A stretch of 64,000 bases of DNA from positions 1,426,001-1,490,000 of the forward strand of contig NZ_CP113068.1 of assembly GCF_026625885.1 (NCBI RefSeq). The letters are read 5' to 3'. Origin of the DNA: Roseateles sp. SL47. Lineage in GTDB: Bacteria > Pseudomonadota > Gammaproteobacteria > Burkholderiales > Burkholderiaceae_C. Shown here piece by piece: positions 1 to 64,000 of the stretch. Under the pieces are notes generated by a model. That model ran no database searches. It had not been told where the DNA came from and worked only from the letters and a program-made list of their open reading frames with translations. Within the stretch, counting starts at the first letter, position 1; each line of letters starts with the position of its first letter. Position numbers and translations under genes: made by a program.

Positions 1-10
1 CGAGAACGAC

Positions 11-691
11 ATGCTTCTTCACATCCCCGAAGTGCTCAGCAAACAGGACGTCCGCGAGATGCGCCGTCTGCTGGACGACGCCGACTGGACCGATGGCCGG
101 GCCACCGTGGGCGAGCAGGGTGCCAAGGTCAAGCAGAACCGGCAGATGCCGGTGGACCATCCGGTGGCGCGCCAGATCGGGGAGCACATCCAGCAGGTGC
201 TGGCCCGGCACCCGCTGTTCATCTCGGCCGCGCTGCCGCTGCGCACGCTGGCCCCGCTGTTCAACCGCTATGAAGGCGGCGAGCATTACGGCTTTCATGT
301 GGACGGCGCCATCATGCGCCAGCAGGGCACGGCGCAGCCGCTGCGCAGCGACGTCTCCACCACGCTCTTCCTCTGCGAGCCGGACGAATACGAAGGCGGC
401 GAGCTGGAGGTGGTGGATACCTATGGCACGCACGAAGTGAAGCTGCCGGCCGGTGACATGATCGTCTACGCCAGCACCAGCCTGCATCGTGTGATGCCGG
501 TGACGCGCGGCGCGCGGGTCTGCTCCTTCTTCTGGACGCAGAGCATGATCCGCCAGGACTGGCAGCGCCACATGCTGTTCGAGCTGGACCAGACCATCCA
601 GCGCCTGCGGGCGACGCTGGGCGACAACGCCGAAACGACGACACTGACCGCTCACTATCACAACCTGCTGCGCCTCTGGGCCGAGACCTGA
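11..691 (+). CDS. piuC: PKHD-type Fe(II)/2-oxoglutarate-dependent hydroxylase, PiuC family
   Basis: A 226-residue protein with the usual length and layout of PiuC/YbiX proteins, which are cytoplasmic Fe(II)- and 2-oxoglutarate-dependent oxygenases commonly encoded beside TonB-dependent siderophore receptors. The double-stranded beta-helix facial triad is visible as His96-x-Asp98 (in HYGFHVDG) and His159 (in SLHRVMPV). Arg169 (in RGARV) is the expected 2-oxoglutarate ligand. The stop codon shares one base with the next start (TGATG), so the gene opens a tightly coupled six-gene operon. Any receptor gene upstream would lie outside the window. The natural substrate of this family is not established; the link to iron uptake is inferred from family context and neighbours. 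Confidence 0.9.
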
Positions 692-1563
692 TGTCGCAAG
701 ACGTGCCTTCTTCCGATGCCGGCGGCCCGGCGGTCCTCTCCGAAACCGCCCCCTCGCCCCCTGCGGCGCCATCGCAATCGCCGCCGCCGCCCACTGTGCC
801 GCCAGCAACTGCGGCGACACCCATTGCGCCGCCCGTCACCAGCGTTGTCAGGCCTTCGTCCGCCAAAGCCTCGGGGGCTCGGTCCGCCTGGCTGAAGACG
901 CTCCATCAATGGCACTGGATCAGCTCGGCGCTGTGCCTGATCGGCATGCTGCTGTTCGCGGCCACTGGCATCACGCTCAACCATGCCTCGAGCATCGAGT
1001 CCAAGCCCACGGTGGTGAACCGGCAGGCGCAGGTGCCGGACGCGTTGATGGACCTGGTGCGTGTGCCGGAGCCAGCCCCTCCGGCCGAGCCGGTCACACC
1101 GGCCGCTGCTGCGAGTCAAGGGGCTGCAACCCCCGTCGCCACCAAGGCCCAACCTCAGGACCACAAAACCACCCTGCCGACGCCCCTGCGCGACTGGCTG
1201 ACCCAGACCCTGGGCCGGGCGGTGGACGACCGCGAAGCCGAATGGTCCCGCGACGAGATCTATCTCTCCATGCCCCGCCCCGGCGGTGATGCCTGGGTCC
1301 GTATCGACCGCGCCACGGGCGAAGTGGAATTTGAAGACACCGATCGCGGCTGGATCTCCTACTTCAATGACCTGCACAAAGGTCGCCATGCCGGCGTCGC
1401 CTGGAGCTGGTTCATCGACCTCTTCGCGGTGGCCTGCCTGCTGTTCTCCATCACCGGCTTGCTGATCCTGAAGTTCCATGCGGTCAGCCGCCCCAGCACT
1501 TGGCCCATCGTCGGGCTGGGCTTCCTCCTTCCTGCGCTGCTGGCCCTGCTGTTCATGCATTGA
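691..1563 (+). CDS. PepSY-associated membrane protein
   Basis: A 290-residue inner-membrane protein. After a Pro/Ala-rich cytoplasmic N-terminus of about 60 residues there is a helix near residues 70-95 (starting HWISSALCL, ending in the typical TGITLNH), then a long periplasmic part. Two closely spaced helices follow near residues 233-258 and 268-289. The sequence FNDLHKGRHAG is typical of the PepSY_TM family. Such proteins accompany siderophore receptors and ferric-reductase-like modules. The start overlaps the stop of the preceding hydroxylase gene by one base, implying translational coupling. The long Pro/Ala linker between residues about 115 and 165 is low complexity. Confidence 0.85.
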   Translation: MSQDVPSSDAGGPAVLSETAPSPPAAPSQSPPPPTVPPATAATPIAPPVTSVVRPSSAKASGARSAWLKTLHQWHWISSALCLIGMLLFAATGITLNHASSIESKPTVVNRQAQVPDALMDLVRVPEPAPPAEPVTPAAAASQGAATPVATKAQPQDHKTTLPTPLRDWLTQTLGRAVDDREAEWSRDEIYLSMPRPGGDAWVRIDRATGEVEFEDTDRGWISYFNDLHKGRHAGVAWSWFIDLFAVACLLFSITGLLILKFHAVSRPSTWPIVGLGFLLPALLALLFMH

Positions 1564-1694
1564 AGTCGCCACGATCGCGACACGGACACACACACCAGCA
1601 ACACCGATCCACGACAAATACGAGTTCCCGCCGAGCCATCGCCAGGCCTCCTGCAAGAGCCCCTAGATCTCTTCTGAATCAAGCACCACGAACG

Positions 1695-2237
1695 ATGACC
1701 ATGAACCCCTCCACCAGTCGCTCCCTCGTTGCGCTCGGCGTCCTCGGCACCCTGGCTGCCGGATCGTCCGCCTGGGCAGCCACCGCCCAACTCAAGCTGG
1801 AACTGCCCCGTCTGAACGTCGCGGAATATCACCGCCCCTACGTGGCCGTGTGGCTGGAGAAAGCCGGTGAATCCGGTCCGGCCGTCGCGCAACTGGCGGT
1901 CTGGTATGACCTCAAGAAGCCCAATAACGGCGGCACCAAGTGGCTGCGCGACATGCGCCAGTGGTGGCGCCAGGGCGGCCGCAGCCTGACCGTGCCGGCC
2001 GACGGCATCAGCGGCGCCACCCGCGCGCCCGGCGAGCAGGTGATCAGCCTGGACAACCATCCCAGCCTGGCCAATCTGCCGGCCGGTCAGTACGAGATCG
2101 TTGTGGAGTCCAGCCGCGAGGCGGGCGGCCGTGAAGTGCAGCGTCTCCCGCTGAGCTGGCCGATCAAGTCCGCCCAGAAGGCGAGCGCGCAAGGCGAGCA
2201 TGAGCTCGGCGCCATCGAATTCACTGCCAAGCCCTGA
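1695..2237 (+). CDS. DUF2271 domain periplasmic protein
   Basis: A 180-residue secreted protein. The start Met-Thr-Met-Asn is followed by a hydrophobic signal peptide (SLVALGVLGTLAAGSSAWA, cleavage expected after AWA). The mature part carries DUF2271 features: YHRPYVAVWLE, an AVWYDLKK stretch and WLRDMRQWWR. The ATG at 1695 was chosen over the in-frame ATG at 1701 only because it is upstream; neither has a strong ribosome-binding site. DUF2271 proteins are regularly found between PepSY and DUF4198 genes in iron-related operons, and that order is kept here. The biochemical role is unknown. Confidence 0.82.
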   Translation: MTMNPSTSRSLVALGVLGTLAAGSSAWAATAQLKLELPRLNVAEYHRPYVAVWLEKAGESGPAVAQLAVWYDLKKPNNGGTKWLRDMRQWWRQGGRSLTVPADGISGATRAPGEQVISLDNHPSLANLPAGQYEIVVESSREAGGREVQRLPLSWPIKSAQKASAQGEHELGAIEFTAKP

Positions 2238-2258
2238 AGCTGCATGAGGATCTTTTCC

Positions 2259-3158
2259 ATGAACAAGACATCCGCTTCCACCGTTCTGGCCCGCCTGTCG
2301 CCGCTGGCCCTGGCCACCGCCCTGCTGCTGCCGCTCTCGGCCAGCGCCCACATGGTCTGGCTGCTGCCCAACACCGCCAACGTCACCGGCCGGGACGGCG
2401 TGGTGTCGGTGGATGCGGCCGTGTCGGAAGACCTGTTCAATTTCGAGCGTGCGCTCAAGCTGGACACGCTGCGCATCACCGGCCCGAGCGGCCAGACGCT
2501 GGAGGCGGAAAACCGCAGCAGCGCCCGTCACCGCGAGAGCTTTGACGTCAAGCTGCCGGAAGAGGGCACCTATCGCATCAGCAACGTCAGCCAGGCGTTG
2601 ATGGGCAGCTACAAGCTCGGTGGCGAAACCAAGCGGTTCCGCAGCTCGCCGGCCTCCCTGGCCAAGGATGTGCCGGCCGATGCCGAGATCACCTCGCTGA
2701 CGCTGATGACCAACCGCCAGCAGACCTTCGTCAGCAGGGACGAACCCGGCAAGGTGCAGTTCGCGCCGGAGGGCAAGGGCCTGGAGCTGCTGCCGCTGAG
2801 TCAGGCCACCGACCTCAGCCATGGCGACAAGACGAAGTTCCGCCTGCTGCTGGATGGCAAGCCGGCCGCTGATGTGACGGTGAAGGTGCTGCGCGACGGC
2901 AACCGCTATCGCTACAAGCTGGGCGAGGTGTCGCTGAAGACCGATGCCCAGGGCGAATTCACGGTGGAATGGCGCGAGCCGGGCCGTTACTGGGTCGGCG
3001 CTAGCACGGGTGCCCAGGGTGGACCGGGCGGGCCTGGCGGGATGGGCGGCCCGGGCGGGCCGGGTGGACCGGGCGCCGGTGGAGCCGGAGGGGGAACGCG
3101 CGAGGCGCCGCTGCAACGCGCCAGCGTCAGCGCCACCTTTGAAGTGCTGCCCAAATAA
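2259..3158 (+). CDS. DUF4198 domain periplasmic protein with Gly/Pro-rich insert
   Basis: About 299 residues. The ATG at 2259 is preferred because GAGGA at 2246-2250 is spaced for ribosome binding and a standard signal peptide follows (ending PLSASAHMVW). An in-frame ATG at 2244 would add five residues. The DUF4198 part (HMVWLLPN, then beta-rich segments, then FTVEWREPGRYWVGAS) is related to NikM/CbiM-associated and nickel/cobalt or iron-associated periplasmic proteins. Near the C-terminus lies a low-complexity Gly-Gly-Pro repeat between about residues 253 and 280. The gene is the fourth of the operon, 21 bases after the DUF2271 gene. Confidence 0.85.
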   Translation: MNKTSASTVLARLSPLALATALLLPLSASAHMVWLLPNTANVTGRDGVVSVDAAVSEDLFNFERALKLDTLRITGPSGQTLEAENRSSARHRESFDVKLPEEGTYRISNVSQALMGSYKLGGETKRFRSSPASLAKDVPADAEITSLTLMTNRQQTFVSRDEPGKVQFAPEGKGLELLPLSQATDLSHGDKTKFRLLLDGKPAADVTVKVLRDGNRYRYKLGEVSLKTDAQGEFTVEWREPGRYWVGASTGAQGGPGGPGGMGGPGGPGGPGAGGAGGGTREAPLQRASVSATFEVLPK

Positions 3159-3164
3159 AGGCTT

Positions 3165-4277
3165 GTGGTGAGCGCTGCGGCCCCTTCGATGCTGACCGGC
3201 CCGTCGGGGCCGCGACGTGTGCCCGCCATCCGGGAATCTCGGGTGGCGGTGCCGCTGCACATCGAGGGCGAACCGCCGGCGCTGGGGCAAGTGGTGCACC
3301 GCTTGTCCGGCGCCACCATGGGCACCATCTGGTCGGCGGCATTCGTCGGGCCGAGCGGATTGCGGCTGCCCACCATTGACGCTGCCATCGTGCGGGTCTG
3401 CAACGAGGTTATTGGCGAGATGAGCCAATGGACGCCGGACTCGCTGCTCAGCCGGTTCAACGGCGCCCAGCCCCGGTCCCGGCATGTCCTGCCCGAGGGT
3501 TTCGCTCGGGTGCTGGAGGCGGCCCTTCAGATCGCCGTGCACAGCGGTGGCGCTTACGACCCGACCGCCGGGGAACTGGTGGCGATGTGGGGATTCGGCG
3601 CCAGCGGCTTGCCGGTGTCGGCCGGTGGTGCCGCGCGATGGCCGCGCCATGAAGATCCGAACTTCCGTACGCCATCCGGTGACGAGTGCGCCCGCGCGCA
3701 TTGCGGCTGGCAGGCGCTTGAATGGGATGCGGCCCAGCGTGTCCTGACCCAACCTGGGGCCGCCACGCTGGATCTGTCCGCCATTGCCAAGGGGGATGCG
3801 GTGGACCGCATCAGCCAACTGCTGACGTCGATCGGCCTGCCGCATCATCTGGTGGAGGTGGGCGGTGAGTTGCGCGGCGCCGGTCTGAAGCCGGATGGCC
3901 AGCCCTGGTGGGTGGACCTGGAGCCCCCCCAGTCCGATTTCGGGCTTGCGCCGATGCGGGTGGCCCTGCATGGCTTGTCCGTGGCCACCTCCGGCGACTA
4001 CCGCAAGGCGTACGTTGACGGCGCGGGGCAACACCGTTCTCACACCGTGGATCCACGTCAGCGCCGTCCGATTGAGCATGGCCTGGCGTCGGTGACGGTG
4101 ATCCACACCAGCGCGATGTGGGCCGACGGCTGGTCCACCGCATTGATGGTGCTGGGCCCGGACGAAGGCCTGAAGCTGGCCGAGCAACACGGGCTGGCCG
4201 CCCGGCTGGTGGCGCGCTGCCCGTCCGGCGGGTTCGACGAGCACTTGTCCTCTGCGCTGCAAGCGCTCCTGATCTGA
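3165..4277 (+). CDS. apbE: FAD:protein FMN transferase (ApbE family)
   Basis: A 370-residue ApbE-type flavinyltransferase, which covalently attaches FMN to threonines of target proteins using FAD and Mg2+. Visible family marks are GATMGTIWS near residue 47, SGGAYDPTAGELVAMWGFG, TLDLSAIAKGDAVD, LVEVGGELRGAG, and ATSGDYRKAY followed by the HTVDPR motif. Near the C-terminus is SAMWADGWSTALMVLG, with the metal-binding Asp/Thr region. No lipobox or clear signal peptide is visible at the chosen GTG start (3165; a second GTG follows at 3168), so export is uncertain. The neighbouring PepSY and flavoreductase genes suggest it matures a flavoprotein in an electron-transfer chain at the membrane. Confidence 0.9.
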   Translation: MVSAAAPSMLTGPSGPRRVPAIRESRVAVPLHIEGEPPALGQVVHRLSGATMGTIWSAAFVGPSGLRLPTIDAAIVRVCNEVIGEMSQWTPDSLLSRFNGAQPRSRHVLPEGFARVLEAALQIAVHSGGAYDPTAGELVAMWGFGASGLPVSAGGAARWPRHEDPNFRTPSGDECARAHCGWQALEWDAAQRVLTQPGAATLDLSAIAKGDAVDRISQLLTSIGLPHHLVEVGGELRGAGLKPDGQPWWVDLEPPQSDFGLAPMRVALHGLSVATSGDYRKAYVDGAGQHRSHTVDPRQRRPIEHGLASVTVIHTSAMWADGWSTALMVLGPDEGLKLAEQHGLAARLVARCPSGGFDEHLSSALQALLI

Positions 4278-4287
4278 TGGTTTTGCC

Positions 4288-5805
4288 GTGATGTGGTCCC
4301 GCCCGGCGCTTGCGCTGCTGTTTGTCCTTCTTTATCTGATCCTCTGTGCGGCGGTGTGGTGGCGGCACCGGCGGCTGCAACGGGCCGCCGAGGCGGAAGC
4401 AGCGGCGTTGCTGCCGGCGGCAGAAGCGGGCCCTCCGGTGCTGGTGCTGCACGCCAGCCAGACCGGCCAGGCCGAAGCACTCGCCTGGCAGACCGGGAAG
4501 TTCCTGCATCTGGCCGGCATGCCCGTACGGGTGTGTGCGCTGGGCCAGGTCAGCCGACAGGACCTGCTGGATGCGCGGCACGCGCTGGTGATTGCCAGCA
4601 CCTATGGCGAAGGTGATGCTCCCGACAGTGCGGCACCGTTTGCACGGGATCTGATGGCTGCCGAGACGCCGTTGGACCTGCAACATCTGCAGGTGGGGGT
4701 GATGGCCCTGGGCGACCGGACCTACGCGCATTACTGCGGTTTTGGCCGCGCCGTGGCGGCCTGGCTGATGAGTTGCGGCGCACAGCCGCTGTTCGAGCGC
4801 ATCGAAGTGGATCGCGAGGATCCCGCCGCCATTGCCTTGTGGCAGCAACGGCTGAGCCATGTCGCGGGTACGGCCGACCTGCCGGATTTTTCGGAGGCGG
4901 CCGGGCCCGTTTTCCAGACCTGGCGGCTGGTGGAGCGTCGGCATCTCAATCCTGGCAGCCAGGGGGGACCGGTGTTCCATCTGTCCCTGCTGCCCCCCGA
5001 GGGGGTGCCGCTGCCGTCCTGGGAGGCGGGTGATCTGGTGCAGGTGCTGCCCGTGGTTCCTTCACTCGTCCCCCCACTCGTCCATTCACTCACGGCGTCC
5101 GAAGACCCCGCGCACGCCTCGCCACGGCCGGGTACTGGAGCCGAGAATCCCGACGTCGGCGATGACGAGGGTGACGACCCCGCCGACACCGACCGCACCC
5201 GCCCCCGGGAATACACCATCGCTTCCCTGTCCCGCAGCGGACGGGTCGAACTGATGGTGCGCCAGACACGTCGCGACGATGGCCGCCTGGGCCGGGCCTC
5301 CGGATTGCTGACGGACCACTTGCCCATCGGCGGCCACGTGTCGCTGCGGCTGCGCCCGCATCCGAGCTTTCGCATCGGCGACAACCACGACCGCCCGCTC
5401 ATCCTCATCGGCAATGGCACCGGCCTGGCCGGCCTGCGCGCGCATCTTCAGGCGCGTGCGGAACGCCGGCCGTCCGCAGGCGCCTGGCTGCTGTTCGGGG
5501 AACGTCAGTCCGCGCACGATGCCCACTACCGCGAGGAGATCCAGGCCTGGTTGCAGACCGGTGTGCTGCAGCATGTGGACCTGGCGTTTTCACGCGACCA
5601 GCCCGAGCGCATCCACGTCCAGCACTTGCTGGCCCAGCAGCCGCAGCGCCTGCGGAGCTGGGTGGCGGACGGGGCTGCGCTCTATGTCTGCGGCAGTCTT
5701 CAAGGCATGGCCGGCGCGGTTGATGCGGTGCTGCGCGACGCGCTCGGAGACCCTCAGATGGATGCCCTCATCCAGCAGGGACGTTATCGGCGCGACGTCT
5801 ATTGA
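4288..5805 (+). CDS. Membrane-anchored sulfite-reductase-type flavoreductase (flavodoxin + FAD/NADPH domains)
   Basis: About 505 residues. An N-terminal membrane helix (ALALLFVLLYLILCAAVWW) is followed by a flavodoxin domain: LHASQTGQAEALA binds the FMN phosphate, and STYGEGDAPDSA and LGDRTYAHYCGFG complete the fold. An FAD/NAD(P)H ferredoxin-reductase half follows, with REYTIAS, GRASGLLTDHL and LIGNGTGLAGLRAHL. It resembles CysJ and P450-reductase-type proteins but lacks a CysI partner here. As the last gene of the operon it probably passes NADPH electrons to a membrane or periplasmic acceptor. GTG at 4288 is immediately followed by ATG at 4291; either could be the start. A low-complexity acidic insert occurs near residues 268-305. 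Confidence 0.87.
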   Translation: MMWSRPALALLFVLLYLILCAAVWWRHRRLQRAAEAEAAALLPAAEAGPPVLVLHASQTGQAEALAWQTGKFLHLAGMPVRVCALGQVSRQDLLDARHALVIASTYGEGDAPDSAAPFARDLMAAETPLDLQHLQVGVMALGDRTYAHYCGFGRAVAAWLMSCGAQPLFERIEVDREDPAAIALWQQRLSHVAGTADLPDFSEAAGPVFQTWRLVERRHLNPGSQGGPVFHLSLLPPEGVPLPSWEAGDLVQVLPVVPSLVPPLVHSLTASEDPAHASPRPGTGAENPDVGDDEGDDPADTDRTRPREYTIASLSRSGRVELMVRQTRRDDGRLGRASGLLTDHLPIGGHVSLRLRPHPSFRIGDNHDRPLILIGNGTGLAGLRAHLQARAERRPSAGAWLLFGERQSAHDAHYREEIQAWLQTGVLQHVDLAFSRDQPERIHVQHLLAQQPQRLRSWVADGAALYVCGSLQGMAGAVDAVLRDALGDPQMDALIQQGRYRRDVY

Positions 5806-6032
5806 TCGCTGCTGATCGACCTCCAAGGGCGATGCGCAGCCACCAAATGATGCGAGACCGCGACAAACAGGGGGTCTGGCGTTGACTTCGAGGCCGTTTT
5901 CTCTCCAGTAAAGCCTTCTCAATGAGATAGGCCCGCAGTACCATTGCCCGCGCAGGGTGCTAACGAGTACCGAAGGCGTCAGACCTTCACCAGGGCCCGG
6001 CACATCAACAACCCTTGATGGAGAGAATCGAA

Positions 6033-6476
6033 ATGGCAACTGCGAAGAAGGCCGCGCCCGCCAAGAAGGCAGCACCGGCCAAGAAGGCGGCACCTGCAAA
6101 GAAGGCGGCCGCTCCTGCGAAGAAGGCTGCGCCCGCCAAGAAGGCAGCAGCCCCCGCCAAGAAGGCGGCCCCTGCAAAGAAGGCCGCCGCTCCTGCAAAG
6201 AAGGCAGCCGCACCCGCGAAGAAGCGCACGCCCAATGCAGCCTTCATGAAGGCCCTGACCCCCAGCCCCGCGCTGGCCGGGATCGTCGGAGACAAGCCGC
6301 TGCCGCGGACCGACGTGATCAAGAAGGTCTGGGAATACATCAAGAAGAACAAGCTGCAGGACGAAGCACAGAAGCGCGTCATCAATGCGGATGCGAAGCT
6401 GAAGGAAGTCTTTGGCAAAGCGAAGGCCGACATGTTCGAGATGACCAAGCTGATCAACAGTCATCTCAAGGACTGA
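6033..6476 (+). CDS. SWIB/MDM2 domain protein with histone H1-like Ala/Lys/Pro-rich tail
   Basis: A 147-residue basic protein. Residues 1 to about 66 are near-perfect repeats of AAPAKKA, resembling the tail of bacterial histone H1-like proteins. Residues about 68-147 form a SWIB/MDM2 domain (AGIVGDKPLPRTDVIKKVW, then YIKKNKLQD and INADAKLKEVFG). ATG at 6033 is preferred because GAGAG at 6021-6025 is well spaced; the ATG at 6018 would add five residues. In Burkholderiales such proteins are abundant and thought to act as nucleoid-associated factors; that role is inferred from the family. The gene stands alone and is followed by a strong terminator. Confidence 0.9.
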   Translation: MATAKKAAPAKKAAPAKKAAPAKKAAAPAKKAAPAKKAAAPAKKAAPAKKAAAPAKKAAAPAKKRTPNAAFMKALTPSPALAGIVGDKPLPRTDVIKKVWEYIKKNKLQDEAQKRVINADAKLKEVFGKAKADMFEMTKLINSHLKD

Positions 6477-6522
6477 AGCCTGGAGGCTCCCGCCATGGGG
6501 GCCTTTGCTGTATTTAGAACAA

Positions 6523-6546
6523 AGCCCGCGTCAGCGGGCTTTTTTA
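6523..6546 (+). terminator. Rho-independent terminator after SWIB gene
   Basis: Stem AGCCCGC / GCGGGCT with a GTCA loop, followed directly by six T residues. It ends transcription of the SWIB gene. Confidence 0.85.
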
Positions 6547-6549
6547 ATG

Positions 6550-6569
6550 GTGCGCCCGGCAGGGCGCAC
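6550..6569 (+). repeat. 20-bp hairpin identical to the 5' end of the group IIC intron fragment at 19340
   Basis: GTGCGCCCGGCAGGGCGCAC lies four bases after the T-run of the SWIB terminator. The identical 20 bases start the intron fragment at 19340, which also sits a few bases behind a terminator. It may be the residue of a second group IIC intron insertion. Only about 20-30 bases are recognisable here, so a chance palindrome or unrelated REP-like element remains possible. Confidence 0.4.
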
Positions 6570-6587
6570 GTCTTGGCTGCGGGCCGC

Positions 6588-6980
6588 CTACATCCGCTCC
6601 AGCGCCAGTCGCAGCTGGCGCACATCAATGGGCTTGAGCCAGTAGTCCTGGAAGCCGGCTGCACGTGCCCGCTGGCGCTGGTCGTCCATCACGTCGGCCG
6701 AGAGGGCCACGCAACGCAGGCCGGCCAGTCGGGCGTCTGCCTTCAGCAGACCGATCAACTGCAGGCCGTTCATGTCCGGCAGATTCATGTCCATCAGCAC
6801 CAGCGTCGGCATGATGGCCGGCAGCATCTCCATCGCCTGGCCCCCCGTCTCTGCGACGTGAAGGGTCCATCCAGGCATCAGGCGGAACACCTCCTCCATC
6901 AGCACGATGTTGATGCGGTCGTCCTCAACATACAGGACGTGGCGGGTGGCAGGTGCGTCGGACATGGCAGCGGGAAACAT
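6588..6980 (-). CDS. Single-domain CheY-like response regulator
   Basis: A 130-residue stand-alone receiver domain with no output domain. It shows the acidic pair in VLYVEDDRIN, the phospho-acceptor Asp in VLMDMNLPD, the Ser/Thr switch position in VALSADVMDD, and the invariant Lys in WLKPID. Met1 (6980) and Met6 (6965, MSDAPATRH) are both possible starts, and neither has a clear ribosome-binding site. No kinase gene lies beside it, so the partner is unknown. It probably acts as a phosphorelay or interaction module like other receivers found at the ends of hybrid kinases. Confidence 0.85.
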   Translation of the reverse strand: MFPAAMSDAPATRHVLYVEDDRINIVLMEEVFRLMPGWTLHVAETGGQAMEMLPAIMPTLVLMDMNLPDMNGLQLIGLLKADARLAGLRCVALSADVMDDQRQRARAAGFQDYWLKPIDVRQLRLALERM

Positions 6981-7290
6981 CTCGGCATCACGATACCAGT
7001 GAAATCCCGCCCCAGTCCGTGTTGTCCCTCACGACAACGCCAGGACTGGATGTGCGCAAACGCGCCTGTGCGGATGATGGGACACACCGGGCGACCTTCG
7101 CTCCACTACCACTGGTGCGATAGGTGATGCAAGTGTGACGAATTCCCCGACTTGAACACCCTTGCATGAGGGGTTCGCCAACGCACAGCAACAGAGCGTC
7201 TTCATACACTGCAACAGCGCACCGAAACAACTTGATACGGTGCGTCCGGGCAAGGTCTGACCCTGATCGAGCCGCCTCACAAGAAGATCC

Positions 7291-8064
7291 ATGTCGCTGG
7301 TAGCCACCATCGCCTTGGCTGCGTCGAGCCTGACGTTGCCGCAATGTTCCTGGGACCGCCCGGGCGCGAATCCCTTCATGGGAGACCTGGTGGCGGCCGT
7401 GGATCGCTACAAGGATATTCCGGCGGCCACCCGCGCCAAGCTCAAGGCGCGCATGCAGGAGCGCCGTTACGACGAGATCGTGGATATCCGGCGCGATGAA
7501 ATCGTCGGACGTTATGACTACGGTGCGCAGATCCGCGACATGCACTTCGGCACCGGCCAGGTCTGCCAGACCGTGTCGCGGGCGAAGTGGAAGGACACGA
7601 CGCTGGAGCGGGGCCTTGTCTATTGTGAGGATGGCCAATGCGTGCTGGTGCCGACCGTCTGCCGCAATGTCAGCCGCATCACGCGGGGCGCGCTCAAGGC
7701 CGCAGGGGCGCCGGGCCCGACCACCGAAGAAGACACCACCCCGCTGATGTTCGATCCGCCGGCCGCCGGTGTCCCGCAAGTGGAAGGCGGTGGGGCCGGC
7801 AATGGCGACGCGGGCAGCTTCGCCCGGGCTTCCTCGCTGCCGACAGCCTCGGCGACCAGCGTCCCGGTGGGGGGGGGCAGCATCAGTCCGCCGTCCCCAG
7901 GCCCCGGCCTGGTCATCCTGCCGCCCAACACCTCAACGTCCGAGGTGGACCCGGCCCCCATCCCGGCGGTGCCGGAGCCCAGCACCTGGGCGCTGTGGGC
8001 GCTGGGTCTGCTGGCCCTGGTCATCGGCCAGCGGGGCCGGCTGCAGCAACAGCGCCCGCGCTGA
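7291..8064 (+). CDS. MHFG-motif PEP-CTERM sorting domain protein
   Basis: A 257-residue exported protein. After an N-terminal signal-like segment, the mature domain contains the motif IRDMHFGTGQVCQTVSR and four conserved-looking cysteines (QVCQ, VYCE, GQCV, TVCR). A long Pro/Gly/Ser-rich linker then leads to a C-terminal PEP-CTERM tag: VPEPSTWALWALGLLALV followed by basic residues. PEP-CTERM proteins are processed by exosortase and linked to the envelope or exopolysaccharide. I recall a named family of PEP-CTERM proteins with this MHFG motif in Burkholderiales. The exosortase gene is not in the window. Substrate and function are unknown. Confidence 0.82.
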   Translation: MSLVATIALAASSLTLPQCSWDRPGANPFMGDLVAAVDRYKDIPAATRAKLKARMQERRYDEIVDIRRDEIVGRYDYGAQIRDMHFGTGQVCQTVSRAKWKDTTLERGLVYCEDGQCVLVPTVCRNVSRITRGALKAAGAPGPTTEEDTTPLMFDPPAAGVPQVEGGGAGNGDAGSFARASSLPTASATSVPVGGGSISPPSPGPGLVILPPNTSTSEVDPAPIPAVPEPSTWALWALGLLALVIGQRGRLQQQRPR

Positions 8065-8069
8065 GGGTC

Positions 8070-11000
8070 TCAGCCGCGCGCCAGCAGCGGCTTCAGATAA
8101 CGGCCGGTGTGGCTGCCCTCACAGGCCGCCACCGCTTCCGGCGTGCCGGCCACCAGCATCAGGCCCCCCCCTGAACCGCCCTCGGGTCCCATGTCGATCA
8201 GCCAATCCGCCGTCTTGATGACGTCCAGGTTGTGCTCGATGATGACGATGGTGTTGCCCGCATCCCGCAGCTGATGCAGCACCTTGAGCAGCAGTGCGAT
8301 GTCGGCGAAATGCAGCCCGGTCGTGGGCTCATCCAGGATGTAGAGCGTGCGGCCGGTGTCTCGCTTGGACAGCTCCAGCGCCAGCTTCACCCGCTGTGCT
8401 TCACCGCCGCTGAGCGTGGTGGCGCTCTGGCCCAGCTTCACATAACCCAGGCCCACGTCCATCAGCGTCTGCAGCTTGCGCGCCAGTGTCGGTACCGCGT
8501 TGAAGAACGCCAGCGCATCTTCCACCGTCAGCCCCAGCACTTCCGAGATGTTCTTGCCCTTGTAGAGCACTTCCAGCGTTTCCCGGTTGTAGCGCTTGCC
8601 GCCGCAGGTGTCGCAGGGCACGTAGACATCGGGCAGGAAATGCATTTCCACCTTCAGCACGCCGTCACCCTGGCAGGACTCGCAGCGCCCGCCTGCCACG
8701 TTGAAGCTGAAGCGCCCGGCGCCATAACCCCGCTCACGGGCGGTGGGCATCTCGGCGAACAGTTCGCGGATCGGTGTGAACAGGCCGGTGTAGGTGGCCG
8801 GGTTGGAGCGTGGTGTGCGTCCGATCGGGGACTGGTCCACATTGATGACCTTGTCGAAAGCATCCATACCCTCGATCTCGTCATGCGGGGCCGGCTCCTG
8901 ATGGCTTTGGTAGAGCTTGCGGGAGACGGCGGCATACAGCGTATCGTTCACCAGCGTGCTCTTGCCCGACCCCGACACGCCGGTGACGCAGGTCAGCAGG
9001 CCCACCGGAATCTCCACCGACACGCCCTTGAGGTTGTTGCCGGTGGCATTCACGATCTTCAGGGTGCGGGCTTCCGGCATGTCCGCCAGGGTGTGGCGCT
9101 TGCGCGGCACCTCGATGCGCTCCAGGCCGCTCAGGTAACGACCGGTCGAAGAGGCTGCATTGGCCGCCACCTCCTCCGGGGTGCCCTGGGCCATGATGCG
9201 GCCGCCATGCACACCGGCACCCGGCCCCAGGTCCAGCACATGGTCCGCCGCACGGATGGCGTCTTCATCGTGCTCCACCACCAGCACGCTGTTGCCCAGG
9301 TCGCGCAGGCGGCGCAGGGTGGCGATCAACCGGTCGTTGTCGCGCTGATGCAGACCGATGCTGGGCTCATCCAGCACGTACATCACACCGGTCAGCCCTG
9401 AGCCGATCTGCGACGCCAGCCGGATGCGCTGGGCTTCCCCGCCGGACAAGGTGTCGGCGCTGCGGTCCAGGCTCAGATAGTTCAAGCCAACGTCGTTGAG
9501 GAAGCGCAGGCGGGAGGCGATTTCCCGGATCACCTTGTCGGCGATTTCGGCCTTGGCACCTTTGAGCCGCAACTGCTCAAAATACGCCAGCGCTTCCCGC
9601 AGGGTGGCGTGTTCCACCTCGTAGATCGGTTTTCCGCGCACGCCGTCAGGGGCATCGGCGGGCTGCAGCAGCACGTTGCGCGCTTCGCGCCGCAGGCGGG
9701 AGCCTTCGCAATGCGGGCAGGGTTTGGCGCTCTGGTAGCGGGCCAGCTCCTCGCGCACCGTGGCGGAATCGGTTTCCTTGAAACGCCGTTGCAGGGTCGG
9801 CAGGATGCCCTCGAACGGATGCGCCCGCTTGACGCTTCGTTTGCGTCCATTGGCACCCTCTGCCTGATAGACAAAGGTGATCTCGTCTTCGCCCGACCCC
9901 TGCAGCAGCACCTGCTGCGCGAGCGCGGGGAGTTCTTCGAACGGCTGCTCGATGTCGAAGTCGTAATGCTTGGCCACCGATTCCAGCATGGAGAAGGTGT
10001 AGGCATTGCGGCGGTCCCAGCCTTTCACCGCGCCGCTGGCCATGCTCAACGACGGGAAGGCCACCACGCGCTCCGGGTCGAAGACGGTGACCTGGCCCAG
10101 GCCTTCGCAGGACGGGCAGGCGCCCACCGGCGAGTTGAAGGAGAACAGTCGCGGCTCCAGTTCCGGCAGCGAATAGCTGCAGATCGGGCATGCGAACTTG
10201 CTGGAATAGATGGCCTCGGCCTCGGTGTCCATGTTGAGCACCAGCGCACGGCCATCGGCCAGCCGCAGGGCCGCTTCGAAGCTTTCCGCCAGGCGCTGGC
10301 GCAGGCTGTCGGCGCTGTCGTGGCGCAGCTTGATGCGGTCGACCACCACGTCGATGTCGTGCTTTTCCGCTTTCTTCAGCGCCGGCAGGTCCGGCACTTC
10401 CACGGTCTGACCGTCCACGCGGAAGCGCACATACCCCTGCGCCTGCAGGTCCTGGAACAGTTCGACAAATTCGCCCTTGCGGTCACGCACCACTGGCGCC
10501 AGCAGCATCAGGCGAGATTCATCCGGCATGGCCAGCACGGCATCCACCATCTGGCCCACGCTTTGGGCCTCCAGCGGCAGGTGATGGTCGGGGCAGAACG
10601 GCGTGCCGGCGCGGGCATACAGCAGCCGCAGGTAATCGTGGATCTCGGTCACCGTGCCCACGGTGGACCGCGGGTTGTGGCTGGTGGCTTTCTGCTCGAT
10701 GGAGATGGCGGGGGAGAGCCCCTCGATGACATCCACCTCCGGCTTGTCCATCAATTGCAGGAACTGCCGCGCGTAGGCCGACAGGCTTTCCACATACCGA
10801 CGCTGACCTTCGGCATACAGCGTGTCAAACGCCAGGCTCGATTTGCCGGAACCGGACAGGCCGGTGATCACCACCAGCTTGTTGCGGGGCAGGTCAACGT
10901 CGATGTTCTTGAGATTGTGGGTGCGGGCGCCGCGCACCCGGATCATCGGGATGTCGGCCACCGGGGTGGCAGTGCGGCTCGCGTGGACACCACTCCCCCG

Positions 11001-11102
11001 GGGGTCCGTCGCCGCAGGCCCGGGCAGCGTCGGTCCCCGTTGCTCCAGGGCATCGGCAACATCGGACGTCACGGTGGGGGTGGGCGAAACATTGGTGGAC
11101 AT
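8070..11102 (-). CDS. uvrA: Excinuclease ABC subunit A (UvrA)
   Basis: UvrA is the DNA damage-recognition ATPase of nucleotide excision repair and loads UvrB. Two ABC ATPase modules are clear: the first Walker A is [20 protein letters not shown], and the second is [16 protein letters not shown]. Signature motifs [16 protein letters not shown] and [12 protein letters not shown] and the zinc-finger cysteines (CPICSY, CPSCEG, CESCQG, CDTCGG) are all present. The conserved protein begins at [14 protein letters not shown] (ATG at 10946), which would give 958 residues. The frame stays open to 11234, and Burkholderiales UvrA proteins often carry a low-complexity N-terminal extension. I chose the ATG at 11102 (MSTNVSPT, 1010 residues); the exact start is uncertain. 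Confidence 0.93.
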
Positions 11103-11234
11103 GGGCCTGGACACTGCAGTAGGCGAACTCGCCATGATAGGCCCAGGACTGCTCCCGCGCCCATGGCGGGTCACGGCCTGCGCCACTGCGGGCGCCACCC
11201 AGGTCTCTCCAATGGCACGCCGCGGCCCCCACAA

Positions 11235-11542
11235 AGGGGGAGGGTGGTGAGGCGCCTGAGCCTCTAATCTTCAGTCAGGCGGCGGATCGGCAGCTCATCG
11301 CGTCCGGTCCGCAGTTCATCGCTTGGGTATGGAGATCCCCCGCCCGGGCGCGCACAGTCCAGATGACGCCGTTGCCCCCTGACATGTCTGGGAGGGTCTG
11401 CGGCGACTGGGAGCTTCCACATGGGCCCCCAGATCGATACCGACAGCACCGATCACTCCATTCGCTGGCGCCTCCGGCATTGCGCATGACGCATTGCCTG
11501 AGGGCGGTCGGCGAATCCAACATCACAGCAGGGAGAGCCACC
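11235..11542. other. Intergenic region upstream of a small membrane protein gene
   Basis: About 300 bases between the divergent uvrA and the small gene at 11543. No coding pattern is convincing. The stretch CGACAGCACCGATCACT near 11440-11458 partly resembles the CGACACTGTGATCACTGAC element in the leaders at 11927-12002 and 15102-15184, so it may hold a related promoter element. Confidence 0.4.
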
Positions 11543-11722
11543 ATGAGCGACATCACCAAGACTTTTTTCACCGCCCTGGCCGCCGTGGCCAGCGCCGCCG
11601 TCATTGCAATCTGGCTGGCGGACAAGACGGACTCCCTGCACCGCATGCCGGTGCCCGCCCAGTGGGCCAGCCAGACGGTGCCCGGACCGCAGGCCGAGCA
11701 GGCGAGCAAACCGCGCGGCTGA
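11543..11722 (+). CDS. Small single-helix membrane protein, unknown
   Basis: A 59-residue protein with a good ribosome-binding site (GGGAGAG at 11531-11537). Residues about 8-25 (FFTALAAVASAAVIAIWLA) form one membrane helix or an uncleaved signal anchor. The remaining 34 residues are polar and Pro-rich. I do not recognise a family. It precedes the VYITG-type small gene at 12003 and is separated from it by a terminator, so it is a separate transcription unit. Confidence 0.6.
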   Translation: MSDITKTFFTALAAVASAAVIAIWLADKTDSLHRMPVPAQWASQTVPGPQAEQASKPRG

Positions 11723-11804
11723 GGCCCCAGGCGCTCCCTCGGGCACCCGAGCCGGGGCCCGCTGTCCGTTCCCGCTGTCCGCCTCCGAATGCCCGCTCCA
11801 GAAC

Positions 11805-11828
11805 GCCCGCTTCCAGCGGGCTTTTTTT
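11805..11828 (+). terminator. Rho-independent terminator
   Basis: Stem GCCCGC / GCGGGC with a TTCCA loop followed by seven T residues, about 80 bases after the small gene ending at 11722. Confidence 0.8.
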
Positions 11829-11926
11829 CGTCCGCAGGCCTCCGCTCAGCCGCCGTTCCGCGACGCTTCCATCCACCGACGTTCGTCGCTGCCGAATGCA
11901 ATTCACGCCGCAAGTCTGCGCATTCA

Positions 11927-12002
11927 TCGCGAGCGCCTGGAAAGACCGGCGGGCGTTGCCGACACTGTGATCACTGACGCAGCCCACCCAACGGAGAACA
12001 TC
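11927..12002 (+). promoter_or_regulatory. Leader of VYITG protein A, shared with the leader at 15102
   Basis: This upstream segment shares TCGCGAG-(C/T)-GCCTGGA and CGACACTG-nn-ATCACTGAC, in the same order and at similar spacing, with the segment before the paralogous gene at 15185. Conservation of non-coding sequence suggests a shared promoter or leader RNA. CGGAGA at 11992-11997 is the likely ribosome-binding site. Confidence 0.5.
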
Positions 12003-12269
12003 ATGAGCACCACCAGTTTCAAGGCTTTTGCATTCGGTCTCGGCGCCACACTGGCCCTCACGCTGAGCATCCATCACCATCAGAACGAGCAGGCCCGTCT
12101 GGCCTCGGTCATCAAGCTGGAGCCGGTCTACATCACCGGCAAGCGCGCTGACCGCATGGACGTGAAGCAACTGCCCACCGTCTACATCACCGGCAGCCGG
12201 GCCAGCCAGCCCAGCCGCGAGGCCACCCTGGCCGCCAACCCGGTGGCCTGCTCCACGCAGCTCTGCTGA
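12003..12269 (+). CDS. Small exported-looking protein with two VYITG repeats (paralogue A)
   Basis: 88 residues. An N-terminal hydrophobic segment (FKAFAFGLGATLALTLSI, about 6-23) is followed by two copies of a short motif, VYITGKR (42-48) and VYITGSR (60-66), 18 residues apart; the second is preceded by LPT. The paralogue at 15185 has the same layout (TSFKA-hydrophobic helix-ASV-KL-VYITG-x-R-LPTVYITG-x-R). The motif resembles the L-x-x-V-x-V/I-T-G segment at the start of TonB-dependent receptor plugs, including those encoded at the end of this window. No known domain is recognised. Two cysteines lie at the C-terminus (ACSTQLC). Confidence 0.7.
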   Translation: MSTTSFKAFAFGLGATLALTLSIHHHQNEQARLASVIKLEPVYITGKRADRMDVKQLPTVYITGSRASQPSREATLAANPVACSTQLC

Positions 12270-12311
12270 ACTTCAGCGGTTGGCTGCCTCAGAAGCGCTT
12301 CGGCGCTTGCA

Positions 12312-12346
12312 AGAACGCCTGGCCTGCGCCGGGCGTTCTGCTTTTT
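12312..12346 (+). terminator. Rho-independent terminator
   Basis: AGAACGCC pairs with GGCGTTCT across a 12-base loop and is followed by GCTTTTT. It ends the VYITG gene A transcript, and its position supports placing the start of the next gene downstream at 12421. Confidence 0.75.
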
Positions 12347-12420
12347 GGGCCTCGTCTTCACGAGTGATGTCCGTCTGGGTCCGCACCGACATCCCATCGC
12401 CCGGACGCCACAATCGGCCC

Positions 12421-14955
12421 ATGATGCCTTCTGCCACCCGCCGCTGCAGCCGCTTGCTGGCGCCGCTACGTACCCTGCTGCTGCTGACGCTCCTGGCCAC
12501 CCTGCTGGGAGCAACGCCCCGCCTGCAGGCCCAGACACCCGACAACGCACCACCGGACCCCGCCCAGCTGCTTGAAGCCGCCCGCAAGGACATGGACGCG
12601 GTACGTGCCACCCAGGACGACAACCTGGATGAAGCCGGCACGCTGCAGCTCCGCAAGCGGGCGCTGTCGGCCCAGACCCAGGCGCAGGAGGCCGCTGCGG
12701 CGCTGACCCCTGAACTGGAGGACGTGCAGGCCCGCCTGGCCCAGCTTGGCAAGCCGGCGGATGGGGTCAAGGAATCCGCCGACGTGGCCAAGCAACGGGC
12801 CGAGCTGATGGCCGCCGTGTCCAAGCTGGATTCGCAGATCAAGCTGGCGCGGCTCATGGCGGTGGAGGCGGAGCAGGCTGCTGCCACCGCGCTGGACAAC
12901 CGCCGGTCGCAACTGGGGGCCCGCCTGGGCGAGCGGGTCGATGCCCTGGCCGGGGTGCATTTCTGGCGCACCCTGGCGCGTGATGGCCCCCAGGATCTGC
13001 GTCGTCTCCAGGAATTCGGCGGCGAGATGGCGCAGCGGCTACGAGGCGTGTCCCCCGGCCAATGGTGGGGCCTGGCCGCTGCGGTGGTGGTGTTGCTGCT
13101 GTTGCATGTGGGATTGCAGCGCGGGGTGGCCTATCTGAGCTCCCACCGTGTGGCGCCGGGGCGGCTGAGGCGCTCCCTCTATGCCTGCGGGGTGCTGCTG
13201 ACCCGCACGCTGACGCCGGGGCTGATCGGCCACGCGGCGGTGCTGGTCCTAAGCCTGGAGGACACCTCCACCGCACGGCTGGACAGCTGGCTGCACCATG
13301 CCGAGGCCATCGTCTGGTTCGGCGCCTTTGTGTATGGGCTGGCCGTTGCACTGCTGATGCCACGCAAGCCGTCCTGGCGGCTGCCCCCGATTCCGGACAC
13401 CACCACCGCGCGGCTGGCTTGGTTTCCGTCCACCTTTGCCCTGTCGGTGGTTTTGAGCTGGATCTCCATCCGCCTGGCGACAGCCCTGCAGGCCAGTGAC
13501 GTCATGCTGGGGACGGTGAGCGCAGGTTCCGCCCTGCTGTTCATCCTGGTGCTGTCGGCGGCGCTCTGGCGGGCGCAGCGCAAGGGCGTGGACGCGGCCG
13601 AGGCCCGGGAGGAAACCAGGGAGGAAACCAGGGAGGAAGCCCGGGAGCAGCGCGGCAAGGAGGGGGCCTCCTACTCGCCCTCCGAGCCACCGCCGAGTTT
13701 GCCGCTGTGGCTGTCGCTGTTGCGCTCCGCCCTCTGGGTGGTGTTGGCCGGTGCGCTGGTGGCGCTGCTGATCGGTTTTGTTGGCCTGGGCAGTTTTGTG
13801 GTGAATCAGCTGGTGTGGGGCTTGATCGTGCTCAGCGCTGCCTACCTGATCGCCGCCGTCGTTGACGATCTCTGCATGTGGCTGCTCAAGCGCAGCCTGT
13901 GGGCGGCGGAAGCCGGCGCATCCGGCCACGACTCGACCGCGCCAGCTTCAGGCGGATCGGCGCCCGCCTCCGCCGCCGCATCCGTGACCACCACCGCCGC
14001 CCGCACCCGGGCCCAGGCCGCCGTGCTGCTGTCCGGGGTCACCCGCGTGCTGGTGGGGCTGTTTGCCCTGGTGCTGCTGCTGGCGCCCTTCGGCGAGGGC
14101 CCACTGGAGCTGTTTGCCCGTGCCGGCCGGGTGCAGGAAGGCCTGTCCATCGGCGAGTTGAGCCTCAGGCCGATGGCCCTGTTGCAAGGCCTGCTGGTGC
14201 TGGTGCTGGGCCTGCTGGCGGTGCGGCTGCTCAAGCAGTGGTTGTCCGACCGCTACATGCCCACCACCCGCATGGACGGTGGCATGCGGATGTCGGTCAC
14301 CACCCTCTTCGGTTATGTGGGCATGGTGGCGGTGATTGCAGCCGCCATGTCGGCGGTGGGGGTGGGGCTGGAACGGGTGGCCTGGGTGGCGAGTGCGCTG
14401 TCGGTCGGCATCGGTTTTGGCCTGCAGGCGGTGGTGCAGAACTTTGTGTCCGGCTTGATTTTGCTGGCAGAGCGGCCGGTCAAGGTGGGGGATTGGGTGG
14501 CGCTGTCCGGCGTGGAGGGAGACATCCGCCGCATCAATGTGCGGGCCACCGAAATCCAGATGGGTGACCGCTCCACCGTCATCGTCCCGAATTCGGAATT
14601 CATCACCAAGATTGTCCGCAACGTCACTTATGGGGAGTCGCTGGGCATGGTGCAGTTCAAGCTGCCGATGCCGCTGGCGACCGACACCACGCGAGCGCGG
14701 GCGCTCATTCTGGAAGCCTTCCGGGCGCATCCCAGTGTGCTGAGCTCACCGGCGCCCAATGTGCAGATGGATGGCATTGATGCCGCCGGCACCCAGCTGG
14801 TTCTGAATGCCAGCGGATTTGTGGATTCCCCGCGCGCGGCTTATGGCGTGAAAAGCGACCTGCTGTTTGATGTGCTCAACCGCCTGCGCCTGGCCGGCCT
14901 GCTGGCGGGTCAAACGTCGGTGCCGGCTCAGGAGGCGCCTGACCCGGCAAGCTGA
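12421..14955 (+). CDS. DUF3772 / MscS-type mechanosensitive channel protein
   Basis: About 844 residues with an N-terminal signal sequence (LLLLTLLATLLGATPRLQAQ). A coiled-coil-prone periplasmic DUF3772-like part follows (about residues 30-190), then many membrane helices. The C-terminal MscS domain is recognised by the pore-lining region ASALSVGIGFGLQAVVQNF and by VEGDIRRINVRATEIQ and STVIVPNSEFI of the beta domain. It resembles large MscK/YbdG-type channels, which release solutes on hypo-osmotic shock. The frame is open from 12280, but the terminator at 12312-12346 lies within that extension, so ATG 12421 (ATGATG) is preferred. A low-complexity Glu/Arg-rich loop lies near residues 395-420. 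Confidence 0.87.
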   Translation: MMPSATRRCSRLLAPLRTLLLLTLLATLLGATPRLQAQTPDNAPPDPAQLLEAARKDMDAVRATQDDNLDEAGTLQLRKRALSAQTQAQEAAAALTPELEDVQARLAQLGKPADGVKESADVAKQRAELMAAVSKLDSQIKLARLMAVEAEQAAATALDNRRSQLGARLGERVDALAGVHFWRTLARDGPQDLRRLQEFGGEMAQRLRGVSPGQWWGLAAAVVVLLLLHVGLQRGVAYLSSHRVAPGRLRRSLYACGVLLTRTLTPGLIGHAAVLVLSLEDTSTARLDSWLHHAEAIVWFGAFVYGLAVALLMPRKPSWRLPPIPDTTTARLAWFPSTFALSVVLSWISIRLATALQASDVMLGTVSAGSALLFILVLSAALWRAQRKGVDAAEAREETREETREEAREQRGKEGASYSPSEPPPSLPLWLSLLRSALWVVLAGALVALLIGFVGLGSFVVNQLVWGLIVLSAAYLIAAVVDDLCMWLLKRSLWAAEAGASGHDSTAPASGGSAPASAAASVTTTAARTRAQAAVLLSGVTRVLVGLFALVLLLAPFGEGPLELFARAGRVQEGLSIGELSLRPMALLQGLLVLVLGLLAVRLLKQWLSDRYMPTTRMDGGMRMSVTTLFGYVGMVAVIAAAMSAVGVGLERVAWVASALSVGIGFGLQAVVQNFVSGLILLAERPVKVGDWVALSGVEGDIRRINVRATEIQMGDRSTVIVPNSEFITKIVRNVTYGESLGMVQFKLPMPLATDTTRARALILEAFRAHPSVLSSPAPNVQMDGIDAAGTQLVLNASGFVDSPRAAYGVKSDLLFDVLNRLRLAGLLAGQTSVPAQEAPDPAS

Positions 14956-15101
14956 GCCGCCATCGGCAAGGAGGGGCCCCTGATCCTCGGAGCAGCCCCG
15001 GAGCACCCCAGGAGTACCCCGGGGACCGCGCAGGACGGGACGACATCCCGTTCACTTTCATCCGGACTGGCTGCATCTCACGCCGTCTCCCTGCCGCTTC
15101 G

Positions 15102-15184
15102 TCGCGAGTGCCTGGAGATCTTCGCCGTCGATGACGACACTGCAATCACTGACTCACCACTGATGCAGCCCCAAGGAGATCAAC
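15102..15184 (+). promoter_or_regulatory. Leader of VYITG protein B, shared with the leader at 11927
   Basis: Contains TCGCGAGTGCCTGGAGA and CGACACTGCAATCACTGAC, matching the arrangement before the paralogous gene at 12003. AAGGAGAT before the start codon is a strong ribosome-binding site. Confidence 0.5.
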
Positions 15185-15487
15185 ATGAGCACCCTTCCCA
15201 CCCGTCGCACCTTCCGCACCAGCACCGCCACCAGCTTCAAGGCCCTGGCCTTCGGTGTGGTCGCCACCGCCACCCTGACGGTCGGCATCTGCCACGCCGA
15301 GGCCCAGCGCGAACGCGCCGCCAGCGTCGTCAAGCTGGACACGGTCTACATCACCGGCACGCGCATGGTGGCCCGGGCGGACGTCCAGACCCTGCCCACC
15401 GTCTACATCACCGGCCGCCGCGCCACCACGGTCGAAGACACGCAAGTGGCCCTGGCGGAAGCGGCCATCCCCACGCACCAGCTCTGA
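15185..15487 (+). CDS. Small exported-looking protein with two VYITG repeats (paralogue B)
   Basis: 100 residues, paralogous to the protein encoded at 12003. It has a basic N-terminus (TRRTFRTSTATSFKA), a hydrophobic segment (LAFGVVATATLTVGICHAEA) with a plausible cleavage site after HAEA, then VYITGTR (54-60) and VYITGRR (73-79), 19 residues apart. Both paralogues share the second motif context LPTVYITG. The two genes flank the mechanosensitive channel gene, and each lies in its own unit ending in a terminator. No database family is recognised. The pairing suggests gene duplication followed by insertion or retention of the channel gene between the copies. Confidence 0.7.
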   Translation: MSTLPTRRTFRTSTATSFKALAFGVVATATLTVGICHAEAQRERAASVVKLDTVYITGTRMVARADVQTLPTVYITGRRATTVEDTQVALAEAAIPTHQL

Positions 15488-15518
15488 GATCAGCCGACGC
15501 TGTATCAGTCGTGAGGAC

Positions 15519-15543
15519 AAACGCCCGGCATTGCCGGGCGTTT
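15519..15543. terminator. Bidirectional terminator between VYITG gene B and recQ
   Basis: The near-perfect palindrome AAACGCCCGGCA / TGCCGGGCGTTT lies between two convergent genes. It has A and T flanks on both sides and can serve both strands. Confidence 0.75.
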
Positions 15544-15575
15544 GTCATTGGGGGGCCTGCTGCCCAAGCGCAAGG

Positions 15576-17444
15576 TCAACGCGTGTCCAGCACCCGCAGC
15601 AGGTCCTCGCCATAGGCTTCGAGTTTCTTGGCGCCGACGCCGCTGATGCCCGCCAGCTCGTCCAGCGAGCGCGGATGCTGCCGGGCCATTTCGGCCAGTG
15701 TGACGTTCTGGAAGATCACATAGGCGGGCAGGCCATGCTCCCGCGCCACTTCCGCGCGCCAGGCCTTGAGCGAATCGAAGCGATGCTGGGCATCCGGCGA
15801 CAGGTCCGGGTCCGCCAGTACCGCCCGCCTTCCGCCAGTGCCACTGCGGCTGGTCTTGCCCTTGCGGGCCGGAGCGGTCGGCTGGCGCAGCAGCAGCTCC
15901 ACCTCCCCCTTCAACACCGCCCGGGCGGATTCGTTGAGCGACAGCGTGTGAAACTCGCCCTCGCTGACCACATGCCCCAGCGCAATCAGCTGGCGCAGCA
16001 CCGCCCGCCACTGCTGCTCGCTCAACTGGGCGCCGATGGCCCAGGTGGACAGATGCTGATGGCCGTACTGCCGCACTTTGTCCGTGTCCTTGCCGCGCAG
16101 CACATCAATCAGATGCCCGGCGCCGAAACGCTGCCCGCCGTTCTGGCGGAAGCGATAGATGCAGGACAACGCCATCCGCGCCGCTTCGGTTGCATCCCAG
16201 GTGGCGGGCGGATTCAGGCAGTTGTCGCAGTTGCCGCAAGGCTCGCTCTGCTCCCCGAAATACGACAGCAGCCGCTGTCGCCGGCAATCGGTGGCTTCCG
16301 CCAGGGCCAGCAGCGCATCCAGTTTGCCGCGCTGCACCTGCTTGAACTCCTCGGTGGAGGGGCTCTCGTCGATCATGCGCCGCTGGTTGACCACGTCCGC
16401 CAGCCCATAAGCCATCCAGGCCTGCGCCGGGGCGCCATCGCGGCCTGCGCGGCCCGTCTCCTGGTAATACCCTTCGATGTTCTTCGGCAAATCCAGATGG
16501 GCCACGAAGCGCACGTCGGGTTTGTCGATGCCCATGCCAAAGGCGACGGTGGCGACCATCACAATGCCGTCCTCGCGCAGGAAACGGTCCTGGTGGCGCT
16601 TGCGGATGTCGCTGTCCATGCCTGCGTGATAGGGCAGGGCGGACACCCCCTCGGCGCGCAGCCACTCGGCGGTGTCCTCCACCTTCTTGCGGCTCTGGCA
16701 GTAAACCACACCGGCCTCGCCGTCGTGATCGTCCTGGATGAAGCGGAGCAACTGCTCCTTCGGCTTGTCCTTCTCGACGATCAGATAGCGGATGTTGGGC
16801 CGGTCGAAACTGGCGATGAAGACGCGGGCGTCCTGCAGCTGCAGCCGCTCGATGATGTCGGCACGGGTGATGTCGTCTGCCGTGGCCGTGAGCGCGATGC
16901 GCGGCACGTCCGGGAAACGCTCATGCAGCAGGCTCAGCGACAGATATTCGCTGCGGAAGTCATGGCCCCATTGGCTCACGCAGTGGGCCTCGTCGATGGC
17001 AAACAGGCTGAGCAGCCCGCGCTCATGCAGCGACGTCAGCTGCGCCAGGAAACGCGGGGTGTTGAGCCGTTCCGGCGCGGCGTACAGCAGTGACAGCCGC
17101 CCGGCCAGCATTTCCCGTTCGATGGCCTGGGCCTCTTCCAGAGACTGGCTGGAATTCAGGAAGGCGGCATGGACGCCGGCTTCTTCCAGCGCGCCCACCT
17201 GGTCGTGCATCAGGGCGATCAGCGGACTGACCACCACGGTGACGCCATGGCCGGCCCGCTGGCGGACGATGGCCGGCACCTGATAGCAGAGGCTTTTGCC
17301 ACCGCCGGTGGGCATCAGCACCAGCGCGTCGCCGCCGTCGGTCACGTGCTCCACGATCGCGGCCTGCTGGCCGCGGAACGCGTTGTAGCCGAACACCTCT
17401 TGCAGGATGTGGATCGGGGCGGGATGATGCTTCGGCGGACTCAT
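15576..17444 (-). CDS. recQ: ATP-dependent DNA helicase RecQ
   Basis: A 622-residue RecQ helicase, a 3'-5' DNA unwinding enzyme in recombination and repair. Helicase motifs are Walker [20 protein letters not shown] box [24 protein letters not shown], and motif [15 protein letters not shown] RecQ-Ct zinc site follows ([12 protein letters not shown], then CGNCDNC), then the winged helix. A single HRDC domain closes the protein ([30 protein letters not shown]). The start at 17444 ([10 protein letters not shown]) matches the usual start just before the helicase core; the upstream open frame shows no conserved sequence. It is divergent from the GGDEF gene. Confidence 0.95.
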
Positions 17445-17553
17445 GGAGCCCGCGATTGTCCAGGAGAAAGCAGGACTGGGTCCGGACGATGGTGTCGGAC
17501 CGGTCAAAGGACGCCCGCCCACCCCATTTGGCGGGTCTCGGAGACCCCATCCC

Positions 17554-18522
17554 ATGATTGCTCCCCCCTTGCCCACCAATGAGGACGCCCGTGTGGCCAC
17601 CTTGCGGGTGCTCCAGATTCTGGACACCGACCCGGATGAGCGATTCGATCGCATCACCCGGATGGCGCGGCGCATCTTTCAGGTGCCGATTGCGCTGGTC
17701 AGCCTGGTGGATGCGGACCGTCTCTGGTTCAAATCCTCGCAGGGCCTGGACCTCCGCGAGGCGCCGCGAGACACTTCCTTTTGCGGCCACGCCATCCTGG
17801 CGGATGACATCCTGCTGATCCCGGATGCCCTGCTGGACCCGCGTTTTGCCGACAACCCGATCGTGACCGGCCCCCCGCACGTTCGTTTCTACGCGGGTTG
17901 TCCGGTTCGTTCGCCCTCCGGACATCGTTTGGGTACCTTGTGCCTCATCGACCCCATGCCGCGAGGTTTTGATGCGGACGATCAGGCCACGCTGCGCGAC
18001 ATGGCGCACATGGTGGAACAGCAGTTTGCGTCGCTGTATGCGGCGATGGTGGACGAGCTGACCGGGCTGGCCAACCGGCGTGGCTTTGAATCGCAGGCGG
18101 GGCACGTGCTGGCCCTGTGCCAGCGCAATGACTGGCCGGCCACCTTGCTGTTCTTTGATCTGGACCGCTTCAAGCAGGTGAACGAGCACTACGGGCATGC
18201 GGAAGGTGACTGGGCCCTGAAGGCGTTTGCCGACCTGCTGCGTTTCTGCCTGCGGGCATCGGACGTGGTGGCGCGCACCGGCGGGGACGAATTCGTGGCC
18301 TTGCTAAGCGGCACCGCGATTGCGGAGAAAGATCGTGCGCTGGAGCGGCTGGACACCCAGCTCAAGGCGCTGACGCTACGGGCGCAGCGGGGCTATGCGC
18401 TGGAATTCAGCGTGGGGAGCGCGGCGATGGGAGCCGGGCAGCCGTTGGAGCTGGAAGAACTGCTGGCTCAGGCGGATGCGGCCATGGATGAGCATAAGCA
18501 GCTGCGACGGCGGGCGGCTTGA
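17554..18522 (+). CDS. GAF-GGDEF diguanylate cyclase
   Basis: 322 residues. The N-terminal GAF sensor domain (about 20-160) contains the common [28 protein letters not shown] and [19 protein letters not shown] stretches. The C-terminal GGDEF domain begins at [13 protein letters not shown] and has an intact active site TGGDEF, so it should make cyclic di-GMP from two GTP. No RxxD product-inhibition motif was identified with confidence. There is no membrane segment, so it is cytoplasmic. The start ATG at 17554 ([13 protein letters not shown]) fits typical GAF proteins of this type; the frame extends upstream into the recQ promoter region. Confidence 0.88.
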
Positions 18523-18715
18523 GCGTCTTTCGGGCACCACCTTCGACAGGTGGGTGCGCCCACCCGAGCATGGGAGCCACGCTGGAATTTTCAGCAGGAC
18601 TGGCGCCCCGGGGCAGACGGCATAATTGCGGTTATTGCCGCCACGCCACTCCCTGGCCCCCCTGGGAGTGCCGGGCGGCGACAATTTTTTAACCATACGC
18701 AAGCGGACGGCAACC

Positions 18716-19273
18716 ATGGCCTCGGTCAACAAAGTCATCATCCTCGGCAACCTCGGCCGTGACCCTGAACTGCGCTACACCCCCAGCGGCAGCGCGGTGT
18801 GCAATGTGAGCATCGCCACCACTCGCAACTGGAAGAGCCGCGAAGGCGGCGAGCGCCAGGAAGAAACCGAATGGCACCGCGTGGTGTTTTATGACCGTCT
18901 GGCCGAGATTGCGGGTGAGTACCTGAAAAAGGGTCGTCCGGTCTATGTGGAAGGCCGCCTGAAGACCCGCAAGTGGCAGGACAAGGACGGCAAGGACAAC
19001 TACACCACCGAAATCATCGCTGAGAGCATGCAACTGCTGGGCGGCCGTGATGGTGGTGGTGACGACATGGGTGGCGGTGGCGGCGGCAGTTACAACCGTG
19101 AGCGCAGCTCCGGCGGCAGCCGTGAAAGTGCTGGTGGCGGCAGCGGCCGCGACGCGGGAGATTTCGACAGCCCCCGTGCTCCGGCACCGCGCAGCGCCCC
19201 CCGTCCGGCGCCCGCACCGGCGGCCAAGCCGGCGACCGGGTTTGATGATATGGATGACGATATTCCGTTCTAA
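18716..19273 (+). CDS. ssb: Single-stranded DNA-binding protein
   Basis: 185 residues. The N-terminal OB fold ([20 protein letters not shown], then [13 protein letters not shown] and [15 protein letters not shown]) binds single-stranded DNA in replication and repair. A Gly-rich flexible linker (about 112-165) leads to the acidic tip DDMDDDIPF, which recruits partner proteins. The start ATG at 18716 gives the canonical N-terminus. The gene is monocistronic with a strong terminator. Confidence 0.96.
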
Positions 19274-19304
19274 GACCTCCTTGACCTAACTGGTAAACAG
19301 AAGG

Positions 19305-19336
19305 GCCCTAAGTGCTTGTCACTTGGGGCTTTTTTC
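19305..19336 (+). terminator. Rho-independent terminator of ssb
   Basis: GCCCTAAGTG pairs with CACTTGGGGC over a CTTGT loop, followed by six T residues. The group IIC intron fragment begins four bases behind the T-run. Confidence 0.85.
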
Positions 19337-19339
19337 TTG

Positions 19340-19890
19340 GTGCGCCCGGCAGGGCGCACCTACTTGGAGGTGAGCGTCCTCGACCAGCCCGGCAAGGGGA
19401 ATGGTTAGCCAAAGGCAAAGGTGCCGTGGGCGACTGCGCGTCTGAAGCAAGCCGGAGGGCAAAGCGGTGGCCTGACGAACAGGAAGCGGATACGAGGCGA
19501 TGCACTGCGGGTGAGGTGGCCAAGATCCCTGAAGCCGGTACTTGCTCAGAGCGGTGCGTTGTAGATCCGACCGGCATCAGCGTGAAGGTGGGTGCGCAAT
19601 ACCCGGCGAGATTTGAGCGTGTGCCCGAACGGGCTACCGGCGTCGAGAGGCGACGCGATGCGAGCTCAGAAGTCAGTCGAAGCCATCGTAGGTGCCAGCA
19701 CGGACCGAAGGGCTGAACGAGTCAGACCGAGCGTAGGACGATCGATCTTGATGCCTGTTGATGCCTGTTGATGACGCAGAAGCTGCTGAAAGCAGGCCGA
19801 ACGCGAAGCAAGCGGACGGAATCCGGGGATTGCGCGCGACGGTGCGGAGGTAGGTGCAGCGACGAGCGGGTAAACGAAATCGGAGGGCTG
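19340..19890 (+). mobile_element. 5' fragment of a bacterial group IIC intron (RNA domains I-III; maturase and domain V missing)
   Basis: Starts with GTGCGCCCGGCAGGGCGCAC immediately after a terminator, the known target preference of group IIC introns. Landmark stretches follow in the same order as in the Oceanobacillus iheyensis group IIC intron, as I remember that sequence. They are GGAGGTGAGCGTCCTC, GTTAGCC at 19404, TCTGAAG at 19441, a CTGACGAACAGGAAGCGGAT stretch near 19473-19492, and CAGAAGTCAGTCGAAGCCAT near 19667. No reverse-transcriptase frame and no domain V hairpin is seen before 20000, so the element is truncated and cannot splice. The right end is estimated from the drop in GC near 19890. 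Frames through this segment are shadows. Confidence 0.75.
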
Positions 19891-19922
19891 CTCATTGGGC
19901 TATTTTCGGCAAAATGCAATTA

Positions 19923-19938
19923 TTTGGTGCGCAGTAAA
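19923..19938. promoter_or_regulatory. Operator-like palindrome 1 of the AbiE-like locus
   Basis: TTTGGTGCGCAGTAAA, an imperfect palindrome around TGCGCA. It matches the copy at 19977 at 13 of 16 positions. It lies just upstream of the candidate -35 element. Confidence 0.6.
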
Positions 19939-19940
19939 AA

Positions 19941-19969
19941 TTACTTTCTCAGAGGAAATTCTCTAGAAT
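19941..19969 (+). promoter_or_regulatory. Candidate promoter of the AbiE-like locus
   Basis: TTACTT (19941-19946), a 17-base spacer, then TAGAAT (19964-19969) in an AT-rich patch that contrasts with the flanking high-GC DNA. The two operator-like palindromes bracket it. The -35 match is weak. Confidence 0.5.
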
Positions 19970-19976
19970 CCACATA

Positions 19977-19992
19977 TTTACTGCGCAGTGAA
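19977..19992. promoter_or_regulatory. Operator-like palindrome 2 of the AbiE-like locus
   Basis: TTTACTGCGCAGTGAA, containing the perfect 10-bp palindrome ACTGCGCAGT. It would overlap the transcription start predicted from the promoter at 19941-19969, the classic place for a repressor site. Together with the copy at 19923 it also forms an 11-bp inverted repeat (TGCGCAGTAAA / TTTACTGCGCA). Confidence 0.6.
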
Positions 19993-20003
19993 TAAGGGCC
20001 GTC

Positions 20004-21095
20004 ATGTCTGTGTCTAGCTCGACGGAGCGCCAACTCATCTCCAACTTCGTGGACGCCCTGCGGGAGCTTCCCGAGGTCGAGGCGGACCTCAACCAATGGG
20101 AGCCCGCCAGGTCGGTTGACCGCGGATACGACGCGAAGGTCAATCTACACGTCGCCGGCAAGTCCTATGTGCTGTTGATTGAAGCCAAGAAAGCTGTCTT
20201 CCCGCGTGACGTTCGTCAGGTGCTCTGGCAGTTTCGCGAAGCCAGCCTCAGACGTTCTTCAAAACAGGAGGCGGAGCCTTTCGCGCTCCTGGTCGCCGAA
20301 TCGATCTCACCGGGCGCCAAGGAAATGCTCAGAAGTGAGCGTGTCGGCTACTACGACAGTGGCGGCAGTCTCTACCTACCGGCCCGAGGTGCCTATCTGT
20401 ACATCGACAAGCCACCGCCTAAGACCTTGGCAAAATCGATGCGATCGATGTTCTCCGGACGGCGTGCGCAGGTCCTGCACGCACTGCTGGCTCGGCACGA
20501 CGACTGGTTCGGTGTCACCGGCATCGCGCAGGAGGCGATGGTGTCACCTGCAACCGCATCGCAGGTTCTCTCCGAACTGGAGCGCTTCGACTGGCTGACG
20601 GCACGAGGGCAGGGGCCGGCAAAGGAGCGCCATCTGCGAGAGCCGTCGGCCTTGCTCGATGCGTGGGCCAAACAGCTCGCCACCATTCGGCCACCGACGG
20701 TGCGCCGGTACTTCGTGCCGGGCACGAAGTCTGATGCCTTGGAGGTGCGGATCGGTCAGGTCTTCGGCGCGCACGATGTTGCCTATGCGATTAGCCACGA
20801 GGCTGCGGCACAGCGCTACACCCCGTTCCTATCCCATGTGTCCCAGGTGCGCGCGCGAGTGTTGGGCGGTGCGAATGCCGACGCGGCCATTGGCGAGCTG
20901 AACGCGCGGCAAGTCAGCGAAGGCGCCAACTTCAGCGTCATCGAAGCCAAGTCACTCGGCGAATTGCTGTTTCGCGAGCAGCGCGGAGACCTGTGGCTGG
21001 CCAGCCCCATCCAGATCTACCTTGACCTATTGCGCGGCGAGGGCCGCGCCAAGGAGATGGCAGAGCACTTTCGGAAGGAAAGGATCGGCTTCTGA
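20004..21095 (+). CDS. AbiEi-like antitoxin/transcriptional regulator with PD-(D/E)XK-like N-terminal part
   Basis: 363 residues. The C-terminal part (YFVPGTKSDALEVRIGQVFG, AAAQRYTPF, and WLASPIQIYLDLLRGEGRAK near 331-350) resembles AbiEi-family type IV antitoxins. Residues about 155-200 (LLARHDDWFGVTGIAQEAMV, SPATASQVLSELERFDWL) look like a winged helix-turn-helix. The N-terminal 110 residues contain D43 (GYDAKV) and E60-A-K62 (LLIEAKK), a spacing seen in PD-(D/E)XK nuclease folds; whether it is catalytic is unknown. The start has AAGGG at 19994-19998. The stop overlaps the next start by one base (TGATG). In AbiE systems this protein represses its own promoter by binding repeats, which fits the two palindromes upstream. 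Confidence 0.75.
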   Translation: MSVSSSTERQLISNFVDALRELPEVEADLNQWEPARSVDRGYDAKVNLHVAGKSYVLLIEAKKAVFPRDVRQVLWQFREASLRRSSKQEAEPFALLVAESISPGAKEMLRSERVGYYDSGGSLYLPARGAYLYIDKPPPKTLAKSMRSMFSGRRAQVLHALLARHDDWFGVTGIAQEAMVSPATASQVLSELERFDWLTARGQGPAKERHLREPSALLDAWAKQLATIRPPTVRRYFVPGTKSDALEVRIGQVFGAHDVAYAISHEAAAQRYTPFLSHVSQVRARVLGGANADAAIGELNARQVSEGANFSVIEAKSLGELLFREQRGDLWLASPIQIYLDLLRGEGRAKEMAEHFRKERIGF

Positions 21096-21991
21096 TGGCC
21101 AAACCGGCAACATTGGACGGGTACAGCGACCAGTACACCCTTGACTGCGAACGGGTGCTTGTGACCCTCCTTCGTGGGCTCGGGCCCTGGAAGGACTCTG
21201 TCTACCTGGTCGGGGGACTCACGCCAAGATACCTCGTCGCCGCGCGACCGCCTGTGGTGCCCGCTCACGCCGGCACGTTGGATGTCGACATCGTGATCGA
21301 CTTACAAATCCTGGCCGACACTGACGCCTATCACACGCTGGAGGACAACCTCAAGAAGATGGGTTTCGAGCGGGCGGAGAACGACAAGCAGCAAAAGCTG
21401 TCCTGGCGTTGGAACACCCGCACGGAGCACGGCGCGTTGATGGTGCTGGAACTGCTGGCCGACGCGCCTGACATCGCCGGTGGCAAGGTGCAGCCGTTGC
21501 CCACCGAGGGAACCATCTCGGCGCTGAACATCCCGCATTCGTCCATCGTCTTCGATCTGCACCAGGTCACGGAAATCCAGGCCGAACTGCTCGGGGGCAA
21601 CGGCGTTGCCATGGAGAAGATCAAGCATGCCAACCTCGTGAGCTTCACGTGCCTGAAGTCCTTCGCGTTCGATCAGCGCTTCGAACGCAAGGATGCGCAT
21701 GACTTGATCTATTGCATCGAGCACGCACCCGACGGCATGGACGCGAGCGTGGCAGCGTTTCGCAAAGAGCTAGAAGGCAAGCACGGCGCCGTCGTCGCGG
21801 CCTCTTTGGCGATCCTTCGCAGCCGCTTCGCAAGCGATGACGGCGTCGAGGGTTATCGCAAGGACGGCCCCGTGTCGGTCGCCAAGTTCGAGTTTGGCGA
21901 AGGCGATGAAGCGGCGCAGCGTGAGGTGAAGGCGCTTCGACAGCGACAGGTCTGCGACGTGATCGAACAACTCCTGGCTCGAATCGGATGA
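21095..21991 (+). CDS. AbiEii-like nucleotidyltransferase toxin
   Basis: 298 residues. The nucleotidyltransferase signature is visible: VYLVGGLTPRYLV (Gly40-Gly41) followed by TLDVDIVIDL with Asp63-x-Asp65, and a later acidic strand in GALMVLELLAD. HANLVSFTCLKSFAFDQRFE followed by RKDAHDLIYCIEH resembles the KxxA...RxKDxxDl segment common in AbiEii-type proteins. Such toxins transfer nucleotides to cellular targets and stop growth during phage infection. The start overlaps the stop of the antitoxin-like gene by one base, so the two are translated together. The exact subfamily is uncertain. It may be annotated as a generic nucleotidyl transferase, and the target cannot be read from the sequence. 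Confidence 0.72.
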   Translation: MAKPATLDGYSDQYTLDCERVLVTLLRGLGPWKDSVYLVGGLTPRYLVAARPPVVPAHAGTLDVDIVIDLQILADTDAYHTLEDNLKKMGFERAENDKQQKLSWRWNTRTEHGALMVLELLADAPDIAGGKVQPLPTEGTISALNIPHSSIVFDLHQVTEIQAELLGGNGVAMEKIKHANLVSFTCLKSFAFDQRFERKDAHDLIYCIEHAPDGMDASVAAFRKELEGKHGAVVAASLAILRSRFASDDGVEGYRKDGPVSVAKFEFGEGDEAAQREVKALRQRQVCDVIEQLLARIG

Positions 21992-22148
21992 GGGGCTTTG
22001 TGTGGCAATCAAAGCGATCTTTGTCGGCATCCACAAGCGGGGGTCAGGTTTTGTTGACGCGATGAAGTAGTCCGCACCCGCACGGGCCCACCGTCCGTGC
22101 ACATTGCCACCTGCTCCTGCGCCGGCCCGGAAGGCCCGACCGCGAAGT

Positions 22149-22949
22149 ATGCTCAGCGCGATGAATCCCAGGGAAGCAGAAACCAAGAACACGCCGTCCA
22201 GCCCTCAGGCCGGCGTGGTGCAGCAACTGTTGGCGACCGTGAGTCGCTGGTTCAATCCGGTGTACGGCAAACCGTCCGCCGAAGCGGAAACGGCCGTCTT
22301 CCAATGGACGCGTGAACCCTTGGTGGTGCCCGGACCCTCTCAGCCCGATCAAGCCCGAGTGCTCCAAGAAACACGGGCCTTGCATGCGGAACGTGTTCGG
22401 CAGATGAGCCCCGAGGCTCTCACCGCGCTGCTGGGGCCCAAGCCGCCATGGCTGGTGGAGAGCGACGCCTACATGCAGGTCTTCGTGCAGCAGGAGTTGC
22501 TGCTGACGCAAGGCCAGGTGATCTGGGGCGCGCTGGTCCAGGCCAATCGACTGCTGTTGTCTCCCGGGGAGGGAGACAGCGCCGCCATGGTCCTGCGGTC
22601 ATCCGATTCGTACTTTGACGATCATCCCCAGGAACTGCGCCGCATCGGGCAGGCCTTTTTCCAGCTCAAGGACACGGAGCCGGCCGATCCCATGTTGCGG
22701 GAAGCCGCAAGGCGGGTCAGCGACGAACACAGCCGGTCGATGGGGGAAGAAGTGGTCCCAGGGCTGTTTTCCCGTCGGCCGCTGTTCGACAACTCCACCC
22801 TGGTGTTCCGCAAGCACCTGCCGAACGGCTTGATCGCTCACGGCCTGCTGCCCATCCTCACCCATCCGTCCACACCGGCCATCCTGATTCTTCCCTTCCA
22901 GTTCTGGACGGAAGAACTGCTGCTGCGCTGGAACGCGCAGACGCTCTGA
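22149..22949 (+). CDS. Hypothetical protein
   Basis: About 266 residues, no recognised domain. There is no signal peptide and no membrane helix; the composition is mixed with a Pro-rich beginning. Recognisable stretches are PPWLVESDAYMQVFVQQELL and LPNGLIAHGLLPILTHPS. The frame is open from a TTG at 22104. ATG 22149 is the first ATG, and 22161 (MNPREAETKN) is an alternative start. It lies behind the AbiE-like pair after a gap of about 160 bases without a terminator, so cotranscription is possible but unsupported. Codon usage looks native. Confidence 0.65.
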   Translation: MLSAMNPREAETKNTPSSPQAGVVQQLLATVSRWFNPVYGKPSAEAETAVFQWTREPLVVPGPSQPDQARVLQETRALHAERVRQMSPEALTALLGPKPPWLVESDAYMQVFVQQELLLTQGQVIWGALVQANRLLLSPGEGDSAAMVLRSSDSYFDDHPQELRRIGQAFFQLKDTEPADPMLREAARRVSDEHSRSMGEEVVPGLFSRRPLFDNSTLVFRKHLPNGLIAHGLLPILTHPSTPAILILPFQFWTEELLLRWNAQTL

Positions 22950-23122
22950 GCAAGGTGCGGGGCCCGGGGTATCCCGCTGGGGCGGGCCCCTGAACTTTTG
23001 TTAGAGTCCGCCGTCCCGATACTGCGGCCTGCACCTGCAGCTCAGGTCGGCCGTCTGCGCATCCCCTGGAAGGCAGAGACGGCTCGATGACCTGGGCGGC
23101 AGCAGGGCCCTGAATTGAATTG

Positions 23123-23347
23123 ATGAAGTCTCGCCGTTTGCTCCTGGCGTCACTGGTGTCCCTGGCCGTTGTGGTCGGTGCCGCCGGGGCGCTGTTCCTG
23201 CTTCGCCCTCACCTCGCCACCATCGGCGTGGTGGTGTCTTCCAAGGCCTTCGGGCTGACCGCGCTGGTGGCCCTCTACCTGGCCTTTGTCCTGGGCCGGT
23301 ACGCCATGTTGCGGCCATTCCGGCGTCTGCCTGGGCCCCAGCAGTAG
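23123..23347 (+). CDS. Small two-helix membrane protein, unknown
   Basis: 74 residues with two hydrophobic segments: LLLASLVSLAVVVGAAGALF, and AFGLTALVALYLAFVLGRYA. A basic start (MKSRR) suggests an inside N-terminus. There is no known family. The coding pattern is good for the GC-rich genome, but the protein is short, so confidence is moderate. Confidence 0.55.
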   Translation: MKSRRLLLASLVSLAVVVGAAGALFLLRPHLATIGVVVSSKAFGLTALVALYLAFVLGRYAMLRPFRRLPGPQQ

Positions 23348-23537
23348 GGCCCCAACACGGGGGGGGCGAGGCGGTATGACCACGCCGCTGTTGCTGGGTA
23401 GGAGCTTCAACGCCCGCAGGCGTTGCGGGGCTGCAAGTTCAGCGATGCAGGCTGCAGGGTGTGAACTATGTCGCACACCTGCCTCTCCGTTACGTCCGCT
23501 TTCCCCTGGCCCCAATTCGCCGCACGACACTGCCCGC

Positions 23538-24119
23538 ATGAAAGCCGCCATCGTGGCTGCGTTGCTGAGCGCAGCCGTCCTTTTGACGCCGCCCGTAGCC
23601 GCCGCGCCGTGCGACCTGAAGCTGCCCGTGGAGCAGGTGCTCAAGCATCTGAACGAGCTGCGGGCGCAGGGCCGGGTGTGCGGCGGCCAGGCCATGGCGC
23701 CCGCTGCACCGCTGCGCTGGCAGCCCACCCTGGCAGATGCCGCCAGCCGTTATGCCGCCGAGCTGTCCAGCCGCAACAAGCTCAGCCACACCAGCTTGTC
23801 TGGGGCCACCCTGCCACAACGGCTGGAAGCGGCCCGTTATCCGATGCGCCTGGCGGCTGAAAACCTCGCCTCCGGTCCGGATTCACTGGAAGAAGTGGTC
23901 GGCCTGTGGCTCAAGAGCCCGGGCCATTGCGAGAATCTGATGGGCCCGGATTTCACCGAAGTGGGCATTGCCTGCGACATGCGTGAGTCCTACAGCGCTC
24001 AACCCTACTGGGTGATGGAACTGGGTCGTCCGCAGACCCTCCGCCCGGTTCAGGCCAATGCCACTGTGCGCGGGGTGCCGGAAGGGCTGTTGCCCACCGA
24101 CGGCCCGTCGGTGCGCTGA
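23538..24119 (+). CDS. Secreted CAP-domain (SCP/PR-1-like) protein
   Basis: 193 residues with a signal peptide (AAIVAALLSAAVLLTPPVAA). The CAP domain shows LKHLNELRAQGRVCGG, LADAASRYAAELSSRNKLSH with the conserved His, AENLASG with the conserved Glu, and VVGLWLKSPGHCENLMGPDFT, where SPGHCENL contains the second His. Two cysteine pairs fit the extracellular fold. CAP proteins in bacteria are secreted or periplasmic with mostly unknown roles. The gene ends two bases before the convergent response-regulator gene. Confidence 0.88.
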   Translation: MKAAIVAALLSAAVLLTPPVAAAPCDLKLPVEQVLKHLNELRAQGRVCGGQAMAPAAPLRWQPTLADAASRYAAELSSRNKLSHTSLSGATLPQRLEAARYPMRLAAENLASGPDSLEEVVGLWLKSPGHCENLMGPDFTEVGIACDMRESYSAQPYWVMELGRPQTLRPVQANATVRGVPEGLLPTDGPSVR

Positions 24120-24121
24120 GC

Positions 24122-24766
24122 TCAGATCCAGCCCAGGTCAATCGCCCGCAGCACGGCTTGTGTGCGGTCGCGGACGCCCATCTTGGCAAACACCGATGAG
24201 CAGTGGTTCTTGATCACGCCTTCGCTGTTGCCCAGCAAGGCCGCAATCTCGGTGTTGCTGCGCCCGCTGGCAACCAGCCGCAGCACCTGAAGCTCCTTCG
24301 GGCTGAGCGGCTCCGGCTCCGGTGTGGCGCTGAAGGCGCGTTCCACCGGGGCCCGTTCCATGCGCTCGGTCAGCAGGGGCCGTAGCGCCGTGCCGCCCTC
24401 CACCACATCGCGCAGGGCCTGAACCAGTGTGTCGGGGCTGATGGCCTTCAGCAGAAATCCTCGCGCGCCGGCACGCACCGCTTCGTCAAAGGCCTGGGCG
24501 TCGTCAAAGGTGGTGAGCAACACCACCGGAATCTTGAGCGCACGCGCTGCCAGCGCACGGATAAGCCCGATGCCGTCCAGGCGCGGCATGCGCATGTCCG
24601 ACAGGATCACGTCCGGTTGTTCGCCCGCCAGCAGCTCCAACGCCTCCGCACCGTCCGAGGCTTCGCCCACCAGGCGGATGTCCTCGTGCAAGGCGAGCAG
24701 CCCCTTGAGGCCTTCGCGCACCAGTTGCTGGTCTTCCACCAGCAGCAGTTTGATCGTCTCGCTCAT
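24122..24766 (-). CDS. NarL/LuxR-family response regulator
   Basis: 214 residues. The receiver domain has the acidic pair in LLLVEDQQLVREGL, the phospho-acceptor Asp in VILSDMRMPRLDG, the switch Thr in VVLLTTFDD and the Lys in GFLLKAISPD. The C-terminal LuxR helix-turn-helix is clear (LSPKELQVLRLVASGRSNTE, then GNSEGVIKNHCSSVFAKMGV). It is paired with the histidine kinase gene just upstream in the same direction, from which it is separated by 23 bases. Together they form a NarL-type two-component system whose signal is unknown. Confidence 0.93.
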   Translation of the reverse strand: MSETIKLLLVEDQQLVREGLKGLLALHEDIRLVGEASDGAEALELLAGEQPDVILSDMRMPRLDGIGLIRALAARALKIPVVLLTTFDDAQAFDEAVRAGARGFLLKAISPDTLVQALRDVVEGGTALRPLLTERMERAPVERAFSATPEPEPLSPKELQVLRLVASGRSNTEIAALLGNSEGVIKNHCSSVFAKMGVRDRTQAVLRAIDLGWI

Positions 24767-24789
24767 TTCCGCATCTCCTCAAGCCCACC

Positions 24790-26031
24790 TCAGGCGAACC
24801 TCGGGCAATCCAGTTCGATCAGGAAGCCGGGGTGATGGCGCACGACCCGCATCGCGCCCCCCAGCTCGGCCATGCGCTCCTGCATGCCCTTCAGCCCGTT
24901 GCCTTCACGCAGCTTGCGTGTGCCCCGCCCATTGTCGTCAACCTGCACCCGCACCTGCATGGCGTCACCCTCACCAATCACGGTCAGGCAGACCCGCACC
25001 TGCGTCGCACCCGCATGCCGCACCGCATTGGTGACCGACTCCTGCACGCAGCGCAGCAGCGCGTGGGCGCAACGCGGCGACAAATCCTGGGCGACCGGGT
25101 CCAGGGTCAGCTCGATGTGGGTGCTGGCGATGCCTTCGGCCAGCGTCCGTAACGCGGCCTCCAGGTTGATGCGCTGGCTTTCCCGCTCGCGTGATACCGC
25201 CGCCCGCACCTCGGCCAGCAGACCGGCCGCACCAAGCCGCGCCTTCTCCACCGCCTGCGCCGCACCGGTGTCGTCATGCCGCTTGAGCAGCGCATCGCTG
25301 AGTTGCAGATGCAGGTTGAGCGCCGTGAGGTGATGGCCCATGACGTCATGCAGTTCCCGTGCCATGCTCAGCCGCTCGGCATAGCGCAGCTGTTCCACCT
25401 GCAGGCGTTCGCCGCTGTCCTTTTCCGCCAGCATGGCCTGGAACCAGCGGCGCCGCTCGGCTTCCGTGGCGGCCAGACGCCCCAGCCCGAAGGCCATGCC
25501 GTGCAGGGCCACCATGGAGATGGCCAGGCCCAGGCTGTTGAGCCACCAGGGGATGCCGGCGGTGAGCTGTTCGGTGCGCTGGGCCTCGCTCGGGAAGAGC
25601 CAGTAGAGCGTCACATTGATGACCACCTGCGCCAGCGCAAAACCGAAGGCGCGGCGCACATTCAGGATCAACGCCCCCAGCACCGTCACCAGGAAGGGCA
25701 GGCCCGGCGTGACCAGCAGTGCCAGCGCATCCAGCACCACCACATGGCGCAACGCGTGCCGGGGGGGATGGTCCAGATGCTGCTGGCGGGCGATCCGCCA
25801 GAAATGCCAGGCAAAGGCGCTCACCAGCCCCAGGCAGGTGAGCACAAACGGTGCGTCGTGGGTGTCGCCGCCGAGGCGGCGATACAGGCTGGCCAGCACC
25901 CCGTCATAGGGCTCGGTGGGATGGCCCATCAGCCCCCAGGCGGCGGACGCCAGCTCCAGCAGGCAGATCGCGAGGGCAGCGATGCGCAGCACGAAGGCGG
26001 GCTGGGCGATGCGGGCGAGGAGGCGGTCCAA
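24790..26031 (-). CDS. NarX/DesK-type sensor histidine kinase
   Basis: 413 residues. The N-terminal sensor is entirely hydrophobic, with roughly six membrane helices and no large periplasmic domain (residues about 10-190), as in DesK-like thermosensors or membrane-state sensors. A coiled segment then leads to the HisKA_3 domain with the phospho-accepting His in ARELHDVMGHHLTALNLHLQ. The ATPase domain has ALLRCVQESVTNAVRHAGAT (N box) and DDNGRGTRKLREGNGLKGMQ (G1/G2). The response regulator follows directly. The signal is unknown. Confidence 0.9.
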   Translation of the reverse strand: MDRLLARIAQPAFVLRIAALAICLLELASAAWGLMGHPTEPYDGVLASLYRRLGGDTHDAPFVLTCLGLVSAFAWHFWRIARQQHLDHPPRHALRHVVVLDALALLVTPGLPFLVTVLGALILNVRRAFGFALAQVVINVTLYWLFPSEAQRTEQLTAGIPWWLNSLGLAISMVALHGMAFGLGRLAATEAERRRWFQAMLAEKDSGERLQVEQLRYAERLSMARELHDVMGHHLTALNLHLQLSDALLKRHDDTGAAQAVEKARLGAAGLLAEVRAAVSRERESQRINLEAALRTLAEGIASTHIELTLDPVAQDLSPRCAHALLRCVQESVTNAVRHAGATQVRVCLTVIGEGDAMQVRVQVDDNGRGTRKLREGNGLKGMQERMAELGGAMRVVRHHPGFLIELDCPRFA

Positions 26032-26160
26032 GGTGGAAGGGGCCGAAAGAGGACGGATGCGGGACGGATGCGGGACGGGAGCAGGGCTCGGGCAGACCGC
26101 TAGCCTGCCACAAAGTCCGGCATTCAGGACGTGCGACAGGTCAGGGTGGCGCGCTCGTCT

Positions 26161-27273
26161 TCAGCCCGGGGGCGGGGTGCTGACGATCACGCCGCCACCC
26201 AGGCAGACCTCGCCGTCATACAGCACGGCGCTTTGTCCGGGGGTCACCGCCCATTGCGCCAGCGGGAAGTCCAGACGGATCTCCCCCTCGCCCGGGATGA
26301 GCGCACAAGCCGAATCGGCCTGACGGTACCGCGTCTTGGCGCCATAGCCGCCAAACGCCGGTGCGTCACCGGTCCAGCTCAGGTCGTTGGCAATCAGGCT
26401 GTGGCTCTGCAGCAGGGGGTGGTCATGGCCCTGCACCACCACCAGGGTGTTGGTGTCCAGGTCCTTGCGGGCGACAAACCAGGGTTCGTGCTCACCGCCT
26501 CCACGGGGGGCGCCCTTGTCCTTCACACCACCAATGCCCAGCCCTTGCCGCTGGCCCAGGGTGTAGAACGACAAGCCCACATGCTCACCCAGCTTGCGGC
26601 CCCGGTCGTCCTTGATGGGGCCGGGTTGGTGCGAGAGATAGCGGTTGAGAAACTCCCGGAAGGGCCGCTCGCCGATGAAGCAGATGCCGGTGGAGTCCTT
26701 CTTCTTGGCGTTGGGCAGACCGATCTCCTCGGCCAGACGGCGCACCTCGGTCTTGGGCAGCTCACCCACCGGGAACATGGTTTTGCGCAGCTGGGCCTGG
26801 TGGAGCCGGTGCAGGAAGTAGCTCTGGTCCTTGAGCGGATCCAGCCCCTTCAGCAGTTGCACCTGGCCGTCCTGCTCTCGCACCCGGGCGTAATGGCCGG
26901 TGGCGATCTTCTCGGCACCCAGGCGCATGGCGTGGTCCAGGAAGGCTTTGAACTTGATCTCGGCATTGCACAGCACGTCCGGGTTGGGCGTGCGGCCAGC
27001 CTGATATTCCCGCAGGAATTCGGCAAAGACGCGGTCTTTGTATTCGGCCGCGAAGTTCACATGCTCGATCTCGATGCCGATGACGTCCGCCACCGCCGCT
27101 GCGTCCACGAAGTCGATGTTGGACGAGCAGTATTCGCTGTCGTCGTCATCTTCCCAGTTCTTCATGAAGATGCCGACGACCTCATGCCCCGCCTGCTTGA
27201 GGAGCCAGGCGGAAACGGCGGAATCAACGCCGCCGGACAAGCCGACGACGATGCGTTGCTTCTTGGAATTCAT
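26161..27273 (-). CDS. mnmA: tRNA-specific 2-thiouridylase MnmA
   Basis: A 370-residue enzyme that thiolates U34 of Lys, Glu and Gln tRNAs. It has the PP-loop [10 protein letters not shown], the catalytic cysteine in [12 protein letters not shown], and the second cysteine in [12 protein letters not shown]. The tRNA-binding features GHYARV and [14 protein letters not shown] are intact, as is the C-terminal barrel ([18 protein letters not shown]). It is monocistronic. The start is the only reasonable Met before the PP-loop. Confidence 0.96.
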
Positions 27274-27530
27274 GCCCGCAATTGTCCGCCAAGCTGCCGG
27301 CCAACGGTCGCCAGGGGCCTTGGGGGCGCTCTTTCGTGGGATTTCTCACACCTGGATATCCCCCATCCGCTGCACTATCCCCCATCCATCCCCCCTCTAT
27401 CCCCCACGCATCCCCCACCTGTAGGCAATCCACCGACATCGCTTTGCGCCTGCGCCCACAGCTTGGGCAGGAATCGCTGACTCCCGCCCATGCCCGCCGG
27501 CCCGCACACTTGTGGCAAGGGAGTCGCATC

Positions 27531-28409
27531 ATGAATGTCGTCATTGTCGAAAGTTCCAGCACCCTTCGCGCTCAACTCGTGGCCTTGCTGGCCCGAGAAC
27601 AGCGCATCCACGTCGTGGGCGAAGCGGCGGACGAACAGATGGCGATCCAGCTGATTGCCCAGACCCAGCCGGATGCCGTGCTGATGGACCTGGCCCTGCA
27701 ACCCGGCAGCGGCCTGCGGGTGCTGCGCGCCATCCGCCAATTGGGCTGCGGCGCCCGGGTGGTGGTGCTGAGCAACAGCTTCTATGAAGAGATGCTGCGG
27801 GCATGCTCGGAATATCGAATCTCAGGGTTCTTCGACAAAAGCACCCAGGTGGACGAGGCGCTGGAAATGCTGCGCCGGTGGTTGCCGCCCTTGATGGTCG
27901 ACGAACCCCAACGGGTGGCGGTGGTGGAGCAACTGGAGTCCCGATCCCTGGCGTTCTCGGCCTTTGATGAGCTGGCAGACCTGGCCTGCGACATCAGCGG
28001 CAGCGGCATGGCCACCATCAGCCTGATCAATGCGGACACGCAGCGCTTCATCGGCATGTCCGGGCTGGCGTTTGGGCAGATGCCCCGCTCCCGTAGCTTG
28101 TGCGCGCAGATCCTGCATCAGGGGCCGCTGGTCGAAGTGCCGGACACCTGGCACGACACACGCTTTGCCGACCATCCTTTGGTGCAAGGCGCGCCGTATG
28201 TGCGGTTTTATGCGGCCGTGCCGCTGGCCTTGTCCGGCGGCGAGGTGGTGGGCAGCCTCTGCGTGCTGGACCGCCTGCCGCGCCGCCTGCGCGAGCGGCA
28301 GCGGGAAGCGTTGTTGACCTTGTCCCGCTGCGCCATCAATGAGCTGGAATCCACGCGCCGGCACTCGGCCCCGCCGGCTCAGGCGATCAGCGCCGCGATG
28401 ACCTTGTGA
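27531..28409 (+). CDS. Response regulator receiver with C-terminal GAF domain
   Basis: 292 residues. The N-terminal receiver (VVIVESSSTLRAQLVALLAR) has the Asp in AVLMDLALQPGSGL, but one of the two usual acidic residues after the first strand appears replaced (VESSST instead of VDDD). Metal binding and phosphorylation may therefore be impaired. SGFFDKSTQVDEALEML supplies the conserved Lys. The C-terminal half is a GAF domain related to the one in the GGDEF protein at 17554 (LCAQILHQGPLVEVPDTWHD, then YAAVPLALSGGEVVGSLCVL). Ribosome-binding site AAGGGAG at 27517-27523. There is no output enzyme domain, so it probably works through protein contacts. Confidence 0.85.
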   Translation: MNVVIVESSSTLRAQLVALLAREQRIHVVGEAADEQMAIQLIAQTQPDAVLMDLALQPGSGLRVLRAIRQLGCGARVVVLSNSFYEEMLRACSEYRISGFFDKSTQVDEALEMLRRWLPPLMVDEPQRVAVVEQLESRSLAFSAFDELADLACDISGSGMATISLINADTQRFIGMSGLAFGQMPRSRSLCAQILHQGPLVEVPDTWHDTRFADHPLVQGAPYVRFYAAVPLALSGGEVVGSLCVLDRLPRRLRERQREALLTLSRCAINELESTRRHSAPPAQAISAAMTL

Positions 28410-28508
28410 GTGCGCGTGGTCCTGGGGCCTGGCCTCAAGGCCTCACTCGGCACGACACCAACAGCGCACCAGCGCCCAGCATCACCGCCAACGGCCGTGG
28501 CCTGACGC

Positions 28509-29000
28509 TCAGTGGTGCTCCGGCGGCTCGTACAGCGACGGATGCGTAAAAAGGGCCTCCATCGGCAGACGGCGCCCGGCGGCATGGTCCTCGATGCACT
28601 GCAGCACCAGCGGGCTGCGATGCCGCTCCCGGCAGGCGCGGATCTCCTCCAGCGTCATCCACAGGGTGCGCTGCACCGGCGCGTCGAAGGCCTGCCCGGG
28701 AATCTGCTCGCCCACGTCGCCCACAAAGGCCACCCGCACATAGGTGACGTCCTGACCGCGGCTGGGTCGGAGGAAGCGGGACATGTACAGGCCCAGCCAG
28801 GCGGTGGGCTGAAAGTGGCGTGCGGTTTCTTCCAGCACTTCGCGGATCACCCCTTCCTCCGGCGACTCGCCCTGCTCCAGATGGCCGGCAGGGTTGTTGA
28901 GCAGCAGGCCTTCGGAGGTGAGTTCCTCCACCAGCAGGTAACGGCCGTCGCGTTCAATCACGGCGGCCACGGTGACGCTGGGCTTGAAGCGTTCAGTCAT
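28509..29000 (-). CDS. Nudix hydrolase
   Basis: 163 residues. The Nudix box begins GHLEQGESPEEG and ends REVLEETA, giving the metal-binding REVLEE core. It resembles the NudJ/MutT-like phosphohydrolases that often sit beside mnmA in beta- and gammaproteobacteria; here the receiver-GAF gene lies between them. The start ATG at 29000 (MTERFKPSVTVAAV) has GGAGATCC before it; the longer frame upstream has no support. The substrate is probably a nucleoside di/triphosphate or thiamine-type pyrophosphate, which cannot be fixed from sequence. Confidence 0.9.
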   Translation of the reverse strand: MTERFKPSVTVAAVIERDGRYLLVEELTSEGLLLNNPAGHLEQGESPEEGVIREVLEETARHFQPTAWLGLYMSRFLRPSRGQDVTYVRVAFVGDVGEQIPGQAFDAPVQRTLWMTLEEIRACRERHRSPLVLQCIEDHAAGRRLPMEALFTHPSLYEPPEHH

Positions 29001-29181
29001 GGATCTCCTCACCTGACCCGGGATGCCAGGCCCGGTCTGCGGGGGATGGGCCACGCAGCCAGGCGGCTCCACGGGATGGAATGTCTGTGGGCCGTCATTG
29101 TGCTTGTTCTTCATGACGCGGTCGTCATGAGCGGTTGGACCCATAAGGAGGGACGCGGCCCTCGGGGCCTTGACCCAGGAA

Positions 29182-29208
29182 ACAGCAACGGCCCCGAAGG
29201 GCCGCTGT
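29182..29208 (-). terminator. Probable terminator of the Asp/Arg-rich protein gene
   Basis: On the minus strand CGGCCC-TTCG-GGGCCG forms a stem with a UUCG tetraloop, flanked by ACAG/CTGT and followed by a short T-rich stretch. The T-run is weak. Confidence 0.45.
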
Positions 29209-29254
29209 GCGTGTTGTGTGGGTGTGGTGCGGGGGATGGGCGCGGTCGCTTCAA

Positions 29255-29812
29255 TCAGCGATGGTCGCGATCCGGGCCGCGGCGGTCGTCATGTCGGTCG
29301 TCACGGCGATCATCGCGCCTATCGTCCCGACGGTCATCGCGTCGCTCATCCCTACGGTCATCCCTGCGGTCGTCCCGACGGGCATCGGCGCGATCCGGTC
29401 CACGCCCGTGGCCATGCCCCGGTTGATCATCCCGCCATTCCGGTCCACGCGGGCCCGGGCCATGCGGATGTTCACGGCGGTACTGCGGCGCGTAGACGTT
29501 GTTGTACCAGTTCTCCTGCACGAAGTAGACCGGCCGGCCGCATGCGCCGTATTGGCCGCAATAACGGCGCCAGTTCTTCTGGTGGCCCGGGGGCACACGC
29601 AGGTAGATCGGGGGCGGCGGTGTCGGCACCCGTTCAATGATCATGGGCTGGGCATACACCACTTGCGGACGGGTGTTGCCAATGTCGATCTGACCAAAGA
29701 AGCCGGGCTGGCCGATGGTCACGGAAACACCGACGTCGGCAGCGTGAGAGAGACCGGGTGCCGCCAGGGCGGTCATGGCCACCGCAGAGGCCAACAGAAT
29801 GTTCTTGAGCAT
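29255..29812 (-). CDS. Secreted protein with Asp/Arg-rich repeat tail
   Basis: 185 residues with a signal peptide (MLKNILLASAVAMTALAAPG, cleavage after SHA). A middle domain (VSVTIGQPGFFGQIDIGNTR, then VYAQPMIIERVPTPPPPIYL and RYCGQYGACGRPVYFVQENW) is of a kind often seen in Burkholderiales proteins of unknown function. The last 50 residues are nearly all Asp/Arg repeats (RRDD-type). Two cysteines could form a disulfide. The function is unknown. Strong low complexity at the end makes the C-terminus evolutionarily unstable. Confidence 0.82.
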   Translation of the reverse strand: MLKNILLASAVAMTALAAPGLSHAADVGVSVTIGQPGFFGQIDIGNTRPQVVYAQPMIIERVPTPPPPIYLRVPPGHQKNWRRYCGQYGACGRPVYFVQENWYNNVYAPQYRREHPHGPGPRGPEWRDDQPGHGHGRGPDRADARRDDRRDDRRDERRDDRRDDRRDDRRDDRHDDRRGPDRDHR

Positions 29813-30046
29813 GGTGGCTCCTTTCTACATCGAAATAACGCCGGGCCTTGCATTTGGTGGACCGCCGCACACAACTCGGTACAGGTTTGCGCTTGTGTGT
29901 CGCTGGCAAACCGCCCTCCAGCCTCGCAGCTTCCGTCCGGTCTTAGTGAAATCCCTGCCACGCAGGTGCGTATTTCGCACGAATGCGGCGGGTAAGCTTG
30001 GCCCAAGGGGTTTCTGTCTCCGAATGCAGAGTTGGAGGGATTCCAG

Positions 30047-31162
30047 ATGCTGATCGGTGTGCCGCGCGAGACGGCAGCGGGAGAAACGCGAGTGGCCGCC
30101 ACACCGGAGACGGTGAAGAAGCTGGTGGCCCAGGGGCATCGCCTGCTGGTGGAAACATCGGCCGGCCTGCGGGCCAGCGCCACCGACGAGGCGTATGCCG
30201 CAGCCGGTGCGGAGATCGTCAGCACGGCACCGGCGCTCGGCGCGGACCTGGTGCTCAAGGTGCGGGCGCCTGCAGTGGAAGAAGTTGCCGCGTTCCGGCG
30301 TGGGGTGACGCTGGTGGGCATGCTCAATCCGTTTGATCGTGACGGCCTTCAGCGCCTGGCCGATGCCGGGCTCACGGCCTTTGCGCTGGAAGCTGCGCCA
30401 CGGACCTCCCGGGCACAGAGCATGGATGTGTTGTCCAGCCAGGCCAACATCGCCGGCTACAAGGCGGTGATGCTGGCCGCCTTTCACTATCAGCGCCTGT
30501 TCCCGATGCTGATGACGGCGGCGGGCACCATCAAGGCGGCGCGGGTGGTGGTGCTGGGCGTGGGGGTGGCGGGACTGCAGGCGATTGCCACGGCCAAGCG
30601 GCTGGGCGCCGTGATCGAGGCCTCCGATGTCCGTCCATCGGTGAAAGAGCAGGTGGAATCGCTGGGTGCGAAGTTCATCGACGTGCCTTATGAAACCGCC
30701 GAGGAGCGCGAGGCGGCTGAAGGCGTGGGCGGTTATGCGCGGCCCATGCCGGCGAGTTGGCTGGCCCGCCAGCAACTTGAAGTGGCCAAGCGCGTGGCGC
30801 AGGCGGATGTGGTCATCACCACCGCGTTGATTCCTGGCCGCGCGGCACCGGTGCTGGTGACTGAAGAGATGGTCCGCGCCATGAAGCCCGGATCGGTGAT
30901 TGTGGACATTGCCGCACCGGCTGGCGGCAACTGTCCGTTGACCGAGCCCGGCCAGACGGTGGTCCGCCATGGCGTGACACTGGTGGGTGAAACCAACCTG
31001 CCGGCGCTGGTGGCGGCCGATGCGTCGGCGTTGTATGCCCGCAATCTGCTGGATTTCCTGAAGCTGGTGCTGCCTGGGCCGGCTGGTGTGGTGCTGCCGC
31101 CGGATGACGACATCGTCATGGCTTGCCTGGTGGCCCATGAAGGCCGGTTGTTGCGCCCATAA
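30047..31162 (+). CDS. pntAA: NAD(P) transhydrogenase subunit alpha part 1
   Basis: 371 residues. This is the NAD(H)-binding domain I of proton-translocating transhydrogenase, homologous to alanine dehydrogenase: MLIGVPRETAAGETRVAATP, SSQANIAGYKAVMLAA, and the Rossmann loop VVVLGVGVAGLQAIATAKRL. Start ATG 30047 is chosen for the GGAGGG site at 30033-30038. It heads the three-gene order pntAA-pntAB-pntB of split transhydrogenases, which couples proton flow to NADPH production. Confidence 0.94.
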   Translation: MLIGVPRETAAGETRVAATPETVKKLVAQGHRLLVETSAGLRASATDEAYAAAGAEIVSTAPALGADLVLKVRAPAVEEVAAFRRGVTLVGMLNPFDRDGLQRLADAGLTAFALEAAPRTSRAQSMDVLSSQANIAGYKAVMLAAFHYQRLFPMLMTAAGTIKAARVVVLGVGVAGLQAIATAKRLGAVIEASDVRPSVKEQVESLGAKFIDVPYETAEEREAAEGVGGYARPMPASWLARQQLEVAKRVAQADVVITTALIPGRAAPVLVTEEMVRAMKPGSVIVDIAAPAGGNCPLTEPGQTVVRHGVTLVGETNLPALVAADASALYARNLLDFLKLVLPGPAGVVLPPDDDIVMACLVAHEGRLLRP

Positions 31163-31183
31163 CCAAACTTTGCGGAGGGTCCG

Positions 31184-31480
31184 ATGGATGTTGTATCTCC
31201 CACCTTGATCAATCTCACCATCTTCGTGCTGGCCATCTATGTGGGCTATCACGTGGTGTGGACCGTGACACCGGCCCTGCACACGCCGCTCATGGCAGTG
31301 ACCAATGCGATTTCGGCCATCGTGATCGTCGGGGCCATGCTCGCGGCCGCGCTCACCGAGACCACGCTGGGCCAGGTGATGGGCACGGCCGCCGTGGCGC
31401 TGGCGGCGGTGAATGTGTTTGGCGGCTTCCTGGTCACGCGCCGCATGCTGGAAATGTTCAAGAAAAAAGAGAAGAAGTAG
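31184..31480 (+). CDS. pntAB: NAD(P) transhydrogenase subunit alpha part 2
   Basis: 98 residues, mostly three to four membrane helices: TLINLTIFVLAIYVGYHVVW, AISAIVIVGAMLAAAL and TAAVALAAVNVFGGFLVTRR. A basic C-terminus (MFKKKEKK) follows. This is the typical short membrane part of the split alpha subunit. The GGAGGG ribosome-binding site precedes the start. It lies between pntAA and pntB. Confidence 0.94.
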   Translation: MDVVSPTLINLTIFVLAIYVGYHVVWTVTPALHTPLMAVTNAISAIVIVGAMLAAALTETTLGQVMGTAAVALAAVNVFGGFLVTRRMLEMFKKKEKK

Positions 31481-31528
31481 GGCCCAAGACGGCTGTTGGC
31501 ATTGATTCCCGCGATCCGGAGCGCTCGA

Positions 31529-32950
31529 ATGTCCATGAACCTCGTCACGCTGCTGTACCTGGTGGCCAGCGTCTGTTTCATCCAGGCGCTCAAGGGCCTG
31601 TCGCATCCCACCACGTCCATCCGCGGCAACCTGTTCGGCATGGCCGGCATGACCATCGCCGTGCTCACCACGGCCGCGCTCATCGTCAAGCTGGCCGGTG
31701 GCCATGCCGGGGGCTTCGGCCTGGTGCTGGCCGGGCTGGTGATCGGCGGCGGCATTGGCGCGGTCATGGCCCAGCGGGTGGAAATGACCAAGATGCCGGA
31801 GCTGGTCGCTTTTATGCACAGCATGATCGGCCTGGCCGCCGTGTGCATTGCGGTGGCGGCGGTGGCCGAGCCGCATGCCCTGGGCATCGCGCAGCCCGGC
31901 CAACCGTTGCCCGGCGGCAATCGGATCGAGCTGGCGCTGGGCTGCTTCATCGGCGCGGTGACTTTCTCCGGCTCGGTCATCGCATTCGGAAAGCTCAGCG
32001 GTAAATACAAGTTCCGGTTGTTCCAGGGGGCCCCGGTGGTCTTCCGGGGGCAGCATGCGCTGAACCTGGTGCTGGGTCTGGCAGCGCTGTTCTTCATCGC
32101 GGGCTTCTGGCACTCGCAGAGCTGGATGGACTTCCTGCTGGTGGCGGCACTGGGCCTGGCGTTGGGGGTGCTGCTGATCATCCCCATCGGCGGCGCGGAC
32201 ATGCCGGTGGTGGTGTCCATGCTCAACAGCTACTCGGGCTGGGCGGCGGCGGGTATTGGGTTCTCACTCAACAACAGCATGCTGATCATTGCCGGGTCGC
32301 TGGTGGGCAGCTCGGGGGCCATCCTGAGCTACATCATGTGCAAGGCCATGAATCGGTCCTTCTTCAATGTGATTCTGGGCGGCTTCGGCGCCGAGGCAGG
32401 AGCCGGCGCGGCCGCCGCCGTGCAGCGCAATGTGCGCAGCGGCAGCGCCGACGATGCGGCCTTCATCCTCGGCAATGCAGAAAGCGTCATCATCGTGCCG
32501 GGCTACGGACTGGCGGTGGCGCGCGCGCAGCATGCGGTGAAGGAGTTGGCCCAGAAGCTCACTGCCAAAGGCGTGCAGGTGCGTTATGCCATCCATCCGG
32601 TGGCGGGCCGCATGCCGGGCCATATGAACGTGCTGCTGGCCGAGGCGGAAGTGCCCTACGACCAGGTGCATGAGATGGAAGACATCAATCCGGAGTTTGG
32701 CCAGACCGATGTCGCCATCATCCTCGGCGCCAACGATGTGGTGAACCCCGCCGCGCTGCAGAAGGGGTCGTCCATCTACGGCATGCCGATCCTGGAGGCC
32801 TACAAGGCCCGTACGGTGATTGTGAACAAGCGCTCGATGGCGGCGGGTTATGCGGGCCTGGACAACGAGCTGTTCTACATGGACAAGACCATGATGGTGT
32901 TCGGCGACGCGAAGAAGGTCGTTGAAGACATGGTCAAGGCCGTGGAGTGA
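31529..32950 (+). CDS. pntB: NAD(P) transhydrogenase subunit beta
   Basis: 473 residues. The N-terminal half is membrane domain II with about eight or nine helices (LVTLLYLVASVCFIQALKGL and following; GGADMPVVVSMLNSYSGWAA is diagnostic). The C-terminal half is NADP(H)-binding domain III (IIVPGYGLAVARAQHAVKEL, YAIHPVAGRMPGHMNVLLAE, and VAIILGANDVVNPAA). Start ATG 31529 has CGGAG at 31517-31521; the upstream frame extension is not conserved. Confidence 0.95.
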   Translation: MSMNLVTLLYLVASVCFIQALKGLSHPTTSIRGNLFGMAGMTIAVLTTAALIVKLAGGHAGGFGLVLAGLVIGGGIGAVMAQRVEMTKMPELVAFMHSMIGLAAVCIAVAAVAEPHALGIAQPGQPLPGGNRIELALGCFIGAVTFSGSVIAFGKLSGKYKFRLFQGAPVVFRGQHALNLVLGLAALFFIAGFWHSQSWMDFLLVAALGLALGVLLIIPIGGADMPVVVSMLNSYSGWAAAGIGFSLNNSMLIIAGSLVGSSGAILSYIMCKAMNRSFFNVILGGFGAEAGAGAAAAVQRNVRSGSADDAAFILGNAESVIIVPGYGLAVARAQHAVKELAQKLTAKGVQVRYAIHPVAGRMPGHMNVLLAEAEVPYDQVHEMEDINPEFGQTDVAIILGANDVVNPAALQKGSSIYGMPILEAYKARTVIVNKRSMAAGYAGLDNELFYMDKTMMVFGDAKKVVEDMVKAVE

Positions 32951-32956
32951 GGCGCG

Positions 32957-34906
32957 GTGTCGGCGGCCCGTGCGCGCCGGCTGCTGCTGCTGGTGGTGGT
33001 GCCAGTGGCCTTGTTGTGGCTGGTGCATGTGCTGTCCCAGCAATTTGGAACCGCCCTGCCATCGCAGGTGGTGCGGCTGACCGATGCGCAGTTGCTGCCC
33101 GGCAGCGCCGTGGATCCCACACAGGTGCAGGGCGCGGTGGGGCCGATCACTGGCGACCACAGCACCGATCCCCGCGATCACCATCACTACCGGCTGCCCC
33201 TCCAGATCCATGAATCCGCAGCTCCGGGGCCCTTGTGGTTCGCCATGGACTTCCAGATGCCCCAGGCGGCCGATCAACCCTATTGGCTGGTGATCCAGCA
33301 TCGGCCGACGGCCAGCATCTATCTGGATGGTCAACTGCTGGCGCACTCCAGCATGGGGCGAGGCTTCACCGCAGAAGATGAGGACGACTTCGCCCAACGG
33401 GGCCTGTTGCTGGCCGGTCGGCGCATGCAGGTGAGCATTCCTCCCGCCCTGCTGGGCGCTGGCCCGCACCGGCTGAGCGTGCGGCTGGTGCGCCCCGGCT
33501 TTGAAGGTGCGGGCCTTTCCGCGCCCTTGCTGGGGCCGGCGCCACAGATGCGGGCGCTGCAGGAAGGGCGGCGGCTGTGGCAGGGGGTCCGTGTGACGAC
33601 AGCCTTGGGCGGCGCGGCCATTGGGGTGTTCATGGTGCTGGTCTGGCTGGCGCTGCGACAGGAATGGCTCTATGGCGTCACGGGACTGTTCTGTCTCTGC
33701 CTGGCGGTGCTGCTGTCTCCCTATCTGTTGAATGGCGCCTTGTTGCCGGCGCCCTGGTGGCGGGTGGCGCTGGACGTGACGGACGTCGTGGCCAAGGGCC
33801 TGCTGCTGTTTCTGGTGGCGCGATTGACCGGCAACGAGGCGCGTTGGCTGCTGAGGGCGGTGGGCGCGTATTTGGCGCTGGGCATCCTGATCGACGGTAC
33901 GGCGGCGGTCCTGGGCTGGAGCTGGACCGACTTCAACACCTTGTGGCCGTGGTGGGCCTTGGGCAGCCGCTCGCTGGTGCTGCTGGCCGCAGCCGTGATT
34001 GCCGCCCGCGCCGCGTTGGACAGCGACGAGGCCGCACCGCTGGTCGGTGCGCTGGTGGTGGCCTTGTCCGGCTGGGTGTGGTTGTATGTGAGCTACTTTG
34101 CGCTGGTGGCATCACAGCAGCTCAACGTGGTGGACATCAACGTGATCGGGCATGCCGTCCTGATTGCCATGGCTGGCGTGGCGCTGCAACGCCGCTTTGT
34201 GCGGTCGCTGCGGGACCAGGCGCTGGCCCGTACGGTGCTGGAGCGTGCGCTGGAAGATCGCAGCCGTGAATTGCAGGCCCGCTGGCAGGAGCTGCAGGAC
34301 AGCGAACGGCAGCGCACCGCCGCCGAAGAGCGCGAACGCCTGCTGCAGGAGATGCATGACGGCCTGGGCTCGCAACTCGTCACCGCTCGTCTCAGTGCCG
34401 AGCGGGGGGTGCCCTCGGAAACGCTGGTGGAAGTGCTGGATGAATGCATTCGCGAGATGCGCCTCACGGTGGACGCACTGGCCGTCACCGATGGCGATCT
34501 GACCTTGCTGCTGGCCAATCTGCGCCATCGCATGGGCCCACGCCTGTCGGCGGCCGGCCTCACGCTGGACTGGCAACTGGCCGATGTGCCGCTGGTGCCG
34601 GTGCTGCGCGGGACCGGTGGCCGCGAGCTGATCCGCATCGTGCAGGAATGTTTGAGCAATGTCATTCACCATGCCCGTGCCACCCGCATCCGTTTTGCGA
34701 CGCGACTGGACGACGATGGCGGCGGCGTGTCACTGCTGATCACCGACGACGGCTGCGGGCTCTCCGAGCACCGCCGCGAGGGTCATGGCTTGCGCGGCAT
34801 GCGTCGTCGTGCGGCGCGTATCTCCGCCCGCATCGAATGGCGGGCGCCCACCGACAGCCCCGAGACCCAAGGCACCGAACTGGTGGTGTGGCTGCCACTG
34901 CGCTGA
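32957..34906 (+). CDS. 7TM-type sensor histidine kinase, orphan
   Basis: 649 residues starting from GTG at 32957, six bases after pntB. An N-terminal hydrophobic signal anchor is followed by a periplasmic domain of about 180 residues with beta-sandwich-like content (similar to 7TMR-DISM extracellular domains). About seven membrane helices follow (residues 215-420). Then come a coiled coil and a HisKA_3 domain with the phospho-His in LLQEMHDGLGSQLVTARLSA. The ATPase domain shows LIRIVQECLSNVIHHARATR and ITDDGCGL. No response-regulator gene is adjacent, so its partner is encoded elsewhere. Cotranscription with the transhydrogenase genes is likely from the spacing. Confidence 0.87.
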   Translation: MSAARARRLLLLVVVPVALLWLVHVLSQQFGTALPSQVVRLTDAQLLPGSAVDPTQVQGAVGPITGDHSTDPRDHHHYRLPLQIHESAAPGPLWFAMDFQMPQAADQPYWLVIQHRPTASIYLDGQLLAHSSMGRGFTAEDEDDFAQRGLLLAGRRMQVSIPPALLGAGPHRLSVRLVRPGFEGAGLSAPLLGPAPQMRALQEGRRLWQGVRVTTALGGAAIGVFMVLVWLALRQEWLYGVTGLFCLCLAVLLSPYLLNGALLPAPWWRVALDVTDVVAKGLLLFLVARLTGNEARWLLRAVGAYLALGILIDGTAAVLGWSWTDFNTLWPWWALGSRSLVLLAAAVIAARAALDSDEAAPLVGALVVALSGWVWLYVSYFALVASQQLNVVDINVIGHAVLIAMAGVALQRRFVRSLRDQALARTVLERALEDRSRELQARWQELQDSERQRTAAEERERLLQEMHDGLGSQLVTARLSAERGVPSETLVEVLDECIREMRLTVDALAVTDGDLTLLLANLRHRMGPRLSAAGLTLDWQLADVPLVPVLRGTGGRELIRIVQECLSNVIHHARATRIRFATRLDDDGGGVSLLITDDGCGLSEHRREGHGLRGMRRRAARISARIEWRAPTDSPETQGTELVVWLPLR

Positions 34907-35135
34907 TCCCGCATGAGATGCCGCCGCGCAAGAAGCGCAGCTGCCAATGGATCAATGGATTAGTGAACCCACCCTAGGGGGTGCTCTTCAACTGTACGCA
35001 TCGTATGGTGTCGATCTCATCGCTTCTTCCCCGCATTTGTTGCTGCCGGCTTGCCCTTGTGCGGTCTATCGAATCCCCTGATGGGGGCTGCCCGGGGATC
35101 GGCGAGAATCCGCGCCGTACCTTGGAGACATAACA

Positions 35136-36809
35136 ATGGAGAAAACCTGGCTGAAGCACTATCCGGAGGGCATGCCCGCCGAGATCAATGCGGATGTCTA
35201 TCCCTCGCTGGTCGAGCTGATGGAGACAGCGTTCAAGCAGTTTCCGCAGCGGCCGGCCTACAAGATCCTGGGACGCTCGGTCAGCTTTGCGCAGATCGAC
35301 GAGGCCTCGCAGGCATTGGCGGCCTATCTCCAGGGCCTGGGCCTGGAGAAGGGCGACCGCGTGGCCATCATGATGCCCAACGTGCCGCAATATCCGGTGG
35401 CCGTGGCGGCCATCCTGCGGGCGGGTTTTGTGGTGGTGAACGTCAACCCCCTCTACACCCCGCGTGAGCTGGAGCATCAGCTCAAGGACGCCGGGGCCAA
35501 GGCCATTGTCATCATCGAGAACTTTGCGGCCACGCTGCAGCAGGTGATGGCCCATGTGCCCACCAAGCATGTGGTGCTGGCCTCCATGGGTGACATGCTC
35601 GGCTTCGTCAAGGGGGCCGTCGTCAACTATGTGGTGCGCAAGGTCAAGAAGCTGGTGCCGGCCTTTGAGCTGCCCACCGCTGTGCGCTTCAACGATGCCC
35701 TGTCCAAGGGCCGCGGGCAGAGCTACAAGCGCCCGGCCGTCGGCCCCAACGACATCGCCGTGCTGCAGTACACCGGCGGCACCACCGGGGTCTCCAAGGG
35801 CGCCGTGCTGCTGCATCGCAACCTGGTGGCCAACACCCTGCAATGTGAAGCCTGGTACCAGCCGGCGCTGCGCAAGATCCCCAAGGAAGAGCAGCTGGTC
35901 AGCATCTGCGCGCTCCCCCTGTATCACATCTTCGGTTTCACAACCAACCTGATGCTGTCGATGCGGGTGGGTGGGTGCAATGTGCTGATCCCCAATCCGC
36001 GTGATCTGCCGGCCGTGTTCAAGGAACTGAGCCAGCACCGTTTCCACAGCCTGCCGGCGGTGAACACCTTGTTCATGGCCATGGCCAACCATCCGTCCTT
36101 CGGCACGGTGGACTGGAGCGGCCTGGTGATTTCGGTGGGTGGCGGTATGGCGGTGCAGCAGGCGACGGCCAAGCAGTGGCTGGAAAAGACCGGCTGCCCC
36201 ATTGTGGAAGGTTACGGCCTGTCGGAAACGTCGCCGGTGGCCTGCTGCAACCCCACGGACAGCACCGCCTACACCGGCTCCATCGGCCTGCCGCTGCCCG
36301 GCACCGACGTGACCTTGCTGGACGACAACGGCCGTGAGGTGCCGCTGGGCAGTTCCGGCGAAGTCGCCATCCGCGGCCCGCAGGTGATGGCCGGCTACTG
36401 GCAGCGCCCGGATGAAACCGCCAAGGTCATGACGGCGGACGGCTATTTCCGGACCGGTGACATCGGGACGGTGGACGATCGTGGTTACTTCCGCATCGTG
36501 GACCGCAAGAAGGACATGATCCTGGTCAGCGGCTTCAACGTTTACCCGAATGAGGTCGAGGACGTGCTGACGCTGATGCCGGGCGTGCTGGAATGCGCGG
36601 CCGTTGGCGTCCCGGACGAAAAGGCCGGCGAAGCCGTCAAGGTGGTCATCGTGCGCAAGAATCCGGCGCTGACCGAGGCCGACGTGAAGGCGTTTTGCGA
36701 GGCCAACCTGACCGGTTACAAGCGCCCGCGCATTATCGAGTTCCGTACGGAGTTGCCGAAAACACCGGTCGGCAAGGTGTTGCGGCGTGAACTGCGCGAC
36801 AAAAAGTAG
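35136..36809 (+). CDS. fadD: Long-chain-fatty-acid-CoA ligase
   Basis: 557 residues, ANL superfamily. The adenylation motif is YTGGTTGVSKGAVLLHRN; GYGLSETSP, YFRTGDIG and DRKKDMILVSGFNVYPNEVE follow, and the catalytic Lys lies in KTPVGKVLRREL near the end. The length and the MEKTWLKHYPEGMPAEI start match FadD of Burkholderiales. It activates free fatty acids to acyl-CoA for beta-oxidation. GGAGA at 35124-35128 precedes the ATG. Confidence 0.94.
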   Translation: MEKTWLKHYPEGMPAEINADVYPSLVELMETAFKQFPQRPAYKILGRSVSFAQIDEASQALAAYLQGLGLEKGDRVAIMMPNVPQYPVAVAAILRAGFVVVNVNPLYTPRELEHQLKDAGAKAIVIIENFAATLQQVMAHVPTKHVVLASMGDMLGFVKGAVVNYVVRKVKKLVPAFELPTAVRFNDALSKGRGQSYKRPAVGPNDIAVLQYTGGTTGVSKGAVLLHRNLVANTLQCEAWYQPALRKIPKEEQLVSICALPLYHIFGFTTNLMLSMRVGGCNVLIPNPRDLPAVFKELSQHRFHSLPAVNTLFMAMANHPSFGTVDWSGLVISVGGGMAVQQATAKQWLEKTGCPIVEGYGLSETSPVACCNPTDSTAYTGSIGLPLPGTDVTLLDDNGREVPLGSSGEVAIRGPQVMAGYWQRPDETAKVMTADGYFRTGDIGTVDDRGYFRIVDRKKDMILVSGFNVYPNEVEDVLTLMPGVLECAAVGVPDEKAGEAVKVVIVRKNPALTEADVKAFCEANLTGYKRPRIIEFRTELPKTPVGKVLRRELRDKK

Positions 36810-36873
36810 CAGTTTCCCTGCCTTCGGCGCGGCCACAACGGCCTAAGCTTCGCGCTCCTGAGGAGGCGAGGCC

Positions 36874-37482
36874 GTGTTGGAAGAACGCTACGAAAAGTCC
36901 GAGGCCGGGCGGGCAGAGATCAAAACGAGAGCCCTGGTCCAGGGCCGGGTTGCCCGCAATCTGTTGCTGGTCATCGACCCCAGCAAGACGGGGGGCCAAT
37001 GGGTGGGTGTGGTGCAGGGCGCCACACCGGCCGATCTGGAGCTGCTGTTGCAGCATCGGTTGATTGCGCCCGCTGCGGGAGTGGCACGGGCGCCTGCGGG
37101 CGCTTCAGTGGCTTCGGCGGCCTCCACCGCTGGGCCGTCCACAGCGTCTTCCCCAGCGGCCTCGGTGGCCTCGGTGGCATCACCGTCTTCGGTCGCCGCC
37201 CCCGGCAGCCTGGCGCCAGCCTCGCGTCCGGTGCCGGCAAGTTCCACGCGCCCGATGGGGGCACCGGTGTCGTCCCTGGACTTCCAGCATCTCTACACCG
37301 CGCTGACGGTGTTTGCGAAACAGCAGGGGCTGCTCAAGGGCTACCGGCTTGCGCTGGAAGTGGAGCAGTGCCAGGACTTCGAGCAGTTGCAGACCCTGGC
37401 GCTGGATGTGGTGGACCGCGTCCGGGCGACCAAGGGAGACGCTGCAGCACACGAACTGCGTGAGACACTGGGATTCAATTGA
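36874..37482 (+). CDS. Hypothetical protein
   Basis: 202 residues from a GTG start with a strong AGGAGG site at 36860-36865. An N-terminal part (RALVQGRVARNLLLVIDPSK, then GGQWVGVVQGATPADLELLL) is separated by an Ala/Ser/Pro-rich linker (about 67-130) from a C-terminal helical part (FQHLYTALTVFAKQQGLLKG). No family is recognised. It lies between fadD and the FMN reductase gene on the same strand, 21 bases before the latter, and is probably cotranscribed with it. Confidence 0.75.
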   Translation: MLEERYEKSEAGRAEIKTRALVQGRVARNLLLVIDPSKTGGQWVGVVQGATPADLELLLQHRLIAPAAGVARAPAGASVASAASTAGPSTASSPAASVASVASPSSVAAPGSLAPASRPVPASSTRPMGAPVSSLDFQHLYTALTVFAKQQGLLKGYRLALEVEQCQDFEQLQTLALDVVDRVRATKGDAAAHELRETLGFN

Positions 37483-37503
37483 ATTGGTCCCAGGAGGGCG
37501 CCC

Positions 37504-38061
37504 ATGTCCCAAGCTTATCGCGTCGCGGTGCTGATTGGCAGCCTGCGGCAAGGCTCCTACAACCGCAAACTGGCCCTGGCGCTGCAGAAGATCGCGCCCG
37601 CGTCGCTCCAGCTGGAGGTGGTCGAGATCGGCCACCTGCCCTTCTACAACGAGGACGAGGCCGCGTCGCCCCCCGCCGGTTATACGGAGTTCCGCGCCAG
37701 CATCAAGGCTGCTGATGCGGTGCTGTTTCTCAGCCCGGAATACAACCGTTCGATTCCTGCCGTGCTGAAAAACGCGTTGGATGTGGGCTCGCGTCCCTAT
37801 GGCCACAATGCCTTCAATGGCAAAGCGGGCGGTGTGATTACCTTGTCGCCGGGCGCACTGGGCGGGTTCGGGGCCCACCAGCACCTGCGCCAGGTGCTGG
37901 TGTGCCTGAATGTGGCCACCTTGCCCACGCCGGAGATGTACATCGGCGGTGCCGCCGACATGTTCACGGACGAGGGTGGGTTCGCCAAGCCGGACACACA
38001 AGCCTACATGGGCAAGTTCCTGGCGACCTTCGCGGACTGGATCGGCCGTCAGAAGGGGTGA
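37504..38061 (+). CDS. NADPH-dependent FMN reductase family oxidoreductase
   Basis: 185 residues with a flavodoxin-like fold: VAVLIGSLRQGSYNRKLALA (FMN phosphate loop), LPFYNEDE, LFLSPEYNRSIPAVLKNALD (the EYN motif of the family), and KAGGVITLSPGALGGFGAHQ. It probably reduces FMN, quinones or chromate-like acceptors with NAD(P)H in the cytoplasm. Its stop overlaps the rsmE start by four bases. Confidence 0.93.
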   Translation: MSQAYRVAVLIGSLRQGSYNRKLALALQKIAPASLQLEVVEIGHLPFYNEDEAASPPAGYTEFRASIKAADAVLFLSPEYNRSIPAVLKNALDVGSRPYGHNAFNGKAGGVITLSPGALGGFGAHQHLRQVLVCLNVATLPTPEMYIGGAADMFTDEGGFAKPDTQAYMGKFLATFADWIGRQKG

Positions 38062-38840
38062 GCTTGGCTGCGCGTCTGTTTGTGGAGCAGCCGCTCGGCG
38101 CGGCTGCACCGGAAGAGGATTTCGCCCTGCCCGCAGGGGCGGCCCGGCATGTGCAGGTGCTTCGGCTCCAGCCTGGTGGCCAGGTCGTGCTGTTTGACGG
38201 CAGTGGCGATGAGTGGACGGCGGAAGTCACCGCCATGGGCCGCAGCGAGGTGCGTGTGGTGCTGCGCGAGCGCCACAGCGTGGACCGCGAATTGCGTCCA
38301 TCGGTGACATTGGCGGTGGTGATGCCGGCCAATGACCGCATGGACGGCATTGTCGAAAAGGCCTGTGAACTGGGCGCCACGGCCATCCAGCCGTTGATGA
38401 GCGAGCGTTCGGTGCTGCGGTTGACGGGCGACCGGGCGCAGAAGAAGCAGGCGCACTGGCAGGGCGTGGCGATTGCTGCGGCCGAGCAGTGCGGACGGAC
38501 ACGGCCGTTGTGGGTGGCGCCGGTGCAGACCTTGTCGGCGTGGCTGGCCGGTCTGCCGGCGCAGCCGCAGAGCCAGCCGGCGGCCGGCGGCGAGCGCCGC
38601 TGGTTGTTGAGCCCGGTGGCGGCGGAACCGCTGTCCACCCGCAGCCGCGAGGGGCACGGGCCTGTGGTGGTGCTGAGCGGCCCGGAAGGCGGGCTCAGCG
38701 CGGACGAAGAGCAGGCCGCCCGCGCACGGGGCTTTTTTGCCGTGCAACTCGGACCGCGCATCCTGCGTGCCGATACGGCGCCGCTGGCGGTGCTGGGATG
38801 GGTGGCGCTGGGCGGGACCGACGGAGCGTCAGCCGTCTGA
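38058..38840 (+). CDS. rsmE: 16S rRNA m3U1498 methyltransferase RsmE
   Basis: 260 residues. The N-terminal PUA-like part (HVQVLRLQPGGQVVLFDGSG) is followed by a SPOUT methyltransferase domain with KACELGATAIQPLMSERSVL, AIAAAEQCGRTRPLWV, LSGPEGGLSADEE and LGPRILRADTAPLAVLG (the trefoil-knot SAM site). GTG at 38058 overlaps the preceding stop by four bases (GTGA) and is chosen for coupling; a TTG at 38064 is an alternative. The 3' end overlaps the convergent methyltransferase gene by 12 bases. Confidence 0.94.
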   Translation: MSLAARLFVEQPLGAAAPEEDFALPAGAARHVQVLRLQPGGQVVLFDGSGDEWTAEVTAMGRSEVRVVLRERHSVDRELRPSVTLAVVMPANDRMDGIVEKACELGATAIQPLMSERSVLRLTGDRAQKKQAHWQGVAIAAAEQCGRTRPLWVAPVQTLSAWLAGLPAQPQSQPAAGGERRWLLSPVAAEPLSTRSREGHGPVVVLSGPEGGLSADEEQAARARGFFAVQLGPRILRADTAPLAVLGWVALGGTDGASAV

Positions 38841-40106
38841 CCCCACCGAAGGCTTTCGTGCGGACCCTGCGATCAGGTCAAACTTGAACAGACGGCACTC
38901 AATCGGGCCGTTCCACATCGGGACGCGGCGCGACTCCTTGAGGCGCATCTTGCTGGGCAGCTTCATCTCCGGGCACAGCAGCCAGGCCGTCCAGCCGGCC
39001 GGATGCTGGGTGTAGGCCCGCTTCCAGTGGGCCGACAGACGGGGGAAGAAGTCATCCCCCGCATCCCGTTCCTCGGACAGCCCTTCCAGACCGGCCCGGT
39101 TGCCGGCCTTGCCGCGCACCTCGATCCGCTCACCGTAGGGCGGGTTGAGCATCAGGGTGCCCGGCATGTCCTCTGGCAGCTTCGGTGCCGGGCGTTCCAG
39201 CGCGTCACCGCCATTGAACTGGATGTAGGCCTCCACCCCGGCCCGCTGGGCATTGCGCCGGGCGAAGTCCACCATCCGGAAGGCCACATCACTGGCAAAC
39301 AGCGGCACGGCCGGCGGATGCTCTGCCGCCCGGGCTTCTTCCTTCATCTGGCGCCACGCCGGCAGCAGCGGCTGGAAGGGTTTGAGTTTCTCGAAGGCAA
39401 AACGGCGCTGAATGCCGGGCGCAATGCCGCAGGCAATGGTGGCCGCTTCCACCACGATGGTGCCGGAGCCACAGCAGGGGTCATGCAGGGCGCCGCCTTC
39501 TTCCGGCGTGCCCTTCCAGCCCGCAGCCGCCAGCATCGCGGCCGCCAGGGTTTCCTTCAGGGGCGCATCGCCCTTGTCCTCGCGCCAGCCGCGCTTGAAC
39601 AGCGGTTCGCCGGAGCTGTCCACATACAGCGTGGCGTGCTGCTCGGTCAGGTGCAGTTGCAGCGGCAGGTCCGGCCAGCGCGTGTCCACGCTGGGGCGCT
39701 CGCCGGTGACCTCACGCATCACGTCGCACACGGCATCCTTCACCCGCAGCGTTGCAAAGTTCAGGCTGTGCAAGGGGGAATGCTGGGCCGTGGTGTCCAC
39801 GCGCAGGGTCTGGCGGGGGGTGATCCACTCGCTCCAGTCGATGCGATTGGCCAGCGAATAGATGTCGTCTTCCTGGTAGTACTCGCCAAAGGCCACTTCC
39901 ACCAGCACCCGCTGTGCCAGACGGCTGTGCAGATTCAGCCGCATCACCGCTTCGAGCGTGCCCAACAGGCCCACGCCGCCCCGGAAAGCCTTCGGACCTT
40001 CCAGGCATTCGCCGTTGGACAAGATCTCGCGGACTTCCGTCTCCAGCCAGGCTTCAACACCGGCGGGGCAGGGCAGGAACAGATGGAAGGAGGGGGGGGC
40101 GGACAT
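38829..40106 (-). CDS. THUMP-domain class I RNA methyltransferase (RlmL N-domain-like)
   Basis: 425 residues from ATG 40106 (MSAPPSFHLFLPCPAGVEAW). The N-terminal THUMP-like region is followed by a Rossmann methyltransferase with DPCCGSGTIVVEAA (SAM motif I) and the NPPYGERI catalytic motif. It corresponds to the N-terminal half of RlmL (m2G2445 of 23S rRNA) and related stand-alone enzymes found in betaproteobacteria. The exact base modified is inferred. The gene overlaps the rsmE 3' end by 12 bases. Confidence 0.9.
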   Translation of the reverse strand: MSAPPSFHLFLPCPAGVEAWLETEVREILSNGECLEGPKAFRGGVGLLGTLEAVMRLNLHSRLAQRVLVEVAFGEYYQEDDIYSLANRIDWSEWITPRQTLRVDTTAQHSPLHSLNFATLRVKDAVCDVMREVTGERPSVDTRWPDLPLQLHLTEQHATLYVDSSGEPLFKRGWREDKGDAPLKETLAAAMLAAAGWKGTPEEGGALHDPCCGSGTIVVEAATIACGIAPGIQRRFAFEKLKPFQPLLPAWRQMKEEARAAEHPPAVPLFASDVAFRMVDFARRNAQRAGVEAYIQFNGGDALERPAPKLPEDMPGTLMLNPPYGERIEVRGKAGNRAGLEGLSEERDAGDDFFPRLSAHWKRAYTQHPAGWTAWLLCPEMKLPSKMRLKESRRVPMWNGPIECRLFKFDLIAGSARKPSVGSDG

Positions 40107-40201
40107 GGAAGCTCGGTAGTGGTCGGAGGTGGGCACCGGCAAGGCGCCGGGCGAGGCCCTGGGATCGGGTGATTGTCCCACCGAGGTGGGCAACAAGCCG
40201 T

Positions 40202-41749
40202 TCAGCGTGCCTTGCGCAAGTTGGCGGGCGCTAGCTTCAGGGCTTCGCGGTACTTCGCCACGGTGCGTCGGGCCACGGTGATGCCCTGCTCCCCCAGCAT
40301 GGTGGAGAGCTGGCTGTCCGACAGGGGGTTGGCGGTGTCCTCGGCGGCAATGAACTGCTTGATCAGCGCCCGCACGGCGGTGGACGAGGCATTGCCGCCC
40401 GCTTCGGTGGACAGGCTGGACCCGAAGAAATACTTCAGTTCGAAGGTACCCCAGGGCGTGGACATGTATTTGGCCGTTGTCACCCGGGAGATGGTCGATT
40501 CGTGCAGGCCCAGCTCGTCGGCGATCTCGCGCAGCACCAGCGGCTTCATGGCCAGCTCGCCATGCGTGAAAAAGCCGCGCTGGCGTTCCACGATGGCCTC
40601 GCTCACCCGCAGGATGGTGTCAAAGCGCTGCTGGATGTTCTTGATGAACCAGCGCGCCTCCTGCAATTGGCCGCCCAGTGGCGAGTTGCTGACGCCGCCA
40701 CGGGTGGCGCGCAGGGCCTGGGCATACAGCTCGTTGATGCGCAGCTTGGGCAGCACATCCGGATTGATCATCACCCGGAACCCGCGGCCGGACTTCTGCA
40801 CGATCACATCCGGCACCACCGGCCGGTTGTCGCTGCGAGCAAAGCGGCGGCCTGGCTTGGGTTCCAGCGTGGCGATCATGGCCTGGGCGCCGCGCAGCAG
40901 TTCGTCGTCGGCGCCGGTCAGGGACATCAGGCGGCGCCAGTCGCGCTTGGCCAGCAGTTCGAGATGGCGGCGGCAGATGACGATGGCCAGCGCCTGTTCC
41001 GGCGACCGGGGCTGGGTGCGCAGTTGCAGCTCCAGGCATTCCCCCAGGTCACGGGCGCCCACGCCGGCCGGCTCCATCGACTGCAGCCACTTCAGAGCGC
41101 ACTTGAAGGTGTCCAGCAGCTGTTCGCGCTGTTCTTCATCGGCTTCTTCGCCCAGCAGGGCCAGCACCAGCTCTTCCAGCGGGTCTTCCAGGTAGCCGTC
41201 GTCATTGAGCGATTCGATCAGTGCCAGCAGGGCGGCCCGATCCACTTCACCCAGGTGCATGCCGGCCATCTGCGCCCGCAGCACATCCTGCAGGGAGGCG
41301 TCGGGGGCTTCCGTCTCGGGACGCTCGTCATCGTCGCCCGATCCGCTCGCGCTGCTGGAGGGTTGCTCCCGGATGCCGTCGAAGTCGTCCTGTTCGGTGC
41401 CGTTTTCCCAGTCGTCCCGCTCGGTGGTGCCGAAATCCTCGGCGCGGATTTCCTCGGTGCCGCCCGTGTCGGCATTGCCGTCGGCCTCTGGGGTGTCCGA
41501 CGTGCGTTCCTCTCGCTCGCCGGGGCGGTGGTCGTCGGCCACACGTTCGGCGGGGCTGGAGCCGGGGGCCGTACTGGCGGCGTCGTGCTCCTCGTCGGGT
41601 TCCAGCAGGGGATTGGTGGCCAGCATCTGCTCCACCTCCTGGTGGAGCTCCAGCGTGGAAAGTTGCAACAGACGGATGGACTGCTGCAGCTGAGGCGTCA
41701 GCGCAAGATGCTGGGACAGGCGAACCTGTAGCGTCGGCCTCATCGTCAT
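40202..41749 (-). CDS. rpoN: RNA polymerase sigma-54 factor RpoN
   Basis: 515 residues. The Gln-rich region I (LSQHLALTPQLQQSIRLLQL) interacts with activators. A long acidic region II of low complexity (residues about 50-155) is followed by the core-binding domain, and the helix-turn-helix by the RpoN box ARRTVAKYRE near the C-terminus. RpoN recognises -24/-12 promoters and needs AAA+ activators. The order lptA-lptB-rpoN on this strand is the one conserved in many proteobacteria, and lptB ends nine bases before rpoN. Confidence 0.95.
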   Translation of the reverse strand: MTMRPTLQVRLSQHLALTPQLQQSIRLLQLSTLELHQEVEQMLATNPLLEPDEEHDAASTAPGSSPAERVADDHRPGEREERTSDTPEADGNADTGGTEEIRAEDFGTTERDDWENGTEQDDFDGIREQPSSSASGSGDDDERPETEAPDASLQDVLRAQMAGMHLGEVDRAALLALIESLNDDGYLEDPLEELVLALLGEEADEEQREQLLDTFKCALKWLQSMEPAGVGARDLGECLELQLRTQPRSPEQALAIVICRRHLELLAKRDWRRLMSLTGADDELLRGAQAMIATLEPKPGRRFARSDNRPVVPDVIVQKSGRGFRVMINPDVLPKLRINELYAQALRATRGGVSNSPLGGQLQEARWFIKNIQQRFDTILRVSEAIVERQRGFFTHGELAMKPLVLREIADELGLHESTISRVTTAKYMSTPWGTFELKYFFGSSLSTEAGGNASSTAVRALIKQFIAAEDTANPLSDSQLSTMLGEQGITVARRTVAKYREALKLAPANLRKAR

Positions 41750-41758
41750 TCCCGTGAG

Positions 41759-42526
41759 TTACATCCGGAAGTGCTCGCCGAGGTAGACCCGGCGCACGTC
41801 CTGGTGTTCGACGATGTGTTGTGGTGTTCCTTCGGCCAGCACGGCGCCCTCGCTGATGATGTAGGCGCGGTCGCAGATGCCCAGGGTCTCACGGACGTTG
41901 TGGTCGGTGATCAGCACGCCGATGCCGCGCTGCTTCAGGAAGCGGATGATCCGCTGGATTTCCAGCACGGCGATGGGGTCCACGCCGGCGAAGGGTTCGT
42001 CCAGCAGGATGAAGCGGGGTTGGGTGGCCAGGGCGCGGGCGATTTCCACGCGCCGCCGTTCACCGCCGGACAGGGCGGGCGCGGGCGTGTCGCGCAGTTT
42101 CTCGATGGAGAGTTCCTGCAGCAGCTTGTCCAGCTCGGCATTGATGCGGGCGGTGGGCCAGGCTTTGCCCTGGTCGTCGCGCTGCAACTCCAGCACTGCG
42201 CGGATGTTTTCTTCCACATTGAGCTTGCGGAAGATGGAGGCTTCCTGGGGCAGATAGCTCAGGCCGAGGCGGGACCGCTGATGGATGGGCAGGCGCTGGA
42301 CGGGTTGACCGTCGATCTGGATTTCGCCGGCATCGGCGCGGACCAGGCCCACGATCATGTAGAAGCTGGTGGTTTTGCCGGCGCCGTTGGGGCCGAGCAG
42401 GCCGATCACTTCGCCGCTGTGCAGGTCCAGGTGAACGTCCTTGACCACCTTGCGCACGCCATAGGTCTTTTGCAGCCCCCAGGCCTGCAGACGGCTCCTG
42501 GGGGTGGAGGCACGGGCTTCACTCAT
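41759..42526 (-). CDS. lptB: LPS export ABC transporter ATP-binding protein LptB
   Basis: 255 residues. It has Walker [21 protein letters not shown], signature [15 protein letters not shown] and Walker [18 protein letters not shown]. The protein energises the LptB2FG complex that extracts lipopolysaccharide from the inner membrane. It overlaps the lptA stop by four bases and is nine bases before rpoN. Confidence 0.96.
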
Positions 42527-43140
42527 TGGGGCTGGCGCGAATTCAGGTTGAGGCTGGGGCGCAGACCCAAGGGGGTGCTGGCGGCGGAGGCCGGCTCGGC
42601 CGGGATGTTCTTGGGCATCAGCACCACGCGTCCGCGGCCGTTGGGGTGTGGGGAGGACGCGCCGGTTTCCACCACGAGCCGCTCGGTGCGGTTGTCGTAG
42701 TTCAGGGTGGCGCCGGCCATGGTTTGCATCAGCTGGTCGCCGCGCATCACCTTGGCTTCGGCGTTGCCGATCAGGCGGATGGTTTCGCTGCGGGTGTCGT
42801 ACTCGATCTGGTCGGCGCGGCCTTCGATGCGTTCTCCGGGGGTATCGCGGTCCTGGCGGAACTGCACCTGGCGGCTGGTGGCGCCGTTGGCATAGGCCAG
42901 GTAGAAGCCGTCCTTGGTTTCCTGCACGTCCATGCGTTCGGCGCGGAGCATCAGGGAGCCCTTGGTCAGGATCACATTGCCGTTGAACTCGGCGCGCTGC
43001 TTGACCTTATCGACTTCGCCTTCCTTGTCGAACACCAGGTTCAGCGGCTTCTGGCGGTCGTCCTTGGCGGCATGCACCCAGGGCGTGGCCAACGCCAGGG
43101 CGAGTGCTCCGGACAACAGCAGGGGACGGCGAAAGGGCAT
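42523..43140 (-). CDS. lptA: Periplasmic LPS transport protein LptA
   Basis: 205 residues with a signal peptide ([19 protein letters not shown]). The OstA/LptA beta-jellyroll is shown by [20 protein letters not shown] and [20 protein letters not shown]. It bridges LPS between membranes. ATG 43140 (MPFRRPLLL) is preferred over 43161 because the signal peptide then starts normally. Its 3' end overlaps lptB by four bases. The lptC gene expected upstream is not seen; the adjoining DNA is the tandem repeat and dsbA. Confidence 0.92.
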
Positions 43141-43285
43141 GGTGGGATCCTGGCGGCACAAAACTTGCAGACCATTCTAGCCGTCCCCCAAAAACAAATG
43201 GGCTCTCCGCTCACTCCTTCCGAAGCCAACGCGAGAGCCCACCGCCCAAGTCCACGCCCACCCCATTCGACGCCCCGGGTCCCTA

Positions 43286-43588
43286 TCCAGCCACGCCCGC
43301 GGAACTGGCTCTGCCAGGCCGCTGGGCGGCGCCCCCCGGGGGCAGGAGCGAAGCGACTGGGGGGCCCCTCCTCCAGCCACGCCCGCGGAACTGGCTCTGC
43401 CAGGCCGCTGGGCGGCGCCCCCCGGGGGCAGGAGCGAAGCGACTGGGGGGCCCTATCCAGCCACGCCCGCGGAACTGGCTTTGCCAGGCCGCTGGGCGGC
43501 GCCCCTTGGGGGCAGGAGCGAAGCGACTGGGGGGCCCAAAATCCAGCGGCGCCCCCCGGGGGCAGGAGCGAAGCGACTGGGGGGCTTA
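43286..43588. repeat. GC-rich tandem repeat of about 85 bp, 3.5 copies
   Basis: Three full units start at 43286, 43372 and 43456 (TCCAGCCACGCCCGCGGAAC) and a shortened fourth at 43542. Each ends in GGGGGCAGGAGCGAAGCGAC followed by TGGGGGG. The fourth unit lacks the middle half (from the CCACGCCCG part to the CCGCTGGG part). Units differ by a few bases. There are no unique spacers, so this is not a CRISPR. The repeat fills the space between lptA and dsbA, and open frames across it (repeated Arg-Ser-Cys-Pro/Ala peptides) are shadows. Confidence 0.9.
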
Positions 43589-44266
43589 ACTCTTCCTCGA
43601 TTGCTCGATGAGAAAGTTCGCGACCGCGATCGCGCGCTGGCCGAGTTCCTCCTCGCTGGCCCGCAGCCCGAACCCGGCCATGGCCGGCGAGGTCAGGAAG
43701 CGCCCACCGATGGCGACCGTCGGCACGCCATCGATGTTGTAGCTGTCCTGCAACTTGCCGGCCTGCAGGCACTTGTTCTGCACGCCAAACGAGTTGTAAA
43801 GCTCCAGGAACTTGGCCTGATCCACACCCAGCGGCGCCAGGAAGGTGGCCATGGCCTTCGGATCGGTCAGGCTCTGCCCACCGCGATGGATCGCATTGAA
43901 GATGGCCGGACGCACCTGGGCTTCCTTGCCCATGGCTTCCAGCGTGAAGAACAGACGCTGGTGGATCTTCACGTTCTCGCGGAAGGCCACATGCACCTTG
44001 CGGTAGACCACATCCGCCGGCAGTTGCTTGGCCCAGGCTTCAATCGTCGGCTCGAACACATAGCAATGCGGGCATCCGTACCAGAAGAACTCGATCACCT
44101 CGATCTTGCCCGGCGCGCCGCCCGGCACCTTGGTGGCCAGACGCTGATATTGGCGTCCTTCCACCGGGCCTCCCTGTGCCTGTGCCGGCTGGACCAGCAG
44201 GCCACCCGCAGTACCGGCCGCCAGGGCCGAGGCGGCGGACAACTGAGTGAATTCGCGACGCTTCAT
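43586..44266 (-). CDS. dsbA: Thiol:disulfide interchange protein DsbA
   Basis: 226 residues. The N-terminus MKRREFTQLSAASALAAGTA has a twin-arginine-like motif before the signal peptide. The thioredoxin fold contains the active site FFWYGCPHCYVFEP (CPHC) and the cis-Pro loop GVPTVAIGG. DsbA oxidises cysteine pairs of exported proteins. A second cysteine pair is absent; one extra Cys lies in NKCLQAG. The gene borders the tandem repeat at its 3' end, and its stop codon lies inside the last repeat-flanking bases. Confidence 0.94.
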   Translation of the reverse strand: MKRREFTQLSAASALAAGTAGGLLVQPAQAQGGPVEGRQYQRLATKVPGGAPGKIEVIEFFWYGCPHCYVFEPTIEAWAKQLPADVVYRKVHVAFRENVKIHQRLFFTLEAMGKEAQVRPAIFNAIHRGGQSLTDPKAMATFLAPLGVDQAKFLELYNSFGVQNKCLQAGKLQDSYNIDGVPTVAIGGRFLTSPAMAGFGLRASEEELGQRAIAVANFLIEQSRKS

Positions 44267-44372
44267 CTTTAGGTTCCTTTGCGGATCACCGGTCGATGCC
44301 GGCGCCGCGATGCTAGGGAGTCAAACTTAGGCCGACATTAATGCGGGAATCAATCAGGCATCAAGACCGGCA

Positions 44373-45065
44373 TCAACGCTGAACCGCGACCAGATTGGCC
44401 TCGATGCCGGCCGTTTCCAGCTTCTTCTGCTGGCTTTCGGCCTCATCGCGGCTGTCGAACGGACCCAGACGCACGCGGTAGACGGTACGGCCGGACTGCT
44501 CCCGCTCCATCACCTTGGCCGAAAACCCCTGGATGGCCAGCTTGGCGCGCTGCTGCTCGGCGTCTTCCATCCGGGTGAAGGCGCCCGCCTGGACAAAATA
44601 GCCGTTGCTGGCGCGGGCGGTGTCAGCCGCTCTATCGGTGGGTTTGTCGCTGGGCTTGTCGGCGGGTTTGTCCGTTGGCTTGGTGTCCACCCGTGCCGTC
44701 GGGCGGCCTTCCACGGCCGGGGCGCTCAGCGGGGCGTTGCCGTTGGCGGCGGCCGTGCCGGTGCCGGACTGCGCCGGTGCGGTCGTGGCCGCTGGCGGCA
44801 CCACCGCCGGTGCCGGGCCGGGCGTGACCACGCCGGACGCCGCCTTGGCGCCCGCGCGGCCGGCCAGCGGCGCATTCGGGTCCCAGTTGCGGTTGCGTTC
44901 CGCTTCCTGCGCGTCCTGTTCAGCGGTGCGCTGCGGCAGCTTGTTGATGAACGGCACGGGGGCCTTGGTGACGTACAACGCCACCCCCAGCGCGATGCCC
45001 AGCCCCAGCAACAGGCCCACGATCAGGCCCATGGCGAAGCCGCCGCGCTGTTTCTCCTTGCTCAT
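44373..45065 (-). CDS. SPOR-domain protein
   Basis: 230 residues. A single membrane helix ([20 protein letters not shown]) follows a short cytoplasmic start. A Pro/Ala/Thr/Lys-rich periplasmic linker leads to a C-terminal SPOR domain ([20 protein letters not shown], then [20 protein letters not shown]). SPOR domains bind denuded peptidoglycan at the septum. It resembles the FtsN/DedD-type proteins commonly encoded right after argS in Burkholderiales. Its start overlaps the argS stop by four bases. Confidence 0.9.
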
Positions 45066-46792
45066 TGAAGCTCCTGGTTGTCTCGAGCCATCGTTTCCGG
45101 GGCAGACACGCCCAGCACCGCCAGGGCATTGCGCACCACCTGGCGGGTGGCCGTCAGCAAGGCCATGCGAGACCGGGTCAGCGCAGCGTCATCGACCAGG
45201 AAACGCTCGGCCGCATAGTAGCTGTGGAAGGCACCGGCCAGATCGCGCAGATAGAAGGCGACGTCATGGGGGGCCAGGTCCTCTGCGGCGCTGGTCAGCA
45301 TGCGGGGATAGTCGGCCAGCTTCTGCATCAGTGCGTATTCCGTGGGCGCCGTCAGCAGGCTCAGATCGGCCAGGCCCAGTGCCGCCATGTCACCGCCCTG
45401 CTCCGCCCAGTTGCGCAGCACCGAGCAGATCCGCGCATGGGCGTACTGCACGTAGAACACCGGGTTCTCGTCATTGGCCTTGAGCGCCAGGTCCACGTCG
45501 AAGACGAACTCGGTGTCGGCTTTGCGGCTGATCAGGAAGAAACGCACCGCGTCGCGGCTGGTCCAGTCGATCAGGTCGCGCAGGGTGACGTAGGAGCCGG
45601 CCCGCTTGGAGATCTTCACCTCCTCGCCGCCCTTCATCACGGTCACCATCTTGTGCAGGACGTAGTCCGGGAAGCCCTGCGGGATGCCCACGCCGGTGGC
45701 TTGCAGCCCGCCGCGCACCCGGGCAATCGTGCCGTGGTGGTCGGTGCCCTGGATGTTGATGCACTTGCTGAAGCCGCGCTTGAACTTGTTGACGTGATAG
45801 GCCACGTCCGGCACGAAGTAGGTGTAGGTGCCGTCGGACTTGCGCATGACGCGGTCCTTGTCGTCACCGTAGTCGGTCGAGCGCAGCCACAGGGCGCCGC
45901 CGTCTTCATACGTCTTGCCGTTGGCCATCATGCGCGACACCGCATCTTCCACCTGCCCGCCGGTGTAGAGGCTGGACTCCAGGAAGTAGTTGTCGAAGCG
46001 CAGACCGAAGGCTTGCAGGTCCAGGTCCTGCTCGTGACGCAGATAGGCCACGGCGAACTGGCGGATGCTGTCCAGGTCGTTGATGTCACCGGAGGCGGTG
46101 AATTCCCGGTCGTCGGCCTTGACGGTCGCTTTGCTCAGGAAGGCTTCCGCGATGTCCTGGATGTAATCGCCGTTGTAGGCGGATTCCGGCCAGCCCGCGT
46201 CGCCCGGCTTCAGCCCCTTCAGGCGCGCCTGGGTGGAGTGGGCCAGGGTGGCGATCTGCACACCGGCGTCGTTGTAATAGAACTCCCGGCGGACGGTCCA
46301 GCCCTGGGTGCTGAACAGATGGCAGAGCGAGTCGCCCAGGGCGGCCTGGCGGGCGTGGCCCACGTGCAAGGGCCCGGTCGGGTTGGCCGAGACGAATTCC
46401 ACCAGCACCGAGTCCGGATGGGCCGGTTGCTGGCCGAAGCGCTCGGCGGCCGTCAGCACCTCGCCGATCACGGCCTGGCGGGCGGCGGGTTTGAGCTTCA
46501 GGTTGATGAAACCCGGGCCGGCGATTTCCAGGGCGTCCACCCAGCGTTGCACCGCCGGCTGTTCCTGCAGTTGTGCGATGAGCGTCTGGGCCAGCTCGCG
46601 CGGGTTCTTTCGCAAGGCCTTGGACAGCTGCATGGCCGCCGTACAGGCGAAATCGCCATGGCTGGCCTGCTTCGGCGTTTCAAAGGCGGCCGCCGGGGCG
46701 GCGGCGATCGCGCCGCTGGCGACGGCGTCCTGGCTCAAGGCCTGGAGCACGGTCCCCAGGGCGTCGAGCAATTCCTGCTTGGCTTGAATCAT
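45062..46792 (-). CDS. argS: Arginyl-tRNA synthetase
   Basis: 576 residues. The HIGH-type motif is [20 protein letters not shown] and the KMSKS-like motif is [20 protein letters not shown]. An N-terminal tRNA-binding domain and a C-terminal DALR anticodon domain ([16 protein letters not shown]) are present. ATG 46792 ([13 protein letters not shown]) is the standard start; ATG 46801 would add three residues. The divergent kinase gene starts 85 bases away. The SPOR gene is translationally coupled downstream. Confidence 0.96.
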
Positions 46793-46877
46793 GTGTCGCA
46801 TTTTAGGGGGCACGTCCTGTAATAGACCGTCAAGCCACTTGCCGCTCGACACCCTGTGCGGCAGGATGCTTGTAACG

Positions 46878-48263
46878 ATGACTGCTCCCGACCCTCTGTC
46901 CACCAGCCTTGGTTGCCCGGTGGAGGCTGGCGCCTCCCTCATGACCGATCTGCCGGAGCAGATCGGCAAATACCGTGTGCTGCGCCGTCTGGGCGAGGGT
47001 GCCACCAGCGATGTCTACCTGGCGGTGGATGACTTCCGCCACCAGGAAGTGGCCATCAAGCGTATGCGCAGCTGGGCCGGGCAGGGCGCCGAGGAAGACT
47101 CCCTCAGCAACCGGTTCTTTGCCTCCGAGGCGGCACTGGCCGGTCGGCTGCAGCATCCCAACGTCGTTCAGATCCTGGATGCGGTGCAGGACGGCAGTGC
47201 GCCCTACCTGGTCATGGAATATGTCCATGGCGTCACGCTCAAGCATTTCTGCCGCACCGACCGGCTGCTGCCGCTGGACCAGATCGTGGAACTGGGCTTC
47301 AAGTGCGCCATGGCCCTGGCCTATGTGTTCCGCCAGGGCGTGGTGCACCGGGACATCAAACCCGCCAACTTGTTGGCCGTGCTGGACAGCGCCGGGCAGG
47401 TGACCGATGTGAAGGTGAGCGACTTCGGCAGCGCCCTCAACCTCCATGCCGACATGACCCAGGTGCATCGGGTGGGCTCGCTGGCCTACATGCCCCCCGA
47501 GCAGATCGAAGGTGGTGACGTGGGCTGCCAGGCGGACATCTATTCGCTGGGGGCCGTGCTCTATCACATGATCTGTGGGCGACCGCCCTTCGACGCGCCC
47601 AACCAGATGGCGTTGATGCATCAGATCTATCACCAGGCGCCGCAGCCGATGCTGGGCCAGCGCGGGGGGGTGACCGAAGCCCTGGACGCGGTGATCCAGC
47701 GGGCGCTGGCCAAGCACCCGCATGAGCGCTACGCCGACTGGGAAGCCTTTGGCCAGGCGCTGTCCGAGCTGGTCGCCCGCCAGTTGGTGCCGCTGGCGCG
47801 ACTCAATGAAGTCAAGGACTCCGAGCGTTTCAACCTGCTGCGGAGCCTGGAGTTCTTCGCCAATTTCGGCGATGTGGAATTGTGGGAAGTGGTGCGCCGG
47901 GCGCGCTGGCGGCGCTATCCGCTGGACTACCCGCTGTTCAAGCGGGGCCAGGAGGGCAACACCTTTCACATCATCACGCAGGGGGAGGTGGAGGTCTGGC
48001 GCGACGGTGCGTTGGTGGCCACCCTGGGCGCCGGCACCTCGGTCGGTGAGATGGCCTATCTGGCCCCCAATCCTGAACTGCGCCGTCACAGCACCGACAT
48101 CCGGGTGACCGATCTGTGCACCACGGTGTCCTTCACGCCTGAATCACTCGGCCAACTGAGCCCCGAGTGTCAGCACCGCTTTGACCGGGCTTTTATCCAG
48201 GTGCTGGTGCGGCGACTGCATCTGGCGCATGAGGCACTGGCTCATCCACGCCGAATCATGTGA
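46878..48263 (+). CDS. Serine/threonine protein kinase with cyclic-nucleotide-binding-like domain
   Basis: 461 residues. The Hanks-type kinase shows the Gly loop [15 protein letters not shown], the catalytic Lys in VAIKRMRSW, the HRD loop [16 protein letters not shown] in VSDFGSAL and APE-like MPPEQIEGG. Residues about 350-440 resemble a cyclic-nucleotide-binding domain ([40 protein letters not shown]). Unusually, it lacks a membrane helix and PASTA repeats. The start among 46866, 46878 and 46941 is uncertain. The combination suggests a kinase gated by a nucleotide or other small ligand. Confidence 0.88.
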
Positions 48264-48365
48264 GGCAGTCGCGGACATGACGCAGGTCAACCCGCCTTGA
48301 GGGCGGACCGTTGCTGTGGTTCACTGCCCCCAGGTCCTTCCCCCAACCCCGTAGGAGTGCAAGAA

Positions 48366-48692
48366 ATGAAAGCTTTGTTGACCCTGACTGCCGGCGTGCT
48401 GCTGTCCCTGTCCGTCCTGGCGCCGGCCCATGCGCAGGATGAAAAGAAGAAGGAACTGACGCCCCAGCAGCAACGCATGGGCACCTGCAGCAAGGAGGCC
48501 AAGGAGAAGGGCAAGACCGGCGACGACCGCAAGGCGTTCATGAAGGACTGCCTGTCTGGCAAGTCCGAGCCGGACAAGAAGATGACGCCCCAGCAGGAGA
48601 AGATGGCGGCCTGCAACAAGGACGCGGCGGACCAGAAAAAGACCGGTGATGCGCGCAAGGCATTCATGAAGGAATGCCTCACGGCGCATTGA
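48366..48692 (+). CDS. PsiF-family periplasmic protein
   Basis: 108 residues with a signal peptide (LLTLTAGVLLSLSVLAPAHA). It has two tandem PsiF repeats, each with the pattern TPQQ-x-x-M-x-x-C-x-K and ending in RKAFMK-x-CL. PsiF is a phosphate-starvation-inducible protein of unknown biochemical role in enterobacteria. The four cysteines are evenly placed, two per repeat, and could form a disulfide in each. TAGGAG at 48352-48357 precedes the start. There is no phosphate-regulon neighbour here. Confidence 0.88.
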   Translation: MKALLTLTAGVLLSLSVLAPAHAQDEKKKELTPQQQRMGTCSKEAKEKGKTGDDRKAFMKDCLSGKSEPDKKMTPQQEKMAACNKDAADQKKTGDARKAFMKECLTAH

Positions 48693-48750
48693 CCCGTACA
48701 CCGAGCCGATCCGTCAATCGATCGGTGGGCAGCCCGTCGGTCGATCAGTT

Positions 48751-48875
48751 CATCGGTGAGCAGTCCATCCGTGAGTAGTCCATCGGTGAGTGGTCCATCG
48801 GTAGGTCGGCAGCTCACCGAGCACGGCACCACGTACTGCAGCCCCCCGTGCGCTGCAGCCCCCCGTGCGCTGCAG
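48751..48875. repeat. Short tandem repeats: 4 x 15 bp and 2 x 17 bp
   Basis: Four consecutive 15-base units (CATCGGTGAGCAGTC and variants) run from 48751 to 48810. CTGCAGCCCCCCGTGCG is then repeated twice from 48836 to 48869 and followed by a third CTGCAG. They lie between psiF and the DUF2214 gene. The 15-base period keeps frames open on both strands and creates false open frames. Confidence 0.85.
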
Positions 48876-48893
48876 CGATCTGTTTCCTGCGGC

Positions 48894-49352
48894 TCACCCT
48901 CGTGTCCCGACGCCCCGCGCCAGCATCACGGCCGCAATCGGGAGCAGCAGCAGCAGGTGGGCCTGCAGCATCACCAGGCGCCGGGTCGATTTCACCTCGT
49001 CCTCATCGGGCAGGCTGCCGGTCTCCCTGAGGGTGTTGGCCCAGCGCCGATAGGTCAGCGTGGGCTTGATCGACAGCAGCCCAATCACGATGAACAGGCC
49101 CACCTTGAAATGCAGCAGCGGCTGGTGCCAATACCAGCCGCCGCCCTTGATGCCCCACCAGGTGCGGAACAGGCCGGAGGCCAGCACCGCCACGGCGGTG
49201 ATGCCGTAGATCATGTCCACCCGGGTCAGCCGCGTCACCACGGCGGCATTCATCCATTCGGACCGGCACAGGGCGGCCTGGCTGCTCAAAAATACCACCA
49301 GGCTCAAGATGGCCAGGATATGCAGGCCTGCCAGCAGTGTTTCGAGATTCAT
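48894..49352 (-). CDS. DUF2214 family membrane protein
   Basis: 152 residues with four membrane helices (ETLLAGLHILAILSLVVFLS, IYGITAVAVLASGLFRTWWG, PLLHFKVGLFIVIGLLSIKP and LLLLLPIAAVMLAR). This fits DUF2214, a CopD-like small membrane family of unknown function. ATG 49352 is preferred because GGAGA precedes it. The start overlaps the stop of the LysR gene by four bases, so the two are cotranscribed. Confidence 0.86.
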   Translation of the reverse strand: MNLETLLAGLHILAILSLVVFLSSQAALCRSEWMNAAVVTRLTRVDMIYGITAVAVLASGLFRTWWGIKGGGWYWHQPLLHFKVGLFIVIGLLSIKPTLTYRRWANTLRETGSLPDEDEVKSTRRLVMLQAHLLLLLPIAAVMLARGVGTRG

Positions 49353-50287
49353 GCGTTCTCCAAAGGTGGGTGGGTCGTGGCCGGTCCTTCCCAATAACTG
49401 GGATGGGCGTAATGCTCTTTTAGAAAATCAATCCAGAGTCTCACTCGCAAGGGGAGATGCTTGCGTTGTGACACCAGCGCAAAGATGCCATTGGGGGGCG
49501 CGGCAAACTCGTCCAGCACACTGATCAACTGGCCGCTGCGGATCTCTTCCGCCACCTCCCAGGTGCTTCGCCAGGCCAGGCCCAGGCCGCGCCGGCACCA
49601 GTCGTGCAGCACCTGGCCGTCGCTGCAGTCCAGACGGCCGCTGGGGCGCAGGTGCTGAACCTGCCCCTCCACGCGGAAAGCCCAGCCACGCGTCTGGCTG
49701 GCGTCGGAGCTCAGGGTCAGGCATTCATGACGCGCCAGATCCGACGGGTGGCGGGGCACACCGGCCCGCTGCAGATAAGCGGGTGCGGCGACACACAGCC
49801 GGCGGTTGTCGGCCAGGCGCATGCTGATCAGGCTGGAGTCGCTCAGGTCCCCCACACGCACAGCGCAGTCGAACCCCTCATTCACGATGTCCACCACCCG
49901 GTCGCTCAGGTTCAGGGAGACACTCACATCCGGATGGCGGGCCAGGAAGTCCGGCACCAGCGGGGCCACATGGCGGCGCCCGAATCCGGCCGGCGCGGTC
50001 ACGCGCAGGTGCCCGCTGGCCTTGACGCCGCCGGCGGTGACGCTGGCTTCGGCATTGTCAAATTCCGTCAGCAGGCGCTGGCAGTCTTCCAGGAAAGCGC
50101 TGCCCTCATGGGTGAGGCTGAGCCGCCGGGTGGTGCGCAGCAGCAGCTTCACCCCCAGCCGGGACTCCAGCGCGTCCAGGCGACGGCCCATCACGGCCGG
50201 CGCCACCCCCTCGGCCTGGGCGGCGGCGGTCAGGCTGCCCTTGGTGGCGACCAACACAAAAGACTCCATCTGTTTGAGGCGGTCCAT
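49349..50287 (-). CDS. LysR-family transcriptional regulator
   Basis: 312 residues. The N-terminal winged helix (MDRLKQMESFVLVATKGSLT, ALESRLGVKLLLRTTRRLSL) is followed by the periplasmic-binding-like effector domain (LRVTAPAGFGRRHVAPLVPD, FDCAVRVGDLSDSSLISMRL). It is divergent from the malate synthase gene with about 230 bases between them, the usual geometry for LysR autoregulation. It forms an operon with the DUF2214 gene. Effector unknown. Confidence 0.92.
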   Translation of the reverse strand: MDRLKQMESFVLVATKGSLTAAAQAEGVAPAVMGRRLDALESRLGVKLLLRTTRRLSLTHEGSAFLEDCQRLLTEFDNAEASVTAGGVKASGHLRVTAPAGFGRRHVAPLVPDFLARHPDVSVSLNLSDRVVDIVNEGFDCAVRVGDLSDSSLISMRLADNRRLCVAAPAYLQRAGVPRHPSDLARHECLTLSSDASQTRGWAFRVEGQVQHLRPSGRLDCSDGQVLHDWCRRGLGLAWRSTWEVAEEIRSGQLISVLDEFAAPPNGIFALVSQRKHLPLRVRLWIDFLKEHYAHPSYWEGPATTHPPLENA

Positions 50288-50517
50288 GAGCGCTGATTGT
50301 GGTCGTTGCGCCGTTCCTTGTAGTGAATCCGAGGCTTGGGCGTTGTTATTTGTGCAAAAAAGTCAGGGATCTCTTGTTGCTGCCGTCAGCAATCAGAAGC
50401 GGGTCCTGTCCTACAGTCACTGGAAGCGCCCCCCCCCTGGGGCAGCCGCAAGAACAACAGCCGTCTATCGTTTTTCACCATCGACTCATCGACCTTCCGC
50501 CCAGCCGGGGAGACACC

Positions 50518-52710
50518 ATGACCCTTCGTGTTCAACACCACCGCCTCCAGATCGATGCCGACCTGGCCCGATTCATCGACACCGAAGCCCTGGCTGGCAC
50601 CGGCTTGACGCCGGCGGCATTCTGGTCCGGCTTCGACGCCCTGGTGCATGACCTGGCACCGAAGAATGCCGAGCTGCTGAAGGAACGTGACCGGCTGCAG
50701 ACCGAGATGGACGCATGGCACCGCAGCCATCCGGGACCCATCCAGGACATGGCCGCCTACAAGGATTTCCTCACCCGCATCGGCTATCTCGTGCCGCCGC
50801 CGGTGGGCGCCAAGGCCACGACGGCGAACGTGGATGCGGAACTGGCCCTCCAGGCCGGCCCGCAGCTGGTGGTGCCCATTCTCAATGCCCGTTACGCCCT
50901 GAATGCGGCCAACGCCCGCTGGGGTTCGCTCTACGACGCGCTGTACGGCACCGATGCAATTCCGGAGACCGACGGCGCCACCCGGGCCGGTGCCTACAAC
51001 CCGGTGCGCGGCAACAAGGTGATTGCCTTTGCCCGCAGCGTGCTGGACCAGGCGGCACCGCTGGTGAGCGCCTCGCATGCCGACGCAGTCGCCTATCGCA
51101 TTGAAGCCGGCGCGCTGGTGGTGGCACTGCGCCATGGCGGCACGGCGGGCCTGGCCGATCCCTCAGCGCTGATCGGGTTCCTGGGCGAACCGACTGCGCC
51201 CACGGCCGTCCTGCTGCGCCACAACGGCCTGCACATCGAGATCCAGATCGACCGCAGTTCCCCGATCGGGCGCACCGACCCGGCGGGTGTGTCCGATCTG
51301 CTGATGGAAGCCGCTCTGTCCACCATCCTGGATCTGGAAGACTCCATCGCGGCGGTGGATGCCGAGGACAAACTGCTGGCCTACCGCAACTGGCTGGGCA
51401 TTCTGCGCGGCACCTTGACTGAAGAGGTCAGCAAGGGTGGCAAGACCATCACCCGCCGGCTGAATCCGGACCGGCACTACCTGTCGCCCCAGGGCGGCGA
51501 GGTGGTGTTGCCGGGGCGTTCACTGCTGTTCGTGCGCAATGTCGGCCACCTGATGACCAACCCGGCCATCCTGCTGGACGGCGGACGGGAGATCCCGGAA
51601 GGCATCATGGATGCGGTGATCACCACCCTGATTGCGCTGCATGACTTGAAGCAGTTGTCCGGCAGCGGGCTGCGCAACTCCCGGCAAGGCTCCATCTACA
51701 TCGTCAAACCGAAGATGCACGGCCCGGCCGAGGTGGCCTTTGCCAATGAACTGTTCGGCCGCGTTGAGCAGTTGCTGGGCCTGCCTGCGTCCACCGTGAA
51801 GCTGGGCATCATGGATGAAGAGCGCCGTACCAGCGTCAACCTGGCGGCCTGCATTGCCGCCGCGCCCAGCCGCGTGGCCTTCATCAACACCGGCTTCCTC
51901 GACCGCACCGGCGACGAAATGCACACCGCCATGCGGGCCGGGCCCATGCTGCGCAAGGGAGACATGAAGAGCTCCACCTGGATCCAGGCCTATGAGCGCA
52001 ACAACGTGCTGGTGGGGCTGGCGGCCGGTCTCCGTGGCCGTGCCCAGATCGGCAAGGGCATGTGGGCCATGCCGGATCTGATGGCTGCCATGCTGGAGCA
52101 GAAGATCGCCCATCCCCGCGCGGGCGCCAACACCGCCTGGGTGCCCAGCCCCACCGCCGCCACCCTGCATGCGCTGCACTACCACCAGGTGAGCGTGGCG
52201 CAGGTGCAGCGGGAGCTGGAAGCCGCCGCCGGGCAGGAAGACTTCAACGCGCTGCTGGAGCGCATCCTCACCATCCCGGTGGCGGCAGACCCCCGGTGGA
52301 CCCACACCGAGAAGCAGCAGGAACTGGACAACAACGTGCAGGGCATCCTGGGCTACGTGGTCCGCTGGATCGACCAGGGCGTGGGCTGCTCCAAAGTGCC
52401 CGACATCAATGGGATAGGACTGATGGAAGACCGTGCAACATTGCGCATCTCCAGTCAGCACATCGCCAACTGGCTGCTGCACGGCGTCGTCACTGAACAA
52501 CAAGTGCGGGACACGTTTACCCGCATGTCGGTGGTGGTGGATCAACAAAACGTGGGGGATCCGCACTACCGAAAGATGTCGGACAACCCCCCGACGAGCT
52601 TCGCCTTTCAGGCGGCGCTGGACTTGGTCTTCCTTGGCAAGGAACAGCCGTCTGGCTATACAGAGCCGCTGTTGCACGCCTGGCGTCAGCGCGCAAAAGC
52701 CGGACAGTGA
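50518..52710 (+). CDS. glcB: Malate synthase G
   Basis: 730 residues, the size of the G isoform (the A isoform is near 530). It condenses glyoxylate with acetyl-CoA to malate. Conserved stretches are [60 protein letters not shown], and [20 protein letters not shown] with the catalytic acidic region. [19 protein letters not shown] follows. ATG 50518 is preceded by GGGGAGA; an upstream open frame is unsupported. The neighbouring LysR gene may regulate it. No isocitrate lyase gene is in the window. Confidence 0.95.
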
Positions 52711-52927
52711 GCACCGAGTTGGTGCAAACAATCCGTGAGGAAAGTCATAAACCTTCGCGGATGGGGAAGCTAACGGCGCCTATGTGCGTTTGACTTGCCT
52801 GTGCAATAAGGGTCCACCCGGAGATAGCAAACCGGGTGCCTACCCGTAAAGTTTTGTTCACATTCGGTGTCTCACTTGGATTGAGAGTGAAGCCGGGGGT
52901 GTCCTACAAACTTTCGGGATATTGAAC
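52711..52927 (+). other. Intergenic leader before the first TonB receptor, structured but unassigned
   Basis: About 217 bases. Just after glcB, GCACCGAGTTGGTGC can form a hairpin without a T-run. Near 52813-52842, CACCCGG-AGATAGCAAA-CCGGGTG forms another. I do not recognise a riboswitch class. A promoter for the receptor gene is expected here, but no good -35/-10 pair is visible. Confidence 0.4.
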
Positions 52928-55717
52928 ATGGCGAACAAGCCGCACATCCGCGCCATCAGCGCGGCAGCAGCGATTCTGGCGGTCTCGATGGCCGCCCACG
53001 CTCAGGAGCAAACCCAGCAACTGGAGCGCATCGAGATCACGGGTTCGAGCATCAAGCGCTTTGCCAACGAAGGCTCGCTGCCCGTCCAGATCGTGTCGCA
53101 AGAGGACATCAAGGCCTCCGGCGCCACCAACGTGGCTGACCTGGTGCAACGCCTGCCGGCGATGCAGGGCTTCACCATCGGTGACATCTCCATCGGCTCC
53201 AACTCCGGTGGCATCGTGACCGCCTCGCTGCACGGGATTGGCGAAAGCTACACCCTGGTGCTGGTGAACGGCCGCCGCATTGCCCCCACCGGCTCGGGTT
53301 CGCGCATCAACCTGAACTCGATCCCGATGAGCGCCATCGAGCGCGTGGAAGTGCTGACCGACGGCGCCTCCGCGCTGTACGGCTCGGACGCCATCGCCGG
53401 CGTGGTGAACTTCGTGCTGAAGCGCAACCAGCAAGGCGGCAACGTCACCGTCAACTACAGCAACCCGATCGGCAACGGCGCGACTTCCGCCAACGCCAGC
53501 ATCACCTACGGCCTGGGCAACCTGGACCAGGACGGCTACAGCGTTGTGGCCACCTATCGCCGCGACGACCAGCAGCGCATGCGCTCGGGCGACCGCGCCT
53601 TCTCGCGCACGGCTTATGTGCCGTTCAGCTACAACGGCAAGAACTACGTTTACGACCGCACCAGCACCTCGGCCGACCCGGCCAACGCCTCGGTGACCTT
53701 CAAGCGCCTGGCCGGTGAAACGACGACCCTCGGGGCCTACTCGTTCAACCCCTACCTGCAGGCCAACGGCACGTGCGCCCCGAACAACGTCTACAGCCTG
53801 AGCAACACCATTGCGGCCGGCTCGACCAGCAAGACCGGTACCGCGAACTGCGCTTACGACTTTGTCAGCAGCATCGACGTGTACCCCGAGTCCACCCGTG
53901 ACTCCTTCTTCGTGTCCGGTGAAGCCAAGATCAATGACAACTTCAAGGTCTTCTCCGATGTGATCTTCACGCGGACGGACCTGATCGCCCGGATTGCGGC
54001 CAACCCGGTGCCCATCGCGATCTCGACCACCTCACCGCTGTACACCAAGTATGTGGCGCCGTACCTGACGGCCGCTCAGCAGGCCCACGTGGACACCGTG
54101 ACCGCCAACTACCGTGCCAACGACTTCGGCACGCGTGATTCGGAAACCATCACGGATGGCAAGCACATCGCGGTCGGCACCGAAGGCTCGATCGGTGATT
54201 GGGACGTGAATGCTTCGTTGACCTGGTCGCAGAACTCGCTGAACGAGAAGTACATCGGCGGCTACTTCAAGGCCACCGAGTTCAACAATCTGATCAACAG
54301 CGGCCAACTGGACCCGTTCGTGCCGTCTGGCAATCAGAGCGCTGCCACGCAGAAGCTGATTGACGACAGCATCTACAACGGCTCCATCCGCAAGGCCTCC
54401 ACCACCCTCAAGGGTGTGAACGTGGGCGCTTCGGGCACCATCTTCAACCTGCCTGCAGGTGAAGTGAAGCTGGGTACCGGCGCGGACTTCCGCAACTACC
54501 ACTACAAGCAGACGCCGTCGGCGGATGCGGTCAACGGCGTCATCTACGCCTTCTCCGCGAACCCTGCCTACGACCTGGAGCGTGACAACTACGGCGTGTT
54601 CGGCGAGCTGGTCATCCCGGTCATCAAGGACCTGGAAGTCAACGCCGCCCTGCGCTACGACACGATCAGCAAGATCAAGGACGCGCTGAACGCCCGCAAC
54701 TTCGGCAGCGACGAATCGGCCACCACCTACAAGCTGTCGGCCCGCTATAAGGTCAACAACGCCGTGCTGGTTCGCGGCTCCTACGGCACGGGTTTCAAGG
54801 CGCCGGACATGCTGGACATCGCCCAGCCGCTGGTGACCAACGGTGTGACCGCCGCCTCCTACGACTGCCCGTTCCCGGGCGACGGCAGCGGCTCCGCCCC
54901 CTGCAAGGCCGGCAAGAGCCAGTACACCCAGTTGTCTGGTGGCAACGAGAAACTGAAGCCGGAGAAGTCCAAGCAGCAGACCTTGGGTATCCGCTTTGAC
55001 CCGACCAAGAACTTCGGCGCCAGCGTCGACTACTGGAAGGTCAAGCTGACCGACGCCGTCAGCGCCGTGTCCGCCGACCAGGCCTTTGCCGATCCGGAAA
55101 AGTACGCCTCGCTGTTCACCACCTATCAGCTGCCGGCTGAGACGAACAAGTACTACGCCTTCATGGCGCTCTCGACCAACATCGGTCAGGCCGTCTACAA
55201 GGGCCTGGACTGGCAAATCGAAGGCCGCCTGCCGGTGGAAGGTCTGGGCAAGCTCACGACCACGATCAATGGCACCTACATGATCAAGTCGGAGTACACC
55301 ATGCCGGGTACCGACGATGTGTTCACCAGCAGCCTGGGCAAGTATGGCGTGGACGCTACGGTGGTGTTCCGCAATGTGCTGAAGGCCAGCTTTGCCCTGG
55401 ATACCGGCAAGGTCACCAACATGCTGCGTGCCAACTATCGTTCGGGCTACAAGGACATCACACAAACCGTGCGTGACCTCAGCACCGGCAAGAACACGAC
55501 CGTCCAGCTGGACGTGCCTGAGTACATCACCTTCGACTACCAAGGTACGTACCGCTGGAGCAAGGCCCTGGAACTGCGCCTGGGCATCACCAACCTGACC
55601 AACGAAGCGCCCCCGCTGACCCTGCGCAACTCGTCCGGTCACCAGGTCGGTTACGACCCGCGTTACGCCAGCCCGCTGGGCCGTACCGTCTACGTGAACG
55701 GCAGCTACAACTTCTGA
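52928..55717 (+). CDS. TonB-dependent receptor 1
   Basis: 929 residues. The signal peptide is followed by LERIEITGSSIKRFANEG, the typical start of an N-terminal plug of the OMR-type receptors common in Xanthomonas/Caulobacter-like TBDTs. The plug signature LVLVNGRRIAPTGSGSRINL and DGASALYGSDAIAGVVNFVL follow. The 22-strand barrel ends with the C-terminal aromatic Phe (YVNGSYNF). Extracellular loops contain a cysteine-rich segment (YDCPFPGDGSGSAPCKAGKS). The ligand cannot be read from sequence; carbohydrates, peptides or siderophores are possible. ATG 52928 is chosen over the TTG at 52922. Confidence 0.92.
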   Translation: MANKPHIRAISAAAAILAVSMAAHAQEQTQQLERIEITGSSIKRFANEGSLPVQIVSQEDIKASGATNVADLVQRLPAMQGFTIGDISIGSNSGGIVTASLHGIGESYTLVLVNGRRIAPTGSGSRINLNSIPMSAIERVEVLTDGASALYGSDAIAGVVNFVLKRNQQGGNVTVNYSNPIGNGATSANASITYGLGNLDQDGYSVVATYRRDDQQRMRSGDRAFSRTAYVPFSYNGKNYVYDRTSTSADPANASVTFKRLAGETTTLGAYSFNPYLQANGTCAPNNVYSLSNTIAAGSTSKTGTANCAYDFVSSIDVYPESTRDSFFVSGEAKINDNFKVFSDVIFTRTDLIARIAANPVPIAISTTSPLYTKYVAPYLTAAQQAHVDTVTANYRANDFGTRDSETITDGKHIAVGTEGSIGDWDVNASLTWSQNSLNEKYIGGYFKATEFNNLINSGQLDPFVPSGNQSAATQKLIDDSIYNGSIRKASTTLKGVNVGASGTIFNLPAGEVKLGTGADFRNYHYKQTPSADAVNGVIYAFSANPAYDLERDNYGVFGELVIPVIKDLEVNAALRYDTISKIKDALNARNFGSDESATTYKLSARYKVNNAVLVRGSYGTGFKAPDMLDIAQPLVTNGVTAASYDCPFPGDGSGSAPCKAGKSQYTQLSGGNEKLKPEKSKQQTLGIRFDPTKNFGASVDYWKVKLTDAVSAVSADQAFADPEKYASLFTTYQLPAETNKYYAFMALSTNIGQAVYKGLDWQIEGRLPVEGLGKLTTTINGTYMIKSEYTMPGTDDVFTSSLGKYGVDATVVFRNVLKASFALDTGKVTNMLRANYRSGYKDITQTVRDLSTGKNTTVQLDVPEYITFDYQGTYRWSKALELRLGITNLTNEAPPLTLRNSSGHQVGYDPRYASPLGRTVYVNGSYNF

Positions 55718-55777
55718 TGAGCTGAGACGGTGGGCTGCCGCCGGGCCTCGCCCGGTTGGCATTCAACCCCCCTCAAC

Positions 55778-55810
55778 GCGGCACCGGTGTCCCCGGTGCC
55801 GCGTTTTTTT
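55778..55810 (+). terminator. Terminator after TonB receptor 1
   Basis: Strong stem GCGGCACCGG / CCGGTGCCGC followed by eight T residues. Confidence 0.9.
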
Positions 55811-56218
55811 TCGCCCTGTGTTCGCTGAGGCCTGACACAGCGCCCCCCGTTGCAGGGGTGAACCCTGATCGCGAATCGACCAGTTGTTACCGCCCTGCAA
55901 CACAACGCTCATGAACGTGTCGCATTCGTCGCCAAAAGGCAACGCGCTGAAAAGACCCGTCCCGCTCGCTGGGGCTGTTTGGAGAGTGAGCCAGGGCGTC
56001 GTGCTCAGCGGCGCCCCAGACGGGTGCGCATCTCTGTAATTCGCCCATTTGAACGCGAGGTGAAGGCCAGTGAATTGTTGAGCGCACACAAACGCTGGCC
56101 AGCGCACATCAACATTTGTGGAGGTGAAGCCTTGTCAAGTGGTGTTGCTGCGAGTCCGTCCTTGCTGTCGAGGTTGACACACTCGTGCGGTCTACGGCCC
56201 AACTCTCTCAGGAAGCAT
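55811..56218. other. Intergenic control region of TonB receptor 2
   Basis: About 400 bases without a credible gene. A long frame runs in from 55979 but has no conserved start. TTGACA at 56173-56178 could be a -35 box, but no fitting -10 is visible. AGGAAG before the start at 56219 is a good ribosome-binding site. Confidence 0.4.
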
Positions 56219-58978
56219 ATGAAAACTTCATCCAAGCTCGGGTTGACGCTGACCGCGTTGGCAGCGAGCCTTTACGGTTCGCAAGTGCTCGCCCAGACCC
56301 AGGGCGACACGCAAACCGCGGCACCGGGCACCACTCAGCTCCAGCGTGTCGAGGTCACCGGTTCCAACATCAAGCGCATCGATGCCGAAACCGTTTCGCC
56401 GGTCCAGGTGATCACGCGTGACCAGATCGAGCGCAGCGGGCAGGCCACGGTGGCCGAAGTGCTGCGCAACCTGCCGTCCAACTCCGGCAGCTTTGGTGAA
56501 AGCTTCAGCAACAGCTTCGCGCCCGGTGCCGCTGGCATTTCCCTGCGTGGCCTGGGCCAAAAGACCACCCTGGTGCTGCTGAACGGCCGCCGGGTGGCCG
56601 GCTATGGTTTTGCCCAGAACCTGCAGGACACCTTCGTGGACCTGAACTCCATCCCCAGCAGCGCCGTCGAGCGGGTGGACGTGCTGCTGGACGGCGCCTC
56701 GGCCATTTATGGTTCCGACGCCATTGCCGGGGTGGTCAACATCATCCTGCGCAAGGACTTCAAGGGCTTCGACCTGACCGCTTCCAGCGGCTACTTTGAA
56801 GGCAAGAACGACTATCGCCTGACCGGTGCCGGCGGCTTCGGGGATCTGGCCGCCGACGGCTACAACGTCTTCGTGGCGCTGGATTACTACAAGCGCGACC
56901 TGCTGCTGCAAAAGGACACTGAATATCTGAAGTCGCGCGACTTCCGCAAGTATGCGGGCGGCCGCAACTTCCAGGCGCTGACCACCGGCGGCACCTGGCG
57001 CCAGCTGACGGCCACCAACGGCCTGACCCAGAACTACCGCGCGATCACCGACTGCACCGGCACCGTCATGACGGGGCCGCAAGCCCGTCAGGCCGGTCTG
57101 ATCAACGTCACCCTGGCCACCGCCGCCGCGCAGTCCGTCGCCACCAACTCGTTCTGCACACGCGATTACAACGACCAGTTCACCGCCATGCCGGGCACGG
57201 AGCGTTATGGCCTGATCTCGCGGGGCACCAAGCAGCTGTCGCCGGATGCCACCGCCTATTTCGAGGTGGGCCTGAGCCGGGTGGACACCTTCCAGACCTT
57301 CCAGGCGCCGTTCTTCTCCGGCACCACCGGTCTGACCCCTGGCGCCAACAATTCGCTGACGCCCTACACCTACAACATCAACTTCGCCCCGGGCGTGGCG
57401 GGCAACCCGTTCGCGACCAATGCCCGCTACACCGGCGTGATGAACGACCTGGGCACCCGGGACGCCGACATCCGTTCCGACTCCACTCGCCTGCTGGGCG
57501 GTGCCAGCTACACCGTGGGCAAGTGGGACTTCGACAGCGCTGTGGGCTTTTCGCGGACCAAGACGGATCAGACCAACTACAACCTGATGCCGCTGGAAGG
57601 AACCGCCGCCGCCTTCAACATCAGCACCGCACCGCAGCCACCGATTCCGCTGTCTACCTCCAGCCAATACAACCTGGACCGCTGGACGACCAACAGCCAG
57701 GCCGTGCGCGACTCCATGCGCCTGACCAACAAGCGTCGTTCCACCTCGGACATGACCTTCGTCGACACCAAGGCCAACACCACCTTCGGCCAGCTGCCGG
57801 GGGGCGAAATCGGCCTGGCCGTGGGTGCCGAATATCGTCGTGAGAAGTTGAAGGACCAGCCCACCGACCTGGCCTCGTCCGGTGGCATTCTGGGTCAGGG
57901 CATTACCTCGACCAACGGCAGCCGCAACAATATGTCGGTGTTCTCCGAACTGTCGTTGCCGGTCCTGAAGTCGGTGGAGGCTCAGGCCGCCCTGCGGTAT
58001 GACCACTACAGCGACTACGGCAGCTCCACCACGCCGAAGCTGGGCTTGAAGTTCAAGCCGATGGATGGCGTGCTGTTGCGCGGCAACTGGGGCAAGGGCT
58101 TCCGCGCCCCGACCCTGCCGGAAATTTCGCCGTCGGTGGCCACCTTCTTCCAGGGCGTGACCGACCCGGAGGACGGACAGGCACGCACGGTGTCGGGCCT
58201 GTTTGCCGGCAACCCGAACCTGAAGGCCGAGAAATCGACCAGCCGGACCTTTGGTGTGGTGTTCGAGCCCAACAAGAATTTCAACTTGGGCATCGACATG
58301 TACTACATCAACTGGCGCAATGTGGTGTCGTCCAAGTCCTTCCAGGACATTCTGGATGAGTCCTGCCCGGATGGCGGCCCGGGCTGCCCGGCCTCTTCGA
58401 CCATCATTCGTGACCCGGACACCAACGTCGTCACGACGATTCTGTCCAACTACGAGAACCTGGCTCAGCGCACCACCAACGGCTGGGACATCGACGGCAC
58501 CTGGCGAATTCCGACCAGCATCGGCAAGTTCACGCTGCGTGGCAACGTGAACTACATCGATTCCTTCAAGGAAGACGGTGAAGAGTATGTGGGGACTAAC
58601 GGTGGCAGCAACACCATCCCGCGTATCCGCGGCAATGCGTCGGTGGACTACGACTCGGGCCCCTGGGCGCTGACGGCCACGGTGAACTACACCCACCACA
58701 TCCGCCAACTGGCCGCACCCGACACCTACTTCCAGTCGTGGGAGTCGAACTACCAGAACGGTGTGCTGCCGCAGCGTGTGCGGTCGCAAACCACCCTGGA
58801 TCTGTTCGGTCGCTACAACGTGAGCAAGCAGTTGCAGGCCAGCCTGGGTGTGTTGAACGTATTCGATCGTATGCCTCCGTACGATCCTGGCTTCAGCACC
58901 ACCTCGCTGTATGACTTCAGCCTCTATGACGTGCGTGGCCGCCAATGGCGCCTGACCTTGCGCTACACGATGCAGTGA
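56219..58978 (+). CDS. TonB-dependent receptor 2
   Basis: 919 residues. A signal peptide (TLTALAASLYGSQVLAQ) and the plug start LQRVEVTGSNIKRIDAE are present. The plug signature LVLLNGRRVAGYGFAQNLQD and DGASAIYGSDAIAGVVNIIL follow; the barrel ends in LTLRYTMQ. The C-terminal residue is Gln rather than the usual aromatic residue, which is uncommon for outer-membrane barrels. A loop with SCPDGGPGCPAS suggests a disulfide. The ligand is unknown. ATG 56219 (MKTSSKLGLTL) is preferred; the open frame upstream is not conserved. Confidence 0.92.
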   Translation: MKTSSKLGLTLTALAASLYGSQVLAQTQGDTQTAAPGTTQLQRVEVTGSNIKRIDAETVSPVQVITRDQIERSGQATVAEVLRNLPSNSGSFGESFSNSFAPGAAGISLRGLGQKTTLVLLNGRRVAGYGFAQNLQDTFVDLNSIPSSAVERVDVLLDGASAIYGSDAIAGVVNIILRKDFKGFDLTASSGYFEGKNDYRLTGAGGFGDLAADGYNVFVALDYYKRDLLLQKDTEYLKSRDFRKYAGGRNFQALTTGGTWRQLTATNGLTQNYRAITDCTGTVMTGPQARQAGLINVTLATAAAQSVATNSFCTRDYNDQFTAMPGTERYGLISRGTKQLSPDATAYFEVGLSRVDTFQTFQAPFFSGTTGLTPGANNSLTPYTYNINFAPGVAGNPFATNARYTGVMNDLGTRDADIRSDSTRLLGGASYTVGKWDFDSAVGFSRTKTDQTNYNLMPLEGTAAAFNISTAPQPPIPLSTSSQYNLDRWTTNSQAVRDSMRLTNKRRSTSDMTFVDTKANTTFGQLPGGEIGLAVGAEYRREKLKDQPTDLASSGGILGQGITSTNGSRNNMSVFSELSLPVLKSVEAQAALRYDHYSDYGSSTTPKLGLKFKPMDGVLLRGNWGKGFRAPTLPEISPSVATFFQGVTDPEDGQARTVSGLFAGNPNLKAEKSTSRTFGVVFEPNKNFNLGIDMYYINWRNVVSSKSFQDILDESCPDGGPGCPASSTIIRDPDTNVVTTILSNYENLAQRTTNGWDIDGTWRIPTSIGKFTLRGNVNYIDSFKEDGEEYVGTNGGSNTIPRIRGNASVDYDSGPWALTATVNYTHHIRQLAAPDTYFQSWESNYQNGVLPQRVRSQTTLDLFGRYNVSKQLQASLGVLNVFDRMPPYDPGFSTTSLYDFSLYDVRGRQWRLTLRYTMQ

Positions 58979-59043
58979 TGCACCGGCGCTGAAGGGGCGA
59001 TACGCCGCCGCCACTGCGGGGGTGTGAAGGCTCCGCAGCAACA

Positions 59044-59078
59044 AAAAAGCCTGTGAGGTGACTCGCAGGCTTTTTTAT
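59044..59078. terminator. Bidirectional terminator after TonB receptor 2
   Basis: GCCTGTGAG / CTCGCAGGC with a GTGA loop is bordered by A-run and T-run. Confidence 0.85.
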
Positions 59079-59571
59079 TGGATCGAGCGGATGTGCAAAC
59101 CGGACCTATGTCTGACCCTACGCGGGGGTGAGTCATTTGTTTCCGCCACCAGTGCAGTTATTTCAGCGGTGTATATGAGGTGGCAATCATCGCGGTCCAG
59201 TCTGTTGAATATCAAATGTTCAGAGCGCTCACCGACGGTCTCCGCGCTCCTGGATGGATCGGTGAAATCACGGGTGTCAGACCGCATCTGGTTTGCGTTG
59301 TAATGTAAAAACGATGCGATAAATCATTGAATATCAACAGATTTCTGGCGTGTAGATATTTATTTATTAATTTGTTCAATCTGGACAAATAAAAACCTGC
59401 GAAGAAACTCAAGTAATGAGTTGGTAAAGGTTGAAACTGTCGCGACTTCACGACCAAATGAGTCAGAGAAAACCCTGGTTTGTGACGCTATAAAGTCAAT
59501 TTGAATACCTTTCGGGCGACCGGCGCACAGGTGCCGCCCGAATATCCGAAAACTCTGCAAACTCCTCCTAC
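59079..59571. other. Long, partly AT-rich intergenic region before TonB receptor 3
   Basis: About 490 bases. A segment from about 59300 to 59420 is clearly AT-rich (ATTTATTTATTAATTTG), in contrast with the rest of the window. TGAATATCAA occurs at 59209 and again at 59329. No gene is convincing here. The AT-rich patch probably holds the promoter of the receptor gene. Confidence 0.5.
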
Positions 59572-59600
59572 GCCCCGCCTGCCCGCGGGGCCTTTTTATT
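59572..59600 (+). promoter_or_regulatory. Terminator-like hairpin in the 5' leader of TonB receptor 3
   Basis: GCCCCGC / GCGGGGC with a CTGCCC loop is followed by CTTTTTATTTC, about 60 bases before the start codon. The same order (CTGCAAAC, hairpin with CTGCC loop, T-run, ATG) is found before receptor 4. It could be an attenuator or the end of a separate short RNA. Confidence 0.65.
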
Positions 59601-59660
59601 TCGGTGGTCCGCCCGAACCCGCACGGCAACGGAGGACCCCACCCCTGTAGGAGTGTGTAC

Positions 59661-62276
59661 ATGCACAAACTGACTTCGGTGAGCCTGGCAGTGGCCACCA
59701 TCTTGGCGGCAGCGTCTTACCCGGCGCTTGCCCAGGAAGCGGACCAAACCCTGGAACGCGTGGTTGTGACCGGCTCGGCCATCAAGCGCCTGGATGCGGA
59801 AACCTCGGTTCCCGTGACCACCTTCAAAATGAACGAGCTGCGTCAGCAGGGCCTCACCACGGTGGAGCAGATCCTCAGCACGCTCACTGCCAGCCAGTCC
59901 AGCATGGGCACCAGCCAGTCGGTGGGCTCGTCCACGGGCGGCGCTTCGTTTGCGGATATGCGCGGCATCGGTGCCAACAAGACGCTGGTGCTGCTGAACG
60001 GGCGTCGGATTGCCAACAACGCCTTCGACGGTTCCGCGCCGGACCTGAACATGATCCCGATCGCGGCCATTGAGCGGATCGAAGTGCTGCGTGACGGCGC
60101 CTCGTCGCTGTACGGCACCGACGCCATCGGCGGCGTGATCAACTTCATCACGAAGAAGGACTACACCGGCGGCACCATCAACGTCGGTTTCGACTCACCG
60201 CAGAAGTCGGGCGGCAAGTCCGGCAACGTGAACCTCGGTTATGGCTACGGCGACCTGGACAGGGACGGCTTCAACGTCTTCGGTTTCGTGGACTACCAGA
60301 AACAGGACAGCATCAGCGGCAGCCAGCGCGACTACAACACGCGCTATGCCGGTGGTCTGTCCACCAACACCGACCCGGCCAACTACTATCAGGGCTCGGG
60401 CGACAAGGTGTACAACCCGGCCGCCCCGGACTGCACCAATGGCACCAACCTGATCAAGGCGGGCACCTATTGCCGCATGACCACGTCGTCCTACGTGGAC
60501 TACGTGCCCAAGAGCGAGCGTGCCTCAGGCATGCTCAAGGGCACGGTGAAGCTGAACAACGACCATCAGTTGGGCCTGGAATATTTCGTCACCCGCAGCG
60601 TGGTGCAGACCCAGATTGCCCCGGTGCCGTATGCCGGTCTGAGCATGACGTCGGACAGCCAGTACTGGCCGGACAACGCCGAGCTGGACAAGAGCCAGCC
60701 GATCACCGTGAAGTGGCGTGACACCGTCAGCGGCCCGCGCCAGGACAAGAACATCAACCAGCAGCAACGCTTCCTGGCCACCCTGGACGGTGCCATTGCG
60801 GGCTGGGACTACTCCACCGGCCTGAGCTACAACCAGAACCGGGTGACCGAAAAGCTCACCCACGGTTATGCCGACGGTGACAAGATTGCCTCCGGCGTGG
60901 CCGACGGCATCATCAACCCGTTCGGCGACCAGAGCGCCGAATCGATTGCCTACATCCAGAGCGCCGGCGTGGCCGGCACCCTGATGTATGGCAAGGGTGA
61001 GACCTACAACTTCGACGCACGCGCCAGCCGTGAACTGGGCGACTGGCTGGGCGCTGGCCGTCCGGCCGCCCTGGCCGTCGGCACCGAATTGCGCCATGAG
61101 AAGTTCTCTCAGAAGGCCAACACCGCCTTCGCCACCCTGGTGCAGGACTCCACCGGCGTGGACCCCAACACCAACAGCGTGGGCAGCCGCAGCGTGTATG
61201 CGGTGTACTCGGAGCTGAACCTGCCGATCACCAAGCAGCTCGACATCACCGGCGCCATTCGCTACGACAAATACAGCGACTTCGGCAGCACCACCAACCC
61301 CAAGCTGAGCTTCCGCTTCCAGCCGATCAAGGAAATCCTGTTCCGTGGGTCGGTCTCGACCGGTTTCCGTGCGCCTTCGCTGTATGAGCTGTACGCGACC
61401 AACACCTACACCAACTCCAGCACCGTGAGCGACCCGCTGCTGTGCCCGGGCGGTACGGGCGGCACCATCAACTGCAAGACGCAGTTCATCGTGCGCAACG
61501 GTGGCAACACCGAGCTGCAGCCCGAGAAGAGCAAGAGCCTGACGTTCGGGATGCAGTTCTCGCCCACGACGGACCTGGCCTTCGGCATCGACCTCTGGTG
61601 GATCGGCATCAAGAACCAGATCGGCACGGTGGGTGACGCCTCGCTGTTTGACAGCGACAACTACGCACTGTTCAGCCAGTACTACCACCGCAATTCGTCG
61701 GGCCAGCTCTCCCAGAGCGGCAATGACTGCCCCGGCAGCGATTGCGGTTATGTGGACGTGCGTCAGCAGAACCTGGGGGGCACCAACACCGCCGGCTTCG
61801 ACCTGAACGGCAACTACCGCTTGCGTACGGCGGTGGGCAACTTCACCTTCGGCCTGAACAGCACCTACGTCAGCAAGTACAACTACCAGGAATACAAGGA
61901 CGGTCCCTGGGTGCATGGGGTGGGTGTGTATGCCGGCAGCGGCCCGATCTTCCGCTGGCAGCACACGCTGACGGCGGTGTGGGCCTACAACACGACCTAC
62001 TCGCTGGGTCTGACCGGCCACTACAAGTCGTCGTACAAGGATGACCCGTCCACCGAAGAAGGCGCCGCCAACACCGTGGCCTCCTACACAACCTTCGATC
62101 TCTTCGGCAACTACAAGGCCTCCAAGCAGTTGTCGCTGACGGCGGGTGTGCGCAATCTGTTCGACCGGGATCCGCCCCTGTCCTACCAGCAGGCGGTCTT
62201 CCAGGCCGGCTACGACCCGCGTTACACCGATCCGACCGGCCGCACCTTCTACGTGCGCGGCTCGTACGACTTCTGA
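59661..62276 (+). CDS. TonB-dependent receptor 3
   Basis: 871 residues starting MHKLTSVSLAVATILAAASY. The signal peptide ends near PALAQ, and the plug start is LERVVVTGSAIKRLDAETSV. The plug signature LVLLNGRRIANNAFDG and DGASSLYGTDAIGGVINFIT follow; the barrel ends in YVRGSYDF with the C-terminal Phe. Extracellular cysteines occur in DCTNGTNLIKAGTYC and NDCPGSDCGYV. TAGGAG at 59648-59653 precedes the ATG. The receptor encoded at 62778 is a close paralogue. The ligand is unknown. Confidence 0.92.
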   Translation: MHKLTSVSLAVATILAAASYPALAQEADQTLERVVVTGSAIKRLDAETSVPVTTFKMNELRQQGLTTVEQILSTLTASQSSMGTSQSVGSSTGGASFADMRGIGANKTLVLLNGRRIANNAFDGSAPDLNMIPIAAIERIEVLRDGASSLYGTDAIGGVINFITKKDYTGGTINVGFDSPQKSGGKSGNVNLGYGYGDLDRDGFNVFGFVDYQKQDSISGSQRDYNTRYAGGLSTNTDPANYYQGSGDKVYNPAAPDCTNGTNLIKAGTYCRMTTSSYVDYVPKSERASGMLKGTVKLNNDHQLGLEYFVTRSVVQTQIAPVPYAGLSMTSDSQYWPDNAELDKSQPITVKWRDTVSGPRQDKNINQQQRFLATLDGAIAGWDYSTGLSYNQNRVTEKLTHGYADGDKIASGVADGIINPFGDQSAESIAYIQSAGVAGTLMYGKGETYNFDARASRELGDWLGAGRPAALAVGTELRHEKFSQKANTAFATLVQDSTGVDPNTNSVGSRSVYAVYSELNLPITKQLDITGAIRYDKYSDFGSTTNPKLSFRFQPIKEILFRGSVSTGFRAPSLYELYATNTYTNSSTVSDPLLCPGGTGGTINCKTQFIVRNGGNTELQPEKSKSLTFGMQFSPTTDLAFGIDLWWIGIKNQIGTVGDASLFDSDNYALFSQYYHRNSSGQLSQSGNDCPGSDCGYVDVRQQNLGGTNTAGFDLNGNYRLRTAVGNFTFGLNSTYVSKYNYQEYKDGPWVHGVGVYAGSGPIFRWQHTLTAVWAYNTTYSLGLTGHYKSSYKDDPSTEEGAANTVASYTTFDLFGNYKASKQLSLTAGVRNLFDRDPPLSYQQAVFQAGYDPRYTDPTGRTFYVRGSYDF

Positions 62277-62312
62277 TCGTTAACGTTACCGTTTCATCGG
62301 TTCTCACCCCCC

Positions 62313-62340
62313 AGGGGCCTCTTCGGAGGCCCCTTTTTTA
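62313..62340 (+). terminator. Terminator after TonB receptor 3
   Basis: AGGGGCCTC-TTCG-GAGGCCCCT followed by TTTTTA; a perfect stem with a UUCG tetraloop. Confidence 0.92.
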
Positions 62341-62688
62341 CGCCTGAACGGAAGAGCAAGCGGCGTCGACGGCCATGACGTCAACGTCGGCATCAATGCA
62401 GCTTCTGCATCCGGGACCGACTCGCCACTAGGAAAACTCGGGGTGTACGGCGTATTGCTATCGAAAATTCAAACCGTTTGGGCGTAAGGCGCATGAATAG
62501 CCGACTTGCATGAGGCGGTAAAGCCAAGGTAAAGCGTCAGAGATGTTGCGCTGTTGCGACCGCATGCACACATTTGGATCAGTGTTTACCCGGAATTTCA
62601 TGTCCGTTTGACGTCAGAACGCACCCAATCGCGCGACATCCGCACTCAAACCCGAAACCTTTCTGAAAAGCCTGCAAACTTCAGACAC
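62341..62688. other. Intergenic control region of TonB receptor 4
   Basis: About 350 bases with no credible gene. A conserved block (CTGCAAAC followed by a hairpin) begins near 62672 and matches the leader of receptor 3. Several near-repeats of GGCGTAAGGCGC type lie around 62480-62492. The promoter was not identified with confidence. Confidence 0.4.
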
Positions 62689-62717
62689 ACCCCGGCTGCC
62701 CCCGGGGTTCGCTTTTT
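62689..62717 (+). promoter_or_regulatory. Terminator-like hairpin in the 5' leader of TonB receptor 4
   Basis: ACCCCGG / CCGGGGT with a CTGCCC-like loop is followed by TCGCTTTTTGG about 60 bases before the start. It corresponds to the hairpin before receptor 3. Confidence 0.65.
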
Positions 62718-62777
62718 GGTACGTGGTACTGGCAGATGCACAGGAACCATGCGGGGTTGTAATTTTTGGAGTTGTAG

Positions 62778-64000
62778 ATGCACAAGCTGAGTGCGGTGAG
62801 CCTGGCAGTAGCCACCATTGTTGCGGCTGCGTCCTTCCCGGCGCTGGCCCAGGAAACCGAACAGACCACGCTTGAACGCGTGGTCGTGACAGGTTCCGCC
62901 ATCAAGCGCCTGGACGCTGAGAGCTCGGTCCCGGTGACCACTTTCAAGATGAACGAGATCCGTGAGGCCGGCCTCACGACCGTTGAACAGATCCTGAGCA
63001 CCCTGACGGCCAGCCAGTCCTCGCTGGGCACCAGTCAGTCCGTGGGCTCGTCCACCGGTGGCGCCTCCTTTGCCGACATGCGCGGCGTGGGTGCCAACAA
63101 GACCCTGGTGCTGCTGAACGGCCGTCGCATCGCCAACAACGCCTTCGACGGCTCGGCACCGGATCTGAACATGATCCCGCTGGCTGCCATCGAACGCATC
63201 GAAGTGCTGCGTGACGGCGCTTCGTCGCTGTACGGCACCGACGCCATCGGCGGCGTGATCAACTTCATCACGAAGAAGGACTACGCTGGCGGCACCCTGA
63301 ACATCGGCTACGACTCTCCCCAGCATTCGGGTGGCAAGTCGGCCAACTTCAACGTCGGCTACGGCTACGGCGACCTGGACAAGCAAGGCTTCAACGTCTT
63401 CGGCTTCGTGGACTTCCAGAAGCAGGACAACATCGCCGGCAGCCAGCGTCCGTTCAACACGCGCTACGCGGGCGGCATCTCCACCAACACCGACCCCGCC
63501 AACTACTACCAGGGCGACGGCGATGTGGTGTACAACCCCGCCGCTCCTGACTGCACCAACGGCACCAACCTGGTCAAGGCCGGCACCTTCTGCCGCATGA
63601 CCACGTCGTCGTACGTGGATTACGTGCCCAAGAGCGAGCGCGCCTCCGGCATGCTCAAGGGCACGCTGAAGCTGAACAGCGACCACCAGCTGGGCGCTGA
63701 ATACTTCATCACCCGCAGCGTCGTGCAGACGACCATTGCGCCGGTGCCGTACGGCTCCCTGAGCATGCAGCCGGGCAACGTGTTCTACCCGACCAATCCT
63801 GACCTCGACCCGACGCAGCCGCTGGTCGTGAAGTGGCGTGACACCGTCAGCGGCCCGCGTCAGGACAAGAACATCAACCAGCAGCAGCGCTACCTGCTGA
63901 CGCTGGACGGCACCGTGTCCGGCTGGGATTACTCCACCGGCGTGAGCTACAACCAGAACCGCGTCACCGAGAAGCTGACCCATGGTTATGCCGACGGTTC
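62778..64000 (+). CDS. TonB-dependent receptor 4 (cut by the window end)
   Basis: The first 407 codons are present. My translation gives MHKLSAVSLAVATIVAAASF, LERVVVTGSAIKRLDAESSV and the plug signature LVLLNGRRIANNAFDGSAPD, then KWRDTVSGPRQDKNINQQQR. Most of this is identical or close to receptor 3 over the same region, so the two genes arose by tandem duplication. Differences are concentrated in loop-like segments (for example GSQRPFNTRYAGGIS and SLSMQPGNVFYPTNP). The C-terminal barrel lies outside the window. Confidence 0.9.
   Translation, partial: MHKLSAVSLAVATIVAAASFPALAQETEQTTLERVVVTGSAIKRLDAESSVPVTTFKMNEIREAGLTTVEQILSTLTASQSSLGTSQSVGSSTGGASFADMRGVGANKTLVLLNGRRIANNAFDGSAPDLNMIPLAAIERIEVLRDGASSLYGTDAIGGVINFITKKDYAGGTLNIGYDSPQHSGGKSANFNVGYGYGDLDKQGFNVFGFVDFQKQDNIAGSQRPFNTRYAGGISTNTDPANYYQGDGDVVYNPAAPDCTNGTNLVKAGTFCRMTTSSYVDYVPKSERASGMLKGTLKLNSDHQLGAEYFITRSVVQTTIAPVPYGSLSMQPGNVFYPTNPDLDPTQPLVVKWRDTVSGPRQDKNINQQQRYLLTLDGTVSGWDYSTGVSYNQNRVTEKLTHGYADG

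Follow-up and report, generated by a model that had tools for sequence, protein, structure and literature searches.

An AbiE-type gene pair with a nuclease-fold domain as the likely surviving head of an anti-phage operon in Roseateles sp. SL47

We identified a pair of overlapping genes, ORF1 and ORF2, in a window of 64,000 nucleotides of the Roseateles sp. SL47 genome (the whole stretch of DNA analysed here; Table 1). By sequence and motif it is of the AbiE type and falls into the COG4861/COG4849 branch. We consider it likely that this pair is a toxin-antitoxin system and the remaining head of what was once a multi-gene anti-phage operon, and it is probably kept as an addiction or abortive-infection module in the variable interval behind ssb. 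In type IV toxin-antitoxin systems the second gene is toxic and is neutralised by the first without binding. The pair is unusual in two respects: its AbiEi-type protein carries a nuclease-fold domain, and in relatives such pairs appear to head swappable defence operons. Among the titles and abstract beginnings listed in searches of open-licence PubMed Central we found none on an AbiEi with a nuclease domain or on an AbiE pair heading Qat or Hachiman operons, and no published account of a nuclease-fold domain or of operon heads in the COG4861-COG4849 branch. The initial annotation had read the locus as AbiE-like, and the profile similarities of both proteins and the distribution of the pair among relatives, given below, support this. 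It was incomplete rather than wrong, since it missed the nuclease-fold domain of ORF1, the two operators in the promoter, and the stub of 12 codons that follows ORF2 and marks the pair as the likely head of a truncated operon.

Table 1. Features of the AbiE-type locus and its surroundings, in positions of the window.
Feature	Position	Strand	Details
Group II intron, 5' part, truncated	19340-19889	+	Rfam; 19330-19889 resembles group II introns of plasmids in DNA sequence
Upstream operator palindrome, TTTGGTGCGCAGTAAA	19923-19938	.	
Downstream operator palindrome, TTTACTGCGCAGTGAA	19977-19992	.	54 bp from the first
ORF1	20004-21095	+	363 aa, three domains; AbiEi-type antitoxin/autorepressor candidate
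ORF1 N-terminal domain, PD-(D/E)XK nuclease fold	20022-20366, residues 7-121	+	D43, E60, K62
ORF1 winged helix-turn-helix	20427-20648, residues 142-215	+	
ORF1 C-terminal AbiEi-type domain, nucleotidyltransferase-like fold	20724-21092, residues 241-363	+	
ORF2	21095-21991	+	298 aa; AbiEii-type nucleotidyltransferase toxin candidate; GG 40-41, D63/D65, K188-R195, K199-D203
Caspase-DEAD-helicase gene remnant	22002-22037	+	First 12 codons, VAIKAIFVGIHK, GTG start

The loci examined were 25 from genomes (found with ORF1), three from plasmids, and eight found with ORF2, in addition to the window. The one-base overlap reported earlier for the two genes was confirmed, the shared base lying within TGATG, and a TGATG or TAATG junction was present in 36 of 36 loci. 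At E ≤ 0.001, ORF1 has at least 1,852 homologues (among the best 8,000 word-sharing candidates scored) and ORF2 has 2,349. Given these numbers and the invariably kept junction, the pair is no product of chance, and conservation across many genomes rules out chance reading frames. Plasmid annotations of such pairs name an AbiEi antitoxin together with an AbiEii toxin or a GSU2403-fold nucleotidyltransferase.

For ORF1, a winged helix and a C-terminus like that of AbiEi had been described at the outset, and both were borne out by Pfam, by the structure model and by the fold search. ORF1 scored above the curated cut-off of Pfam AbiEi_2 (PF09952, 22.6 against 21 bits), and 45 of the 71 aligned relatives matched the same profile (E ≤ 0.01). 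Its AlphaFold2 model had a mean pLDDT of 86.7. Neither AbiEi (6Y8Q) nor Rv2827c (1ZEL) was among the matches listed for this model in the structure searches. Indirect agreement comes from 5KQJ, which was matched by the model and also, as published, by AbiEi. Searching solved structures by sequence gave nothing useful for ORF1 or ORF2. Since the comparison of ORF1 and ORF2 alignments as profiles revealed no similarity (probability 0.24%), a toxin-mimicking domain on the antitoxin would be a resemblance of fold only.

ORF2 was said to bear a GG..DxD signature, and we found it in all 41 aligned relatives, which keep G40 and G41, D63 and D65, K188, A191, F192 and R195, and K199, D200 and D203. All four AbiEii motifs (I-IV) are present; motif III has S or A instead of L at position 189, and 21 residues separate GG from DxD, more than the published 15. 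ORF2 alone had no Pfam or NCBIfam match at E ≤ 1, whereas a 59%-identical relative exceeded the Pfam AbiEii (PF08843) cut-off (24.2 against 22.5 bits). A distant relative within the same genome (24% identity) also passed this profile and has the same motif residues. PADLOC matched ORF2 weakly to AbiEii (E 0.008) and to PDC-M21B. The AlphaFold2 model of ORF2 (mean pLDDT 48.4) was unusable and was left out of the fold searches.

The ORF2 frame was broken in eight of the 36 loci (L022, L024, L025, L027, L028, L029, L031, and L093). ORF1 still aligned as one tblastn piece in seven of these eight, and both genes were broken in L031; as most loci were collected with ORF1, the opposite case (ORF1 broken, ORF2 whole) is hidden from this count. 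One locus found with ORF2 (L078) had no ORF1 upstream, and there ORF2 lacked its first ~30 residues and the GG motif was not seen. The pattern of broken frames fits, without proving, a putative toxin that is tolerated only beside its antitoxin.

The pair can be compared with known systems. AbiEii/DUF1814 proteins are defined by motifs I-IV, and a COG4861-COG4849 type of pair is described beside the studied COG5340-COG2253 type (PMC3985639). Like the AbiE of Streptococcus agalactiae (COG5340-COG2253), our pair is a two-gene operon with the (here candidate) antitoxin first, whose first protein combines a winged helix with a C-terminal domain, whose candidate nucleotidyltransferase toxin has motifs I-IV, and whose promoter has two inverted repeats, which in AbiE are bound by AbiEi (PMC3985639). 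It differs in two ways: the S. agalactiae AbiEi is a two-domain protein of 23 kDa (PMC7319586), whereas ORF1 has 363 residues and the extra N-terminal nuclease-fold domain, and the repeats are here two separate short palindromes. The resemblance to the COG4861-COG4849 branch (PF09952/PF08843) lies in the PF09952 match of ORF1, in motif III of ORF2, K-S-F-A-F-D-Q-R for KLxAaxxR (S for L), and in motif IV, KDAHD for +DxxD (PMC3985639, PMC7251935). Unlike the tRNA-modifying MenT toxins of MenAT (PMC11375011), the C-terminal domain of ORF1 is on the antitoxin side and, as read from the sequence, has no DxD pair at the expected strand.

The promoter region of the pair in the window contains two CTGNNCAG palindromes spaced by 54 bp. 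Palindromes of the form TTYRCTGNNCAGYRAA with the same spacing precede ORF1 in 33 of 36 loci, a count that was not dereplicated and in which the ORF1 start of some loci was back-projected; one palindrome instead of two was found in L028, L092, and L093. Allowing up to three mismatches, the pattern occurs three times in the 64 kb (0.21 expected), the third time at an unrelated site. In one lineage TTTACTG..CAGTAAA is replaced by TTCGCTG..CAGCGAA, with matched changes in several loci; both halves of the palindrome have therefore changed together. An AT-rich promoter had been noted previously. The GC content does drop to 0.56 upstream of ORF1, but a strict scan for the sigma-70 consensus (19200-22300) gave no match, neither between nor near the palindromes.

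The genes that follow the pair in relatives led us to regard it as an operon head. Before counting, we dropped L015 (the contig ends inside ORF2), L022, L024, L027, L028, and L031 (ORF2 disrupted ahead of its end or close to it), L078 (its truncated ORF2), and the alphaproteobacterial plasmid loci L073-L075. Near-identical loci (≥95% DNA identity) were merged (L008/L009/L010/L012/L030/L070, L025/L026, and L086/L088), leaving 24 non-redundant loci. In 16 of them the next gene lies on the same strand, either complete or reduced to an N-terminal stub; it encodes an Mrr-like nuclease in 7 loci, a caspase-DEAD-helicase in 7, and HamA in 2. Its first codon is found 10 to 25 nt past the last codon of ORF2. 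With so close a gene, on the same strand and of one of three recurring kinds, the arrangement looks operonic. The next gene is partial or a stub in nine of the 16 (L017, L019, L020, L021, L023, L071, L087, L090, and the window), and the caspase-helicase of L029 is interrupted. L072 is a case apart from the 16: starting at 93 nt, it has helicases that resemble DruE and DpdE.

Further defence genes were found beyond the first downstream gene. QatA lies there in, e.g., L008 and L011, and beyond HamAB in L013; SIR2-HerA lies further down in L086 (and, in order, in L088), and a GajA-like gene in L089. The operon is intact in L011, which is from Verticiella, and in L013, from Paraburkholderia phenazinium. 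QatABCD is annotated downstream of the pair on one plasmid. Genes of QatABCD, Hachiman (HamAB), SIR2-HerA, and Gabija thus follow the pair in some relatives, but none of these systems is present in the window, where 12 caspase-helicase codons remain. Five defence proteins used as a test were found upstream of the pair in none of the 24 loci; they had been chosen for lying downstream, and this count and its Fisher value are biased because the effector classes were first noticed downstream in the same loci. PADLOC matched one of ten upstream genes, one per locus, a weak control as these were picked by hand and were not always the nearest.

The pair could also be a stand-alone AbiE module that hitch-hikes in defence islands and neither regulates nor guards its neighbours. 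Defence genes do cluster in islands, seven of the 24 loci have none of these defence genes after the pair, and the alphaproteobacterial pairs that we viewed adjoin unrelated genes. Also counting against an operon head, the distant pair in the Roseateles genome itself had, by eye, no defence gene downstream. Hitch-hiking sits poorly with the short, same-strand spacing of three recurring kinds of genes in 16 loci, and we regard it as rather unlikely.

The N-terminal domain of ORF1 invites a different reading. It has the alpha-beta-beta-beta-alpha-beta core and the D ... (D/E)xK residues of PD-(D/E)XK nucleases, and the structure search with the ORF1 model matched it to an endonuclease fold. D43 is kept in all 71 aligned relatives, E60 in 70, and K62 in 67; NucS_C was matched weakly by five of the 71. 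ORF1 is also weakly matched to a PADLOC candidate defence family (PDC-M05A), as ORF2 is to its own. All this would suit a two-gene defence system that is not mainly a toxin-antitoxin, in which ORF1 would be an active nuclease that binds DNA with one arm and cuts it, and ORF2 would modify RNA or protein during infection. However, the AbiEi_2 domain and the paired operators suit an autorepressor, and in the ORF1 of L072 a V replaces E60. Such a system is improbable in our view, and a toxin-antitoxin pair heading an operon remains the reading that we prefer.

The locus is preceded by the remnant of a group II intron. Rfam matched group-II D1D4-3 (100.1 bits) at 19424-19596 and D1D4-1 (49.2 bits) at 19634-19713, and over 96% of 19330-19912 the DNA is 72.8% identical to a plasmid sequence that is annotated as the reverse transcriptase/maturase gene of a group II intron. 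The intron start was read off the sequence (GTGCG). The D1-D4 models alone matched, and domain V was not found with Rfam (E ≤ 1) in 18500-23000; from its sequence the intron is a remnant, not intact. The remnant described in the initial annotation is therefore real and belongs to group II; its class, presumably IIC, goes beyond Rfam, which says group II. An intron carrying the pair as cargo was discarded, as no domain V was found downstream.

The interval behind ssb is variable. We compared the ssb region of ten relatives, four of which have both flanks close, with about 5.4, 1.0, 0.14, and 6.2 kb between them; in one relative ~144 bp separate the block ending in ssb from the next conserved block. 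ORF1 was found in none of the 15 other genomes of the genus, so the pair is not core, and the intron remnant is absent from the same 15 genomes. Relatives of ORF2 (E ≤ 1e-20) are present in four of 369 genomes of the class and seven of 399 of the order, own genome included. Among 72,556 plasmid records, 75 matched ORF1 and 80 matched ORF2. No ORF1 match was found in 50,697 phage records, and no match for either protein in viral contigs.

On the other side of the pair, the DNA directly 3' of ORF2 reads GTG GCA ATC AAA GCG ATC TTT GTC GGC ATC CAC AAG, i.e., VAIKAIFVGIHK, of which the counterpart in L011 and L029 is MAIKAIFVGINK. Ten of the 12 residues are identical to the caspase-helicases of these relatives in straight translation, and 11 if the GTG start is taken as Met. 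The DNA alignment with L011 and L029 extends from within ORF2, across its stop, to 22038 and no further. As a control, 10 of 1,000 random stretches reached at least 6; they were drawn from the same 18 kb, including the stub site, and those draws were not separated. A caspase-helicase copy elsewhere in the genome was rejected (only partial matches, of 33% and 27%), as was the idea that a repeat or an insertion-sequence scar marks the 3' junction, since the 28 bases that follow the stub are found once genome-wide (≤3 mismatches). The truncated elements on both sides, intron and caspase-helicase stub, might suggest a decaying relic that no longer functions, but both frames of the window are open with their conserved motifs kept, which makes this highly improbable.

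Under the operon-head reading, the winged helix of ORF1 would bind the two palindromes and repress its own promoter. Free ORF2 would act as a nucleotidyltransferase halting growth, as related MenT toxins do by tRNA modification, and the C-terminal domain of ORF1 would neutralise it. In relatives, the defence genes immediately downstream would be transcribed from the promoter of the pair as well; we propose that the pair thereby determines their expression and imposes a cost on losing the block. In the window, these genes would have been lost while the pair persisted as an addiction, possibly abortive-infection, module. For the nuclease-fold domain, the likeliest guess is that it senses or cuts foreign DNA to lift repression. 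A bolder version, which we offer tentatively and hold to be unlikely, makes the nuclease-armed ORF1 sensor, repressor and antitoxin at once: the palindromes would silence a swappable defence operon, the PD-(D/E)XK domain would release it upon meeting invading DNA, ORF2 would addict the cell, and the pair would be a universal head for plugged-in anti-phage systems.

Should the pair command or guard the genes that follow it, a single head module would account for the expression and co-retention of unlike anti-phage systems on mobile DNA: Qat, Hachiman, SIR2-HerA, Gabija-like, Mrr-like nuclease, and caspase-helicase. Toxin-antitoxin addiction would then be tied directly to how other defences are controlled. 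As part of an AbiEi antitoxin, the nuclease-fold domain offers a candidate, open to testing, for the sensing function of such a pair. The window would represent the outcome after cargo loss, in which the pair stays, flanked by a truncated intron and a truncated defence gene.

Among the relatives of the pair at loci L007-L031, full-length alignments showed ~80-90% identity for ORF2, the candidate nucleotidyltransferase toxin, versus 59-79% for ORF1, the candidate AbiEi-type antitoxin. It is unusual for a toxin to be more conserved than its antitoxin. The genome encodes a second, distantly related pair (table), which has 24% identity with each of ORF1 and ORF2 in alignments and carries the same D..ExK and nucleotidyltransferase motifs. 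Inspection by eye revealed no defence gene downstream of it. At a plasmid locus (L072:5515-7353), the region upstream of the pair contains genes annotated as a nucleotidyltransferase and a patatin-like phospholipase, an order that we take to be reminiscent of CBASS.

Features and their coordinates
Feature	Position	Remark
262-aa ORF	window 22161-22949	downstream of the pair
Second ORF1/ORF2-like pair	L094:5819-7770 (C1 ~1027.8-1029.8 kb)	distant relative, own genome
GTGCGCCCGGCAGGGCGCAC, first copy	window 6550-6569	
GTGCGCCCGGCAGGGCGCAC, second copy	window 19340-19359	start of the intron remnant

The palindrome-like 20-nt sequence GTGCGCCCGGCAGGGCGCAC occurs without mismatch just twice in the genome, both times within the window and after a T-rich, terminator-like stretch. 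No intron was found by eye after the first copy, which is perhaps a solo intron end.

The 262-aa ORF had no Pfam match at E ≤ 0.001. Relatives with ~50% identity were found in three of the 15 other genomes of the genus, and a fourth genome matched weakly. The interval behind ssb may be a hotspot of toxin-antitoxin genes, because its counterpart in another species (L060:4254-9452) is occupied by ORFs that by eye are HipA-, HipB-, PIN- and HTH-peptidase-like.
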